The notes beneath the pieces were generated by a model that searched no databases, was not told the origin of the DNA, and saw nothing but the letters and a program-made list of their open reading frames with translations. DNA of 64,000 bases. Origin: Fervidobacterium pennivorans DSM 9078 (lineage in GTDB: Bacteria; Thermotogota; Thermotogae; Thermotogales; Fervidobacteriaceae). The stretch lies in contig NC_017095.1 of NCBI RefSeq assembly GCF_000235405.2, positions 1,575,501-1,639,500 of the forward strand, in the 5' to 3' direction. The position numbers and the translations under genes were made by a program. This document shows, one piece after another, positions 1-64,000 of this stretch (position 1 is its first letter; every line of letters starts with the position of its first letter).

Positions 1-618
1 TTTATGTGGTTCGTATATAAATCCATTATTCCTCATCATTAGTTTAATTGATAATGGTGTTTCTTCAGATTTTGTTTCGGATAGGATTTTATGTAGTTCT
101 TTAATGTATTGAAATTCAAACTCCGAAAAGATATGTGAAGGAAGGTAAGCAACTGCCAATCCTGATTTGTTACTTTGTTTGTCATTTGCAATAATCTCTT
201 TTTCTGTCGCTATTCTTTTGTTTATTATTCTCAGAAGCGTGGAATCTACGCTGTTGTGGAGTACATTCATCCAGTGTCCTCTAACATATTCAAATGAAAG
301 CTTACAACCCAAATGCCTGACAATTTCACGAAATTGTGCGATTAGTGCTTCTTGGAATTTTTTCTCCTTAGTAGCATCAGAGTTTTTTTCACTACTATTT
401 TTTTGGTCAATTGAGATATAAATTTGATTTTTAAATGCATTTCCATAAAAGTTTCGAACCTCGGTTAAATCTGAGGCAATTACTACTCGTTCCCCTTTCA
501 ACGAACAATATAATTCCTTCAGCTTCGTTAATGCAGCCATGACAGCAAGAAGTTCCGCCTCAACGTTTTTCAACGAAGTCTCTGGACGTCTTAAACACAG
601 GTATTGGATAGTTTCCAT
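1..618 (-). CDS. RNase H-fold protein, 5'-truncated at the CRISPR array and open at the window edge
   Basis: The frame is open from an ATG at 618 to the window edge (206 codons, no stop). The ATG lies inside the last, leader-distal repeat of array 1. Three RNase H-like signatures are visible in order: an acidic helix (NVEAELLAVMAAL), a strand-Asp motif (VVIASDLTEV), and a late Gly-His...Asn-Ser-Val-Asp motif (RGHWMNVLHNSVDSTL). The usual N-terminal Asp strand (DG-S/G..) of RNase HI is missing because the frame enters the repeat. The gene therefore looks cut off at its 5' end by the array rather than starting there. RNases H cut the RNA strand of RNA-DNA hybrids; activity here is doubtful without the first Asp. 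It could also be an RNase H domain of a larger protein. Confidence 0.55.
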   Translation of the reverse strand, partial: METIQYLCLRRPETSLKNVEAELLAVMAALTKLKELYCSLKGERVVIASDLTEVRNFYGNAFKNQIYISIDQKNSSEKNSDATKEKKFQEALIAQFREIVRHLGCKLSFEYVRGHWMNVLHNSVDSTLLRIINKRIATEKEIIANDKQSNKSGLAVAYLPSHIFSEFEFQYIKELHKILSETKSEETPLSIKLMMRNNGFIYEPHK

Positions 619-3600
619 CCCTCATAGTCACTTCTAAAACGATTTTAGAACATGTTGAATGGAGAACAAGTTCAATGGTCAGGTTTCCATCCCTCATAGT
701 CACTTCTAAAACTAAATAATCCTGTCATCCTTAAACAGACTATACACAAATGTTTCCATCCCTCATAGTCACTTCTAAAACGGTTTGTAAGCGGATTCAT
801 CGGAGGATGGTATGCGTGTTTCCATCCCTCATAGTCACTTCTAAAACCTTACAATATTGGTTAACATAGATAAATATCTTCAACAAGTTTCCATCCCTCA
901 TAGTCACTTCTAAAACGGATATGATCAGAGGATCACTACTTGATAACGTATTTGTTTCCATCCCTCATAGTCACTTCTAAAACAAAGGTTCGGTATTGAA
1001 TACCGGACCACACCAAGGAAGACTATAGTTTCCATCCCTCATAGTCACTTCTAAAACTGAGGAAGGTAAGATTCTCAATGAGGATGAGCTTAGAGTTTCC
1101 ATCCCTCATAGTCACTTCTAAAACTTTTACAGTAAGGAATTATTCACAACAGTAAGTAGTTACATTGGTTTCCATCCCTCATAGTCACTTCTAAAACCCG
1201 TCAAAGAAGCGTTCTACTTTTTCGACTTGCATAAGCACGGGTTTCCATCCCTCATAGTCACTTCTAAAACCTGGAAGAAATCGCGGTTTGGTATGTTGGA
1301 GCAGTTGAAGAGTTTCCATCCCTCATAGTCACTTCTAAAACAGGTGGGTATTTAGAGGGTTTAATAAAGACTTCGGTAATTGGGCGTTTCCATCCCTCAT
1401 AGTCACTTCTAAAACTTTCTTGCTTCTCTTTCTCAATCTTTCTCATCGCTTTGTTTCCATCCCTCATAGTCACTTCTAAAACAAAAAACTAGATGTAGAT
1501 TTAGAAAAGTATGATATTTCAAGTTTCCATCCCTCATAGTCACTTCTAAAACCTCTATGCCTACGACGGAGAAAACGTCGTAGAAGTTCCACGTGTTTCC
1601 ATCCCTCATAGTCACTTCTAAAACTCAAGTCAAGGCAAAAAAATCAGCTGTACGATTGGCTGTTTCCATCCCTCATAGTCACTTCTAAAACCGGACGGTA
1701 TATGAGGGATAAAAGCGATTTCTTCAGGTACTAGTTTCCATCCCTCATAGTCACTTCTAAAACGAAAATACTTGAAGGGTTAAGAAGTTTAAAAAGTCAA
1801 AAAGCCAGTTTCCATCCCTCATAGTCACTTCTAAAACTTTCTTGCTTCTCTTTCTCAATCTTTCTCATCGCTTTGTTTCCATCCCTCATAGTCACTTCTA
1901 AAACAGTGGAAAATTCCAGGAAAGGAACAGCCAAAGCTAAGAATGTTTCCATCCCTCATAGTCACTTCTAAAACGATAGTATGGTGTTAGGAGGAAGAGT
2001 GTCGGTGGAAGTCTTGTTTCCATCCCTCATAGTCACTTCTAAAACTAAAAATGGCGAGGGTAAACTCGCCCTCGCCATGGCAATTCGTTTCCATCCCTCA
2101 TAGTCACTTCTAAAACCCTGTACAGTGACAGCGAATTAGCTTTCGTAGACAATGTGTTTCCATCCCTCATAGTCACTTCTAAAACTGTATAGGGTGTTCA
2201 GTAAAAGATATTTTGATGTTGATAGTTTCCATCCCTCATAGTCACTTCTAAAACTGGTGTTGGGAGGTAGGATGGAGATCACAGTGAGATTTGTTTCCAT
2301 CCCTCATAGTCACTTCTAAAACTGCCAAAGTCGAAAAGGAGGGCGAAAGTATGAAGATTACCGGTTTCCATCCCTCATAGTCACTTCTAAAACCTGATAT
2401 ACAAGCTATTGCAAACGAAACTTTTTACAACACAATGTTTCCATCCCTCATAGTCACTTCTAAAACGGTTGAAAACTACGGCTTGTTGTTAAATGAATGT
2501 GTAGATTTGTTTCCATCCCTCATAGTCACTTCTAAAACTGAAAACATACGGTTCGCTTGAATTTGGTCGCTACCAAGTGGAGTTTCCATCCCTCATAGTC
2601 ACTTCTAAAACTTACAAGTGATAAGACAAATCAGTTAGGTATACTCGAAGCAACGGTTTCCATCCCTCATAGTCACTTCTAAAACGAAGGTAAAATCTGA
2701 AAATTATTTTGAAGTGAAAAAGCTTGTTTCCATCCCTCATAGTCACTTCTAAAACTTTCCCACTCATCATATTTGTCTGGGTCAATCCGTTTCCATCCCT
2801 CATAGTCACTTCTAAAACCAGTTGTTGCTTGCTTTCGCCGTCCTCCTCGGGTTAAGCCCTGAGTTTCCATCCCTCATAGTCACTTCTAAAACTAACCATT
2901 CGTTAAAATACCATAGTACGAAACCTACGGTTTCCATCCCTCATAGTCACTTCTAAAACGGTGACAAAGCGCTTTTGATTATTGATTCAATGTACTCAAG
3001 AGGTTTCCATCCCTCATAGTCACTTCTAAAACTAAAACTATAAGAACGAACTATTATGATTCAGCAAAACTTTATGTTTCCATCCCTCATAGTCACTTCT
3101 AAAACAACTAGTGTGTATCCCCGGGGAAAGATAATGGAATAGTCTGTTTCCATCCCTCATAGTCACTTCTAAAACAAGTTAATAGCTTAGCGATTTGAAA
3201 CCTGCCGGATTTCTTGTTTCCATCCCTCATAGTCACTTCTAAAACGGTTGGCTCCAGCGAGAATATCGTGGTTTCCGAAAAGATGCGTTTCCATCCCTCA
3301 TAGTCACTTCTAAAACGTGTGAGTGTGACTTCAAGGGAACTCAGGTTTTTAGAACGGTGTTTCCATCCCTCATAGTCACTTCTAAAACATGGAAGTTGAA
3401 GGTGCAAACTATCAAGGCTCAAGCAACATAGTTTCCATCCCTCATAGTCACTTCTAAAACTTTACGTGGTAGAAGGTAAGAACGGGGTGTATAGGTTTCC
3501 ATCCCTCATAGTCACTTCTAAAACTTTGAAGATTTGGAGAGGGCTGTCGAGGTGAGTAATATGGGCTTGTTTCCATCCCTCATAGTCACTTCTAAAACTA

Positions 3601-5897
3601 TCATTACGATTAGTGACGTTCAACAATTAAGAGTTTCCATCCCTCATAGTCACTTCTAAAACGTTATTGAAAAGACAAATGAAGGCTACGTTGTTCGTTT
3701 AGTTTCCATCCCTCATAGTCACTTCTAAAACTACAAATTGTCCGATAAGGTTTGAATGTGCGGAATTCGAGTTTCCATCCCTCATAGTCACTTCTAAAAC
3801 TAGTAGGGGAGTTCGGCGTTTACAAACTACACAAAGAGTTTCCATCCCTCATAGTCACTTCTAAAACTGTATCTTCAAACAAGGAGGTGATTACATTGCG
3901 ATTGTTTCCATCCCTCATAGTCACTTCTAAAACTGGATCTAAACGAGGAGGAAGAAAAGCAGTTAAACCTTGCGTTTCCATCCCTCATAGTCACTTCTAA
4001 AACGATTTTTTCTGGTTTGAAAGTGATACAATCGCTGAATGGTTAGGTTTCCATCCCTCATAGTCACTTCTAAAACAAAGAACTGGTACAACATACGTAA
4101 GTGAAGATGGTAGCGTTTTCGTTTCCATCCCTCATAGTCACTTCTAAAACTCATACGAAACTGGAATAAGCATTCAAAAAATCGAAAAAAGTTTCCATCC
4201 CTCATAGTCACTTCTAAAACTTGTTGAAAGTCTGAATCCTGCAACGCTTTCCGGAAAGCTTACGTTTCCATCCCTCATAGTCACTTCTAAAACACGAAGA
4301 TACCAGAGTGTATGTAGAAGCGTACGTAAGTTTCCATCCCTCATAGTCACTTCTAAAACTTTGAAGCTTTACAAAGACGATGTTTATATTGACTTTTTCA
4401 AGTTTCCATCCCTCATAGTCACTTCTAAAACTTATTCCTAAGCCAGATGTTTCGGGTTGGAAGGGGGGAGTTTCCATCCCTCATAGTCACTTCTAAAACG
4501 GGCTATGTTTGGTTCTCTTGTGCAAGCGGCATATAGTAATTGTTTCCATCCCTCATAGTCACTTCTAAAACAGTTTTATGAAGCTGTTTTAAAGTATTTT
4601 GAGAATACCGAGTTTCCATCCCTCATAGTCACTTCTAAAACACCCCACGTCGGCGGCAGGACGTGGGGGGGTATGGGAAAGTTTCCATCCCTCATAGTCA
4701 CTTCTAAAACCAAGTTGAATGCTGTGCTATCCTGCATTAATTGGTATGATAGTTTCCATCCCTCATAGTCACTTCTAAAACACACTTCTAAGCTTCGCGG
4801 CTTTGATAGAGTCAGCGTTAGTTTCCATCTCTCATAGTCACTTCTAAAACTGGAAAAGGTTCGAGTCAACACATTTTATGGCGAACTAAAGTTTCCATCC
4901 CTCATAGTCACTTCTAAAACGGGAGGTATGATTATGGAAGAAAAAGTTCAAGTGGAAAACACAGTTTCCATCCCTCATAGTCACTTCTAAAACTATACTC
5001 ATGTCTTGTTACTCCCTAAATGCTTTATGAGTTTCCATCCCTCATAGTCACTTCTAAAACCAATCCCGAACTGAATAAAGTTTTGCCAATCATTGGTGTT
5101 TCTCGCAGTTTCCATCCCTCATAGTCACTTCTAAAACAAACGGGAGGTCGGAAAAATGTTGCAAATACCCATGAGTTTCCATCCCTCATAGTCACTTCTA
5201 AAACAAACGGGAGGTCGGGAAAATGTTGCAAATACCCATGAGTTTCCATCCCTCATAGTCACTTCTAAAACGAAGTTTTTATTTTTTTTACACACGTAAT
5301 ACACGTAATACGTTTCCATCCCTCATAGTCACTTCTAAAACGAAAACTTACTTATGTGCCCTTCCAAGCGGAGTTTGATGTTTCCATCCCTCATAGTCAC
5401 TTCTAAAACGCATTTTATAGTTGGTTTGTGAATAACTATTTAAATGGCGTGTTTCCATCCCTCATAGTCACTTCTAAAACAGGTTGAGATGAAGTTGCAT
5501 CACGATGGGGGGTTAAATTGTGAGTTTCCATCCCTCATAGTCACTTCTAAAACTATTACGTTGACGTTTAGAGATGATGTTTCAGATAGTGATGCGTTTC
5601 CATCCCTCATAGTCACTTCTAAAACTAGTTTCTCAGTTAAAGCCTGCTCCGTACAATCCAAGTTTCCATCCCTCATAGTCACTTCTAAAACCATCAACAA
5701 TCAAATCAGCAATATAAAAGAAGGAAAATTTGGTTTCCATCCCTCATAGTCACTTCTAAAACGGTGATAATAGACGTCAAAACGTACTATCCGAGTAAAA
5801 GTTTCCATCCCTCATAGTCACTTCTAAAACCCTAACCAAAGAAAAAAAATGGAGGTGTTAAACATGGGTTTCCATCCCTCATAGTCACTTCTAAAAC
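611..5897 (-). CRISPR. CRISPR array 1, 76 repeats and 75 spacers
   Basis: A 30-bp repeat recurs 76 times (starts 611, 683, 752 ... 5801, 5868) with spacers of about 33-47 nt. On the transcribed minus strand the repeat begins GTTTTAGAAGTGACTATG and ends GAGGGATGGAAAC. The leader and promoter are at the 5898 end, so the newest spacers are near 5.9 kb and the oldest near 0.6 kb. Repeats are almost invariant; the one at 4821 carries a C-to-T change. One spacer is present twice exactly (1416-1452 and 1838-1874), and one adjacent pair differs by a single base (5138-5174 and 5205-5241). The array lies downstream of the cmr operon and can feed both type III complexes through the single intact Cas6. 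Confidence 0.99.
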
Positions 5898-6345
5898 TCG
5901 TAAAACCCTCATAGATATTATACTACTATTTTTGTTAAATTTGACAGTTACATTTGTAAAAATTAAAAATCTCGTGTTTATGCGTTTTTAGGTTAATCGT
6001 GACCGGGAACTATCCCCCGAAAAAATGGCTAAATTTTGTGTGTTTACATAATCGTTACAATATGTGTTTTGGGCAAGTATTATTAGTGCGGTTTTAGGAA
6101 TTTTATTAATGATATATGAAGGTAAGTTTGGAATTCCTGGCATTTTTTGTTTGCGTTTAAAATAACCTGTATTTTTAGTTGTATTGCAATTTTATGTATT
6201 ATGGTATATGTTTTTTCGAATAAGCTGTATTTTCAAAGATTTTGGTAAATATGTTTTTCAGAATGTGAGAATGATTGTGTTACTGTTATGTTCTTTCGTG
6301 GTATGTAACAAAAAGATGTGATGTATACTAATAGTGTAATAAAAG
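5898..6345 (-). promoter_or_regulatory. Leader of CRISPR array 1
   Basis: This AT-rich non-coding stretch is homologous to the sequences preceding arrays 2 and 3. Conserved blocks include the repeat-proximal TCTTACGA-like segment, a TATAAT -10 box (5917-5922 on the minus strand), a TTGACAGTT block on the plus strand, and the CCCCCGAAAAAATG block. The similarity extends several hundred bases, to the GTGTTACTGTT ... GTAACAAA blocks near 6270-6315. Such leaders carry the array promoter and direct spacer integration by Cas1-Cas2. Confidence 0.85.
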
Positions 6346-6776
6346 CTACGTGCAAGGTGTAAATTTGTCAAGTGAGCTAAAGTAAAATGAAACTGAAGAA
6401 GAGCTCGGCAATTTACATTGCGCTTTTTTATATTGTCCAACACACCAACCGATATATTGCTGTTCGTTAATTAATATGCGCTTTATTTTGCGCTACACCT
6501 CGTGATTCTGGAACTGCCACAGATAACTTTAATGTTCATTGTTTATCCTCGGGTTTCATATTTCTTTCCCCAAGGTAGTTTTCCAAATTCAAGGTGAGAT
6601 CTTGCACCCAGGTTCCTTTAGGTTTCCTCGCGTAAAGTACAACATTGCTTTTGGCAACGGTTCGCATTACAAAGCGGACTTTCTCTCTCAAAATGCTGTT
6701 TATTGTCAGGCATGCCAAATAAGTGGATGTTTAAATTATCCTTAATTAGTTCCTTTTTAAATGTGGATGGTAGAAT
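6346..6776. other. Intergenic stretch without a convincing gene
   Basis: It lies between the array 1 leader and the cmr terminator. Short open frames of 60-70 codons exist on both strands, but none has a good ribosome binding site, a recognisable motif or an operon context. I see no tRNA and no repeat here. Confidence 0.5.
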
Positions 6777-6824
6777 AAAAAAACCCCAAGCCAGCATTGG
6801 CTGTAGAACACGCACTGGCTTGGG
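6777..6824 (-). terminator. Intrinsic terminator of the cmr operon
   Basis: On the minus strand the arms CCCAAGCCAG (6824-6815) and CTGGCTTGGG (6794-6785) can pair around a roughly 20-nt loop, and a run of T (6783-6777) follows directly. It lies about 40 bp after the cmr6 stop codon. Confidence 0.8.
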
Positions 6825-6862
6825 CATATAAGGAGTGGATTTTTAAAATGGGTTTTGGGATA

Positions 6863-7660
6863 TTAATTTTCCGTTTGTGTTTCGAATCTGCCGTATCCGT
6901 AGTTTGTTTTAGCACCTATTCCATAGAGTTTTAGCATGTTTTTGAATTCAGTTTTTATTCTATTCTTTTCTTCCTCGGTAAAGTCGTTTTCTTTGTCTAG
7001 TAGTATTGTAAATCTGTAAGTCGATGCTCCTACGACAAAGTATTGAACTGGAACAGGGTTGTACCAATCGTTTGGTGGAAAGTCTTGACCCATATAATAA
7101 GGCTGGAAATGATTGTTTATTAAGTCAATCTCAAGTCTCAAATCTCCCTGTGGAAGTGCATCAAGAAATATGACTAATCCTCGCTGATTTTCTTTTGCGT
7201 TGTTCAAATCTGTTCCGAAGATTTTTTTGTAAAGTTCTTTTGTTATTGTTTTGTCTTCTTCCATTTTTTCTAAGAGGTAATGAGCAAAAGCACCTTTTAT
7301 TGATGTTGCCGGTACAACTGGAATTCCATAGTTTCTTGATAGATGTATGCCTACATCTATTAACGACGGTAAGCCACTTCCAAGAAGTAGTTTGGTTTTT
7401 AGTTTGAATGTTCCGTCGATAAGCGTGTGTTTTTTACTATAATTTTTTACTATGTTATTTCTGCGTTCATTAAGTGATTTTATTGCCTGGTTGATTGTGT
7501 CATCAATTCTCATGTTATGGACAATCTCTTTAATTATTTCATTTTTCTGGAAATTCTCGATTATATCTTGGCGAAACTTTTTGTAGATTATTTTATCCCA
7601 ATACAAACTTTTGTTTTTCACTACCTCGTTATTTTTGTTCCCGTGCACTTGTTGAGTCAT
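6863..7660 (-). CDS. cmr6: Type III-B effector subunit Cmr6
   Basis: Cmr6 is a Cas7-like RAMP subunit that caps the crRNA 3' side of the Cmr backbone. The protein (265 aa) has the family signatures: a basic helical N-terminus, GSGLPSLIDVGIHL, the SIKGAF loop near residue 125, the NPVPVQYFVV region, and a C-terminal glycine-rich loop (GIGAKTNYGYGRF). I chose the ATG at 7660 because GGAGG lies 8 bases upstream; an in-frame TTG 15 bases earlier overlaps that site. The gene overlaps cmr5 by about 30 bases and is the last of the cmr operon before a strong terminator. Confidence 0.95.
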   Translation of the reverse strand: MTQQVHGNKNNEVVKNKSLYWDKIIYKKFRQDIIENFQKNEIIKEIVHNMRIDDTINQAIKSLNERRNNIVKNYSKKHTLIDGTFKLKTKLLLGSGLPSLIDVGIHLSRNYGIPVVPATSIKGAFAHYLLEKMEEDKTITKELYKKIFGTDLNNAKENQRGLVIFLDALPQGDLRLEIDLINNHFQPYYMGQDFPPNDWYNPVPVQYFVVGASTYRFTILLDKENDFTEEEKNRIKTEFKNMLKLYGIGAKTNYGYGRFETQTEN

Positions 7661-8009
7661 CTTCTTCACCTCCAAGGTAGATGTCGGCGTATCTTCTAAG
7701 CCATTTCACCCCCTCGAGCGCTGCATATTGTATTTTGAAGTATTTTGAGTTCTGCTCAGCAGTACCATCGATAACTTGTTGAGAAAAGTTCTCTTCACCA
7801 GTTTGTATTTGTACAAGAGTATCTAGGTGTTTTATCAGTTCATCATGTCCCTTAACCTTTAGAAAGAGTATCGTGCCATACAGACCGTTCTGGATAATCA
7901 TACTGCCTAAACCTTTAACTGTGCTAAGGTATTTGTCTTTCTTTTCTTTTGAGGATGTTTTATCTATTTCCCTTACACATTCCACAGCTTTTTTGATTAC
8001 TTCTGTCAT
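7629..8009 (-). CDS. cmr5: Type III-B small subunit Cmr5
   Basis: The product (126 aa) is a small, mostly helical protein of the Cmr5 family, which forms the minor filament (Cas11 role) of the Cmr complex along the target RNA. The segment near residues 35-45 (SMIIQNGLYGTILFL) matches the family helix that packs on Cmr2 and Cmr4. The ATG at 8009 overlaps the cmr4 stop codon (ATGA), which indicates translational coupling. The acidic C-terminus overlaps the start region of cmr6. Confidence 0.93.
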   Translation of the reverse strand: MTEVIKKAVECVREIDKTSSKEKKDKYLSTVKGLGSMIIQNGLYGTILFLKVKGHDELIKHLDTLVQIQTGEENFSQQVIDGTAEQNSKYFKIQYAALEGVKWLRRYADIYLGGEEDDSTSAREQK

Positions 8010-8890
8010 TGTCCATTCACCACCTTTAATGCAACTAATCCTTTTCCAACTGTTTCTTTTCCACCGATGTTTATAACTGCGTTGTCAATTTTGGTTTTCA
8101 GTTCGTCAAGTATATCTGAGTTGTCTGTCCCTTGTGCTTTTCTATTTGCATATAGTGTTTTTCTTGCTACGAAGTACATTACTGTGTCTTGTGGTAAGTA
8201 TTCTTCGTACCAAAGCGCTCCAGTAGCAACTGTTCCTGTGTTTTTGTCAATTTTGATTCTTGGAATGATTTCTGTCATTGTTTCAACGATTGCAGAGAAT
8301 ATTTTGTCATTCACGAGAACTATGTCGGTTTTGAGTTTGTTTTTTATGTAATCAACTGTAGCTACATTTTTTGAAATGATTTCCGCAACTTCTTTTAATG
8401 TTTCATTCTTTACCGCTTTGAATTTGAAGTCTTCAAGCATTATTTCGTTCTGTCCTTCTGCTCCTATAACGAAAGCCGTTTCATCGTCAATATTCAAATT
8501 TTGAATTTTTTCGATTAAGACTGCTTTTCCGATTTCTCTTAGGAACCTTATTAATACAAGTGGTGATGTTACCCACACGAACAGTTTTTCAAGGTGTCTT
8601 ACTGGGAAGAGTAAAATTTTCGCTTCCGAGAATGCGATTTGTCCGGGTGTTGATTCTTTGTTTTCGTCTGAAGTTGATGGATCACTGCCAAAAATGAGTA
8701 CTTCTGTTCCTTTTTCGAATGCTAGATTTGATCTGAGAGAACCTTTGATGCCTTGAATTATTGGAAAGCCTGTGGTTCTTTCTCTTTGAATTGGTAAGTC
8801 TACGATTCCAACATCCATACCTTTTCCAGCATGAATTTGTGATTCAGCATACATAGTAACAACAACTTTCTCCAAGTTTTTGTTTTCCAT
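8006..8890 (-). CDS. cmr4: Type III-B backbone subunit Cmr4 (target RNA nuclease)
   Basis: Cmr4 is the repeated Cas7-like backbone subunit that holds the crRNA spacer and cuts target RNA at 6-nt intervals. The product (294 aa) contains HAGKGMDVGIVDLPIQRE near residues 20-37. The Asp in VDLPIQRE (residue 31) aligns by motif with the catalytic Asp of characterised Cmr4 proteins, so RNA cleavage is expected. GIKGSLR follows as the RAMP glycine loop. The ATG at 8890 has AGGAGG nine bases upstream; a TTG nine bases earlier is less likely. It sits 17 bp after cmr3. Confidence 0.95.
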   Translation of the reverse strand: MENKNLEKVVVTMYAESQIHAGKGMDVGIVDLPIQRERTTGFPIIQGIKGSLRSNLAFEKGTEVLIFGSDPSTSDENKESTPGQIAFSEAKILLFPVRHLEKLFVWVTSPLVLIRFLREIGKAVLIEKIQNLNIDDETAFVIGAEGQNEIMLEDFKFKAVKNETLKEVAEIISKNVATVDYIKNKLKTDIVLVNDKIFSAIVETMTEIIPRIKIDKNTGTVATGALWYEEYLPQDTVMYFVARKTLYANRKAQGTDNSDILDELKTKIDNAVINIGGKETVGKGLVALKVVNGQ

Positions 8891-8907
8891 ACTTCCCAAC
8901 CTCCTAT

Positions 8908-9990
8908 TTATTGAATATTGGCTTTGAATTTTTCATATGTTGTATAAATGAAACTTCCAAAACCAAAAAGGTTATGCTTACTTTTTTTGATTACGTCTGT
9001 TTCTGACGGTATATTTTCAAGATAATACACGGTACCTGGCGCAACTGCATGATAAATAGGTTTTGGACGACCAAAAGCATAATCCCAACCAGAAATAACC
9101 ATCTTTTTTCCAGAAGCTATGGCAAGTATCTGAGAGCTCCCAAATTTGAGGTCAGAAGGTGCGACACCCCCATCGTATATGGCCGGGGTAATGAGCATTA
9201 TTGCTGTTTGTTCATAATCTGTGTTTTCAGGTTTGTCAAAAAGTGTTGTGGTTACTTTTTCTACACTTATTCTTGCCCATTTTTGTTTTGCCCCTAAGAA
9301 TACTCCTTCAAGTTTTTCAAGCTCTTGAACTGTCTCTTTGCTATCAGTTATCATGAAGAATCCACCGTTTTTGAATCTGTAGACATTCATCGTATAAAGC
9401 ATTGATTCTCTGACTTTTTTGTAGTCTTTTTCTAACGCAATGCCAACTTTTGATTCAATAACAAAATTCTTTGGTGAGCTCAGTTTGAAGCTTTGCCCTT
9501 GTTTGTATTTTTCGAGCTCTCTTAGTTCGATATATACTTCTTCTGCTTTTTCGATATTTATCATTTCCGGAATCCAAGCCAAGCCCTTCAATGTAAAATT
9601 TCCAACTTTTGTTTCAGCTTCAAAGTACTGCATTCTTTTGTACTGTTTCTCCTCGTTGTTCTGCTTGAGATATACATTCTTTGGTGCGGGGAAGTAATGT
9701 TTTTTCTGACCGTTTTCTTCGGAGTAAATAAACGGACCTATTAGTTTTATTTTCCCAGGGTTGTTCTCATCTCCAACGAGTTCTTGAAGTTGTTTTGGTA
9801 TATTTGGTTTTTTATGATACTGTAGCTCGATACCATGGGCTTTTAGTATCGCACTACGTATTGCTCCATAGAATGGATAAGGTGATGGATACACTGTTTG
9901 TGCATAACCGCCTGAACCAAATTGTTTGACTTCACGAAATGCTACCCATTCTTCTGGTTCGAAGTAAACAAAATAGTATTCTTTACTCAT
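8908..9990 (-). CDS. cmr3: Type III-B subunit Cmr3
   Basis: Cmr3 is the Cas5-like RAMP protein that binds the crRNA 5' handle and contacts Cas10. The product (360 aa) has the typical N-terminal pattern, with a glycine-rich segment followed by PYPFYGAIRSAIL (residues 37-49), and a C-terminal motif GWDYAFGRPKPIYHAVAPG near residues 305-325 that is common in Cmr3. The ATG at 9990 shares a base with the cas10 stop codon (TAATG) and has a GGTGG-type ribosome site, so the two genes are translationally coupled. Confidence 0.95.
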   Translation of the reverse strand: MSKEYYFVYFEPEEWVAFREVKQFGSGGYAQTVYPSPYPFYGAIRSAILKAHGIELQYHKKPNIPKQLQELVGDENNPGKIKLIGPFIYSEENGQKKHYFPAPKNVYLKQNNEEKQYKRMQYFEAETKVGNFTLKGLAWIPEMINIEKAEEVYIELRELEKYKQGQSFKLSSPKNFVIESKVGIALEKDYKKVRESMLYTMNVYRFKNGGFFMITDSKETVQELEKLEGVFLGAKQKWARISVEKVTTTLFDKPENTDYEQTAIMLITPAIYDGGVAPSDLKFGSSQILAIASGKKMVISGWDYAFGRPKPIYHAVAPGTVYYLENIPSETDVIKKSKHNLFGFGSFIYTTYEKFKANIQ

Positions 9991-12482
9991 TAATTACCAC
10001 CTCGCTTATCTCCTCGTTTTGTAAATCTAACTGTTAGTATTAGGTCAAATGGATTGGATGGTTTTTCTAATATACTTGAAGTAGCGAACACCCTTTTCGC
10101 GTACTCCTTTAGTTCTTTTGTAAATCTTTTGAACTCTTCGGATTTTTTTGACTTGGCATCAGATTTTCTGAGTATATAATCAATAACCCGCTCAAGGAAT
10201 CTTTCGTCTTCTTTAGCGAGTTCAAGATCACTTTCCAAGATTTTGTAAAATGAGCGATGCGATAGTTTGAATTGCTCTGATTTTTGATATAACTCATAAG
10301 ATTTTTCTATGACATCCATACCATCTATTTCCCATTTTGAACCAACCTCTTGGATTTGCCCTGACCTTCTAACTATTGCTATGCTAAATGCGTTTCTGCC
10401 AAGTTTTTCTTTTGCTCTGTGTTCTTGTTTTCGTGCAAGTTCTATTGCTACTCTAAGTGGTGATTTGTGATTTATTATCGATATTCCAGCACTCATTGTT
10501 GCAGTTGGTCCCATCATTGTTGTGTATGGGATGTCATTTTTGTAAAGAATTCCGTTATCAAATTTGTACGTTGTGTTGTCTATTTTGAGTTCTACGTTTC
10601 CTATTCCTGAATACATTTTTCTTATTTTGTTTGCACACGGGAGTACTTTGTCTGCTGGCAAGATTGCAAGTACATCATCTCCACCTGCGTATATAAGCAT
10701 TCCTTGGTATTCGTCTTCAACCACATATTGAACAAGTGAAGAGAAGATTCCAAGTGTTCTTGAAACAGCTTTTTGGTATGAAGGAGTTAATATCGGTTTA
10801 TCAAAGAAAAAGATTTTGTCTGGGGTATTATTTTGAATTTCTTTCAGAGTTTGAACTGCTTTATCGTGTAGCATTTTGTCCATAGTTGGTGCACTTTCGC
10901 CAGAGACCAACTTTCCCATTCTGTCTCCATCCATCATGAGAACAGCAATGTATCCGTTTTTGAGCTTTTGCTGAGTTTCCACAGCGTCCAATTCCAATTC
11001 TCCAGATTCAACTTCTTCAGCTATTTCTTTGTTTACATCATTTTCTAATGCTATTTCAAGCACTGATTTAAACTTAACTCTCTCATCGAAAAGCTTTTTG
11101 CTTACTAATACATCCCTGAGGAATCTTTTGACCGTATTCACAGTTCCAAGGTAATCTATTTTTACCTCATTTCCTGCTGTATCTAAGACTTCTACACATG
11201 CCCTTACTCCAGCTCCAAAATCGTCTGGAATTCTCTGTGCCCCGATTTGTTCGTCACTTTGGTACGGATAGAAATACCTAATAGTTTTTATGGCATTTAA
11301 TCTCGATGTTAGCACTTTGAACACGTAACGATAAAAACTACCGGCATTTATTTTGTAACCACCTTTTGACTCGATAAACTCAATGAATGAAATGTAGCTT
11401 TCAAATTCGCTTATGAAGTTTTCGTCGGTAGTTACGTATTCTATGATATTCCTTACTCCACTTACACTATCAGGTAATGGAATCATTGTTGAGTTGATTA
11501 TCGGAAATAGTTCGATTTGTTTTTTGTATTCTTCAATATTTTTGAGCCCTATTGATTTTTCGTCTGGGTTTTTCAATCTTTTTTCTAAGACATCAGTTGC
11601 TAATTCTTCCCAGGATTTTTTCACAACTTCCTCGCACATATTTATTACTTTTTTTGCTTCCCAAGCCGGAACTATTGCAAGGAATACGTTAGGTATGGAA
11701 GCTATTTTTTCGTCCATGAGCGGTTCAGTAAATAGCGTAACACCTAGTCTTTGCAGAGTTCTATAAGCAAAAGCGTTTCCTCTTAAGTATGGATAGACGA
11801 TATTGTCAAATCCGTAATTGATACCTATAAACTCAATTGCTTTATATGTCAGATAAGAAAGCAAGTAACTACCTGCCCATAAATCTACAGTTTTTCTTGC
11901 TTGAGCTATAAGTTCCTGGACTGGTCCTATTGCGAACATAACAAGAGCTGCATCGATTTGCGCACTTTTTTTGCATGATTGCAATGCTGCCGTTATTTCA
12001 AGGTGGTCAATGATTGAATGGTTGGGAACACGTGTGTCTGCAGGCATGAAACCAACAAAGTCTGTCAGATAACCAAGTTCCCACCAGAGTGCATGGTAAA
12101 ATTTTTCATCATCGGTATTTTGCTCTCTTATCATTTTTATTTTGTTTTTAAGTTCTTCTGTGTGTTTTTTCTGTGAGTTTTCATCAGCTATCTTGGAATA
12201 AAGTTCTTGTTCTAAAACTGTGATTTTTTCTCCGCTTATTGGATGAATAAAGTATTTAAGTTCGTTCATACCTACTCTAATTTGTCTTCCATATAGTTCA
12301 TTAGGTAATGGGATTCTGTCGAGTGAACTTCCAACTATGTCTTCTTGACCTCGAATGCTTGGAACACCTGCAATGCTACATAGCTCATTTGCAAGATTTT
12401 CATGCGATTTTATGTCAAACGCCTTGAAAACTGGGTCATGAAGTAAGGCTGCTGCTTTTTCTTTCCAATTAATTGCTGGCAT
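9990..12482 (-). CDS. cmr2: Type III-B Cas10 (Cmr2), cyclic oligoadenylate synthase
   Basis: Cas10 is the large subunit that senses target RNA and makes cyclic oligoadenylate with its palm domain. The product (830 aa) has a His-Asp pair at residues 15-16 (LLHDPVFK), as in Cmr2 N-terminal HD domains, and an intact GGDD motif at about residues 600-603 (YAGGDDVLAIL). A further acidic motif (MDGDRMG) lies about 85 residues earlier. The intact GGDD predicts signalling activity, which fits the CARF and SAVED effectors nearby. The ATG at 12482 has GGAGG eight bases upstream, so I prefer it to the GTG nine bases earlier. It overlaps the end of cmr1. Confidence 0.95.
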   Translation of the reverse strand: MPAINWKEKAAALLHDPVFKAFDIKSHENLANELCSIAGVPSIRGQEDIVGSSLDRIPLPNELYGRQIRVGMNELKYFIHPISGEKITVLEQELYSKIADENSQKKHTEELKNKIKMIREQNTDDEKFYHALWWELGYLTDFVGFMPADTRVPNHSIIDHLEITAALQSCKKSAQIDAALVMFAIGPVQELIAQARKTVDLWAGSYLLSYLTYKAIEFIGINYGFDNIVYPYLRGNAFAYRTLQRLGVTLFTEPLMDEKIASIPNVFLAIVPAWEAKKVINMCEEVVKKSWEELATDVLEKRLKNPDEKSIGLKNIEEYKKQIELFPIINSTMIPLPDSVSGVRNIIEYVTTDENFISEFESYISFIEFIESKGGYKINAGSFYRYVFKVLTSRLNAIKTIRYFYPYQSDEQIGAQRIPDDFGAGVRACVEVLDTAGNEVKIDYLGTVNTVKRFLRDVLVSKKLFDERVKFKSVLEIALENDVNKEIAEEVESGELELDAVETQQKLKNGYIAVLMMDGDRMGKLVSGESAPTMDKMLHDKAVQTLKEIQNNTPDKIFFFDKPILTPSYQKAVSRTLGIFSSLVQYVVEDEYQGMLIYAGGDDVLAILPADKVLPCANKIRKMYSGIGNVELKIDNTTYKFDNGILYKNDIPYTTMMGPTATMSAGISIINHKSPLRVAIELARKQEHRAKEKLGRNAFSIAIVRRSGQIQEVGSKWEIDGMDVIEKSYELYQKSEQFKLSHRSFYKILESDLELAKEDERFLERVIDYILRKSDAKSKKSEEFKRFTKELKEYAKRVFATSSILEKPSNPFDLILTVRFTKRGDKRGGN

Positions 12483-13866
12483 TATTGTCACCTCCTAATG
12501 AAGAGTACATTTTCTTGAAATCTTTGATGGCTTGAACAAGTTCGTTCCAATCTGAATTTACATAAGCACTTCCCTTATCAATTAAAGTTTCTTTACGTTT
12601 CTTTGCCGTGAATCTTAGTTTATAGTACTGGTTAGATAAGACTGCTGAGATGTTACTTTTTAAAAGGATTCCATAAACAATGTATTGGTTATTGTCATTT
12701 TTCAGTACAGTGAACCTTATCGGACTCTGTTTTCTACCCACGTTATTTTCAGAATTATCGATGTAGGGTTCGAATTTTGCTGTTATTTTTGTTTCTGGGA
12801 AATAATATTGCAATGGCAAGCCAAGAAGTGCCGGTGGAATCTCTAAATGCTTGGTTTTCATTTTCAACATTTCAGGCTGGTCCAGAACACTTTTAAGTTC
12901 TTTTACACAATCAGAACCATCTTTTGTTCTTTTTCTCAGGTAATATTTCAATGCTTTGTACCATCCTACAGGTTGGCCTTTACTATTTTTGGAAATATCG
13001 AAAAGCTTAAAAAAAACATCAGGAATATTATTCGCTGTGATTTCTGTATTAACAACAACGAAAGCATCATCACACAAGTTTGGAAAATCCAGAAGTTCCT
13101 TCATTGGTTTATTAAGGAGTATGAGTACATTCTGAAGAGGTGTATTATTTGTTATTTTTTTGTATTTGATGAAATCTCTTAATGCTTGTTCAACTTCTGC
13201 TAAAGTTTCATCAATACGTTTCTCAAGCTTCACATCTTTTGGTAGTTTTTTCACAAACACTATTTCTTCCTTTGGTCCGACGATTTCAAAACCACCGAAA
13301 CCATTCGTCGTCTTTGCACCAAAACCACCAAGTAAGCTTGTCAATTTTAAAAGGCTGAGTATAACTTTTTTTGTGAAGATGTCTTTAAATGTAAAGTTTA
13401 AGGTGAAGCTTTTGGATGGAACTAAGTAGTATGAAGTAACAGGGTTTTTCCTATCAATAATGCCGTACAATGCATAGTTTAATTTTCGTCCACCTAAATC
13501 TTTTGAGATGTTTAGACCGTTATTGAGTTGTTTCAAATCTGCCGTGTTATATTCCACCCAAACTCCAAATGGTGCTTTTTTCTTCTGGGAACCGAATATT
13601 TCATTTTCAAGTAGTTTCAGTCCAGCGTATTTTTCTTTTTCATAAGTTTGGTAAAGTTCATATAGTTCTTTGTTTTCTTTTGGAGATTTCGGTTTATTAA
13701 CCTCGTTGAGTTTGTAGATATCAATAATCCTTGGTGCTACTGCTCGAAACCAAAAATGTAGAACGCCTTTAACACTTTGCCCTGTAAGGTCGAATTTTCC
13801 AGTTTGTGGGTCTTTTCGTGAAATGATAGGAGTTACAACTCTACACTTTACCTCGGTGTAAATCAT
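12469..13866 (-). CDS. cmr1: Type III-B subunit Cmr1
   Basis: Cmr1 is the RAMP protein at the crRNA 3' end of the Cmr complex, involved in target capture. The product (465 aa) begins with the family hallmark of a first strand followed by VVTPIISRKDP and GQSVKGVLHFWFRAV (residues 29-43). It also has a second glycine-rich loop, GGFGAKTTNGFGGFEI, near residue 190. The ATG at 13866 has GGAGG seven bases upstream. It is the first gene of the operon cmr1-cas10-cmr3-cmr4-cmr5-cmr6; all junctions overlap or are shorter than 20 bp. Confidence 0.95.
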   Translation of the reverse strand: MIYTEVKCRVVTPIISRKDPQTGKFDLTGQSVKGVLHFWFRAVAPRIIDIYKLNEVNKPKSPKENKELYELYQTYEKEKYAGLKLLENEIFGSQKKKAPFGVWVEYNTADLKQLNNGLNISKDLGGRKLNYALYGIIDRKNPVTSYYLVPSKSFTLNFTFKDIFTKKVILSLLKLTSLLGGFGAKTTNGFGGFEIVGPKEEIVFVKKLPKDVKLEKRIDETLAEVEQALRDFIKYKKITNNTPLQNVLILLNKPMKELLDFPNLCDDAFVVVNTEITANNIPDVFFKLFDISKNSKGQPVGWYKALKYYLRKRTKDGSDCVKELKSVLDQPEMLKMKTKHLEIPPALLGLPLQYYFPETKITAKFEPYIDNSENNVGRKQSPIRFTVLKNDNNQYIVYGILLKSNISAVLSNQYYKLRFTAKKRKETLIDKGSAYVNSDWNELVQAIKDFKKMYSSLGGDNNASN

Positions 13867-13912
13867 ATATTCACCTCCTATTTAGGCTAAATATTAACTT
13901 TTTAACTTTAGC

Positions 13913-13993
13913 TTAGTTGTCCGTTTTCTTTTTTTGTTTATCTTTCCATTTTTGGTATTCTTCGTACTCGTTTTTAAAAATCGCATAGACCAC
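13913..13993 (-). CDS. Possible 26-codon small ORF in the cmr leader
   Basis: A GTG at 13993 is preceded by GGGAGGG with an 8-base gap and opens a 26-codon frame. The frame is rich in charged and aromatic residues (FKNEYEEYQKWKDKQKKK) and ends 46 bp before cmr1. The good ribosome site is the only positive evidence. It could be a regulatory leader peptide, or the tail of a gene lost upstream. I do not recognise it. Confidence 0.3.
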   Translation of the reverse strand: MVYAIFKNEYEEYQKWKDKQKKKTDN

Positions 13994-14014
13994 ACTGCAA
14001 TCCCTCCCCAATAC

Positions 14015-14050
14015 TGATAGCTATCATGCGAACCAATTTTATTGTATCAT
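14015..14050 (-). promoter_or_regulatory. Candidate cmr promoter and palindromic operator
   Basis: A perfect 12-bp palindrome TGATAGCTATCA (14015-14026) lies just downstream of a TACAAT -10-like box on the minus strand (near 14043-14048). The arrangement fits an operator overlapping a transcription start for cmr1. No clear -35 box is visible, so the promoter call is weak. Confidence 0.35.
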
Positions 14051-14079
14051 TTTTTTGTAAAAACATTTACACTTTTTTG

Positions 14080-14110
14080 GAAAAAAGTGCGGCGGCGGAA
14101 CCGCCGCAAA
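14080..14110 (-). terminator. Intrinsic terminator after the secreted-protein gene
   Basis: On the minus strand a GC-only stem (GCGGCGG, TTC or similar loop, CCGCCGC) is followed by a T-run (CACTTTTTT). It lies about 25 bp after the stop codon at 14133 and insulates that gene from the cmr operon. Confidence 0.85.
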
Positions 14111-14132
14111 ACCGGAAGTTTGTAGGTAACCC

Positions 14133-14981
14133 TTAGAAGGAGAACGCAAAATCAATTATTGGAAGTATGTAGATTGTGTAGAGTGAAAATGTAAAGCTGT
14201 TGTCGTTGTTTACGTATTCTGTCCCGATTCCAATGTAAGGTATAAAGAGAGCGATTGTTCCCCACTGCCAGAAGTTGTTCCAAGAACCTGGTTTCATTGG
14301 ATTATAGTAGTTTCTACTAACGTATCCTAAAAGAGTAAAGCTGATACCTTTGTAGCCAATTGTCTCGCCTTGTGTGTTAGAAACTGGTGATAGATACGAT
14401 AACGTCGGAAAGGTTAGTCTGTCTGGAGCACTTTTTGAAGCAATCACTGTCTCAAAATCAATTTCCATCTTTGCATACTTTTTGACGCTATTGATTTCAT
14501 AGGCTATCATTAACGTTCTTTTTCTAATATTTCCGGAAATTCCGGTCACAAACCAACCGCTTGACGAAGAATACGTGATATGGCTTTGTGGAACGGCTAA
14601 GAACGATGCTCTTTCACCTGGTGGAAGTATTGAAGGAACTTGTGGTTGGTCCGATACTATAAACCTTTGCCCTTCTTTGATGAGTCTTGCTGGTTTTCCG
14701 TTGTTATCTGTGAAAACAGATTCGTCCCAAATGATTTTTATAGGAACTTCTTGTTTGTTAACGAAGGTAATCTTTAAAACTTTTTGCGCCAGTTGAATAA
14801 GGTTCGTGCTACCATAGTGCTGAAGCTCTACCAGTATTTGCAAGTCTTCGTTCTCGAAGATTGCTATGTACTTATCTTCTGAAGTTACGGAACTTGAAAC
14901 GTTTGTTGCGCTTTGTGCCAAAACAAGTGCTGAAAACAAACCGAATAGGAATACTGCTAAGCTAACCTTCTTATCCACCAT
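14133..14981 (-). CDS. Exported protein of unknown function
   Basis: The product (282 aa) starts with a Sec-type signal: MVDKK, a hydrophobic core (VSLAVFLFGLFSALVLA) and a likely cleavage after LAQSA. The rest is rich in beta-prone and aromatic residues, and it ends with a hydrophobic aromatic strand ending in Phe (IIDFAFSF), which resembles the ending of some outer-membrane beta-strands. The ATG at 14981 has GGAGGTG about 11 bases upstream. No enzymatic motif is visible and I do not recognise a family. It lies between the cmr operon and a lipoprotein gene on the same strand, and nothing ties it to CRISPR. Confidence 0.75.
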   Translation of the reverse strand: MVDKKVSLAVFLFGLFSALVLAQSATNVSSSVTSEDKYIAIFENEDLQILVELQHYGSTNLIQLAQKVLKITFVNKQEVPIKIIWDESVFTDNNGKPARLIKEGQRFIVSDQPQVPSILPPGERASFLAVPQSHITYSSSSGWFVTGISGNIRKRTLMIAYEINSVKKYAKMEIDFETVIASKSAPDRLTFPTLSYLSPVSNTQGETIGYKGISFTLLGYVSRNYYNPMKPGSWNNFWQWGTIALFIPYIGIGTEYVNNDNSFTFSLYTIYILPIIDFAFSF

Positions 14982-15053
14982 GTTAAAAATTCCACCTCCG
15001 CTTGATTTTAAGGTTTCTTATGAAAGCAATGTTTGATAACAAAAGTCGTTAAC

Positions 15054-15608
15054 TCAATTTCTAAACTTGCTTCTTATAGTTTCTATCGCCTCCTTTGCTC
15101 CTTCGAGTGGAAATTCAAAATAAACCAATCCATTCCCATACCAGTCGAGTTCAAGTAATAGCCTTTTGTGTTGCATAATTTTGGAGATAGAATCGTCATA
15201 ATTAGCAAAATGTAAGAAGTTTGAACCAACTTTTTGATAGAATGTGGTGTAATTTGGTTCCAACTCATCCCATTTAACTCTTGTAGTTATGATTAAATAA
15301 CCGTTTCCAATGCTAAAGTCTTCAATATTTGGAATAGTGCTGAATCCAATGTAAATCCATTCGTTCGTTCCATCGTTTCCAATGCCTATCCAAGCTTCTG
15401 TGTCGTTGTAAGGGAAAGACATAGGTTTGAGTGATTTAACTTTCGGAGATATGGCGTACCAGACTTCCTTTCCGGTCATTGGGTCTTTTTCACTTACAAT
15501 CTTCCATTGACTTGAAGAACCGTTACTTGGGGTTTGAACACACGACACCAATAACATAACTGTGAAAAATAATAACACCACAACAGCCCAAGCTTTTGAC
15601 TTTATCAC
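15054..15608 (-). CDS. Lipoprotein of unknown function
   Basis: The product (184 aa) has a lipoprotein signal: MIKSKAW, a hydrophobic stretch, and a lipobox LLVSC with the modified Cys near residue 23. The mature part contains a KDPMTGKEVWYAISP segment, and similar short segments occur in many small secreted proteins. No catalytic motif is apparent. The start is GTG at 15608 with GGAGG nine bases upstream. It lies about 70 bp upstream of the exported-protein gene at 14981 and may be co-transcribed with it. Confidence 0.75.
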   Translation of the reverse strand: MIKSKAWAVVVLLFFTVMLLVSCVQTPSNGSSSQWKIVSEKDPMTGKEVWYAISPKVKSLKPMSFPYNDTEAWIGIGNDGTNEWIYIGFSTIPNIEDFSIGNGYLIITTRVKWDELEPNYTTFYQKVGSNFLHFANYDDSISKIMQHKRLLLELDWYGNGLVYFEFPLEGAKEAIETIRSKFRN

Positions 15609-15779
15609 CGCAATCTACCTCCTTCAAACATACAAATAGTTGAGAAACAAGCCAACCGCACAAATCAGCCCGCAATTTCTAAAAAGTTTCCGTAAACTTC
15701 CCACCCCCTCCTATCACATATGAGGTATTCAACGTTTTCCGAGTAATATAACGTTTTGGAAGGAAGAATCTGACATATA

Positions 15780-15808
15780 AAAACAAAAAAGCCTGGCAAA
15801 AGCCAGGC
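15780..15808 (-). terminator. Intrinsic terminator
   Basis: GCCTGGC (15791-15797) and GCCAGGC (15802-15808) form a 7-bp stem with a 4-base loop. On the minus strand a T-run follows (15790-15780), and a shorter T-run exists on the plus side. It lies downstream of the csx1 gene and the cas6 relic. Confidence 0.85.
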
Positions 15809-15835
15809 CAGTTTTTTGAGTATTTATATCATTTT

Positions 15836-16072
15836 TCAATCGTTCATTTCACTTTCAAATCGTTCCGTTGATTCTATTCTTTTCGCTTGCCACAATCCCA
15901 TAGTCACTTTGTAACCAACCCCTGAGTAAAAAGCGAATTGCGAAAGCACATTAGCAGCGACAAGAAGTTCATCGTCTGAAGGCACCCAGAATACAACTCA
16001 TCCATTAATCTTTTTGCCTGCGTAAAAATTTATTGTTCCATCTTCTAGAGCTCTGAATTTTAAAATAGGACT
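15836..16072 (-). pseudogene. cas6: Relic of a cas6 gene (C-terminal part)
   Basis: Between the terminator and csx1 the minus strand reads as about 79 codons with one internal TGA and a TAG just upstream. The last part contains ELLVAANVLSQFAF followed by YSGVGYKVTMGLWQAKR. The glycine-rich SGVGYKVTMG stretch near the C-terminus is the typical Cas6 loop, and a KING.VVFW segment lies just upstream, as in Cas6 proteins. No start codon with a ribosome site is present and the N-terminal two thirds are gone. I infer a dead cas6 formerly downstream of csx1; an intact and different cas6 is at 21943-22683. Confidence 0.6.
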
Positions 16073-16114
16073 CTAGAACATCCAAAATACCTTGCCTTTG
16101 TTAGACTTTTGAAA

Positions 16115-17710
16115 TCATTTCGGTAATTCCAGAATGTTACCAACTATGTAAGGTTCCTTTCTCTGCTCATCGTAAGGTCTTTCGTCATATGCTATCACTG
16201 TTTTAATTTTCTTACCATACCTCACGTTGTCTCTAATTCTTTCAATCATATAATTCAAAAGTGTTGTGCCACCAGTTAGATTTATCACTAACTCTGTAGC
16301 GTCTTTCAACCTCTCAGTTGCTTGCTGAACAACTTTGCTGGTCTCATCCAAACCTTTGAACGGATCATTCACAAGTATCACGTGATACTCACCTTTGAAT
16401 TCTGCTTTTTCAATAATCTCTGGCACAAGCTTTTCGCCCTGCTCGGATGTGACAATTACAAGTAAATCTCCAGGAATTGATTTCAGAACTGTATAAAGCG
16501 CGCCTGGTGTCGTTCCAAGTGGTGAAAGTATAGCTTTCAACTGTTTACTTGGCGTGTAATTCGAAACTATTGATTCGAAATCCTTTTCAATCAAATTTTG
16601 AATCTCTCTTTGAATATTCTGAGGGCTTGGCAACGAATCTTTGTTAAATCCAAAATGAGCTATGTGGTTTCGAGCCTGGGCTAAAGTATCATTACTAACC
16701 GAAATAGCTTCACGCTCTTCTACGTCGAACAATTTGTCGAATTTTCCCTCTTTGAAAAGCACAACGTTCTTCAAATATTCCCTTGCCAGTCTGGTTGCCA
16801 TACCTAAATCGTTTGTTTCATAATAGAATTTAAGCAGCTCTCTTTCGGCATTTAATTCATTTTCGCTAAGCACAGGCTCATTTTTAGCGGAATCGCCAGG
16901 TGCAAAAAACTTTTCATACCTATCCACAATTGCATCAAAAAGCAAGTCAAACTGCGGGATGAATTCCCTGACGTCTTCACGAACAGCTGAGCCTTCTTCC
17001 TTCAGTAAACCCAAGAATTTATTCAAAGACTTGTGAATCATCCTTATTGAACCTAATCTGATTGCTTCAGATACAGACGTTATCGCATCAGCAAGGGACT
17101 TTAGCTTTCTGGGTTTTCTGTGTGAAGAGCCACCTTGCTTGTAATATCTTTCATTCCAACTCTTAATTTTGTTAGCCAGGATAGAAGCGTAACCAAACTC
17201 TTTAAAAAGCCTTGTAGCATAGATCCAGTCGGCTAAATCAATTAATTCGGTCATATCCTTACATTTCGTCATGTTTGTAGCCCTATCATACTTACCGTAC
17301 AGAACCTTCATTTCAACATTCTTCAATTCGCGCAAGAACATATAAATAACAACTGCTGTCATGGTAATTGATCTAAAAGAATTGGTGACATCCAAAATAA
17401 CCAGGTCTCCATCATCTATCAACTCCGCAGCCTTTCGTACAAAATCAGTTACGCTTTCATCTTCCGAAATTTTAATCTTCTGGACTTTGATGCCGTTTTC
17501 ACTGCAAAACCGTTCAACATTGTACTTATCGTATGTTTTCATAGCTTCCTCAGTCAAGAAAAACGCAGCTGAGATATCCTTGCCTTCCTTCATCTTCAAA
17601 AATTCCAACAAAGCAAGTGGGAATAACTCCTGAGATGTTTCAAAATCATCAAACTTAACTATAGCCTTTTGATACGAACTTGTTCCCAAGAACGTAAGTA
17701 CCTTTACCAT
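16115..17710 (-). CDS. csx1: Csx1/Csm6-type CARF-HEPN-CARF effector (TM1812-like)
   Basis: CARF-HEPN proteins bind cyclic oligoadenylate made by Cas10 and then cut RNA non-specifically. In this protein (531 aa) residues 1-145 look like a TM1812-type CARF domain (FLGTSSYQKAIVKF near the start, LDVTNSFRS at 106-114, in the place of the DxTHG motif). The central helical part holds the HEPN RNase motif R-x4-H in ARNHIAHFG (R347, H352). The C-terminal 140 residues look like a second Rossmann-like ligand domain (LSPLGTTPGALYTVL, then INLTGGTTLLNYM at about 476-488). The ATG at 17710 has GGAGG eight bases upstream. It stands alone on its strand, between array 2 and the cas6 relic. Confidence 0.85.
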   Translation of the reverse strand: MVKVLTFLGTSSYQKAIVKFDDFETSQELFPLALLEFLKMKEGKDISAAFFLTEEAMKTYDKYNVERFCSENGIKVQKIKISEDESVTDFVRKAAELIDDGDLVILDVTNSFRSITMTAVVIYMFLRELKNVEMKVLYGKYDRATNMTKCKDMTELIDLADWIYATRLFKEFGYASILANKIKSWNERYYKQGGSSHRKPRKLKSLADAITSVSEAIRLGSIRMIHKSLNKFLGLLKEEGSAVREDVREFIPQFDLLFDAIVDRYEKFFAPGDSAKNEPVLSENELNAERELLKFYYETNDLGMATRLAREYLKNVVLFKEGKFDKLFDVEEREAISVSNDTLAQARNHIAHFGFNKDSLPSPQNIQREIQNLIEKDFESIVSNYTPSKQLKAILSPLGTTPGALYTVLKSIPGDLLVIVTSEQGEKLVPEIIEKAEFKGEYHVILVNDPFKGLDETSKVVQQATERLKDATELVINLTGGTTLLNYMIERIRDNVRYGKKIKTVIAYDERPYDEQRKEPYIVGNILELPK

Positions 17711-17897
17711 ATTCGATACCTCCACAGTTGGATTTACAAAACTCCTAACTTTCCATGCCTAAATCTTTCAACACAACCACACTCAAAACCTTCTTACCAA
17801 ACACAACTGTTTTTGAAAAACGCGTGGAAAGAAACTTTTATCAAACGCCAGCCTGCGTCTATATACCTTATCCTGACTTCCAAAACGACACTCATTG

Positions 17898-17932
17898 CAA
17901 AACAAATAAAGGAAGCAATTTTGCTTGCTTCC
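17898..17932 (-). terminator. Terminator at the end of CRISPR array 2
   Basis: On the minus strand GGAAGCAA and TTGCTTCC (17932-17911) form an 8-bp stem, followed by TTTATTTGTTTT. It lies on the leader-distal side of array 2 and would end the pre-crRNA. Its right side merges into CTCTAGCCTCTTCTAAAAC (to 17953), which resembles a decayed CRISPR repeat. Confidence 0.7.
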
Positions 17933-17995
17933 CCTCTAGCCTCTTCTAAAACTGGACGTCAATATAAGGTGCTACTAATCATTATACTATATCGA

Positions 17996-18310
17996 GATTC
18001 CAACCCTCATAGTCACTTCTAAAACTTCAAATACTTCCGTTTTCCTCTTTTCTTCGTCTTAATAATGTTTCCATCCCTCATAGTCACTTCTAAAACAAAG
18101 TGCAAGGAAACTTAGGAATTTGGTAGAACAGGGAACAAAGTTTCCATCCCTCCTAGTCACTTCTAAAACATTGAGATAAACCTACTAGTTAAAGCTGTGA
18201 AAGTAACACCGCTTCCATCCCTCATAGTCACTTCTAAAACTCAAGAAGATGGCAAACAGGAAATACAAAGGGATTTGGAAGTTTCCATCTCTCATAGTCA
18301 CTTCTAAAAA
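17996..18310 (-). CRISPR. CRISPR array 2, five repeats, partly decayed
   Basis: Repeats start at 17996, 18067, 18140, 18211 and 18281, with spacers of 40-43 nt. Only the one at 18067 matches the consensus of the other arrays. The others carry substitutions: 17996 at its outer end, 18140 CATAG to CCTAG, 18211 GTTT to GCTT, and the leader-proximal 18281 with ATCCC to ATCTC and a changed last base. A still weaker repeat-like segment is at 17925-17953. The orientation is minus, with the leader at 18311. The changed leader-proximal repeat suggests that the array no longer gains spacers. Confidence 0.95.
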
Positions 18311-18700
18311 ACCGTAAGACCCTCATAAGTATTATACCATTATTTTTGTTAAATTTGACAGTTACATTTGTAAAAATTGAAAAGCTCGTATTTATAACTA
18401 TTTAGGTTGAACACGAATGGAAACTATCCCCCGAAAAAATGATTAATTTTTGTGAATTTACATAATCGCTACAAATGATATTTTAGACGTTTTGTATAGT
18501 GCAATTTTAGGATTGTGGCTAACGGCGTATGAATGTATCTTTTGAATGTGGTGCGTTTTTTTGTTTTCTTATTGGATAATTGTGATATTTATTTGTACAT
18601 TGATTTGTCAAAACAGTTATTCTGAATTTTGGATATATGTGTTACTGTTGTGTGTTCACATAGTTAGTAACAAATAGGTGTTGATAATATTAATATTGTG
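18311..18700 (-). promoter_or_regulatory. Leader of CRISPR array 2
   Basis: It is homologous to the leaders of arrays 1 and 3, with the same -10 box (18331-18336 on the minus strand), the TTTGACAGTTACATTTG block, the CCCCCGAAAAAATGATT block and the distal GTGTTACTGTTGTG ... AGTAACAAATAGGTG blocks. It contains GAATGGAAACTATC, a fragment of the repeat end placed in the opposite orientation. Confidence 0.8.
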
Positions 18701-18758
18701 ATAACCAAAAGGGGTATGGTTTAAAGGATGGGATTCTGTGAAATGACTTAAGCGATCA

Positions 18759-18792
18759 CAAAAAAAGCCAATCCATGAGGATTGGCTTTTAT
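18759..18792 (-). terminator. Terminator of the sigma factor/MazF-like operon
   Basis: AGCCAATCC and GGATTGGCT pair around a 4-base loop (18766-18787). T-runs lie on both sides, so it can act in both directions. It lies about 65 bp after the stop codon at 18854. Confidence 0.85.
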
Positions 18793-18853
18793 TTGTTTAA
18801 ATTTTTCTAACCAGAGTTGCTTTTTACACAGTTACTAAAGGTTACTAATTTCA

Positions 18854-19645
18854 TTAGCCTTCTTTTAGTTTGATTTGAAGTTTTTCTTTTAACAATGCCG
18901 AAGGGAAGTTATGCCCCACGGCAAATTTCACAGTGCCTGGTAGTTTTCCCGTGTAAATGAGTTTACCAGACAAGTATAGTTCTGCCTCTTTGCCAATAAG
19001 TTCATCAGGCAGATATAGGTTTGCAAAGCCATCAGATACTTCGATTATTATATTCTCATACTTATCAGAAGTCGATGCAGCAGCTATTGAAGGTAGGAGC
19101 TTTTCTAATTCTTCCTTTTTGAAAAATTTTGACAGGTCTATTATTTTTTCATCATCTTCATTTTCTGAATGTTCTTCATAGTTAATCATACTACTCAAAA
19201 ATGCATCGTAAAATATTTTGATTCTATTTATTTCGAAGTTATAGAACTTCTTCCAAATACCTTTGTACCTATTTGCCATCTTCTTAAAATTATCGAGGAT
19301 TTTTTCAAATTCATCTTTTTTTACCCTGCCGACAACTTCACAATACTTTGGACTAATATAAAAGTTTATTGGAGTTACTTTTAGACTTCTGACCATGTGG
19401 TCTATTTCAATTTTGTATCCTGCTCCCCCTAATACCAACTCTGTCGTCAGAAAGATTACATTGTACATCTCTCCGATTTTCTCAAAAACAAGTCCATATA
19501 CTATGTCCTCACCATAGATAGCCACTATGTCCCCAATCTCTAATTTTTCTGTACCTTGTTCCAATAGTTTCCTAATTTTCTTTGCCCCTTTTTTATACTC
19601 TTCAAAAATTTGTTCAAGGTATTTCATTTCATTTCTATCGCTCAT
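18854..19645 (-). CDS. calpT: MazF-like protein with a C-terminal tail domain, CalpT-like
   Basis: I see a helical N-terminus, then a MazF/PemK-like barrel pattern (EIGDIVAIYGEDIVYGLVF, YNVIFLTTE, LKVTPINFYIS, VVGRV at about residues 35-130), then a charged linker (ENEDDEKI). A C-terminal 65-residue beta-rich domain follows, with DEL and LIYTGKLPG motifs. In the CalpL-CalpT-CalpS type III signalling system the MazF homologue CalpT holds a sigma factor and is cut by the Lon-SAVED protease. This gene sits directly after a sigma-factor gene, and a Lon-SAVED gene lies 12 kb away. I chose the ATG at 19645, which has GGAGG eight bases upstream; a GTG at 19702 overlapping the sigma stop would add 19 residues. 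The CalpT assignment rests on fold pattern and context, not on measured similarity. Confidence 0.6.
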   Translation of the reverse strand: MSDRNEMKYLEQIFEEYKKGAKKIRKLLEQGTEKLEIGDIVAIYGEDIVYGLVFEKIGEMYNVIFLTTELVLGGAGYKIEIDHMVRSLKVTPINFYISPKYCEVVGRVKKDEFEKILDNFKKMANRYKGIWKKFYNFEINRIKIFYDAFLSSMINYEEHSENEDDEKIIDLSKFFKKEELEKLLPSIAAASTSDKYENIIIEVSDGFANLYLPDELIGKEAELYLSGKLIYTGKLPGTVKFAVGHNFPSALLKEKLQIKLKEG

Positions 19646-19698
19646 TTCTATCGCCTCCAATTTCTTGCAGAGTGTCTCAACAAATTCTTTTACACCGT

Positions 19699-20400
19699 TC
19701 ACTTATTAAAACGAATATGGTCACATATTTCTGACTTGTATTTTTGTATTACGATTTTTACAACACTTGGACTGACATTCACAACTTCCTCAAAGAACTT
19801 CCTTATTCTTTCTCTTACCCGCTGGTGGGCTTTGTATCTTGCATCAGCGGACGGATATTCTCTAAACTGGGCATCCTTAGAGTAACCTGAGTAATAGATA
19901 AAATCGCATAAATCCAGTTCCTTCCCTTTCACGTAACTTTTAAATTCCTCAAAGATGTCTTGAGCTACCAATTTATCGAAGATTTCTTCTGATGTTAGAG
20001 CCGTATTGTCAGAAATCACCTCTGACAGCTCGAGCTCATCATCTTCCTCTTTAACGGTCACATCAATAGACAGAGGCTTTTTTTCGCTTGCTTTTCGAAA
20101 ATCTTCTATTAGGTTGTCAACTATTCTGTTGAAATAAGTTGCTATTTGTAACGGTTCAAAATCCTTCAGTTTTTGCTTGAATTTGAGGATTCTTTCCATA
20201 GACTGTTGGTATACTTCATCAACAACTTCTTCCATTTGACCAAGTCCGAGATTTTCAGGTTTTCCGCATGTTTTTTTGTACACTTTCGCGGCAATAAACT
20301 CACGAACTTGCTTATCACACTGGGCGGAAAAAGTATTGTTGAACAGGCTCTTGACACACTTTCCCAACCTTGAAAGGTCATACTCTTTCCACACATTCAT
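19699..20400 (-). CDS. calpS: Sigma-70 family (ECF-like) factor, CalpS-like
   Basis: The product (233 aa) has sigma region 2 features: EEVVDEVYQQSMERILKF, then IATYFNRIVDNLIEDFRKA with the Asp-x-x-Arg-Lys pattern, and KKPLSIDV. An acidic linker follows, then a region 4 helix-turn-helix candidate (YSKDAQFREYPSADARYKAHQRVRERIRKFF). Such factors direct RNA polymerase to a small regulon. It lies in an operon after a 135-codon gene (26-bp overlap) and before the MazF-like gene (near-zero gap). In the Calp system the ECF sigma factor is released when CalpT is cut. The start is ATG at 20400; the ribosome site is modest. Confidence 0.7.
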   Translation of the reverse strand: MNVWKEYDLSRLGKCVKSLFNNTFSAQCDKQVREFIAAKVYKKTCGKPENLGLGQMEEVVDEVYQQSMERILKFKQKLKDFEPLQIATYFNRIVDNLIEDFRKASEKKPLSIDVTVKEEDDELELSEVISDNTALTSEEIFDKLVAQDIFEEFKSYVKGKELDLCDFIYYSGYSKDAQFREYPSADARYKAHQRVRERIRKFFEEVVNVSPSVVKIVIQKYKSEICDHIRFNK

Positions 20401-20785
20401 CACTCCAATTCTCCAAGTCTAACGCGCAACCACTTAGAAATTGTATTTTCTTTTGTCTTTTGTAGTTTTCAATTACGGGTGCTGGAAGTATGAAAACGTA
20501 ACGTCCCCCGATATTCATAATTCGGCTCTCATTCATAAATATTCTCTCACTTGCGAAGGGGCAACATTCAAAGACTTTGAACACAGCATCTGAATACTTT
20601 TTCGTTGACAAGAAAGACACCAAGTAATGGAATCCTTTTTTTTGAATCAATCCTGGTCTTGAAGGACGTTCACCTTTGCGTGAATAATACAAGTCTTTGA
20701 TTCCCAAATTTTTTGCTACAGTGTTTTTTATATCTGAAAATATAACAAGCTGCGATTTGAAGTTGTATTCATGGAGTTTTTTCAT
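20378..20785 (-). CDS. Unknown 135-residue protein, first gene of the sigma factor operon
   Basis: The ATG at 20785 has GGGGGAGG four bases upstream, and its end overlaps the sigma-factor gene by about 23 bases. The middle reads SRKGERPSRPGLIQKKGFHYLVSFLSTKK in two pieces, with an Arg-Pro-(hydrophobic) step and a hydrophobic strand ending in STK. That is reminiscent of the first half of MazF/PemK barrels, but the match is too weak to claim. It has four Cys and no membrane segment. By position it should work with the sigma factor and the MazF-like protein. Confidence 0.7.
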   Translation of the reverse strand: MKKLHEYNFKSQLVIFSDIKNTVAKNLGIKDLYYSRKGERPSRPGLIQKKGFHYLVSFLSTKKYSDAVFKVFECCPFASERIFMNESRIMNIGGRYVFILPAPVIENYKRQKKIQFLSGCALDLENWSDECVERV

Positions 20786-20919
20786 ATGCCCTCCCCCAAC
20801 ATCATTGTTTGTTAATTCTAAACTTATTATAGCATTTTTTTAGATGTCAAATGAAGTAGTAATTTTTGTTTATATATCTGGAAGGATACTCAATTGCGTA
20901 GTTAAGGGGGATGAAACTA
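20786..20919. promoter_or_regulatory. Divergent promoter region between the sigma operon and cas2
   Basis: On the minus strand TATAAT is preceded by TG one base earlier (extended -10), with TTGACA 13 bases further up. That spacing is short, so the extended -10 probably carries the promoter for the sigma operon. On the plus strand a TATATA lies about 50 bp before the cas2 start. I see no operator-like palindrome. Confidence 0.45.
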
Positions 20920-21183
20920 ATGTATGTGATAATGGTATACGATGTAAACGTGAAAAGGGTTAACAAGGTTTTGAAAATAGGGCGAAAATATTTAAATTGG
21001 ACTTTAAGGTCCGTGCTTGAGGGGCTTCTTACGGAGGAGTTGTACGAAAACCTGAAAGAAGAAATAATGAGGGTAATAAATACAGAGGAGGACGCTGTTT
21101 ATTTCTATTTGATTGATACTTACAATGCGCCTCACAAAACTATTATTGGGGCGACACCAGGTGAGTTTAATTTCATTGAATAG
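20920..21183 (+). CDS. cas2: CRISPR adaptation protein Cas2 (first copy)
   Basis: Cas2 dimers bridge two Cas1 dimers in the spacer integration complex. The product (87 aa) starts MYVIMVYDVN, the family's first strand with the conserved Asp, and has the usual length. The ATG at 20920 has AAGGGGG nine bases upstream; an ATG nine bases earlier would touch that site. It faces the second cas2 gene, with 5 bp between the two stop codons. It is not on the cas1 strand. Confidence 0.88.
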   Translation: MYVIMVYDVNVKRVNKVLKIGRKYLNWTLRSVLEGLLTEELYENLKEEIMRVINTEEDAVYFYLIDTYNAPHKTIIGATPGEFNFIE

Positions 21184-21188
21184 TGTGT

Positions 21189-21467
21189 TTATTCAATGAA
21201 ATTTGTTAAACTGTTAGCCTTGTCTTTTCCTATTATTTCCACTTTCAACTTTGTTCCCTTGGGTAGGGAGTATATTACCAATCCGTCGTCGTCTTCTTTG
21301 CGGATATACTTCGATACTCTTCTAATTAGTTCTTTTAGAGCTCCTCTTGGTAGATATCCCTCAAACGTTGAGTTCTGTTTCCAAACAAGGAATCTAAGTA
21401 GTAATTTGTGAACCTTTGCAACACGTTTCTCGTTTACATCGTACACTAATAAGTATCTTTTGCTCAT
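21189..21467 (-). CDS. cas2: CRISPR adaptation protein Cas2 (second copy)
   Basis: The product (92 aa) begins MSKRYLLVYDVNEKRV, with the Cas2 strand and Asp, followed by a long basic helix (VAKVHKLLLRFLVWKQNSTFEGYLP) seen in Cas2 proteins of type III and I-B loci. The ATG at 21467 has GGAGG eight bases upstream. It is clearly different in sequence from the other Cas2 and is encoded convergently with it. Either copy could serve the single Cas1 of the window. Confidence 0.88.
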   Translation of the reverse strand: MSKRYLLVYDVNEKRVAKVHKLLLRFLVWKQNSTFEGYLPRGALKELIRRVSKYIRKEDDDGLVIYSLPKGTKLKVEIIGKDKANSLTNFIE

Positions 21468-21648
21468 CTTACTCCCTCCTAAAAAGTTGTCCAAATGAAT
21501 CCTTCATATATCTAAACGCACAAACTTAGGCATCCTGACAAAGAGAGGATTTGTTTTGTTTTATACTATCTGTCAAAAATCTTTGTCGAATGCGTTTTCT
21601 ATTTTGGAAAGGTTAAATTTCCAAAGTAGCTTTGGGAGGCGAAATACT

Positions 21649-21885
21649 ATGCAAAAAGAGATTTGCAGATTTGTGGACTATATTATAGAGGTTGAGAACA
21701 AGAGGGCAGCGATTTACATCTCAGACGAGTTGGTGTATAAACCAGCTGTAGTAAGGTTCCATGGACAAGAAATCTATCGTGGAAGGCTTCCGTATGTTTT
21801 GTTTCTACAGTTACCAGCACACATGTCTCCGGAAGTCGTTGGTTTCCTGTTGCGCATTAAGACCGGCTCTGTTTTCAAAACTTAG
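21649..21885 (+). CDS. Orphan small protein related to the tail of the MazF-like protein
   Basis: The product (78 aa) aligns by eye along most of its length with the last 65 residues of the MazF-like protein at 18854-19645. Shared positions include a Tyr-(I/L) strand, DEL, an Ala about six residues later, a Gly, IY, a Gly, LP and a final IK. The two are SDELVYKPAVVRF / PDELIGKEAELYL, then HGQEIYRGRLP / SGKLIYTGKLP. It lacks the MazF-like part. The ATG at 21649 has GGGAGG nine bases upstream. It stands alone on the plus strand between two minus-strand genes. I infer a competitor or partner of the CalpT tail. Confidence 0.65.
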   Translation: MQKEICRFVDYIIEVENKRAAIYISDELVYKPAVVRFHGQEIYRGRLPYVLFLQLPAHMSPEVVGFLLRIKTGSVFKT

Positions 21886-21942
21886 GCATGCAAGTAAAAA
21901 TGATGCCGAGAAGCTGGGAGAGTATCTTCTTTTCTGAAAAAG

Positions 21943-22683
21943 TCAGATAATATCTCTACCCACAAGCTCTATACAACCAAAACCTGCGGAATTTTTAGAA
22001 CCAAGCCCTGCATCGTATGCTAATTTAAGGATTTCATAGTCCCCTTCCAGCTCAAGCACTGTTATCCAAGCATCTAACTTCCTTTCTTTGTACCCCACAA
22101 CCACCCTCTTCGGATTTGGGGCAATGTTTTTTATTCTCAGTTGTCCCTGAAATTCTCTACCAAATGCCGCGTGAAATTTTCTTTTGAGGTTCTCCTCTAA
22201 CAGTTTTGAAAAGATTTCATCGTGTGGTGAGTGATAAAGTGTGTATTTCTTTCCATCTTTGTCTACTGTCGAATAAACCGTAATTGGAGATTTTGTTGAA
22301 ACTACGATGTGGTCAGTTTCTGGAAGTTCAAATATCTCAATCTTTGCTGGCACGACAAAATTCCTACCCAATCTAAGGTTTTCGAATCTGCCAACTCTGT
22401 CGACAACGAATTCTATTAGTCTTTCGTCTGCCGTCGATATGATAAGGACAACATGGTCAAAGAACTTTATTGTTTTGGTTTGACTATCTATTTGGAACCT
22501 TCCAAGAAGTCTGGAAAATGAGAACAGTTTATACAAACGCTTACCAAAGGTGTATCCTTTGTCATGCAAGAATTTTCTGTATTCTTCATCATCAATTAAG
22601 TTCAGAACAAATGCTTGCAAAATGTGATTGTATTCTGTTGGAAGTTCCAACTTGTCAAATGTAAAGTTAATGTACACTCTCAA
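21943..22683 (-). CDS. cas6: crRNA-processing endoribonuclease Cas6
   Basis: Cas6 cuts the pre-crRNA within each repeat to give crRNAs with an 8-nt 5' handle. The product (246 aa) has two RAMP halves. It starts MRVYINFTFDKLELP followed by a helix, and ends with the glycine-rich loop AGLGSKNSAGFGCIEL. His residues in LYHSPHDEIFSKLLEENLKRKF near residue 150 are typical of the family's middle. The likely start is TTG at 22683, with GGAGG eight bases upstream. It is the only intact Cas6 seen, so it probably serves all three arrays, whose repeats are the same. It is the last gene of the cas1-csm operon. Confidence 0.92.
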   Translation of the reverse strand: MRVYINFTFDKLELPTEYNHILQAFVLNLIDDEEYRKFLHDKGYTFGKRLYKLFSFSRLLGRFQIDSQTKTIKFFDHVVLIISTADERLIEFVVDRVGRFENLRLGRNFVVPAKIEIFELPETDHIVVSTKSPITVYSTVDKDGKKYTLYHSPHDEIFSKLLEENLKRKFHAAFGREFQGQLRIKNIAPNPKRVVVGYKERKLDAWITVLELEGDYEILKLAYDAGLGSKNSAGFGCIELVGRDII

Positions 22684-23290
22684 GTTTACTACCTCCAATT
22701 TTTTGGGATAATTTAGTAATTAAATTTAGATCCGTGCTATCATACAAAAACAGACCAAAGTGGCCCACTCTTAATCCAACAGCGTTGGCTAAGGCTATCA
22801 TTTCTTCTGAACCGAACAGCTCAACTTTGTAGATGCTCCTTTTGTAAGGTTTCACAACGGGAATTAAAGCATAGTTGATATTCTTGCCTTGGTAAATGTG
22901 CTGTGCCAAAGCAAAGTAGTATTCTTCAATAGCTCTTTGAATGCTTTCAATGGGCTGCTCTCCAAAGTTTTCGTTAGCAAGAACATAACATTCACTGAAT
23001 GGTTGAAAGACTTTAACTGATGAATAATAAGGAAAAGCACCGCCCAAAGAGGTTTTGAGTAACCTCTTTAAGGCGGAGCCTACAGATTTTGTTGCTAATC
23101 GTACCTTTATAGTTGCATCCTTTACAATGTAATATCCATATTCGCTTGCGTATATTCTTTTTCCAAGCACGTGCGAAACGGAATGCGGAACATCTTCCAA
23201 CATTTGGGATATTTGTTGGATAAGTTCCTCTGTTACTAACGTTGGTGATTTTAAGTCCCATCTCAAAACGATTTCCAGCAAAATTTTCAC
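22667..23290 (-). CDS. Unknown RAMP-like protein between csm5 and cas6
   Basis: The product (207 aa) begins MKILLEIVLRWDLKSP, a first strand like those of RAMP proteins. Near residues 65-80 it has a basic stretch (IKVRLATKSVGSALKRLL). Its end, EMIALANAVGLRVGHFGLFLY, can be laid over the Cas6 loop region (EILKLAYDAGLGSKNSAGFG), but the second glycine motif is degraded. I infer a Cas6-like or RAMP-fold protein that has lost the usual loop. The start is GTG at 23290 with a weak AAGG site. It overlaps cas6 by about 17 bases and follows csm5 by 39 bp. Confidence 0.6.
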   Translation of the reverse strand: MKILLEIVLRWDLKSPTLVTEELIQQISQMLEDVPHSVSHVLGKRIYASEYGYYIVKDATIKVRLATKSVGSALKRLLKTSLGGAFPYYSSVKVFQPFSECYVLANENFGEQPIESIQRAIEEYYFALAQHIYQGKNINYALIPVVKPYKRSIYKVELFGSEEMIALANAVGLRVGHFGLFLYDSTDLNLITKLSQKIGGSKLESVH

Positions 23291-23329
23291 CTACTTTGCC
23301 TTGACAGAGTATGAAGACTTTTTAGTTTT

Positions 23330-24475
23330 CTAATCAAGAAGTTTTACTTTTATCCATCCAACTGGTAATATATCTTTTGGAGACTCCGATAATCTCACAA
23401 TTCGCGTGGTTACTGGAAAGTTATTTTCCTTCACTTTTTTGTAGCCAAATAGAATTTTCAAAACCTTTACTTGATCACGTTTCAAAAATCCTCTGTAAGC
23501 TGTTTTTGAATAAAATCCACTGTGCCCACCAATTCTTAGAACGAATCCGTTCTCTGTTTCTTTGTTGATTTTAGAGAGTGTGTTATAGAAATTCAATAGC
23601 TCATTTTTCTGCTGATAGTTAGAAGCACTAATCTTTTGCTTTTCCATCTCTATTAATATTCGCGCTGCTTCTTTCATAGTATCGACGAAATTTTTTTCGC
23701 TTCCAAACACTTGCATTAAATAATCAACAGCTTCCTTCCTTGCACCGTTCTGTAGTAGTTTGCTCAATACGTCTGCTTTGAAAGTTATCCTGCTTTCGAC
23801 TTTGTTTGAACCAGTGTTTCTCAGGTCATGCAACCATACTTCAAAAAACTGTGGAATACCTTGCTTGGGTCTTTCCAAATGGATTACTTCAACTTTTTTG
23901 AATTTTATGTAATTTTTGTCAATAAACGAGCTATCTGAGATTATCAGTGCTTTGAATGGTGATAGTTGCGCACTTCCAAAGACATTGTCTTCAATTTTAT
24001 TAACTTCTGATTTTGATACGTTAGGTGTATTTAGTGCATTTTCAAAAGGTTCTGCAAATGCTTCATTAGCCTTTATTAGCGCCGTTCTTATTGCACCTTT
24101 GATGGAACTGCCAGGGATGTAAAATCTACCAGCGGTGTGGACGAATCTGCTAATTTGAAGAGTCTTTGGTTTTCCATTTTTGTCTTTTATTGTCGGGAAT
24201 GATGTGTGACTGTAATCCCCGATATTAATTTTTAATTTATCAAATATTTCTTTCAAAGCACCATCTTTTGTTGATGGGTTTAATATTTCATCCATTTTTT
24301 CAACAAAGGACTCTACAAACTCATCATTTTCCATGAGCTTATCAAAGTTGAGAATATAGGTCTTACCGCCATCCACCAAAGTTTCAAATTTTCCCACTTT
24401 TTCTCCTGAACCAATAAAGACAGGAGAAATAGGTTCAATTATCATTCGCTTTGAAAATGTTGAATTTTTGTTCAT
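23330..24475 (-). CDS. csm5: Type III-A effector subunit Csm5
   Basis: Csm5 caps the crRNA 3' end of the Csm complex and helps in crRNA maturation. The product (381 aa) begins with a RAMP strand (MIIEPISPVFIGSGEKVGKFE) and has the family loop YIPGSSIKGAIRTALI near residues 118-133. A long helical insert and a C-terminal strand (ILPVGWIKVKLL) follow. The ATG at 24475 overlaps the csm4 stop codon (ATGA), so the two are coupled. Confidence 0.94.
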   Translation of the reverse strand: MNKNSTFSKRMIIEPISPVFIGSGEKVGKFETLVDGGKTYILNFDKLMENDEFVESFVEKMDEILNPSTKDGALKEIFDKLKINIGDYSHTSFPTIKDKNGKPKTLQISRFVHTAGRFYIPGSSIKGAIRTALIKANEAFAEPFENALNTPNVSKSEVNKIEDNVFGSAQLSPFKALIISDSSFIDKNYIKFKKVEVIHLERPKQGIPQFFEVWLHDLRNTGSNKVESRITFKADVLSKLLQNGARKEAVDYLMQVFGSEKNFVDTMKEAARILIEMEKQKISASNYQQKNELLNFYNTLSKINKETENGFVLRIGGHSGFYSKTAYRGFLKRDQVKVLKILFGYKKVKENNFPVTTRIVRLSESPKDILPVGWIKVKLLD

Positions 24476-25452
24476 ACATTATTGCCCCCTTTGAACGGGA
24501 GTAAGAAAGCTTTACCATATCTGTAAACCCTATACCCATACGTTTTTTCAAATCCATCGGGAGTTATGTCTAAAATCTTGCCTCTTACCGGCTTTTTAAA
24601 AACAGAACCTTCTGTGAACATAACTACCCTTTTCGCCTTTTGGTCAGTTCCAAAGATGTAGCCTGTTCTGTATTTCAGTTCGTATGCATCAGAGATTTCC
24701 TTAGCAATTTCTTTGGATTCGTTTGTATAATCGTTCTTTGAGGGAATGTAAGGAGATAATAGCAAATACTTGTCTCCGACCACTGGTAGTTGTACTTCTT
24801 CTATTTTGTATTCAAAATTTCCAAATCCATAGGTTCTATCTCCGCCAAGACCTTCGTCAGCTAACAATTTCAGAGAAGCAAGTATTTCTTCCTTTAATTC
24901 CTTTCCAACTCTTAGATAGAACCACAGACCGCAGTTCGGAGCAAAGTGTACCTCTGAAAAGTAATAAAGGTTTGATTTCGAATTGATGCGGTTTATACCC
25001 GCCCTCGGACGCTCGAAGATTTCAACCGGTCCTTCGAAACCATTTGAGAATTGCACTTCGCTTTTGCTAAGAAATTGTCCATGAATATCTTTCTCTTCAA
25101 CAGCTATGTTCTTGGTAACGATTTCTTCGTCGACAAATTTTATCTTCTTGAGTTTTTTAGGCTGAGATATTTTTTCTAAGTTAAAATTTTCACCCTTCGG
25201 TCTTGGTAAAAAGTATTTATCACCTACATAATAGAATGCTGAAGAGATGAGTAGTTCCGTTTCTTCTGTATTGTCTGAGATATTCTCAATTAGCTCTGCA
25301 GTTTTCTCAGAGCCAAAAAGTTTTGAATAAGCGCAAACTAAAGCGCTAAATAAGGTATCTGCGTGGACCATCCCCTCAGAGACTTCACCTACACCGTCGA
25401 TAAAACCTATGTGTAATGGACCTTTAAATCTTATCTTAACCCGATAGTCCAT
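24472..25452 (-). CDS. csm4: Type III-A effector subunit Csm4
   Basis: Csm4 is the Cas5-like subunit that binds the crRNA 5' handle and Cas10. The product (326 aa) begins MDYRVKIRFKGPLHIG and has VHADTLFSALVCAYSKLFG near residues 28-46 and a glycine-rich EGLGGDRTYGFGNFEY motif near residue 207, all usual for the family. I chose the ATG at 25452, with AAGGAAGTG upstream, over a TTG 42 bases earlier. It lies 64 bp after csm3. Confidence 0.94.
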   Translation of the reverse strand: MDYRVKIRFKGPLHIGFIDGVGEVSEGMVHADTLFSALVCAYSKLFGSEKTAELIENISDNTEETELLISSAFYYVGDKYFLPRPKGENFNLEKISQPKKLKKIKFVDEEIVTKNIAVEEKDIHGQFLSKSEVQFSNGFEGPVEIFERPRAGINRINSKSNLYYFSEVHFAPNCGLWFYLRVGKELKEEILASLKLLADEGLGGDRTYGFGNFEYKIEEVQLPVVGDKYLLLSPYIPSKNDYTNESKEIAKEISDAYELKYRTGYIFGTDQKAKRVVMFTEGSVFKKPVRGKILDITPDGFEKTYGYRVYRYGKAFLLPFKGGNNV

Positions 25453-25516
25453 AGGTATCACTTCCTTAGATAAAAGTTCGTTTACATGTGCCAACGGTTG
25501 AATTCAAACCCAGAGT

Positions 25517-26242
25517 TTATTTAAGTTCTTCAAGCGCTTTTTTCAGTGTTGAATATTCTCCGACTTTTTCCTCCTCTTTATTACCAAGGTAATAATCCCT
25601 TTCTCTCTTTAAAACTTTTATGTTTTTAAATTCAATCTTTCCATATCCTCTCGAACCGCTACCGCCAAGATAGTCGTCTTCGAGCAATTTCATAGCTAAC
25701 AATAAGTTTTTCAGAAATTTATCCCCATCTCCATCGTAAATATCAACTACGAATTCTGCTTTGAATATCGCTCCAGCTGGTACACGTTCTTGTTGCCTTG
25801 GATTTGCTCTTGAAGTTACCCTGTTTATTGTGTTTTCGTATTTGAGTTCCGTCCATTTTGTTTCAAGGAAATCAGAAAGTGGTTCAAGGCTTTTTTCATC
25901 TAAGTATGCATCCCTAACGATTAGTCTTGTTCTGGCGAATGTGTTATCGGACTTGTTGTCAACAGATGTTCCAAATAATCCACAGACTGGGCAATTAGGA
26001 TCCGTACATTTGTGAACATTTCCATCTTTACTGACTTTACCGTGGTAGAATTCACTAAGCACCCTCATTTTTCCTTTCAAGCTGCTACCAGGAATATATG
26101 GTCTACCCTTTGGATCCTTAATAACTGGGTTATCAAGACCGCCTATTTCCAAATCTTCTTTGCTAGTCCCAATGTGTAAACCCGTTTTAACTTCAATATC
26201 AGCAGTAACAATGTATTTACCAACGAAATCCTTTACTTCCAT
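25517..26242 (-). CDS. csm3: Type III-A backbone subunit Csm3 (target RNA nuclease)
   Basis: Csm3 is the repeated Cas7-like backbone subunit that cuts target RNA every 6 nt. The product (241 aa) has TGLHIG, then GGLDNPVIKDP. Asp37 in that motif corresponds to the catalytic Asp known in streptococcal Csm3 (the Asp before SPVIKD). GSSLKGKMR (52-60) and the end loop GGSGSRGYGKIEF follow. A Cys-rich CTDPNCPVCGLFG segment could bind zinc. The ATG at 26242 has GGGGG eight bases upstream. Catalysis is expected to be intact. Confidence 0.96.
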   Translation of the reverse strand: MEVKDFVGKYIVTADIEVKTGLHIGTSKEDLEIGGLDNPVIKDPKGRPYIPGSSLKGKMRVLSEFYHGKVSKDGNVHKCTDPNCPVCGLFGTSVDNKSDNTFARTRLIVRDAYLDEKSLEPLSDFLETKWTELKYENTINRVTSRANPRQQERVPAGAIFKAEFVVDIYDGDGDKFLKNLLLAMKLLEDDYLGGSGSRGYGKIEFKNIKVLKRERDYYLGNKEEEKVGEYSTLKKALEELK

Positions 26243-26256
26243 GCTTTATTCCCCCT

Positions 26257-26727
26257 TTATCGGCTTTTAGAATTGTTTATGGCTTCATAATACCTGTGAT
26301 AAGCAACAAGTGCTTCAAAGAAGTCCGTGAAAAGATTATACGCTTTTTTTATCTCCACGCCATTTTTCTGTTTGACGACATCAACCACTTTTTTCATTCC
26401 TTCAGCAAGTTTTTTGAGCTGTTCCTGATTTCGTTCTTCCCTACCAACATCGTATAGCAAAACTGCCAAGAATTTGTTCAGTTCTCTTTTTAAAATCTTT
26501 TCAACATCGGCTTCTTCTAAACCCGAGACTTCAATTTTTTTGACATGGTTGTAGAATTTTCTAAGTTTCGTAGAATTAATCTGGATATTAGAAGCTATAT
26601 TCCTTGCCTTTTCGTGCAATGTGTTGTAATCTTCTTGAAGATTAGCAATCAGTTCTTTAACTTTTTCAAACTCAGCTGCGACATTTGTACCTGCTCCAGC
26701 ATTTCCCTGCACAAAACTACTAACCAT
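26257..26727 (-). CDS. csm2: Type III-A small subunit Csm2
   Basis: Csm2 is the all-helical small subunit (Cas11 role) that lines the target RNA in the Csm complex. The product (156 aa) is predicted to be helical throughout, with conserved-looking TKLRKFYNHV and LNKFLAVLLYDVGREE segments and a final helix rich in aromatic residues (FTDFFEALVAYHRYYEA). The ATG at 26727 has GGGGGTG five bases upstream. It lies 14 bp before csm3 and 29 bp after csm1. Confidence 0.92.
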   Translation of the reverse strand: MVSSFVQGNAGAGTNVAAEFEKVKELIANLQEDYNTLHEKARNIASNIQINSTKLRKFYNHVKKIEVSGLEEADVEKILKRELNKFLAVLLYDVGREERNQEQLKKLAEGMKKVVDVVKQKNGVEIKKAYNLFTDFFEALVAYHRYYEAINNSKSR

Positions 26728-26756
26728 CTTAACACCCCCAATTTTCAATGCTTTTA

Positions 26757-29237
26757 TTAATGATTAGCCAAAGAAATCTCTTCTTGTTCTTCCTCTTCGC
26801 GTTCAACTTTTCTTGTTTCGTCGTGCACCCATCTTACAACTATGTCCAGTTTTGGATAAAGCTGGTTGTAGTTGACAAGTATTGAATCGAAAAAGTCCTT
26901 AATAGCCTTTTTTGTTTCTGCGTCTTTTCGTTCCATGAGTCTTCCAACGTAGTAATACAATCTCCAGATTTTGAGTCGTTCTTTTGGTCTGTTTGCGAAT
27001 ACGTCTAATACGTGTAATAAGTTCTTGGTAACATCATATTTTTCAATGAGTTCTTGTAGTTTGTCTTTGAGCTCCTTGGCTTTATCAAACTCTTCCCAGC
27101 CCATACACCCCCTTAAGAAATACAATGCAGCTTTTTCTTTGCCATTGCGCTTGTAAGATTTCGCCTTCTCATCAAGTAATTCCCCTGCAATTGTCCCAAG
27201 TTTGTATACTGGATATTTCTTGCTTGGAGCTATAGCTATTGCCATTGAAATGGAAAGTTCGTCATTCTTTGAGAACTCGAAAAATTTCTTGCGTATAGTG
27301 TCAGCAAGCAGAGGGAGTTCATTCCAAGGGCCTAAAATCATAAAGTCGTCGCCACCAGAGTAAATAACATTACAGTTTTCGTATTCTTCCCTAACAAACC
27401 TCTCTAACACCACGCTGAAGAACATTTCTAATTCAGAAGATAATGTGGCAACGTATGAAATTGGAGCACTCTTAACATTTTGCCCAAAGGTTCCCGATAA
27501 AGATTTGAATATGCTTCCAAGATTGTCAACGTCACCTCGTAATATTGCCCATCGTTTTACTCCCTTTGATTCATCTGCTATCGTTTCAAGGTCGGCTACA
27601 ATTGGTTTATCATCTTTTCCAATGTATTTTCTTGAGACATAGCTTGCCATTTTTATAGGATACATCGCAGACATTGGGTCATATGTTCCTTCATGGCTTT
27701 TTTCTATTGCGTAAGCAAGCTTGTTAGGTTCATTGTCAAATTTTAATTCAAAGCCAAAGCTTCTGAAAACGTCAAAAACATCTCTTGGCTTTCGGGTAAT
27801 TTCTGGAATTGGTTCGATAGTGAGATACTTACTGTTTGCCAAATTATATCCAACTTCTACAAACGATTCGCAAAATTCACATTCATATTCATCAGAGCCA
27901 ACCTGATCCATCCTTCTACCACAATATGGACATCTTGGACCTGAGAAATCTTCGGGCAAGAACATCTCCAAATCGACAACCGTTGCGAATTTTTTGTTTT
28001 TCTTCTGTTCTAATAATCTTGCTAATTCATCATGAACATCGAAGTTTAGAAGCCTAGAGAAGTTGATTTTGATACCACCAAGTAAGACAGAGAGGTCCAG
28101 ACCGAACGCATTGTAAATCTTTTTATCAATTTCGTTCTGGTATTCACCAAGCCTATCAATAGTGCTTGCCGGGACGAGCAGATAGAAATGTCCACCACCA
28201 CAATAAAGGATGTTGGAATTGTAAAGCCCTTCTTTTCTCACAATGTACTTTGCTATAATTTCGGCAAGATAAGCTATGAAGAACGAACGTGCACGCAGTT
28301 TTTTAAGCCCGTTTTTGATTGATGTTTTGTAGATGAAGTCTTGTATACCGGAGATATCGCCTTTGATGACTCCGAAAAGTTCTGGGTCGTCGCTTGCTGG
28401 AACATTCTGATTGTTCTGAAGTCTCCTCACTAAATCTTCAATTCGAGAAAGCTCACTGGAAGCATAAACAAATCGGTCGTTTTGCTTTTCGAAAAGTTTA
28501 TCCCCAAGTTGTGCGTACAAAGCAACGGCGATTGCGGCAGTTGAAGAGGCATGTGAGAAGAGTGATATATCTGGTTCGCTGTAGTAAAATGCAGACGGAA
28601 CTGTTGAGGTGTATTCTTTGAGTAAGTAATAAAGCCTTTCGTAAACTCCTTCTGGATTTTCTTTCCAAAGATTCTCTAAATCACTATCTTTTAGAAGAGG
28701 TTCAAATTCTTTCCAAAGTTTTTCGTAGTGTTCTTCAGGAGTCCCTGTGAATTCTCCTGGCTGCTTTACGGACTCTGCTAATGAGAATCGTGAGAGAGGT
28801 CTGTAGTAATCTTCTTTTTGTCGGTTAGCTAAAGATACTCTGGAAATAATCGACTTCATGTATTTTATTTTTTCATCTTCAGGAACGCTGTAGTCGGTAC
28901 GTTCATTTGAAGAAATTCTGTCGGCTATTGAGACTATCTTTGTCAGAATTTCGTATTCACTTACAAGATTCTGGAGATTATCATGGTGTTTGCTTATTAT
29001 CGTTGAAACATCTTCGCGGTATGGCAACTTAGAATTCTTGTATATGTAGGCGCCAACAAATTGGTGGGCCAGCCCTGAGCTTGCAGTCTTGATTTCGTAG
29101 TTATATTCTTTCTTAATTGCCGATCTCAACTCTTCGCTCATCTTCCCTCTTTGTCTGAATTTACCTATATCGTGAAACAGACTTGCTAAATAAAGTACAT
29201 CTTTCCATTTCTTATTCCCTTGTCCATTCACAGGCAT
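26757..29237 (-). CDS. csm1: Type III-A Cas10 (Csm1), cyclic oligoadenylate synthase and HD nuclease
   Basis: Csm1 is the target-activated large subunit. The product (826 aa) has an N-terminal HD domain with LFHDIGKF (H22, D23) and a later HHDN motif. It has a zinc ribbon (CPYC ... CEFC, about residues 436-456), and a palm domain with YSGGDDFMILG, GGDD at about 628-631. HD implies ssDNA cleavage and GGDD implies cyclic oligoadenylate synthesis, both triggered by target RNA. I chose the ATG at 29237, which has GGGGGTG five bases upstream; an ATG 21 bases earlier overlaps the end of cas1 and is possible. Confidence 0.96.
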   Translation of the reverse strand: MPVNGQGNKKWKDVLYLASLFHDIGKFRQRGKMSEELRSAIKKEYNYEIKTASSGLAHQFVGAYIYKNSKLPYREDVSTIISKHHDNLQNLVSEYEILTKIVSIADRISSNERTDYSVPEDEKIKYMKSIISRVSLANRQKEDYYRPLSRFSLAESVKQPGEFTGTPEEHYEKLWKEFEPLLKDSDLENLWKENPEGVYERLYYLLKEYTSTVPSAFYYSEPDISLFSHASSTAAIAVALYAQLGDKLFEKQNDRFVYASSELSRIEDLVRRLQNNQNVPASDDPELFGVIKGDISGIQDFIYKTSIKNGLKKLRARSFFIAYLAEIIAKYIVRKEGLYNSNILYCGGGHFYLLVPASTIDRLGEYQNEIDKKIYNAFGLDLSVLLGGIKINFSRLLNFDVHDELARLLEQKKNKKFATVVDLEMFLPEDFSGPRCPYCGRRMDQVGSDEYECEFCESFVEVGYNLANSKYLTIEPIPEITRKPRDVFDVFRSFGFELKFDNEPNKLAYAIEKSHEGTYDPMSAMYPIKMASYVSRKYIGKDDKPIVADLETIADESKGVKRWAILRGDVDNLGSIFKSLSGTFGQNVKSAPISYVATLSSELEMFFSVVLERFVREEYENCNVIYSGGDDFMILGPWNELPLLADTIRKKFFEFSKNDELSISMAIAIAPSKKYPVYKLGTIAGELLDEKAKSYKRNGKEKAALYFLRGCMGWEEFDKAKELKDKLQELIEKYDVTKNLLHVLDVFANRPKERLKIWRLYYYVGRLMERKDAETKKAIKDFFDSILVNYNQLYPKLDIVVRWVHDETRKVEREEEEQEEISLANH

Positions 29238-29251
29238 ATATACACCCCCAT

Positions 29252-30241
29252 TTACCATCGGAAAGCAGTGTAAGCCTCTTCCTCTCGTAAGTGTCTAATT
29301 AGTTTGTAGCATTCATATCTTATCGCCGTTTTGTAAGACATTTTTTGTCCATTGCCGTAATCAAATGTTTCCTCAAGTCCGTTCTCAAATTCCTTTATGA
29401 ACTTCTTTTTACCGTTTTCGTTTAAATATACACCCCCTTCAACTTGCCGGAAGTCTTCCTTTTTTATCATTGACTTGTTAACCATATTCAGAATAACTCT
29501 GTCAACAAGAATGGGTTTAAATATTTCAGAGATATCAAGTTGTAAAGAAAACTTTCTTTTGTTTGGTTCGTGTAGAAAACTGATAGATGGTTCCAAGGAA
29601 GTCTTAAAGATTTCTGACAGAACTACGTTATACAAAAGCGTATTGCCAAAGCTAATAAGTGCATTGATTTCATCTGCTGGAGGTCTCATAGTTCGTTCCT
29701 CAAACTTGAAGCCCTTACTCTCAAATATCTTTCCTAACGCCTCGTAGTAAATCTTTCTTATGTTTCCTTCTATTGCCATTAATGCAGCAATAGTTTCTTG
29801 GCGATAATACGTTTTTTTCAAAGACTCAATTTTTGATATATTCTCTTGAATCTGTGAATATTTATCCACATAACGTTTAATCAAAGACATCATGTTATCT
29901 GCTACTCCAAGCAGTATTTCACGAGCTATAACAATACGCTTTTCCAAGTCTTGATAGTGTTGGAATTGCAGTATCAACATTTCTCCAGTTTTGTTAGTTT
30001 CGACGGGATAAAAACATCCAACATATTCGCCGTTGTAATTGTAGAAAAACACTGGCACTTGAGAATTCGAAAATAGTTCAAGCGTTTTCTTATTAAGCTC
30101 AACTTCCGAAAAAACCATAAGACATGAAACATTTTTTAAAGGAACGTATACTGGCTTTTCCGTTTCAGATTTTGGTTCTATGTACAAAGCAGAACTCTTT
30201 TTTCTAAGATATGCATCTTTAAAAATGTAAACTGTTTGCAT
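29252..30241 (-). CDS. cas1: CRISPR integrase Cas1
   Basis: Cas1 is the metal-dependent integrase that inserts spacers at the leader end. The product (329 aa) has the beta-rich N-terminal domain and the helical catalytic domain, with Glu158 (LMAIEGNIRK), His224 (SFLHEPN) and Asp236/Glu239 (LQLDISEIFKP). These are the expected metal ligands. The ATG at 30241 has GGGGGG upstream. It is the first gene of the csm operon, about 75 bp after the IS110 transposase frame ends. No reverse transcriptase domain is fused. Confidence 0.96.
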   Translation of the reverse strand: MQTVYIFKDAYLRKKSSALYIEPKSETEKPVYVPLKNVSCLMVFSEVELNKKTLELFSNSQVPVFFYNYNGEYVGCFYPVETNKTGEMLILQFQHYQDLEKRIVIAREILLGVADNMMSLIKRYVDKYSQIQENISKIESLKKTYYRQETIAALMAIEGNIRKIYYEALGKIFESKGFKFEERTMRPPADEINALISFGNTLLYNVVLSEIFKTSLEPSISFLHEPNKRKFSLQLDISEIFKPILVDRVILNMVNKSMIKKEDFRQVEGGVYLNENGKKKFIKEFENGLEETFDYGNGQKMSYKTAIRYECYKLIRHLREEEAYTAFRW

Positions 30242-30316
30242 CTTTATCCCCCCTGGAGAGGATTTCTGAAGCGGTCCAATTAAAAAACGGGGATACCCAG
30301 TAAAATCTGACAGGAG

Positions 30317-31530
30317 TCAACTATGTAAAATTAAATTTTGAGTAGAAGACGAAAATGTATGATCGATGTTGAATTTCTCGCGCTTTTTCATCATAGCAAA
30401 TATCGTCCTTAGCAATTTGTGCGCTACACTCATCATCGCTTTTTTGTATACTAACCCTTGCGCTCGTTTTCTTTGAAAATATGCTTTAAAATATTCGTTG
30501 TGTCTCACTACATTCACACTCATCAGCCAAATTATTCGTCTCAGGTGGGCATTGCCCCTTTTGGATATGCGGCTCATTTGTGTCTGCCTGATTCATCTAC
30601 GCTTGGGTCAAGCCCACAATAGGCAATTAGTTTTTTGTATGTGCTAAATCTTGAAATATCGCCAACTTCGGCAAGAAAATACAGTGCGCTATTTTCACCA
30701 ATTCCGTCAATGGACGTGAGTATTTCAACATCTTGATTAAGCGAAGCACATTTGCAATATTCTTTGAGCATCTCATCAAACTCATTAAGTTGCTCTTGTA
30801 AAAATCGAAGTTCCTTGATAGTTTGAATAAGAATCTTCTCTTTCACTGGCCAATACTGAGCGATGGAGTTGTTAGCAAGCTCTTTAAGAGTTTCTGGAGT
30901 AAGTTTTAACTTTCTACCGATTGTTTTTGAAAAGAAAACACGTAAAGAATCAATGGAGGCTTTTTGGATAGCTTTAGCAGAAGGGAAAGAAGAAAGCAAA
31001 TCCAAGATAGCATCATTGTAGATGTTGGTCACTTTTTCAAGTTCAGGGAAGAGGAGAGAAAGAAGCTTTTCGATGTCGTTTTTGACTCTTGAGATTTGAT
31101 GAGTGATGCTTTCCTTTTTCCTTGCAATATCCCGAAAATCTGAGTTGAGGAAAGAAGAAGTAGGAAGAATGTGATGGGTATAGAAGATGGTAAGAGCAAT
31201 AGAGCGAGCATCGATTTTGTCAGTTTTAGTTTTCCTAAGCCCAACGGGAAGAGATTTGTTAACAAGCAAAGGATTAAGAACGACACAAGAGAAATCATTG
31301 AGAGAGAGGAAAGAAAGAAGGTTAAGATGGTAACAGCCAGTAGACTCCATAGCGATAAGGACAGAAGACTTAGGGAAAACGGAGAGCTTTTGAACAAAGG
31401 AGGAAAACCCTTGTTTGGACATATCGAAAGCAGATTCGAAGATGATAGAATTAGGATTTTGGATAGCACAGGCGTTGAACTTATGCTTGGAGATGTCAAT
31501 ACCGACAAAGATGGAGAAGTTTTGAGACAT
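30317..31530 (-). pseudogene. IS110 transposase, split by a one-base deletion
   Basis: IS110 transposases join a DEDD RuvC-like domain to a C-terminal serine domain. The first frame (31530-30574) begins MSQNFSIFVGIDISKHKF with the first Asp and has KTDKIDARSIAL near residue 105 and the SIDGIGENSALYFLAEVG motif. It ends at SGRHK plus TGA. The second frame (30577-30317) continues with MSRISKRGNAHLRRIIWLMS, the normal continuation with the Ser region. Adding one A to the AAA at the junction restores a single 400-residue frame. The start ATG at 31530 has GGAGG seven bases upstream. I read it as a recent inactivating deletion or a sequencing error. Confidence 0.8.
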
Positions 31531-31700
31531 ACTAAAACCTCCTTTCGATTGAATAGGTTAAAAGGCGAGGGCAGGGGCCTGCTGAACCAAACCTCCAGTG
31601 TGACGAGGGTTAAAAACCCAACCAACTTATCATGGTTAAAGGCAGGCGACAGACTCCCGTAATGGCTTGAAAGCCAAGGGACACTAAGTCGTCCTGCCCT
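31531..31700 (-). ncRNA. Candidate IS110 bridge RNA
   Basis: IS110-group elements carry a non-coding bridge RNA upstream of the transposase that pairs with target and donor DNA. This 170-bp segment has no gene and folds well by eye. An outer 10-bp stem pairs GGCAGG-CGAC (31641-31650) with GTCG-T-CCTGCC (31688-31698, one bulge) and encloses a 6-bp hairpin TGGCTT..AAGCCA (31663-31676). A separate GGGTT-AAA-AACCC hairpin is at 31607-31619, and GCAGGGGCCTGC is at 31571-31582. The guide loops are not assigned. Confidence 0.55.
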
Positions 31701-31759
31701 GCCTATTTTTTGACTAAAATATTTATACCATACTTTTACGTAGGAGGGAAATAAGCTTT

Positions 31760-33256
31760 CTATCTCAAAATCTCGTTTATATCTAACACAGGAACATACC
31801 CTGCCTTTTTTGTTTTTCCACCCTTGAAGTAATTGTAAATCTTCCCTGGTACAAAATCTCCTAAAGCCATTCCAAAACCAAAAGCAATCGGGACAGGACA
31901 ACTTAAAAATATATGGAGTTCGTCGTAGTAAAAGTCGGTGCGTACTATTTGTGTAATTGAAAACAACTCGGAAATAATTTTTTTCCAATCTCCAAGAGGT
32001 ATATTACCTGAAGCTTCCATATTCTTTGGCATTACATGGATGATAAACCCATCTGAGATATTTTCTTTCGCATATTCTTTAACAGAAGATAACAATTTAT
32101 GTGAAGCCAATTCGATAGCTAATATAGCTTTTCGTTTGTTTGTACTATATTCCAAAACTTCATATGTAAGTTCTTGCAACATCTCCTTGGACCTCGTAAC
32201 AGTTTTTATTAACCTTAGATTTTGTTCTGTGGTTAAATTAAGAACAGGAAAGTAATCACCTTGATAATGATAAACTACGAGCTTGTCCTTCGCACCCAAA
32301 GCTATCCCAAGTCCGAGAGCAAACGCTGCAGGACCATTAATTGCTATATGCGGTATGCCTGAGTTATCTATCACATTTCTAATAATCCCATAAGACTTTT
32401 CAATATGCTCATAAAACTCATCTTCTGAAAGTTCTCTGTTAACTGAATAAGTAAGTGGAGCTCGGTATATTCTCTCAAACAAGTTACAATTTGACTCACA
32501 GTCTTTGCCTGAGAATGCTAAAACTCTTTCTTTCAACCTTTTCCACAAGCTTTCAATGTCTTGCGGTTTTGATGAAAATCTTAGCAATATAGGTATATGA
32601 AACTCTTTCTCATTCAAAAAATCAATAATTTCTCTTATGTAAGATACATTAATGTAGGAAATCAGTCCAATGTTGTTTTTATTGCAGTATGCTAATTTCT
32701 CGTCAAAGTTTTCGACTTTTAAAATCTTTCCATCTTCTGCCACTCGGCCAGTAAAAGCCAAATTTTCTGGTATGTGGTCTACAAGACGACCTACAGCAAC
32801 TGCCAATTCAAAAGATTCACCTACAAAACCTCTGTCGAAAAGCACAGATATTTTGGCATTGATTTTCTTTTCGAGAACTGCCAAAATATCACTGACTTCT
32901 GGATTATTGCTAAACGAAAAATCAACTTTGAACACAAGACATCTTGCTAAAGTCACTTTATCAGCTTCGACGACAGGAAATTTTACCTCTACAAATTTGG
33001 ACCAAACCAGCAAGTACGCCTCTTCTTTTTTAAGACCTAACGAGCCGTATTCTGTTATTAAAAGGTTAATAGCATGCTCTTTATAATTTTGCGAAAGCAA
33101 GAACTTGAAGATTTCGTAAACAATAAGCTTTCGTTGGGGTATATCCTTATCAAGTCGTGATAGGTCTACGGGTATCTCTCCTAAACTAATCTCACCTTTT
33201 TTTACAAAATCAAGATATTTTAAAACATCGTTTTTCAAGAGATTAGAATACGCCAC
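31760..33256 (-). CDS. calpL: Lon-SAVED protease, CalpL-like cyclic oligoadenylate effector
   Basis: The central part (about residues 105-215) reads as a Lon protease domain: VGESFELAVAVGRL with Ser148, ENLAFTGRVAEDGKILKV, and FDEKLAY with Lys187. The spacing (39) is close to the Ser-Lys dyad of bacterial Lon (43). The C-terminal half has two SAVED-like repeats: HIAINGPAAFALGLGIALG followed by a Tyr-rich strand, and LHIFLSCPVPIAFGFGMALG followed by YNYFKGG and YVPVLDI. SAVED domains bind cyclic oligonucleotides. The known CalpL is membrane-anchored; here the first 100 residues are hydrophilic and I see no membrane segment. The start is GTG at 33256 with GGGAGG eight bases upstream. An IS110 element follows and separates it from cas1. 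Confidence 0.78.
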   Translation of the reverse strand: MAYSNLLKNDVLKYLDFVKKGEISLGEIPVDLSRLDKDIPQRKLIVYEIFKFLLSQNYKEHAINLLITEYGSLGLKKEEAYLLVWSKFVEVKFPVVEADKVTLARCLVFKVDFSFSNNPEVSDILAVLEKKINAKISVLFDRGFVGESFELAVAVGRLVDHIPENLAFTGRVAEDGKILKVENFDEKLAYCNKNNIGLISYINVSYIREIIDFLNEKEFHIPILLRFSSKPQDIESLWKRLKERVLAFSGKDCESNCNLFERIYRAPLTYSVNRELSEDEFYEHIEKSYGIIRNVIDNSGIPHIAINGPAAFALGLGIALGAKDKLVVYHYQGDYFPVLNLTTEQNLRLIKTVTRSKEMLQELTYEVLEYSTNKRKAILAIELASHKLLSSVKEYAKENISDGFIIHVMPKNMEASGNIPLGDWKKIISELFSITQIVRTDFYYDELHIFLSCPVPIAFGFGMALGDFVPGKIYNYFKGGKTKKAGYVPVLDINEILR

Positions 33257-33549
33257 GACAGAATCCTCCCAACTTGCACTTATTAAAGTTCTTAATGTGT
33301 AACTATAGTTTGAAGTAATTTTGATAATCCTTATATTTATTATATCATATTTGCCAAATATCCCGCCAACAAAAAAAGCGAAATTTAAAGACGAATTTTA
33401 GAGCTTCCTAGATAACATCGCTGTTAATCAAGAAAATCATAACAATTTATGTTGAATTTGAAATTAAATCATTCCGCACCACAAATAGTCCACACACCTC
33501 TCAAATAGAATACCAGCTTTAAGTCGCTATCATTTCTTCCGTTTTGTTA
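33257..33549. promoter_or_regulatory. Upstream region of the Lon-SAVED gene
   Basis: On the minus strand a TATAAT sits about 95 bp before the GTG start (33342-33347 region), with no strong -35 box at the right distance. The rest is AT-rich and holds no gene. It runs into the leader of array 3. Confidence 0.4.
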
Positions 33550-33969
33550 ATACATTATTTATCTATACATCACCTATTTGTTACCTGATTTTTTCTTCTC
33601 ATCTGTAATTTTTCTTATCCAACACTTAATTCAGATTTTTTATTTCATACCAGCTTTTTTAGCCATTATACATCAAATAATAAAATTTTATTAACTCCAA
33701 AACAATCTTTCTGCAATCTTTTTAAACCCTCTTTTCCCGTTTTTACTTCATATTTTATTAATATTTTTTCAAAATCCTCATAAATACATGCCGCATTTTC
33801 TGCCCTTTGTAACGATTATGTAAACTCACAAAAAATCACAGATTTTTCGGGGGATAGTTTCCATCTATGTTCAACCTAAATAGGCATAAATACGAGCTTT
33901 TTAATTTTTACAAATGTAACTGTCAAATTTAACAAAAATAATGGTATAATATCTATGAGGGTCTTACGA
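33550..33969 (+). promoter_or_regulatory. Leader of CRISPR array 3
   Basis: It is homologous to the leaders of arrays 1 and 2. TATAAT at 33945-33950, with TGTCAA about 18 bases upstream, gives a promoter starting just before the first repeat at 33970. The CGGGGGATAGTTTCCATC block near 33849-33866 holds a piece of the repeat end in reverse orientation. Confidence 0.85.
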
Positions 33970-36844
33970 GTTTTAGAAGTGACTATGAGGGATGGAAACG
34001 AGTCCAAGAAATAGCTTTCAATAAGATTTACACTCTGGGTTTTAGAAGTGACTATGAGGGATGGAAACAACTGGCTCGTCAAGGACCATACCTCGATAAT
34101 CAACTTTCCACGAGTTTTAGAAGTGACTATGAGGGATGGAAACTAGAATCCCCTCCTTCATAATCAATAGCCAGTTTTCGTTTTAGAAGTGACTATGAGG
34201 GATGGAAACCACTGTCTTTCATCTCCAAGCCGATGTAGATAGTTTTAGAAGTGACTATGAGGGATGGAAACGTGTAAAATCTGGTGGGATACGTTTTTGA
34301 ACTCTTTCGTTTTAGAAGTGACTATGAGGGATGGAAACAAAAGTTACCGTCTGTGGCTCTACGCCGTACAATCTGTTTTAGAAGTGACTATGAGGGATGG
34401 AAACAGAATCCGTCTACCACTTTTATCTCCGAAACTCTGGTTTTAGAAGTGACTATGAGGGATGGAAACCTTTCACCACTATTTCGATGTACAGTCTCTT
34501 CATAATGTTTTAGAAGTGACTATGAGGGATGGAAACTTACCATACTGTCTCGCCTCAACCCCTACTCTAATTGAGGGTTTTAGAAGTGACTATGAGGGAT
34601 GGAAACCATTCAAATTAATTTGTCAATAGTTTTTTACTTGTTTTTGGTTTTAGAAGTGACTATGAGGGATGGAAACAGCAGAGAGGATAGTGAAAAAAGG
34701 TGCCCTGCATAAGTTTTAGAAGTGACTATGAGGGATGGAAACCAACGTCCGACTCTCGCTTTTCTTCAAAGAAGTACGACTGGTTTTAGAAGTGACTATG
34801 AGGGATGGAAACCCCCTCCTTGAGGATAGTTTTTTCTTTTTTTGAAAAAAGGTTTTAGAAGTGACTATGAGGGATGGAAACCTCAGAAGACTATTCACTT
34901 TTCAAAGGCCCGCCCGTTCGTTTTAGAAGTGACTATGAGGGATGGAAACTAAAATTCGTGTTACCTTTAATTCTCTTTGCCATGTGGTACCGTTTTAGAA
35001 GTGACTATGAGGGATGGAAACCTGATTTGATTGTTGATGTACCGTTGCACTTCTTGCCGGGTTTTAGAAGTGACTATGAGGGATGGAAACTGTTGACCGT
35101 TCACCTTCACTGTAACTTCAAGATACAACGTTTTAGAAGTGACTATGAGGGATGGAAACTCTCATCAAACTCCGCTTGGAAGGGCACATAAGTGTTTTAG
35201 AAGTGACTATGAGGGATGGAAACATTTCACGAATGTCAGCAACGGTTGGCTGTTCTTTGAAGGTGGGTTTTAGAAGTGACTATGAGGGATGGAAACAAAG
35301 AACAGGATGTAAACATCCTTTTCTTCCCATAATACAAAGTTTTAGAAGTGACTATGAGGGATGGAAACCCGCCGCGTGGGGTGTCACCTCCTTCTTCTTT
35401 TTTTGTTTTAGAAGTGACTATGAGGGATGGAAACTAGCGTCAGTAACACGATAGTTGAATAACGGTCTTTTGTTGTTTTAGAAGTGACTATGAGGGATGG
35501 AAACGGCGTCAACCCGAGGACGATGGTGAAGGCGAGCAATAGTTTTAGAAGTGACTATGAGGGATGGAAACCCCAACCCTTCCAAACTTTTACCTTTGAG
35601 CTGTCCTCCAAGTTTTAGAAGTGACTATGAGGGATGGAAACAATCCACTTGACTTGACAAGTACACTTTTGTACTCATCGTTTTAGAAGTGACTATGAGG
35701 GATGGAAACAAAAAAGGCTGGCTTTCGCCAGCCTTCAATCTATCAAAGTTTTAGAAGTGACTATGAGGGATGGAAACCATACGGATAAACTGAAAATCTT
35801 TTGGGGTGCAGCTCTGTTAGTTTTAGAAGTGACTATGAGGGATGGAAACCGTGATCCGGAATATGCACTCTCATTCGCCTAAATGCTTGGTTTTAGAAGT
35901 GACTATGAGGGATGGAAACATAAAAAAAAGGCGACGCTTTACACGTCGCCTTCTTCAGCCTCCAGTTTTAGAAGTGACTATGAGGGATGGAAACAGGCTG
36001 TCCTTACTTTTTAATCCTGACATGATGAGCTTAGGAATGTTTTAGAAGTGACTATGAGGGATGGAAACTGTTGTTTTACTTCTTGTTTTATCTCTTCCTG
36101 TTTTGCTTGTACGTTTTAGAAGTGACTATGAGGGATGGAAACACAGATCGTAAAGTCTTTTCTTGATGTACATAACATACCAGTTTTAGAAGTGACTATG
36201 AGGGATGGAAACCCAACCGTGGATAATTCTCGAAAAAAACGCTGCCGATTGGGGTTTTAGAAGTGACTATGAGGGATGGAAACTTTTATCATCTGTTTTC
36301 GTTGTTTTGAATTTTAGGTATTCAGTTTTAGAAGTGACTATGAGGGATGGAAACTCGTCTAAAAACCACTTTTCACTAACAACTCCCATTGGTACAGTTT
36401 TAGAAGTGACTATGAGGGATGGAAACAAAAACCCCTTCTTTCTTTTTTTTACTCATCATCAATGAGTTTTAGAAGTGACTATGAGGGATGGAAACTCTGT
36501 AACACTCTTTGGTTTAAATCTTACAGCAATCAACAGGTTTTAGAAGTGACTATGAGGGATGGAAACACTTCAAACAGTTCCGCTACATTTTTCGGTTTGA
36601 ATTTAACGTTTTAGAAGTGACTATGAGGGATGGAAACATAATCCTTTTTATAACTTCACTTTTCAACATACCTACCAGGTTTTAGAAGTGACTATGAGGG
36701 ATGGAAACTTCGCTTCAGCGTTTGCTCTGACTGTTGGATTTATTTTTTGGTTTTAGAATTGACTATGAGGGATGGAAACATTATTCCGTCTGGAACTTGC
36801 CCTGTTTGATCGAAGTTTTAGAAGTGACTATGAGGAGTAGAGAC
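33970..36844 (+). CRISPR. CRISPR array 3, 42 repeats and 41 spacers
   Basis: The 30-bp repeat is identical to that of array 1, here on the plus strand (starts 33970, 34039 ... 36750, 36815). Spacers are 32-45 nt. The repeat at 36750 has one change (AGAAG to AGAAT), and the last, at 36815, has a scrambled end (GAGGAGTAGAGAC); both mark the leader-distal side. One spacer (35160-35193) matches the same target as an array 1 spacer, and several others read antisense to ribosome binding sites or terminators. Confidence 0.99.
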
Positions 36845-36905
36845 AATCAACTGAAGCGCTCGTATGCTTAAACGTTATTTCAGCAGAAGGAATAAATAGA
36901 AACAA

Positions 36906-36941
36906 AAAAGACCTCTGCAAATGCAGAGGTGCAATTTTTTT
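36906..36941 (+). terminator. Terminator after CRISPR array 3
   Basis: ACCTCTGC and GCAGAGGT pair around a 4-base loop, followed by GCAATTTTTTTTG. It lies about 65 bp after the last repeat and would end the pre-crRNA. Confidence 0.85.
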
Positions 36942-36971
36942 TGTTCTTGAACTTGAATGTACAGTATTAAA

Positions 36972-37010
36972 TAAAAAACCCCAGTGAGCTTTTGCCCACT
37001 GGGGTTTGTT
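36972..37010 (-). terminator. Terminator of dnaK
   Basis: On the minus strand CCCCAGTGGGC and GCTCACTGGGG form a stem and a T-run follows. It starts 12 bp after the dnaK stop codon. An opposite T-run means it may also stop plus-strand transcripts. Confidence 0.85.
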
Positions 37011-37021
37011 TTTATTGTTTA

Positions 37022-38815
37022 TTACATCTGCTCGCTTGTGTTTGTTCCACCTTGAGCTTGTTGTTTGTAGAGGTATTCGCCTATTTTCATGCTTTCTCTT
37101 TGCAAGTCGTCGAATAGTATCTTGACTTTTGCGATGTCGTCTCTGTTGATTGCATCTCTCAAGTCCCTAATGATTTCCTCTAACCTGTTCTTTGTATCTG
37201 CCGGTATCTTGTCGCCGTTTTCTTTGAGTACTTTTTCGATGTGGTAAGCAAGGTCGTCTGCTTTGTTCTTTAGTTCGACCTCTTCGCGTTTTCTTCTGTC
37301 TTGTTCTTCATACATTTGCGCTTCTCTAATCATTCTTTCGATATCTTCGCTGCTCAGTTGATGTCTACCTGTGACAACCATGGATTGTTCTTTTCCTGTG
37401 CCAAGGTCTTTTGCTGAGACGTGAACTATACCGTCAGCGTCGATGTCGAACGTAACTTCGATTTGAGGCACTCCTCTTGGTGCCGGTGGAATACCTACAA
37501 GCTGGAAGCTACCAAGGAATATGTTATCTCTTGCCATTGCACGTTCACCTTGATAGACTCTTACTTCAACACTTGTTTGACCATCTTCAGCTGTTGTGAA
37601 TATTTTGCTCTTTCTAACGGGAATCGTTGTGTTCCTTGGAATTATTGGTTCCATCAATCCACCCTTGACTTCAACACCGAGTGTGAGTGGTGTAACGTCT
37701 ACAAGTACTACGTCTTTGTCTTTTGCACCTTCAGTTCCTGCCAAAATTGCCGCTTGGATTGCCGCACCGATTGCAACAGCCTCGTCTGGGTTCACACTCT
37801 TGTTCGGTTCTTTTCCGAAAATTTCCTTGATGAACCTCTGCACCATCGGAACTCTTGTCATACCACCAACAAGAATGATTTCATCGATGTCCTGCGGTGA
37901 GAGTTTTGCATCGTTTAGTGCTCTTTCAATTGGTTCTCTTGTTTTTTCAACAAGGTCTCTTGTGAGTGATTCGAACATCGCTCTTGTAAGTTTCATTTCT
38001 AAGTGCAGTGGACCTTCAGCTGTAGCTGTTATATATGGCAAGCTTATGTCCGTCTCAAGTTTTGTAGACAATTCTATCTTTGCTTTTTCTGCAGCATCTC
38101 TGATTCTTTGGAGTGCTTGTTTGTCGTTTCTTAGGTCTACGCCATGTTGTTTTTTGAATTCGTCGATAATGTAGTCCATTATTCTTTGGTCGAAGTCGTC
38201 ACCACCAAGATGGTTGTTACCACTTGTCGCGATAACTTGAATGACTCCTCCACCTATCTCAAGTATGGAGACGTCAAATGTTCCACCACCAAGGTCGTAG
38301 ACAAGGACTTTTCTTTCGCCTTCCATTTTGTCAAGGCCGTAAGCCAATGCAGCAGCTGTTGGCTCGTTAATTATCCTGAGCACCTCAAGTCCAGCTATGA
38401 TACCAGCCTCTTTTGTAGCTTGTCGTTGAGCGTCGTTGAAGTAAGCTGGACAAGTAATAACTGCCTTTTTAATTTCACCACCGAGATATTCTTCTGCATC
38501 TTTTTTGAGTTTCTTGAGTATGAGCGCACTGATTTCTTGAGGGGTGTACTCCTTGTCATCGATCCTCACCTTGTAGTCCGTTCCCATTTTTCTTTTAATG
38601 GATTTTATGGTCCTTTCTGAGTTCAAAATAAGCTGACGTTTTGCTGGTTCACCAACAATGATTTCTCCGGTTTTCGTAAACGAGACTATAGACGGTGTTG
38701 TACGACTTCCCTCTGCGTTTGGAATGACCTCGATTGTTCCATCCGGTTTCATCCAAGCGATAACTGAGTTGGTCGTACCAAGGTCAATTCCAACAACAAA
38801 CTCTTTTTTCGCCAT
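37022..38815 (-). CDS. dnaK: Chaperone DnaK (Hsp70)
   Basis: DnaK is the ATP-dependent cytoplasmic chaperone. The product (597 aa) has the full set of signatures: [14 protein letters not shown] (residues 8-21), the second signature [16 protein letters not shown], the third [14 protein letters not shown], and the substrate domain with a helical lid and a Gln/Gly-rich tail. The length is normal for the Thermotogota. The ATG at 38815 has GGAGGTGG six bases upstream. A CIRCE operator lies upstream. No grpE or dnaJ is adjacent. Confidence 0.98.
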
Positions 38816-38872
38816 ATATATCCACCTCCGTAAGATTTTTGTTTTTTTGTTTGCCGAATATATTCTACCAAA

Positions 38873-38899
38873 TTAGCACTCTTTTGTCAAGAGTGATAA
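38873..38899 (-). promoter_or_regulatory. CIRCE operator upstream of dnaK
   Basis: TTAGCACTC, nine bases, GAGTGATAA: this is the CIRCE inverted repeat with one mismatch in the right arm (consensus GAGTGCTAA). It lies about 60 bp before the dnaK start codon. HrcA is the known repressor of CIRCE, so heat-shock control is expected. Confidence 0.9.
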
Positions 38900-38968
38900 T
38901 TAAAATTTTTAAAAAATTTTGGGGGTGACAGTACTAACCGAAATACAAATGCGACATGGTGTTAGGAT

Positions 38969-39730
38969 TTATCCTATGTAGAATACTTTGTCTATCCTAT
39001 TCAGCCAACCGTTTAAGTACTTGGGATTTTTGATACCAATGCGTTTGGCATGGTCTCTAAAGGTGAGTCTTAGTTTTTCGATAATTTTGGGAAAATCTGG
39101 GTCAGAATCACGTAATGTGATGAGCTTTTCCTTTGGAGTCACAGAATAGGCTATTGAGAAGGCTTTGTTACCGAATAGCACACACATGTGCATCAAAGCC
39201 ACTTGCAGTCTTACACTTTGATATTTGTAAAGACCGTTGGGAAGGTAATAGCGAATGTATAAGATATTGAATGCGTCTTGCCTTGTAATATGGAAAACAT
39301 CGATATCAGGGTTGTATTTAGAAGATATCCCATATCTTGTGAATCCTCCTGTTTCATCAAAAGTTAATGCTTCTCCTTCGTAGTCAACGACGCTGTAAAT
39401 AACGTATTCAACAGTTCTGTCTCTTGCTAATGCCTGCCTTAGGCTTTTTAATTCTTCTTTCATTTGATTGTACCTCTCAATTAGTGTTACTGTGTCTTTT
39501 TGAGTGTCCGTCTCAAGCTCAATGTAAGCTTCTTCGACAAAACCTGTTGACTCTGTATTATGTTCAAGCGATGCAAAGTAAGGCTCACGTATGTCTACCC
39601 GGACATTTTGCGCTTGAGCCTGCGGCGTTTTGCTGTTTAATAACATACCTAAAACTGAAAAGATTATTAAGGAACTTCCAATAATGATGAAATAAAAAAG
39701 GATATTCTCAAGCTTTTTTAGGTTGAGCAA
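38969..39730 (-). CDS. Membrane-anchored lysozyme-like protein (GH108-like)
   Basis: The product (253 aa) has one N-terminal membrane segment (ILFYFIIIGSSLIIFSVLGML) and a coiled-coil-like stretch (about residues 75-105). Its C-terminal domain has a GH108-type pattern: an acidic residue pair in VDYEGEAL, then TGGFTRYGIS, ITRQDAFNILYIRYY, and GWLNRIDK at the end. GH108 proteins are phage-type lysozymes cutting peptidoglycan. The expected EGG is changed to EGEAL, so activity is uncertain. The start is TTG at 39730 with GGAGG about eight bases upstream. Confidence 0.6.
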   Translation of the reverse strand: MLNLKKLENILFYFIIIGSSLIIFSVLGMLLNSKTPQAQAQNVRVDIREPYFASLEHNTESTGFVEEAYIELETDTQKDTVTLIERYNQMKEELKSLRQALARDRTVEYVIYSVVDYEGEALTFDETGGFTRYGISSKYNPDIDVFHITRQDAFNILYIRYYLPNGLYKYQSVRLQVALMHMCVLFGNKAFSIAYSVTPKEKLITLRDSDPDFPKIIEKLRLTFRDHAKRIGIKNPKYLNGWLNRIDKVFYIG

Positions 39731-39776
39731 CTTTCCGCCTCCGTTTTTCCAAAACTTACAAAGTGAATTATATCAT

Positions 39777-40076
39777 ATGGTCCTATCAAATGATTTTCAA
39801 CCTATATTTTCCAATTTGAACGAAGCAACAAAGATTGCGGTCGTCTTAGCTTTGGTTTTCATCGTGCTATCATGCGTCCCAGTAACGTCACCTAGCACAG
39901 CAAAAGAAGTTGTTATCCAAATATCTAGACACGGGCATCTCACAAATGCTCACTTAGTATATACCAAAGATGGTTTGATAGGTCTTCCGTTTTATGTTGC
40001 CTCAAACAAAAGTGTTAAGGAGTTGTTCATTCCAACAGATGGAACGAAGATGCTAACGTTTGAATTCTTCTTCTAA
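39777..40076 (+). CDS. Possible small lipoprotein
   Basis: A frame of about 99 codons with a hydrophobic stretch ending in a lipobox-like FIVLSC at about residues 31-36. A short mature part follows with a lone beta-type pattern (AKEVVIQISRHGH). It ends just before a strong terminator, which supports it as a transcribed gene. No good ribosome site precedes the ATG at 39777, and a TTG at 39816 would leave a shorter signal. I do not recognise a family. Confidence 0.45.
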   Translation: MVLSNDFQPIFSNLNEATKIAVVLALVFIVLSCVPVTSPSTAKEVVIQISRHGHLTNAHLVYTKDGLIGLPFYVASNKSVKELFIPTDGTKMLTFEFFF

Positions 40077-40083
40077 AAAAATA

Positions 40084-40117
40084 CGAAAGCGGCAGTCCAA
40101 GATGGCTGCCGCTTTTT
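40084..40117 (+). terminator. Bidirectional terminator
   Basis: AAGCGGCAG and CTGCCGCTT pair (one mismatch region inside) with T-runs on both sides. It serves the small lipoprotein frame on the plus strand and the aminotransferase gene on the minus strand, whose stop codon is 23 bp away. Confidence 0.85.
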
Positions 40118-40139
40118 TGTTTTTTACTATTAATCTTAT

Positions 40140-41339
40140 TTATTTTCTTGAGTTATACACTTTTATTCCTTCACCAAGGATTTTAACCGCATCGGCGAGT
40201 TTGTCAGCTTCAAGAACGTATGCTATTCGAATTTCACTCATTCCGGCGCCAGGTGTTGCATAAAATCCACTCAGTGGGGAGACCATCGTTGTTTTGCCAT
40301 CAACGTTGAATTCTTTGAGCATCCAAATGATGAAATCTTCCGCATTTTCAACAGGAAGTTTGGCTGATAGGTAGAATGCGCCTTCCGGTTTGTGGACTAC
40401 AACACCAGGTATTTCTTTGAGAGATTCGTAGGTTGCATCTCTTCTTTTTTGGTATTCATCACGCACGGAGTTTGTGTAGTCTTCTCCAAGTGTGAGTAGC
40501 CCAATTGCTCCAAATTGTGTTGTTTCAGCAGGACAAAGTCTTGCTTGTGCAAATTTGAGTGCGTTTTTGTAGAATTCTTTGTTCTTTGTAACAAATGTGC
40601 CTATTCTTGCACCACAGGCGCTGTATCGTTTTGAGATGCTATCGACCATGATGACTTGTTGTTCGATACCTTCGAAGTGGAATATAGAGATGTGTTTTCT
40701 ACCATCGAATGTGAATTCTCTGTAGACTTCATCAGAGATTATCACAAGATCGTGCTTTTTGGCAAATTCTACGATTGTTTTCATTTCTTCGTAGGTGTAG
40801 ACAGTTCCTGTTGGGTTTGATGGGTTAGAAAAGAGTATCGCTTTTGTTTTTGGACTGACGACTTTTTCAAATTCGCTCATTGGTGGCAGTCTGTAGCCAT
40901 CTTCAGGATGAGCTGTAACTGGAACGAGTTTTACGTTCAGGTATGAAGCAAATCCAAGGTAGTTTGCATAGAATGGTTCGATGGTTACAACCTCATCGCC
41001 AGGGTCACAAACAACGCCAAGTGCAAACATTATGGCTTCACTACCGCCATTGGTTACCATAATCTCGTCAGCTGTTACGTGTATGTTGTGTCGTTCGTAG
41101 TATTTAGAAAATGCTTCCCTTAGTTCCAAAAGACCTTGGGAGTGTGTATAAGCAACAACTTCTGGTTTGTATTTTTCTATATACTCGTACCAGACCTTTG
41201 GTGTCTTGATATCTGGCTGACCTATGTTAAGGTAATAAATCTGTATTCCCCTCTTTTTTGCCTCGTCAGCATAGGGAACTAATCTTCTTATGGGACTTGC
41301 CGGGGTTTCAAGTGCTCTTTTGGATATTTTTGAAACCAT
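40140..41339 (-). CDS. PLP-dependent aminotransferase, class I/II
   Basis: The product (399 aa) is a fold-type I aminotransferase of the aspartate/aromatic group. It has YYLNIGQPD near residue 38, TNGGSEAIMF (PLP phosphate region), SNPSNPTGTVY, ISDEVYREF, and the PLP lysine in SISKRYSACGARIG. The C-terminal Arg that binds the substrate carboxylate is in EIRIAYV. Its amino acid substrate cannot be read from the sequence. The ATG at 41339 has AGGAGG eight bases upstream. The gene follows yigZ by 21 bp and may share its transcript. Confidence 0.9.
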   Translation of the reverse strand: MVSKISKRALETPASPIRRLVPYADEAKKRGIQIYYLNIGQPDIKTPKVWYEYIEKYKPEVVAYTHSQGLLELREAFSKYYERHNIHVTADEIMVTNGGSEAIMFALGVVCDPGDEVVTIEPFYANYLGFASYLNVKLVPVTAHPEDGYRLPPMSEFEKVVSPKTKAILFSNPSNPTGTVYTYEEMKTIVEFAKKHDLVIISDEVYREFTFDGRKHISIFHFEGIEQQVIMVDSISKRYSACGARIGTFVTKNKEFYKNALKFAQARLCPAETTQFGAIGLLTLGEDYTNSVRDEYQKRRDATYESLKEIPGVVVHKPEGAFYLSAKLPVENAEDFIIWMLKEFNVDGKTTMVSPLSGFYATPGAGMSEIRIAYVLEADKLADAVKILGEGIKVYNSRK

Positions 41340-41360
41340 GTACAATTCCTCCTTATCTTA

Positions 41361-41963
41361 TTATACGTATACCAATTGAGTGTCTACAACCTCTGGCATG
41401 TCCAATGGCTCGGAATGTATCAGTTCAATTAAAGCATATTCTTCGGTATACGAAATATCAAGTATGTTAACCCCTATATAGCTCAGTTGTTGCATTTTTT
41501 TACCGTACGAAAGGAAATCAATCTTTAATTTTTGCTTGTATACTCTTTTTTTCTCAATTATGCGTCCTTCACTCTGCGCTTTCTCTATTGCAATCTCAAC
41601 TGCTTTAGAGTATGCATCTATCAGCCCTCTGACCCCAAGCTTTACTCCTCCGAAGTATCTAGTAACAACAACCACTACATTGAGCAGTTGATGTTTCCTG
41701 AGAGTGTTCAGCATAGGGAGTCCGGCCGTTCCTGAAGGCTCACCAGCATCGGAGGAAAATTCAAGAATGTTGCCACTGTAAATGACCCGGTAAGCTGGGC
41801 AGTTGTGGGTAGCATCTTGGTATTTTTTGTTTATTTCGCTAATAAAAGCTTTGGCTTCTTCTTCTGTTTGAACTCCTTTAAGTGTGGTGATGAATATAGA
41901 ACGCTCTATGTTTAACTTTGTTTCTATTGTTCCTTCAATAGTTCGGAATCTTTCAATCTCCAT
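41361..41963 (-). CDS. yigZ: YigZ/IMPACT family protein
   Basis: The product (200 aa) has the IMPACT domain: SIFITTLKGVQTEEEAKAF, the THNCPAYRV segment, EPSGTAGLPML, and VVVTRYFGGVKLGVRGLI, followed by a C-terminal ferredoxin-like DUF1949-type domain. Its role in bacteria is not well defined (translation-related or a regulator). The ATG at 41963 overlaps the end of the phosphoesterase gene by 40 bases. Confidence 0.92.
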   Translation of the reverse strand: MEIERFRTIEGTIETKLNIERSIFITTLKGVQTEEEAKAFISEINKKYQDATHNCPAYRVIYSGNILEFSSDAGEPSGTAGLPMLNTLRKHQLLNVVVVVTRYFGGVKLGVRGLIDAYSKAVEIAIEKAQSEGRIIEKKRVYKQKLKIDFLSYGKKMQQLSYIGVNILDISYTEEYALIELIHSEPLDMPEVVDTQLVYV

Positions 41964-42526
41964 TTTGTTTCAATGTACACCTGCCCATTGTCAAGGTTGT
42001 AGAAATTTGCTAAGAGCGTTTCTTCATCTACTTCAATTACCAAAACACTTCTCGGAGTGTTGTTTTTTGGGAGCGATGTGCTTCCCGGGTTCAACACATA
42101 TTTTCCGCTTATTTCCTCTATTTTTGAAACATGCGTGTGACCGTGAACAATGAACTGAGCTTTTGTATCCCTTGCAAATTCTTCGATGTTGTTCTCTTCA
42201 AAGATTTCACCATGGACAAGAATGAAGGAGAAATCGCCGAAGTATTCCATAGAAATTTTCGGCATTTCAGGTATTTCTAATACTTTCAAATCAACATCTG
42301 CGTCACAGTTCCCACGTATATAGTTAATTCGATACTTTTTGAGCTTTTCGACCAATTCTTTTGGGTTGTACCCTTCCGGAAGAGGGTTCCTTGGACCGTG
42401 GTAAAGAATGTCGCCAAGGTGAAAAATACTTGTGAAAGAAGACAAATCAAATAGCTTTTCTAAATCTTCCCACGCTTTTACAGAACCATGTGTATCGCTT
42501 AATATCAATACTTTAACGCGTCCCAT
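41924..42526 (-). CDS. YfcE-type metallophosphoesterase
   Basis: The product (200 aa) has the metallophosphoesterase signature: LILSDTHGS (residues 6-14), FHLGDILYHGPRN, IRGNCDADVD, ILVHGE and FIVHGHTHV. These are the metal ligands of the YfcE/MJ0936 family of small phosphodiesterases. The substrate is unknown. The ATG at 42526 has AGGAGG eight bases upstream; longer frames upstream lack a site and overlap rpoN. It starts 4 bp after the rpoN stop codon, so they are likely co-transcribed. Confidence 0.9.
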   Translation of the reverse strand: MGRVKVLILSDTHGSVKAWEDLEKLFDLSSFTSIFHLGDILYHGPRNPLPEGYNPKELVEKLKKYRINYIRGNCDADVDLKVLEIPEMPKISMEYFGDFSFILVHGEIFEENNIEEFARDTKAQFIVHGHTHVSKIEEISGKYVLNPGSTSLPKNNTPRSVLVIEVDEETLLANFYNLDNGQVYIETKWRLKDSELLKEQ

Positions 42527-42530
42527 ACCT

Positions 42531-43445
42531 TCATCCTCCTGTGCTAGGTGTTGTTTTATCATTTTGATTATTTTGTAAAATTTCCAACATTCTTCTGTAT
42601 TTATTAACCGTTCTGCGCGATATTTGGATACCTGCTGATTTGAGTACAAGTGTAATGTGGGCATCTGTCAATTCACTGTCCAATTTGAGTAGTTTTTCGA
42701 TTTCTTGCAGCACGATTTTTTTGTTGAGTATTCTTCCAAAAAAGAACCTTAGTGGAAGAATCCCTAGTGGTGTGCTAACGTGTTTATTTCTAACAGCTCT
42801 ACTAATGGTCGAAACATGCACCCCTAAGAGTCTTGCCATGTATCTCATGGTAAATATCTGAGGGTATTTTCTGTAGCCTCTGAGAAAGTATTCATTTACC
42901 TTACGTATTTCTTCGCAAATTCTAAAGAGTGTTTCTTCTCTCATTTGTAACGCTTTAGCTATTATTGGGTCCTTTACTTCTATCTTTCGAACTTCTACCT
43001 TTTCTGGGGTCATTATTATATCCGGTTCGATGTACATGAGATTTTCATTAACTGTGTTTTGCTGAATCTCTTCCGCAAATTCTGTGAAAATTAGGTCAAT
43101 AAGTTCTTTGGCTTGCTGAACTTGGATATTAAATTTTTCTGCCAGTTCCAAAGGTGTAATCCTTAGTTTTCCTGAACTGTCGATGTTGTAGATTATGTAT
43201 TCAGCTACTTTCTCTTCTTGGTCGGTTAGTCCAAGGTATGGCAATAACTTAACTAAGACCCCGTGGAGGTCTTCAGAATATGGATGGTATGTGTCGTCTA
43301 TTTCAACCACAGGCAAGTATTTCTCACGCAAGATGTGATACGGTAGCTCAAGTATGTTAAGATAGAACCTCTCCGTTTTTGTGAGTAATAGCTTTTGTTC
43401 TAACCTTGGAGTTTGAGAGTTGTTATTTCTTTTGCTATTTGGCAT
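42531..43445 (-). CDS. rpoN: RNA polymerase sigma-54 factor
   Basis: The product (304 aa) is shorter than typical RpoN. It has region I-like residues (LEQKLLLTKTERFYLNILELP), the core-binding region, the HTH (MRYMARLLGVHVSTISRAVRNKHV), and the RpoN box near the end (RRTVNKYRRML), which reads the -24 element. The short acidic region II seen in proteobacteria is missing, as in other small RpoN proteins. The ATG at 43445 has GAGG five bases upstream and overlaps psuG by 46 bases. Confidence 0.93.
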   Translation of the reverse strand: MPNSKRNNNSQTPRLEQKLLLTKTERFYLNILELPYHILREKYLPVVEIDDTYHPYSEDLHGVLVKLLPYLGLTDQEEKVAEYIIYNIDSSGKLRITPLELAEKFNIQVQQAKELIDLIFTEFAEEIQQNTVNENLMYIEPDIIMTPEKVEVRKIEVKDPIIAKALQMREETLFRICEEIRKVNEYFLRGYRKYPQIFTMRYMARLLGVHVSTISRAVRNKHVSTPLGILPLRFFFGRILNKKIVLQEIEKLLKLDSELTDAHITLVLKSAGIQISRRTVNKYRRMLEILQNNQNDKTTPSTGG

Positions 43446-44308
43446 GCCAACCTCACATTGTTTTTCAAAAGTTCAATATTCGCTCTTAAGGTTTTGTAAT
43501 TACTCAGCTGAGCTACACGCGAAAGAAGATATGGTGTGACTTGCTTACCTGTGATACCTTTCTCTTCGCATTCTTTTAACGCCTGTTTGATGTAAACTTC
43601 TACTTCGCTTTCTGATATAGCGTGCTCTTCAGGAATGGGATTTGCTACTAAGATAGTACCTTCTATGCCGAGTTCGGTCTTAGCCAAGTAAATTTTTGCA
43701 ATTTCCTCTGGCTTTTCAACCACATGGTCTAATTTGTAGGAAGATAGACCTTCGTAGAATATAGGGAATTTATCTGTTCTGTATCCAAGCACGAGTATCT
43801 GGAACGTCTCCATGAATTCGATAGTTTTTTTCACATCAAGAATGGACTTACAACCTGCGCTTACAACTATCATATCTGTCTTCGACATCTCCGTTATATC
43901 CTGTGAAACATCCCAGTCACCTACGTGTACGCCACCAATCCCACCCGTTGCGAATACATCTATACCTGCCATTTTGGCTATACGCATCGTAGCACTGACC
44001 GTTGTTGCAGCACTTTTCTTCAATGCAACCACGTAAGGTATCTCACGTGTGCCTATTTTCAAGGGGTCATCCTCAAGCATATGGCTGATTTCTTCTTCTG
44101 TCATTCCCACTATGATTTCCCCTTTAAGAACCCCTATCGTTGCTGGAACAACACTATTTTCTGTGCAGATCTGTTCCAGAGCCTTTGCTGTTTCTATATT
44201 GTGCGGATACGGTAATCCGTGAGCAATCACAGTGCTCTCAAGGGCAACAATCGGTTTACGTTTTTCGAGTGCATCTTTGACTTTAGGTGATATCTTTAAT
44301 TCATGCAT
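43400..44308 (-). CDS. psuG: Pseudouridine-5'-phosphate glycosidase
   Basis: PsuG splits pseudouridine 5'-phosphate into uracil and ribose 5-phosphate. The product (302 aa) has PIVALESTVIAHGLPYPHN (residues 19-37), the VVPATIGVLKGEIIVGM segment, and the ATGGIGGVHVGD and SAGCKSILD motifs of the family. The length is normal. The ATG at 44308 has GAGG close upstream; a longer frame begins with residues unlike the family. No psuK or transporter is adjacent in this window. Confidence 0.95.
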   Translation of the reverse strand: MHELKISPKVKDALEKRKPIVALESTVIAHGLPYPHNIETAKALEQICTENSVVPATIGVLKGEIIVGMTEEEISHMLEDDPLKIGTREIPYVVALKKSAATTVSATMRIAKMAGIDVFATGGIGGVHVGDWDVSQDITEMSKTDMIVVSAGCKSILDVKKTIEFMETFQILVLGYRTDKFPIFYEGLSSYKLDHVVEKPEEIAKIYLAKTELGIEGTILVANPIPEEHAISESEVEVYIKQALKECEEKGITGKQVTPYLLSRVAQLSNYKTLRANIELLKNNVRLACQIAKEITTLKLQG

Positions 44309-44399
44309 CTTCCTCACTCCTGTTGGCTTAGCTGTGTTGTCTTGTTGTGTTCTGATGTTAATTATAACATACATAAAACACTTCGGCAAAAATTGAAAA

Positions 44400-44436
44400 A
44401 GAAGGAGCCAAATGTTTGACTCTTTGGCTCCCCAGA
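44400..44436 (-). terminator. Terminator after the PrcB-like gene
   Basis: On the minus strand GGAGCCAAA and TTTGGCTCC pair around a 10-base loop and are followed by TTCTTTTTC. It lies about 55 bp after the stop codon at 44490 and before psuG. Confidence 0.8.
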
Positions 44437-44489
44437 TTAAAAGAATTAACTTCTTTTCGAACGATTTAGACGACTAGTTCCGCAGTTCT

Positions 44490-45320
44490 TCACTTCACAC
44501 TGAAAACGGCCCTAAACTCACCTAAGTTTTTTATATCCACTATCACTTCATACATGCCAGATGGGAATTTACCAAGTTCTATTGTTTTTGTCGGTGTTGT
44601 GAAAGCCTGTGTTACCATATCACCGGGACCTGGTTTGTAAAACGTGCCTGTTACCGTAATTTTTCCAGGATTCTTACCAACCGGATAAACGATGTCTGGT
44701 TCGTTTAGCTCTATTTGATACCCACCTGTTGGGAATGTCCCTGCAATCACTTGAAGTAAAACAATGTCATCCTTTGATACTTCTTCACCTTCAGAAATTA
44801 CTCTGTAACCTGCCTGGGTTCGAACCAATATTTTTATATTCGCACTCTCTTTATCACCATAAATTGGCACGCTTATTTCACCACCTGTAGTTGGTTTTGG
44901 TTGTTCAACGACTTGAGAATTGACATACAATGTATACTTTGCTGGAAGGATAACTAGTATCAAAGGTAGACGAATATAGTTTTTGTCACGTATCCCAGCA
45001 ATTTCTTCTGTGTATTCTTTCTTACCATCAAAACTTACCGCACGGATTTTGAAAGAAGTATTAGCTTGCTGGGTTGATAGAGGTTGGAACACCCAGGCTT
45101 TGAGGATGTATCCTTTACTTTCATCATCTTCAAAGAGCTTTACATACTGAACAGAAAAAGTCTTTGTCCCAATCGATTTAAACAAATACTCAGGCAATGT
45201 TGTGGTAAGCTTCTTGACAAACAATTCTATTCCCTGAGCAAAAGAAAGTACAGAAAAGACTACGGTAATAGCTAAAACGATTAACAAACAGATGATTCCC
45301 TGTGTTCTTTTTGTTCTCAT
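44490..45320 (-). CDS. Exported protein with a PrcB-like C-terminal domain
   Basis: The product (276 aa) has a signal peptide (GIICLLIVLAITVVFSVLSFA), a beta-rich N-terminal domain, and a segment from about residue 175 with the pattern of the PrcB C-terminal domain: FPTGGYQIELNE, PGDMVTQAFTTPTKTIEL. That domain occurs in bacterial protease-associated secreted proteins. The ATG at 45320 has GGAGG seven bases upstream. It lies 36 bp after the GGDEF gene. Confidence 0.7.
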   Translation of the reverse strand: MRTKRTQGIICLLIVLAITVVFSVLSFAQGIELFVKKLTTTLPEYLFKSIGTKTFSVQYVKLFEDDESKGYILKAWVFQPLSTQQANTSFKIRAVSFDGKKEYTEEIAGIRDKNYIRLPLILVILPAKYTLYVNSQVVEQPKPTTGGEISVPIYGDKESANIKILVRTQAGYRVISEGEEVSKDDIVLLQVIAGTFPTGGYQIELNEPDIVYPVGKNPGKITVTGTFYKPGPGDMVTQAFTTPTKTIELGKFPSGMYEVIVDIKNLGEFRAVFSVK

Positions 45321-45356
45321 ACCACATCCTCCTTTCTAAAGTTCGTGAAAAGCAAA

Positions 45357-46883
45357 TCATAAACCGGATTTTTTGCTGTTCTGTGAGTATTTATAGATTT
45401 TCTGTTCATACATCTTTTTATCAGCTTCTTCGTATGCTTTGTCAAAATCTTCAAATTGTGCGTAACCATACGAAAAGCCAATGCCAAGTACATTTCTGCA
45501 ATCGTTGTATAAGCGGTTTATAATCTTTAACACGTCATTTTCTTTTACAGATTTAAATATCAAACAAAATTCATCTCCACCCAATCGTATGAAATAATCC
45601 TGGCTTCTGATATGCGATTTTACAATTTCAGCAAACTTTTTCAGAACGCTGTCACCAAAAATATGACCGTATTTATCGTTGAGAACTTTGAAACCATCTA
45701 AGTCAAGTAGGACGAACGTTCCTCCTCTGGGAATTAGATCTATCACCTTTCGATTGTAAACGCCGGTTAAATGGTCGATAAGGTTCTCCTTCTTTAGTTT
45801 TTCGTGTGAAATAGATAGGTCCTTAAACTTCCTAATTGTTGCAGTTCCAACGAACACCAGAAAAACGAATCGACCATAATGGATTGTCAGTTCGTTTGTT
45901 TGGTTTGTGGCTAAAACATAAAATGTTTGGATTCCTGTGAAGTATAGGAACACGACAGGGAAATAGAATTCTATTAGTTTGTGCTTGAAGATGAAATAAA
46001 GTATGATAAACATTAAAACAAGGGAGTAAATCTGTGAGATTGTATCTGCAATGTGGATATATTTAACACTTGTGGAAAACATAGCCACGGATATTAAAAT
46101 AACAGGTATGGTTTTGAGAATGTATTCAAATTTTTTGTTGAGCCAAGCATTCCCTGTTGAAATGATTAATATAGCAAAAAAGAGATATGTTAAAACAAAT
46201 ACCGGACCTGTTACAGCAAATTCCTCGAATAGGAGGTAAAGCTCTGGGCTGCCAGAGGATTCGCGGTAGGTGAATTGAACAAGTGAAGCTATCATGAAGG
46301 CAGAAGCAACTACCAAGTAAAGGTAAACCCTTTTTTCTCGTTCATTAGCACTTTGGTAAGCAATCAAGAGCAAGTAAATAATCAAAGCAGTGGCACCAAT
46401 ACCAGCAATGGTTATTTTGTCCCTGAATAAATCTATTAAGCCTACTCTTTGAATAGCATATTCATAGGTTGCTAAATAAGGTTTACCATACAAACCTACA
46501 CCAACTAGGCCATGTAAAACAACAGTTATTCTGTTTGGTCTCTCTGGATACAATAAGACCTTTGGAACTCTAACTATTAAAGCCCTGGGCCAAAGATTTC
46601 CACTACCGTCCCCGAACGAGGCTGTAAGTACACCATTTACATAAACCTCGAACTTTGTAGCCAAAACTTTTTGGAAAACAATGCAGTTATTTATACCATC
46701 GTACTCAAAGGTTCCATTTAAAGTTACTTTCGAAGGTTTAGTTAGTTCAATATACTTCCCTATCTGAGCATCCCATTGTATAATTGGTCCAGCCGGTTCA
46801 TTTATCAAACCGAGAACAAAATAAAGAACACCAGATAACAATCCAGCAAGTAAAATCAATAGTAAAGATTTTGTTTTAAACAT
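45357..46883 (-). CDS. Membrane diguanylate cyclase (GGDEF)
   Basis: The product (508 aa) has an N-terminal membrane helix, a roughly 140-residue periplasmic part (with a jelly-roll-like HGLVGVGLYGKPYL motif of 7TMR-DISM sensors), about seven further membrane helices, and a C-terminal GGDEF domain. RLGGDEFCLIF gives the active site and the DLTGVYNRK-like start (DHLTGVYNRKV) marks the domain entry. It would make cyclic di-GMP. I took the ATG at 46883 with GGGGTG upstream; earlier starts (to 46925) are possible. Confidence 0.85.
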   Translation of the reverse strand: MFKTKSLLLILLAGLLSGVLYFVLGLINEPAGPIIQWDAQIGKYIELTKPSKVTLNGTFEYDGINNCIVFQKVLATKFEVYVNGVLTASFGDGSGNLWPRALIVRVPKVLLYPERPNRITVVLHGLVGVGLYGKPYLATYEYAIQRVGLIDLFRDKITIAGIGATALIIYLLLIAYQSANEREKRVYLYLVVASAFMIASLVQFTYRESSGSPELYLLFEEFAVTGPVFVLTYLFFAILIISTGNAWLNKKFEYILKTIPVILISVAMFSTSVKYIHIADTISQIYSLVLMFIILYFIFKHKLIEFYFPVVFLYFTGIQTFYVLATNQTNELTIHYGRFVFLVFVGTATIRKFKDLSISHEKLKKENLIDHLTGVYNRKVIDLIPRGGTFVLLDLDGFKVLNDKYGHIFGDSVLKKFAEIVKSHIRSQDYFIRLGGDEFCLIFKSVKENDVLKIINRLYNDCRNVLGIGFSYGYAQFEDFDKAYEEADKKMYEQKIYKYSQNSKKSGL

Positions 46884-47049
46884 GTTGTTTCTAACACCCC
46901 TTTTACTATTCCCACCCGGCATCACAAAAATGATAACAGCGCCTTAATAAATGTCCACACACGAAAATGTTCAAACCACTTTCATAGTGTATTATACCAC
47001 TGTTAAGATATTTTTATCAAGCCTACTTTAAAAAAGAAAAAACAACAAA

Positions 47050-47085
47050 AAAACAAAAAAGCCTCTGCTTTTCGCAGAGGCTTTT
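47050..47085 (-). terminator. Terminator of rRNA operon copy 1
   Basis: On the minus strand AGCCTCTGC, GAAAA and GCAGAGGCT form a 9-bp stem followed by a long T-run. It lies about 20 bp after the 5S gene. Confidence 0.85.
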
Positions 47086-47103
47086 TGAAGGGGTATTAGG
47101 AAT

Positions 47104-47222
47104 CCTGGGCACTACCTACTCTCGCAAGGGGTCGCCCCCTTACTACCATCGGCCCGCGGTGGCTTAACGGCCAGGTTCGGAATGGAGCTGGGTGTTTCCC
47201 ACCGCAGTATCGGCACCCAGGG
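47104..47222 (-). rRNA. rrf: 5S rRNA, copy 1
   Basis: The closing stem CCTGGG/CCCAGG bounds a 119-nt segment that matches the second 5S (60104-60222) throughout, except for a compensated pair change in one helix (AAGGGG..CCCCCTT against AAGCGG..CCCGCTT). It is on the minus strand, after 23S. Confidence 0.95.
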
Positions 47223-47244
47223 TCATTCAAAAGTGCATAGGGTT

Positions 47245-48990
<1,746 letters not shown>

Positions 48991-50049
48991 GATAGTGTTA
49001 ACTTGTAGTGATGAAAGAGTGTAATTGTGAAAGAATGCGATTGATATTGCCATTGTGCGTTTTCCAAAGATTCTTCACTACACAAAATCCTTGAATATAT
49101 TTCGCTAAGTTCTTCGTATTCTTCAGCCCTCGCTTGAGTCGGAAAAAGTCTTTCAACAATGAAAACTTAGATTCACATTGATTGTTTTTACCGAGCGGTA
49201 CCACTACGTGATTGATATTTCTGAACAACAGCTTTACTGCACTTTCATATGCACCAAGTCCATCAGTAATAAGTTCAATGTTTCTAGGTTTTGAATTACC
49301 AAAGAACTTCTCGAGCAATACTTTGACTTGTCCCATATCACGATACTTTGAGACATGCCAACAAAGAATTAAGTTAGTTTCGTGATCAACTAATAGCCAA
49401 ACATAGTACTTTTGTTCTTTGAACACAAGAACAGTTTCATCAGCATGAACTGAGAAAACATTTTCGATGGTAAATGTTGGAAAAAGTACAGAGAATAAAG
49501 TACACAATTTAATAACCCATTTGTATATGGTGACATGAGATACTTTGATATTAAGAGAATGAGCAAGAGAGCGATAAGACATATTGTGTTTCATATACAA
49601 AACAAAAGCCTTTAAGACGAAAAAGATAGGGAAGCGGAAATATTTAAATTTCTCAGGAATAAGGGTGACTGGTTCGGGGAGGTTAAAAGGTACTCTATCT
49701 TTGGTACGACAAGCTCTACAACGGAAGACAACGAAAGAGCGACGGACTTTGTAAATTTGCATAGATTTACCACAAGAAGTGCATTTGGGATAAGGGAAAG
49801 GGAAGTTTTTGCGTTTTTGAGAATGGGAGAGTTTGAAAGAATGATGGCAGAGTTTGCAAAGGAATTGTTGGTTACCGTATTTGTCATGACCGTTTTTGTA
49901 TAAGCTGGTGGAACCGCATTTTGGACAAGAGAGCGTTGAGTTGTTCATATCGGGATACCTCCTTTGTCGAGAGTTGGTTGGGGGGTGTCCCCTCTTTATA
50001 AGGATAATGCGGTTTTTGGAAAGTTTCAATACTTTTAGTTAACATTATC
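48991..50049 (-). mobile_element. IS6/IS240-like element, copy 1 (1059 bp)
   Basis: The ends are GATAGTGTTAACT at 48991 and, read inward from the other side, GATAATGTTAACT at 50049: 13-bp inverted repeats with one mismatch. The length equals that of copy 2. The flanks are different (TCCGTGGC in 23S, TTGAAGAA before infB), so there is no target duplication. That indicates a rearrangement through the element rather than a simple insertion. Confidence 0.9.
48998..49948 (-). CDS. IS6/IS240-like transposase with zinc-ribbon N-terminus, copy 1
   Basis: The product (316 aa) begins MNNSTLSCPKCGSTSLYKNG, a zinc-ribbon with two Cys pairs, then a second Cys-rich part (CTSCGK ... CRACRTK) and a DDE domain of the IS240 type. 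The catalytic residues are in SVHADETV (D), LITDGLGAY (D) and NNQCESKF (E). The ATG at 49948 has GGAGG nine bases upstream. The same protein is encoded by copy 2 with only a few substitutions. Confidence 0.9.
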   Translation of the reverse strand: MNNSTLSCPKCGSTSLYKNGHDKYGNQQFLCKLCHHSFKLSHSQKRKNFPFPYPKCTSCGKSMQIYKVRRSFVVFRCRACRTKDRVPFNLPEPVTLIPEKFKYFRFPIFFVLKAFVLYMKHNMSYRSLAHSLNIKVSHVTIYKWVIKLCTLFSVLFPTFTIENVFSVHADETVLVFKEQKYYVWLLVDHETNLILCWHVSKYRDMGQVKVLLEKFFGNSKPRNIELITDGLGAYESAVKLLFRNINHVVVPLGKNNQCESKFSLLKDFFRLKRGLKNTKNLAKYIQGFCVVKNLWKTHNGNINRILSQLHSFITTS

Positions 50050-50074
50050 TTGAAGAACTGAGGAGGTGGATTTA

Positions 50075-52147
50075 TTGGCACGATTAAGGGTATACGAATT
50101 GGCTAAGCAACTCGATATGGATACCAAGGAACTACTCCACGAATTGGAAGAGCTTGGTATCGAAGTAAAAAGCCACATGAGTTATATCGATGAGGAAACA
50201 GTTAACATTCTCCTTGATATATATAAAGAAACTCTCGATGAAGAGGAAGAACTTACACTCACTAAATCACGCGAACCTGTAAAAGAAAAAGTTGAAACCA
50301 AAAAGCCTCCAGTCCATATAACAGAGGCTGATCTTAAGCTTGATAAATTCGCCGAAAAAATAAAGGTACCTCAAAATAGAATTATACAAGATTTCTTCAT
50401 GAAAGGCGAAGTTCTCCGCCCAGGTCAAGCTATTTCCGTATCCTTAGCGAAAAAGATCGCTAAGATGTACGACGTCAGGTTAACATTTGAAGAAGAGGAA
50501 ACATCAGTAAAAGAAGTTGTTAAGCTAGAAAATCCTCTCGATGAACTCAAGAGAAAATTTACAGAAATATATGAAAATAACAAAGATAAACTGGTCAACA
50601 GACCTCCGGTTGTAACCGTTATGGGACACGTTGACCATGGTAAGACAACGTTACTTGACCACATCAGAAAGACACGCATTGCTGAAAAAGAAGAAGGCGG
50701 AATTACTCAAAGTATAGGTGCTTATCAAGTTATCGTCAATGGTAAAAAAATCACGTTTATAGACACTCCAGGACACGAAGTTTTTACTGAAATGCGAGCA
50801 AGAGGTGCACAGGCAACGGATATCGTTGTCTTAGTTGTTGCCGCTGACGATGGTGTAATGCCTCAAACGATAGAAGCATACAACCACGCAAAGTCTGCAA
50901 ATGTACCTATAATTGTTGCAATTAATAAGATAGATAAGCCAAACGCAAATGTGGATCTCACAAAGCAAGATTTGGTAACTAAACTCAATCTCATCCCAGA
51001 AGATTGGGGTGGGGATACAATTGTCGTTCCAATTTCAGCAAGAAATGGAATCAATATCGATACTCTTCTTGAAATGATTCTTTTAGTTGCAGAAATGCAA
51101 GATATAAGATGTATACCGGATAGTCCTGTAAGAGCTGTAACCATCGAAACAAGACTCGATAAAGGTTATGGTCCAGTTGCAAACGCCGTTGTCAAAGACG
51201 GAGTTCTAAAAGTTGGAGACTACGTTGTAGCAGGTAAAGTATACGGAAAAGTTAAAGCGTTGATAGATGACAAAGGTAGGCGAATCAAAGAAGCTGAACC
51301 ATCAACACCGGTTATGATAGTTGGCTTTGAAGAATTACCAGATCCACACAGTATCATTTACGTTGTTGATTCAAAAGAAGAAGCGATAGAAATCGTCGAA
51401 AAGATAAAAGAGATAGAAGCAAGAGAATTGAGAAAGAAACGCCAGATAAAACTTGAAGAGATACTCAAGAAGATGCAAGAAACCGAAAAGAAAGAAGTTA
51501 AACTTATTCTGAAAGCCGACACCGTTGGTTCATTGCAAGCACTTCAGAACGCTATAGCAAAACTTAGAACAAACGAAGTTGATATCGATGTTGTCCACGC
51601 AGCTGTTGGAGCTATCAATTCAAGTGACGTCATGTTGGCAAGTGCTTCTGAAGCAGTTATACTTGGCTTCAGAGTGAAAGCAGATAACCAAGCTTCAAAA
51701 CTTGCAGAAACGGAGGGTGTACAGATAAAAACATATACAATCATATACAAATTACTCGAAGAACTCAAAGCCGCTCTCGAAGGAATGCTCGAACCTGAAG
51801 AAGTTGAAGAAAAGACCGGAACTGGAGAGATAAAGAAGGTATTCAAAATACACAAAGTTGGAAACATCGCTGGTGTACAGATGTACGATGGATACGTGGA
51901 AAAGAATGGTTTTGTAAGGATATACAGAAATGGCGCACTTGTATTCGAAGGTAAATTAGAATCGCTCAAGCACTATCAACAAGATGTGAACAAAGTCAGT
52001 GCACCTCAAGAATGCGGAATTAAGTTCTTGAATTTTGACGATATAAAAGAAGGAGATGAATTGGAATTTTACATAATCAAGAAAGTACCAAGAAAGCTAA
52101 CAACTGTCACTGAACAAAAGCCTGAAGAAGAATTGGAAGCTGAATGA
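50075..52147 (+). CDS. infB: Translation initiation factor IF-2
   Basis: IF-2 is the GTPase that places initiator tRNA on the 30S subunit. The product (690 aa) starts [13 protein letters not shown], the IF-2N domain, and has the G1 motif [13 protein letters not shown]3 [11 protein letters not shown] and G4 [11 protein letters not shown], with C-terminal beta-barrels and a helical linker. The start is TTG at 50075, eight bases after AGGAGG, and fits the family's N-terminus. The IS lies only 25 bp upstream, so the native upstream neighbour and promoter (often nusA) are not here. Confidence 0.96.
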
Positions 52148-52154
52148 AGTGTAA

Positions 52155-52187
52155 AAATCCCCCAGATCGTATCCTGGGGGATTTTTT
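52155..52187 (+). terminator. Terminator of infB
   Basis: ATCCCCCAG and CTGGGGGAT form a 9-bp stem around an 11-base loop with TTTTTT after it. It begins about 8 bp after the infB stop codon and overlaps the end of the convergent gene. Confidence 0.9.
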
Positions 52188-53604
52188 ATCTGGTATTTTT
52201 GAGCATTTCTTCCATAAGCCTTAATTCGTATTCTCCATCTTTATCAAGCCAAACATTTTCAAAATCCCAGTTCTTCGACGAATCAGAGATATTTGCTTTT
52301 CTTTCAAAATTCACACCATCGTCTGAAAAAACGGATATACAATTTCCAAAGAGTGCTTTATCGGAAATATAATTCACAAAATAATTGAATCGTTCTTTTT
52401 GGTTCTTAAAAATCACCTTTGAAAAAACGTTATTTACCTCTCCGCCATCACCTAACTTGTATCCTATGTTATTTATATTTTTTGTATACACGTTAGCGTG
52501 AAAATAAACATCCTCTATCTTTCCAAAATTCTCGTAAAACACCCCATTCACGTTGTTATAACTTCTTATTTCCCCGTTGAAGAAACTTTCAAAAATCCTT
52601 CCTAAGTTTGATTCTACAATACCGCAAACTGAATTAAAAGCAGTTAAAGAACCAATCATCCCTGTCTTATCGACAAAACCTGTCTTCGAATTCACATAAA
52701 CAATCCCAGCAACACTATTTCCTTCCATTTGTCCATTAAAAATGCTCCTTGAAATAGTTCCATCATTTCTAAAAACCAAACCAGCGGCATTTGCAAAATT
52801 TCCATCGGTTTTGATTTTAAAGGAAGAAGAACTATTTTTAATCATACCACCAGATTTATTCCATGTGCATATCCCAGCGATATCAACGGAATAAAATCTT
52901 TCAAATGTAATTTCACCGTAGGTTTTGCAATTATCTATCGTTCCATCTTTTTCATTTTCCACACAAATTCCACTTATCAGATATAGTCTCTCATCCTCAA
53001 AAATTTCCGATGCAATCTTTCCTGAAAAAGTACAATTTTCTATCTTACCTTGATTTACAGTCGCGATTCCACCAACTTTAATTGCCAAAATTGTTACTGT
53101 ATTCGGATAATAATATCTAACCTCCGAACTTGCCTTTGGAGGTTCTTTAAAAAACAACTCAGCTGAAACTTTACAATCTTTGATTTCTCCTTGATTAAAA
53201 ATAGAGATACTTGAAGATTTTGCTCCAGGTACTATCACCAAGTTTTCAAAAGTTAGGTTCTTTATCTGACCAGTTGGCAATATCTTCTCAAAAATGGCTG
53301 AATTACCATCTTTATTCGGTGCGATTTTCAAATTCTTGATAACATGTCCATTTCCGTCAAGTATACCGCCGAAAACTTTTATTGGTTTAAGCTCAACTCC
53401 TGAAAAATCTAAATCATTCCCCAAAATAAAAAACTTTCCCTTTGTTTGTATCTTTGAAAGCGAATTAAATTGCTTCACTGTTTTAATGACAAATGGTGAA
53501 TCTTGTGTGCCGTTACCTTCGGTGAAAAATAACCGTGGATAGTATGTAAGAAATAAAAATAAAACAGACAGCAATACCAAAATTAATAACAATGTTTTCC
53601 TCAC
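52186..53604 (-). CDS. Secreted GLUG-repeat beta-helix protein
   Basis: The product (472 aa) has an N-terminal signal anchor (LLLILVLLSVLFLFLTYYP) and then a long run of short beta-helix repeats. It starts with GNGTQDSPFVIKTVKQFNSLS, GGILDGNGHVIKNLKI and further (G/N)-x-(I/V)-x-(N/D)C turns. Such GLUG proteins are cell-surface adhesin-like or binding proteins; no catalytic residue is visible. The start is GTG at 53604 with GGGGG about nine bases upstream. Confidence 0.75.
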   Translation of the reverse strand: MRKTLLLILVLLSVLFLFLTYYPRLFFTEGNGTQDSPFVIKTVKQFNSLSKIQTKGKFFILGNDLDFSGVELKPIKVFGGILDGNGHVIKNLKIAPNKDGNSAIFEKILPTGQIKNLTFENLVIVPGAKSSSISIFNQGEIKDCKVSAELFFKEPPKASSEVRYYYPNTVTILAIKVGGIATVNQGKIENCTFSGKIASEIFEDERLYLISGICVENEKDGTIDNCKTYGEITFERFYSVDIAGICTWNKSGGMIKNSSSSFKIKTDGNFANAAGLVFRNDGTISRSIFNGQMEGNSVAGIVYVNSKTGFVDKTGMIGSLTAFNSVCGIVESNLGRIFESFFNGEIRSYNNVNGVFYENFGKIEDVYFHANVYTKNINNIGYKLGDGGEVNNVFSKVIFKNQKERFNYFVNYISDKALFGNCISVFSDDGVNFERKANISDSSKNWDFENVWLDKDGEYELRLMEEMLKNTR

Positions 53605-53710
53605 AACCTATTCCCCCTTTGAATTTTATTTTCATAAATGCTCGTTGTAATTATACATAGTATATTATTTAATGTAAAAGCAACTAAAACAATAAAATTG
53701 TAAGAAATCA

Positions 53711-53743
53711 TGAGAAAAGAAAAGAAAAGAAAAGAAAAGAAAA
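53711..53743 (+). repeat. Pentanucleotide repeat (AAAAG)n
   Basis: About six tandem copies of AAAAG upstream of the secreted-protein gene (about 110 bp from its start). It lies in the promoter-distal part of that gene's upstream region. Confidence 0.8.
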
Positions 53744-53838
53744 CTCTAAGAAACGGAAGAGATTTATCAATATCTCTAATTTAAAGAATTTTCAACAAAA
53801 CAGTTGTTTTGATAAAATCTTGATTGAAAATGCTTGTA

Positions 53839-54897
53839 GATAGTGTTAACTTGTAGTGATGAAAGAGTGTAAGTGTGAAAGAATGAGATTGATATTACCA
53901 TTGTGCGTTTTCCAAAGATTCTTCACTACACAAAATCCTTGAATATATTTCGCTAAATTCTTCGTATTCTTCAGCCCTCGCTTGAGTCGGAAAAAGTCTT
54001 TCAACAATGAAAACTTGGATTCGCATTGATTGTTTTTACCGAGCGGTACCACTACGTGATTGATATTTCTGAACAACAGCTTTACTGCACTTTCATATGC
54101 ACCAAGTCCATCAGTAATAAGTTCAATGTTTCTAGGTTTTGAATTACCAAAGAACTTCTCGAGCAATACTTTGACTTGTCCCATATCACGATACTTTGAG
54201 ACATGCCAACAAAGAATTAAGTTAGTTTCGTGATCAACTAATAGCCAAACATAGTACTTTTGTTCTTTGAACACAAGAACAGTTTCATCAGCATGAACTG
54301 AGAAAACATTTTCGATGGTAAATGTTGGAAAAAGTACAGAGAATAAAGTACACAATTTAATAACCCATTTGTATATGGTGACATGAGATACTTTGATATT
54401 AAGAGAATGAGCAAGAGAGCGATAAGACATATTGTGTTTCATATACAAAACGAAAGCCTTTAAGACGAAAAAGATAGGGAAGCGGAAGTATTTAAATTTC
54501 TCAGGAATAAGGGTGACTGGTTCGGGGAGGTTAAAAGGTACTCTATCTTTGGTACGACAAGCTCTACAACGGAAGACAACGAAAGAGCGACGGACTTTGT
54601 AAATTTGCATAGATTTACCACAAGAAGTGCATTTGGGATAAGGGAAAGAGAAGTTTTTGCGTTTGTGAGAATGGGAGAGTTTGAAAGAATGATGGCAGAG
54701 TTTGCAAAGGAATTGTTGGTTACCGTATTTGTCATGACCGTTTTTGTATAAGCTGGTGGAACCGCATTTTGGACAAGAGAGCGTTGAGTTGTTCATATCG
54801 GGATACCTCCTTTGTCGAGAGTTGGTTGGGGGGTGTCCCCTCTTTATAAGGATAATGCGGTTTTTGGAAAGTTTCAATACTTTTAGTTAACATTATC
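53839..54897 (-). mobile_element. IS6/IS240-like element, copy 2 (1059 bp, with target duplication)
   Basis: The ends and length are the same as copy 1. Both flanks carry TGCTTGTA (53831-53838 and 54898-54905), an 8-bp target duplication as expected for IS6 elements, so this copy is a simple insertion. It landed in the upstream region of the gene at 54921, a few bases before its ribosome site. Confidence 0.95.
53846..54796 (-). CDS. IS6/IS240-like transposase, copy 2
   Basis: It is nearly identical to the copy 1 transposase; a few residues differ (for example KRKNFSF instead of KRKNFPF, and NLILSHL near the end). The zinc-ribbon and the D, D, E residues are intact, so it can be active. The ATG at 54796 has GGAGG nine bases upstream. 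Confidence 0.9.
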   Translation of the reverse strand: MNNSTLSCPKCGSTSLYKNGHDKYGNQQFLCKLCHHSFKLSHSHKRKNFSFPYPKCTSCGKSMQIYKVRRSFVVFRCRACRTKDRVPFNLPEPVTLIPEKFKYFRFPIFFVLKAFVLYMKHNMSYRSLAHSLNIKVSHVTIYKWVIKLCTLFSVLFPTFTIENVFSVHADETVLVFKEQKYYVWLLVDHETNLILCWHVSKYRDMGQVKVLLEKFFGNSKPRNIELITDGLGAYESAVKLLFRNINHVVVPLGKNNQCESKFSLLKDFFRLKRGLKNTKNLAKYIQGFCVVKNLWKTHNGNINLILSHLHSFITTS

Positions 54898-54920
54898 TGC
54901 TTGTACAAGGGGGGATTTAG

Positions 54921-55277
54921 ATGGATATTTCAAGAATAGACGGAAGTGGATATCTTCCAAGATGGGAAGATGAAATGAGAAGAGCTGTTGCTCAGAAAAA
55001 AGCAAGTAACACGATAAAAGAAACAGATTCCAGATGGGAAGATAATCCTGATCCAGCAGGATGGTATGGAACTTCAAACTATACAAAAACTCGACATGAA
55101 TTCGCAGGTAATTATTATTCAGAGCTTGAACCACAAGACAGAACATACATAACGTTTGGAGGCTATAACGAAGGGATAATATCAACCCAAATTGTAGAAC
55201 CAGACATTAGAAAAGTAGCTGGTGGTGGAGCACCGTGTGAATTTGATTACGATTGGACAAGGAAATATACCAAATAA
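54921..55277 (+). CDS. Unknown Tyr/Trp/Gly-rich 118-residue protein
   Basis: It has no signal peptide or membrane segment and is rich in Tyr, Trp, Gly and charged residues (SGYLPRWEDEMRRA, WYGTSNYTKTRHEF, YSELEPQDRTYITFGGYNEG). It ends VAGGGAPCEFDYDWTRKYTK, with one Cys after a Gly-Gly-Gly. The ATG has GGGGGG six bases upstream. It is the first gene of a plus-strand cluster with a 214-residue protein and a CPBP membrane protease. I do not recognise it; a peptide precursor is possible but unproven. IS copy 2 now sits directly upstream. Confidence 0.65.
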   Translation: MDISRIDGSGYLPRWEDEMRRAVAQKKASNTIKETDSRWEDNPDPAGWYGTSNYTKTRHEFAGNYYSELEPQDRTYITFGGYNEGIISTQIVEPDIRKVAGGGAPCEFDYDWTRKYTK

Positions 55278-55866
55278 CAAAGATATCGATTTCAAAAATT
55301 TAAAAATAGTACTGTTTTATAGCAATTGCACGGAAAATATTTCTTTCAAAGAATATTGGCTTAAGGTCAAAACAAACGATACTTACAAACTATTTTTGAA
55401 CAACCAAGAAATATGTTATAATATTTTCGGAGATGAAAAAATAGAACTTGGTAAGAAAGTATTTTTTAAGAAAACATTGAGCAAAGACACAATATTAACT
55501 CAAAATTTCAAAATTGATCTTTTGATTTTTGATTCTAACGGTAGACAAAGAACAACTTTTATGCCAGAAATTGATGAAAAATTTACACTTTTAGTCTCTG
55601 GAAAGTTTTTCAATAATAGAAATTCACAGTTAAGAGAGACACTCTCTATTGTTCTTAGTATAGACAAAAGAATAGTTTTTCTCTTTACTAAAGAATTAGA
55701 AAGAGAATTTCATTTTGAAAAGGATTTCTATTTATTCCCAATTCTTCAAAGATTTCGTGAGAAAGGTAACTTAATTCCCATAGAAATCAAGTGTATGACA
55801 TTACTCTCGGGAATTTGTCTTTTAGATAAAAATATAAAAGTAGGGAGATTGATTTATAAAAAATGA
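55222..55866 (+). CDS. Unknown 214-residue protein in the CPBP cluster
   Basis: The frame overlaps the end of the previous gene by about 55 bases, so translation probably begins downstream of the GTG at 55222. The start is uncertain. The protein is hydrophilic, rich in Lys, Phe and Ile, beta-strand prone, and has no signal peptide or recognisable motif. Its stop codon overlaps the ATG of the CPBP gene (ATGA), which supports a common transcript. Confidence 0.6.
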   Translation: MVEHRVNLITIGQGNIPNNKDIDFKNLKIVLFYSNCTENISFKEYWLKVKTNDTYKLFLNNQEICYNIFGDEKIELGKKVFFKKTLSKDTILTQNFKIDLLIFDSNGRQRTTFMPEIDEKFTLLVSGKFFNNRNSQLRETLSIVLSIDKRIVFLFTKELEREFHFEKDFYLFPILQRFREKGNLIPIEIKCMTLLSGICLLDKNIKVGRLIYKK

Positions 55867-56759
55867 AAATTAACACTCATAAATTAGTTTTTCTTATCAA
55901 GTTCATCTCTATAATTATCGTTAATGAAATTATTTTTGTTTTAACAAGTAGAATATTTGCAAATAACTTTTTCAGATTAATGGCTGATATAGTATTGAAT
56001 CCAGCAGTTAGGTATGAATTAGCTATTGAAAATAACTCTATTATTTATAAGTTTATGATAAGTTCATTTCTAAAATTTCTTGTGCTAATATCAACTATAA
56101 GTTTTTTCTCAAAACTTCTTTTCAAAGACGAAGAAATTTTCACGTTAATCAAAAAGAATTTAAAACTCATTCTCTACCTCACTATAACGATACCTTTTGT
56201 CTTTTCAATCTTATTATTTTTAAACTTTCTCATTCCAGATACTACAAAAATCTTTGTAAAATCAAATATAAATTTTTTGCCAACTAATGTTCAAATTGCT
56301 TTTCTTTTTCGCTTTTTTATGGGCGCTCTTTATCAAGAATTTTTTTATCGATTTGTATTGTATAAAAATTCAAGAAAGTTTTTCGGAGTTTTTTCGTCAT
56401 GTTTAGTTGTTAATTTGATATTTGTTGGTGTTCATTTCTCTTCGTTTAATGTGAATCAATTGTTTTTGAAAAGTTTCCTGAGAACAGCCTTTGAAATCCT
56501 TATAATAGGTACATTAGTTACTATAATCTTCGAAAGCACAAAAAGCCTTTATTTAGCAACATTAATTCACTTTTTACATAACTTTTTTGGGGCTTGGTAT
56601 TCGCAAAGGTTTAATTTTCTGATACATTCCAACTTATTCAATTTTATTTCACTGCAAAGTTGGATAGAGTTTTTTATATTACTCACAATTATTCTAATTA
56701 TAAAACCAATAAAAATAGTTTTCCCAGCTGAGAAAATACGAAAAAATATGACTCCTTGA
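55863..56759 (+). CDS. CPBP-family membrane protease (Abi-like), variant motif
   Basis: The product (298 aa) has about seven membrane helices. It carries the CPBP motifs in order: QEFFYRFVLY (motif 1; the first Glu of EExxxR is Gln), FVGVHFSSF (motif 2 His) and LIHFLHNFFG (motif 3 His). CPBP proteins include CAAX proteases and bacteriocin immunity proteins. The Gln for Glu may reduce activity. It is coupled to the gene upstream by ATGA. Confidence 0.8.
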   Translation: MKINTHKLVFLIKFISIIIVNEIIFVLTSRIFANNFFRLMADIVLNPAVRYELAIENNSIIYKFMISSFLKFLVLISTISFFSKLLFKDEEIFTLIKKNLKLILYLTITIPFVFSILLFLNFLIPDTTKIFVKSNINFLPTNVQIAFLFRFFMGALYQEFFYRFVLYKNSRKFFGVFSSCLVVNLIFVGVHFSSFNVNQLFLKSFLRTAFEILIIGTLVTIIFESTKSLYLATLIHFLHNFFGAWYSQRFNFLIHSNLFNFISLQSWIEFFILLTIILIIKPIKIVFPAEKIRKNMTP

Positions 56760-56769
56760 CTTAAAATTT

Positions 56770-58202
56770 CTATAAGTTCTTCCGCCTGATTTTTTCAAAA
56801 GCTTCCAACGCCCTTTTTCTTGTTTCTTCTATCGAAGCCATGGGTAACGGATAATCTTTTCCAAGTTCTAAACCTATCATTTTAAGTAAATACACTGGTG
56901 CATTCCATGGCTCATGTATGTATTCGTCTGGAAGTTTTGCAAGTTCTGGTACCCACTTTCTGATGTACATACCCTTCGGATCAAACTTTTTCGATTGTAA
57001 AACAGGATTGAATATCCTAAAATACGGTGCCGCATCAGCGCCACAGCCAGCTGTCCATTGCCAACCTTGAACGTTGTTAGCAATATCAGCATCCACAAGT
57101 GTATCCCAAAACCATTCTTCTCCAATTTTCCAATGTATCAGAAGATTTTTCGTCAACCAAGAAGCCACTATCATGCGCACTCTGTTGTGCATCCAACCTG
57201 TTTTCCATAACTGACGCATACCAGCATCGATTATCGGAATTCCAGTCAAACCCTTTGTCCATTTCACATAATCATCTGTCTTATCCCATCTCCAAGGAAA
57301 AGCATCGAATTCCTTTTTCAAATTGGCATTTACCATATCAGGATTGTGATAAAGAACATGGTAAGAAAACTCTCTCCAAGCCAATTCACGCAAGAAAGCC
57401 TCCGCACCTTCTGAAACTCCATTCTTTTTACTATTTACAACCGAATGCCAAATCTGTCTTGGCGAAATCAAACCACTTGCAAGATACGGAGACATCAAGG
57501 ACGTACCATCTAAATCTGGTCTATCCCTGTTTTCTCCATAACCATCCAAAGCATGTGAGATAAACCAATTTAGACGTTTCTGTGCATCTTGCTCACTAAC
57601 ACTCCAGAAATTTTCCATCTCAGCGTACCACTTTATTTTCGGTAACAAGTTCAAATCTTCTAAACGCTCTAAATGAACATCGAACTCCACACCTTGCAAA
57701 CGCTCTGGTACAGGTAACGGTGCTGACACAACAATTTCGTTTTGGAATTTCTTCCAGAATGGGGTAAAAACACCGTATGGCTTTCCATCGGCGGTAAAGA
57801 AACTATTTGGATTATGCAATAAAAAGCCGTCAAAACATTCGACGTTTATCCCAGAAGAAATCAACTCTTTCTTTATATTCTCATCCCTTGATTTAGCCAA
57901 TGGATCAAAACGTTTATTCCAATAAACCGAATCGGCGTGTACCTCACTGATTAGACTTTTCAAAACAGATGAAGAATCTTTCCCTTTTCTGATAATCAAT
58001 TTTACTCCTAAACTTTTCAAACTTTCGATCAGACTTAAAAGGGACTTATGTAACCACCATTTCTTTGCTCCACCTAATTCTCTTACATTATCACTTGCAT
58101 AAATAAACACTGGAACAACTCTTCCCTGTTTAGATGCATAATATAGAGCGGATTATCAGAAACCCTCAAATCATTCTCAAACCAAACAATAATTGTCCTC
58201 AT
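56770..58202 (-). pseudogene. phrB: Deoxyribodipyrimidine photolyase, frameshifted near its start
   Basis: Photolyase repairs UV pyrimidine dimers with FAD and light. From 58110 to 56770 the frame (446 codons) has the N-terminal Rossmann part and the FAD domain, including SPYLASGLISPRQIW, the GWMHNRVRMIVASWL helix and TNNVQGWQW-like ANNVQGWQWTAGCG. The true start is probably ATG at 58202, with GGAGG seven bases upstream, reading MRTIIVWFENDLRVSDNPLY. Two extra bases near 58144-58148 (in CTCTATATTATGC) break the frame; dropping them joins to YASKQGRVVPVFIY, as expected. It may be a real lesion or a base-call error. Confidence 0.85.
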
Positions 58203-58428
58203 ACAAAAACCTCCAAAGATTTCCATTGTATCTTATTAACTCCTATTTTACCATAAATTCTTACTCTCTCTTTTTTAGGAAGACTTCATTTTGTTTTGTG
58301 ATATAATAAAATAAGAATATCGTCAGAAAATTGAGAAACAATTTTTTACGGATTCCAGATCAGCAGATTCCGATGAAAACACTCGCAACCCGACACTCGG
58401 AACTTGCGACTTTAAAAGAGGTGTTCCG
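58203..58428 (+). promoter_or_regulatory. Upstream region of the AAA ATPase gene
   Basis: A TATAAT with TG one base before it (extended -10, in TTTTGTGATATAATAAAA) lies at about 58300-58310, some 120 bp before the ATG. The REP-like sequence at 58381-58410 lies between. Nothing else is seen. Confidence 0.45.
58381..58410 (+). repeat. REP-like unit upstream of the AAA gene
   Basis: ACTCGCAACCCGACACTC followed by GGAACTTGCGAC. It is a near match to 60009-60038 on the other side of the gene, with a few changes. Confidence 0.7.
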
Positions 58429-59952
58429 ATGAGACGATTCTGCACCACAGGACCGGTCGATAAAGAAACTTGCTATTACGTTGAACGACCAGTTGAAATG
58501 CAAAAAGCTCTTGAATACATCGAAAATTATCGATACTTCACCATCTCTGCTCCCAGACAAACTGGGAAAACTACGTTTTTAAACGATGTAAGAGACAAAA
58601 TCAAAGACAAATACCTTTCTATTTTTCTTTCCTTTGAAACCTATTTTACCAACAACAAAAATGAATTTCTCAAAGTATTTGTTGATGATATAAAACGAAG
58701 CATAAAATGGGATTATGGAAAAGATGTAGATATAGCTGTACCAGAAAATATGGAAGGCATAAAGGGATTGTTTGAAAGATTGTATGAAATTGAAGAAAAA
58801 GAGATAGTACTGATGATAGATGAATTTGAGCTGATGAATAATTCGGAAGTAATGAACAGCTTTTTACATGTGATAAGGGGGATATATCACAGAAAAAAAG
58901 AAGTGAAATTAAGAAGCGTGATACTGATAAGTGTAGGGTATTTAAGCGGGGTACTCTCAGATAACGCAAGTCCGTTCAATATAGCGGAACACCTTTGGCT
59001 TCCGTATTTTACCAAAGAACAAGTGTACGATTTACTCTCCCAACACGAAAACGAAACAGGGCAAATGTTCGATGAGCAAGTCAAAGAATTAATCTGGCAC
59101 AACGCAGCTGGACAACCAGGATTAACAAACGCTCTTGCATACGATTTAGTCGAAAACAAAGCTAAGAATGAGAAAATCATTACCAAACAACACTTTGATA
59201 AAACACTATACGATTTCCTCAAAGTGTACATAAATAGAAACATGGAAAACATCGTTGCAAAGGCAAAAAAAGAACAAGAGATAATGCTCCGTATATTGTT
59301 TGACCCAAATAAGGTGGAGTTTGATATAAGCGATGAGAGGATAAAGTTTTTATACTTACACGGAGTGATAGACAACTGCGAAGGAGTATGCTGTGTCAAA
59401 GTACCGTTGTATTACAAAAAGCTTTATTCTTACTTCAAACCAAAAATTAATGGTGAGCGAGATTACATGATAACGCTCAAAGACACGATAAAAACGTACA
59501 TAACCCAAGATGGTGGGATAGATTTAAACAAATTACTTGAACGATACATCCGATACATTGAGCAACGAGGCGGGATAATGTTCAATGGAAGAAATTACTA
59601 CGAAGGCGTTTACCAATACAACTTGGATCAATTCTTGAGTACGTACGTTGAGATAATCGGAGGGAAAGTGTACCCAGAAGCACAAATATGTGGAGGACGA
59701 GTCGATTTACTTGTGAACGTGAACAACAAAGAATACCTGATAGAAGTAAAATCGAATATATGGTACGACGAATATGAGAAAGGGAAAAGGCAGTTGTTGG
59801 AATACATAAAAAGAAGAGGATTAAACGAAGGATGGTATGTGATATTTGAGAAAGAAATAGAAGAGAGTAAGTATGAGAAAGAAGAAATAGAAGGCAGAGT
59901 ATTGCATATCTGGTGGATAAAGACAGGATATGAAAAACCGTCGAGAATGTAA
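58429..59952 (+). CDS. AAA ATPase with a C-terminal nuclease-like domain
   Basis: The product (507 aa) has Walker A in SAPRQTGKTTFLND (residues 40-53) and Walker B in EIVLMIDEFELMN (about 123-135), as in the large family of AAA-ATPase-like proteins of thermophiles. Near the C-terminus (about 425-470) GGRVDLLVNVNNKEYLIEVKSN has the D...ExK pattern of PD-(D/E)XK nucleases. The role is unknown. The ATG at 58429 has GAGGTG five bases upstream. It is flanked by REP-like repeats and stands alone. Confidence 0.75.
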   Translation: MRRFCTTGPVDKETCYYVERPVEMQKALEYIENYRYFTISAPRQTGKTTFLNDVRDKIKDKYLSIFLSFETYFTNNKNEFLKVFVDDIKRSIKWDYGKDVDIAVPENMEGIKGLFERLYEIEEKEIVLMIDEFELMNNSEVMNSFLHVIRGIYHRKKEVKLRSVILISVGYLSGVLSDNASPFNIAEHLWLPYFTKEQVYDLLSQHENETGQMFDEQVKELIWHNAAGQPGLTNALAYDLVENKAKNEKIITKQHFDKTLYDFLKVYINRNMENIVAKAKKEQEIMLRILFDPNKVEFDISDERIKFLYLHGVIDNCEGVCCVKVPLYYKKLYSYFKPKINGERDYMITLKDTIKTYITQDGGIDLNKLLERYIRYIEQRGGIMFNGRNYYEGVYQYNLDQFLSTYVEIIGGKVYPEAQICGGRVDLLVNVNNKEYLIEVKSNIWYDEYEKGKRQLLEYIKRRGLNEGWYVIFEKEIEESKYEKEEIEGRVLHIWWIKTGYEKPSRM

Positions 59953-59960
59953 GAAGTTTC

Positions 59961-60038
59961 GAGTGGCGAGTTACGAGTTGCGAGAAAGTGATTATTTTTT
60001 GTTTTTTCACTCGCAACCCGCAACTCAGAACTTGGCAC
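59961..60038. repeat. REP-like inverted pair after the AAA gene
   Basis: GAGTTACGAGTTGCGAG (59968-59984) and CTCGCAACCCGCAACTC (60010-60026) are near-perfect inverted repeats around an AT-rich loop. The second arm extends into the direct-repeat copy of the unit at 58381. Confidence 0.75.
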
Positions 60039-60049
60039 TTGTACCTAAA

Positions 60050-60085
60050 AAACAAACACTCCCTGAGTATTTTTCAGGGAGTGGT
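60050..60085 (-). terminator. Terminator of rRNA operon copy 2
   Basis: On the minus strand ACTCCCTGA and TCAGGGAGT form a 9-bp stem followed by GTTTGTTTTTT. It lies about 25 bp after the 5S gene. Copy 1 has a different terminator. Confidence 0.8.
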
Positions 60086-60103
60086 TTGTTCATTTATCCT
60101 AAA

Positions 60104-60222
60104 CCTGGGCACTACCTACTCTCGCAAGCGGTCGCCCGCTTACTACCATCGGCCCGCGGTGGCTTAACGGCCAGGTTCGGAATGGAGCTGGGTGTTTCCC
60201 ACCGCAGTATCGGCACCCAGGG
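60104..60222 (-). rRNA. rrf: 5S rRNA, copy 2
   Basis: It has the same 119-nt layout as copy 1, with the same closing stem. It lies 22 bp after the 23S 3' end. One helix carries the alternative base pair noted for copy 1. Confidence 0.95.
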
Positions 60223-60244
60223 TCATTCAAAAGTGCATAGGGTT

Positions 60245-63170
<2,926 letters not shown>

Positions 63171-63205
63171 TTACCCTATGCACTTTTCAATGACCCTCTC
63201 CCCAT

Positions 63206-63281
63206 TGGTGGAGACAAGGGGATTCGAACCCCTGACCCCCTGCTTGCAAAGCAGGTGCTCTCCCAGCTGAGCTATGTCCCC
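63206..63281 (-). tRNA. tRNA-Ala (anticodon UGC)
   Basis: It starts GGGGACATAGCTCAGC on the minus strand and has CTTTGCAAG in the anticodon loop (TGC), a GTTCGAATCC T-arm, and an encoded CCA end (63206-63208). It sits in the 16S-23S spacer. Confidence 0.97.
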
Positions 63282-63286
63282 ACCCA

Positions 63287-63363
63287 TGGTGGGCTCGGGA
63301 GGAATCGAACCTCCGACCTCACGCTTATCAGGCGTGCGCTCTGACCATCTGAGCTACGAGCCC
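63287..63363 (-). tRNA. tRNA-Ile (anticodon GAU)
   Basis: It starts GGGCTCGTAGCTCAG on the minus strand and has CTGATAAG in the anticodon loop (GAT), a GGTTCGATTCC T-arm, and an encoded CCA end. It lies 5 bp before tRNA-Ala. Confidence 0.97.
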
Positions 63364-63403
63364 AGTCACTCAAATCCGAATAGCAGCCACCACCCTCTCC
63401 TTA

Positions 63404-63777
<374 letters not shown>

Positions 63778-64000
63778 ACTAAAAGTATTGAAACTTTCCA
63801 AAAACCGCATTATCCTTATAAAGAGGGGACACCCCCCAACCAACTCTCGACAAAGGAGGTATCCCGATATGAACAACTCAACGCTCTCTTGTCCAAAATG
63901 CGGTTCCACCAGCTTATACAAAAACGGTCATGACAAATACGGTAACCAACAATTCCTTTGCAAACTCTGCCATCATTCTTTCAAACTCTCCCATTCTCAA
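63778..64000 (+). mobile_element. IS6/IS240-like element, copy 3, partial
   Basis: It begins GATAATGTTAACTAAAAG at 63778, the left end of the other copies, but on the opposite strand. It continues to the window edge; a full copy would end near 64836. The flank is CTTCCTCC in the 16S gene. Confidence 0.92.
63869..64000 (+). CDS. IS6/IS240-like transposase, copy 3, partial
   Basis: The first 44 codons match the copies at 48998 and 53846, starting MNNSTLSCPKCGSTSLYKNG with the zinc-ribbon cysteines. The ATG at 63869 has GGAGG nine bases upstream. The rest is outside the window. Confidence 0.9.
   Translation, partial: MNNSTLSCPKCGSTSLYKNGHDKYGNQQFLCKLCHHSFKLSHSQ

Follow-up and report, generated by a model that had tools for sequence, protein, structure and literature searches.

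The type III CRISPR locus of the thermophilic bacterium Fervidobacterium pennivorans DSM 9078 contains a small open reading frame, called solo here, whose product resembles only the C-terminal tail of the nearby CalpT protein. The question is what a free copy of this tail would do in a locus that already encodes the full-length protein. The Calp cascade has been described as consisting of three proteins (CalpL, CalpT and CalpS), with control after activation credited mainly to the ring nuclease activity of CalpL. CalpL is bound to CalpT before activation (PMC12751052), cA4 then leads CalpL to cut CalpT into the fragments CalpT23 and CalpT10 (PMC12751052; PMC11417357), and CalpT23 departs bound to CalpS (PMC11417357). 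A preliminary description of the 64,000-nucleotide stretch analyzed here (the window) proposed that solo is a component not yet described for this system, and no description of such a component was found in the literature searched.

By BLASTP, profile-profile comparison and PADLOC profiles, solo is a genuine homologue of the CalpT C-terminal domain and a member of the CalpT/CalpT10 tail family, which bears out the initial claim of a free-standing copy of the tail. A two-sequence BLASTP comparison with the nearby CalpT gave a gap-free alignment with 17 of 42 residues identical over CalpT residues 214-255 (E=2e-8), and the local alignment score of 80 exceeded all scores from 2000 shuffles (mean 28.9, sd 4.8, maximum 57). 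Identity over the whole domain is 29%. When a profile of the three solos was compared with a profile of twelve CalpT proteins, as had been recommended, the alignment was significant over 68 columns (97.7% probability, E=1.9e-12). The PADLOC CalpT profiles, which were built by others and are independent of this analysis, matched solo at their C-terminal ends only (PDLC01140, positions 186-241 of 252, E=7e-8; PDLC01048, positions 183-223 of 237, E=0.002), and a tblastn search of the host genome with solo returned solo itself and CalpT (E=1.5e-4) as the only matches. The gene has its own start codon and GGGAGG site, as the preliminary description stated (Table 1), and GAGG or GGAGG is found directly 5' of the orthologous starts as well.

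The predicted structure points to the same family. The AlphaFold2 model of solo (pLDDT 90.3), built from an alignment of four sequences, consists of six short strands followed by a helix and a final strand. When this model was searched against the PDB with Foldseek, one match fell below E=0.001, and it was chain C of entry 8B0U, titled 'Structure of the CalpL/T10 complex', an entry that also contains CalpL. The match covers 75 aligned columns at 13% identity (E=6.5e-5) with TM values of 0.82/0.84; the model is a prediction, and CalpT tails were among the sequences of its alignment. The superposition suggested earlier therefore succeeded on solved CalpT10 rather than on the CalpT tail of the same genome; with that reservation, neither of the two outcomes named beforehand as refuting the claim occurred. 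The model of full-length CalpT was weak (pLDDT 51 overall, about 53-77 over the tail) and was used for strand order only; the order of strands and helix in its tail is that of solo, with positions shifted throughout by about 207-208 residues. At the level of sequence profiles, the tail family profile (A7, which includes two solos) matched 8B0U chain D, CalpT10, at E=1.6e-7, and a search of PDB sequences with the three-solo profile alone gave no significant match. Comparison of the solo model with a viral fold library gave no match below E=0.001.

Solo is a domain paralogue and not a CalpT, because it has neither the MazF-like domain nor the Ala-rich linker. The MazF-like N-terminal part that holds CalpS is absent, the profile match being restricted to positions 183-241. 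Directly before the tail, the aligned CalpT proteins have an Ala-rich motif (IAAAS, KAAAS, LVAAT, ILAAD or similar) that is the presumed CalpL cleavage site or degron, and the start of solo is past this motif. The tail itself is probably the CalpL-docking domain, because CalpL and CalpT are bound before activation, CalpT23 exits with CalpS and a CalpL/T10 complex has been solved. This assignment draws on the title of 8B0U and on secondary accounts.

In the best-supported reading, solo would serve as a docking-domain decoy or mimic the cleavage product: it would be a free-standing version of the CalpL-docking domain that arose by duplication of the 3' end of calpT and competes with CalpT-CalpS on CalpL. 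This reading is given a probability of roughly 0.55. Solo would fold like CalpT10 and bind CalpL at the site used by the CalpT tail, and it would occupy CalpL yet be no substrate, because it lacks both the CalpS-holding MazF-like part and the presumed cut linker. By competing with CalpT-CalpS for docking, solo could reduce leaky cleavage in the absence of cA4, impose a threshold or delay that damps or times the release of CalpS, and help switch the response off in a way akin to a permanent product inhibitor. Binding to CalpL, inhibition and physiological timing are what we infer here from the homology, predicted fold, conservation and location of solo. CalpL, the presumed partner, is intact in this genome, and relatives keep its putative Ser148/Lys187 dyad without exception. 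The earlier proposal of a product mimic fits well with a predicted fold that matches CalpT10 as solved on CalpL. The proposal of a decoy substrate may hold in part; a docking decoy would fit, whereas a decoy that is itself cut is a weakened idea because solo lacks the Ala-rich linker taken for the cleavage site.

Table 1. Features of the Calp region in the window, and the stand-alone tails of genus g306 (L numbers denote separate loci)
Feature	Coordinates	Strand	Basis
Solo, CalpT10-like domain protein, 78 aa	21649..21885	+	homology and predicted fold
Shine-Dalgarno-like GGGAGG, 9 nt 5' of the solo ATG at 21649	21634..21639	+	read from sequence
CalpT, MazF-like anti-sigma, 282 aa	18854..19702	-	PADLOC CRISPR-T E=1.7e-57, Unk_02 E=5.8e-99
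CalpT C-terminal tail domain (CalpT10-like), paralogue of solo	18857..19063	-	BLASTP, alignment, profile-profile
IAAAS linker just before the CalpT tail, inferred cleavage site/degron	19073..19087	-	CalpT alignment; Ala-rich motif recurs in other CalpT
CalpS, ECF-like sigma factor, 234 aa	19699..20403	-	weak matches to type III-E sigma (4e-6) and sigma70-ECF (7e-4); adjoins CalpT
ORF135, conserved, upstream of and overlapping calpS	20378..20785	-	locus comparison
cas2, first copy	20911..21183	+	PF09827
cas2, second copy, divergent neighbour of solo	21189..21494	-	PF09827
cas6, convergent neighbour of solo	21943..22698	-	PF01881 E=2.7e-34
CalpL, Lon-SAVED protease, 498 aa, presumed solo partner	31760..33256	-	PADLOC; homologue comparison
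g306 stand-alone CalpT-tail proteins	L126:9855-10160, L127:9764-10120, L169:334-663		

Both type III-A and type III-B cas genes are present in the window. The gene order on the minus strand is calpL, cas1, cas10, csm2-5 and cas6, after which solo lies on the plus strand, and past solo come cas2, a plus-strand cas2, ORF135, calpS and calpT. A promoter and terminator scan gave results near chance level, and comparison by eye of the regions upstream of solo and of the calpS operon found no convincing shared motif.

Several other features of this region were recorded. In nearly all Thermotogota Calp loci that were examined, ORF135 is kept upstream of calpS or calpT, and it was also seen in one locus (L108, E=3e-7) from a different phylum. 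It had no match in Pfam, NCBIfam or PADLOC, a relationship to MazF/CalpT was not supported by hhalign (4% probability), and it is possibly a fourth Calp component. The two cas2 genes of the locus are different, and the same pair flanks cas1 in related genomes. A 207-aa ORF (22667-23290, minus strand) that matches a PADLOC Cas6 profile at E=1e-98 is directly upstream of a second, Pfam-recognized cas6. CalpL is not the sole cOA effector in the locus, because a Csx1-like CARF-HEPN-CARF protein is also encoded there (16115-17725, minus strand; PADLOC PDLC01838, E=1e-243). Near-identical copies of a 343-aa IS-type transposase lie at 48998-50029 and 53846-54877 (minus strand), and a transposase-like ORF (30574-31530) is found just downstream of calpL.

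Solo is kept at the same place, between cas6 and cas2, in three other genomes of the genus (G007, G008 and G005), and in all three lineages of the genus that these represent the surrounding type III CRISPR locus also contains calpL, calpT and calpS. The product is identical in G007, 51% identical in G008 by global alignment (55% by tblastn) and 38-39% identical in G005. Synonymous change in the solo comparisons is saturated, so dS could not be estimated; dN is 0.45-0.62. Between the solos of G000 and G008, third codon positions differ most (53 vs 30 and 23), and CalpT shows a similar substitution pattern. Phylogenetic analysis placed the solos in one clade (support 96/93) that groups with the CalpT tails of the genus at 82/79, and on these sequences the two are probably sisters. 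Because the solos are monophyletic and group with those tails, the simplest reading is one duplication, and the 3' end of calpT was likely duplicated in the ancestor of the genus. The solos also have fixed residues of their own. Pro32 is found in all three solos and in none of the 12 CalpT tails in the alignment, and the Gly before Lys31 is found in nine of those 12 tails but in no solo. Such positions may reflect altered or lost CalpL binding, and they count against a docking decoy.

The preliminary description had also called for a search for solo copies in other Calp loci, which turned them up in the three lineages of the genus and nowhere else among Thermotogota. All available Thermotogota genomes (n=103) were scanned, lone tails were confined to the host genus, and other members of the phylum that have CalpT yielded no solo; solo is thus not a general feature of Calp loci. 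Five other genomes of the genus had none, one of them (G004) being 60% complete. A partial tail match in G004 was considered as a solo and rejected, as it is a CalpT at a contig end followed directly by CalpL. The 25 genomes of another phylum (that of G197) likewise contained no solo, and all seven tail matches there sit in frames of 264-291 aa. The CalpT alignment was too variable for a deep contig scan; a scan with CalpL returned only two loci, both from Thermosipho of the same family. Searches of viral contigs with solo, CalpT and CalpL gave no match, and no solo copy was found in phage and plasmid records.

Comparison of gene order across Thermotogota bears on an alternative in which solo binds CalpL but helps it, as a stabilizer or placeholder needed once translation of calpL is uncoupled from that of calpT and the two proteins are possibly made in unequal amounts. 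Most other Thermotogota loci lack solo and have calpT immediately in front of calpL or overlapping it, whereas in the three solo-bearing lineages the whole cas1-cas10-cas6 operon separates calpL from calpT, which speaks for a helper. However, a genome of another family (G028) has the same split gene order without solo, which counts against a docking decoy as well. A helper of CalpL is considered improbable.

A second stand-alone tail was found outside Thermotogota, in a group of 125 genomes that we take to be the phylum Cloacimonadota from the presumed identity of one member (G242). Full-length CalpT proteins of this group carry the tail, and all three genomes of its genus g306 (G434, G435 and G436) encode a separate tail protein of roughly 100 aa, comprising the whole CalpT10-like region. 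Within the tails of Cloacimonadota, these form a single clade (95/96), and two separate origins of lone tails are required by the supported branches of the tree. The g306 proteins have an independent origin, from local CalpT tails, and unlike solo they have housekeeping neighbours, in the order aroA, butyrate kinase, tail, rRNA methyltransferase and thymidine kinase. In the three g306 genomes (69-89% complete) no CalpT was detected beyond the tail and no CalpL was detected; weak matches to CalpL were to 773-787-aa proteins that resemble ordinary Lon. Conservation within the genus, one probable duplication and this second, independent tail all go beyond the preliminary description.

Because g306 keeps a lone tail without detectable CalpL or CalpT, such a protein can persist for another reason. 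This counts against competition for CalpL and is the strongest argument that solo has a role outside the Calp cascade; the fixed residues of the solos point the same way. Alternatively, solo could be a slowly decaying relic of the separation of calpT and calpL. However, within Thermotogota solos occur only beside Calp genes, and a relic would not have remained an intact reading frame under strong constraint through saturated synonymous change in three lineages. This pair of explanations is judged unlikely.

A less probable alternative is that solo acts on the CalpT/CalpS side, for example by recapturing the sigma factor or CalpT23 after cleavage. Solo is paralogous to part of CalpT and could pack on it if the tail touches the MazF-like part, and competition for the sigma factor had been proposed at the outset. 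However, the fragment found with CalpS is the tail-less CalpT23 (PMC11417357), and the tail was solved in complex with CalpL (8B0U). Competition for the sigma factor is therefore unlikely, because the tail is placed on CalpL and CalpS with CalpT23. Finally, chance likeness or a spurious ORF, for which only the short length and the low whole-domain identity speak, has a negligible probability and is already refuted by the BLASTP, profile-profile, PADLOC, shuffle and fold matches and by the conserved orthologues.

If solo does dock on CalpL as a decoy, a separate CalpL-docking gene would add control at the protein level to the cascade, and solo may be an extra brake or decoy that is new to the described Calp system. 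It would also be a natural, small and ready-made tool to inhibit CalpL, and the idea can be tested directly, as the structure of a homologous domain bound to the protease has been solved. A wider generalization is tentative and somewhat short of even odds: a host-encoded copy of the docking domain, made by domain duplication, would be a genetically separate brake on a type III CRISPR protease cascade that sets its cA4 threshold, with a second independent origin in Cloacimonadota, where it may damp Calp systems in trans or serve another protease.

Among known systems, solo is conceptually similar to AcrIII-2 (PMC12751052) in that one domain of a Calp protein is used alone and is able to interfere with the cascade. 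However, AcrIII-2 is a viral stand-alone SAVED domain taken from CalpL that acts by degrading cA4, whereas solo is another domain, is cellular, lies within the CRISPR locus and had no matches in the viral and plasmid collections searched. Solo matches the last quarter of both CalpT/CRISPR-T profiles (PADLOC PDLC01048 and PDLC01140) but differs from those proteins in its missing N-terminal domain and linker. Compared to CalpT10 (8B0U), which is a cleavage product of CalpT, solo is the product of its own gene and has its own conserved residues (R7, F8, D10, P32 and R46), yet it shares with CalpT10 the predicted fold, the family profile match and a nearly equal extent (78 residues in solo, 76 in CalpT10).
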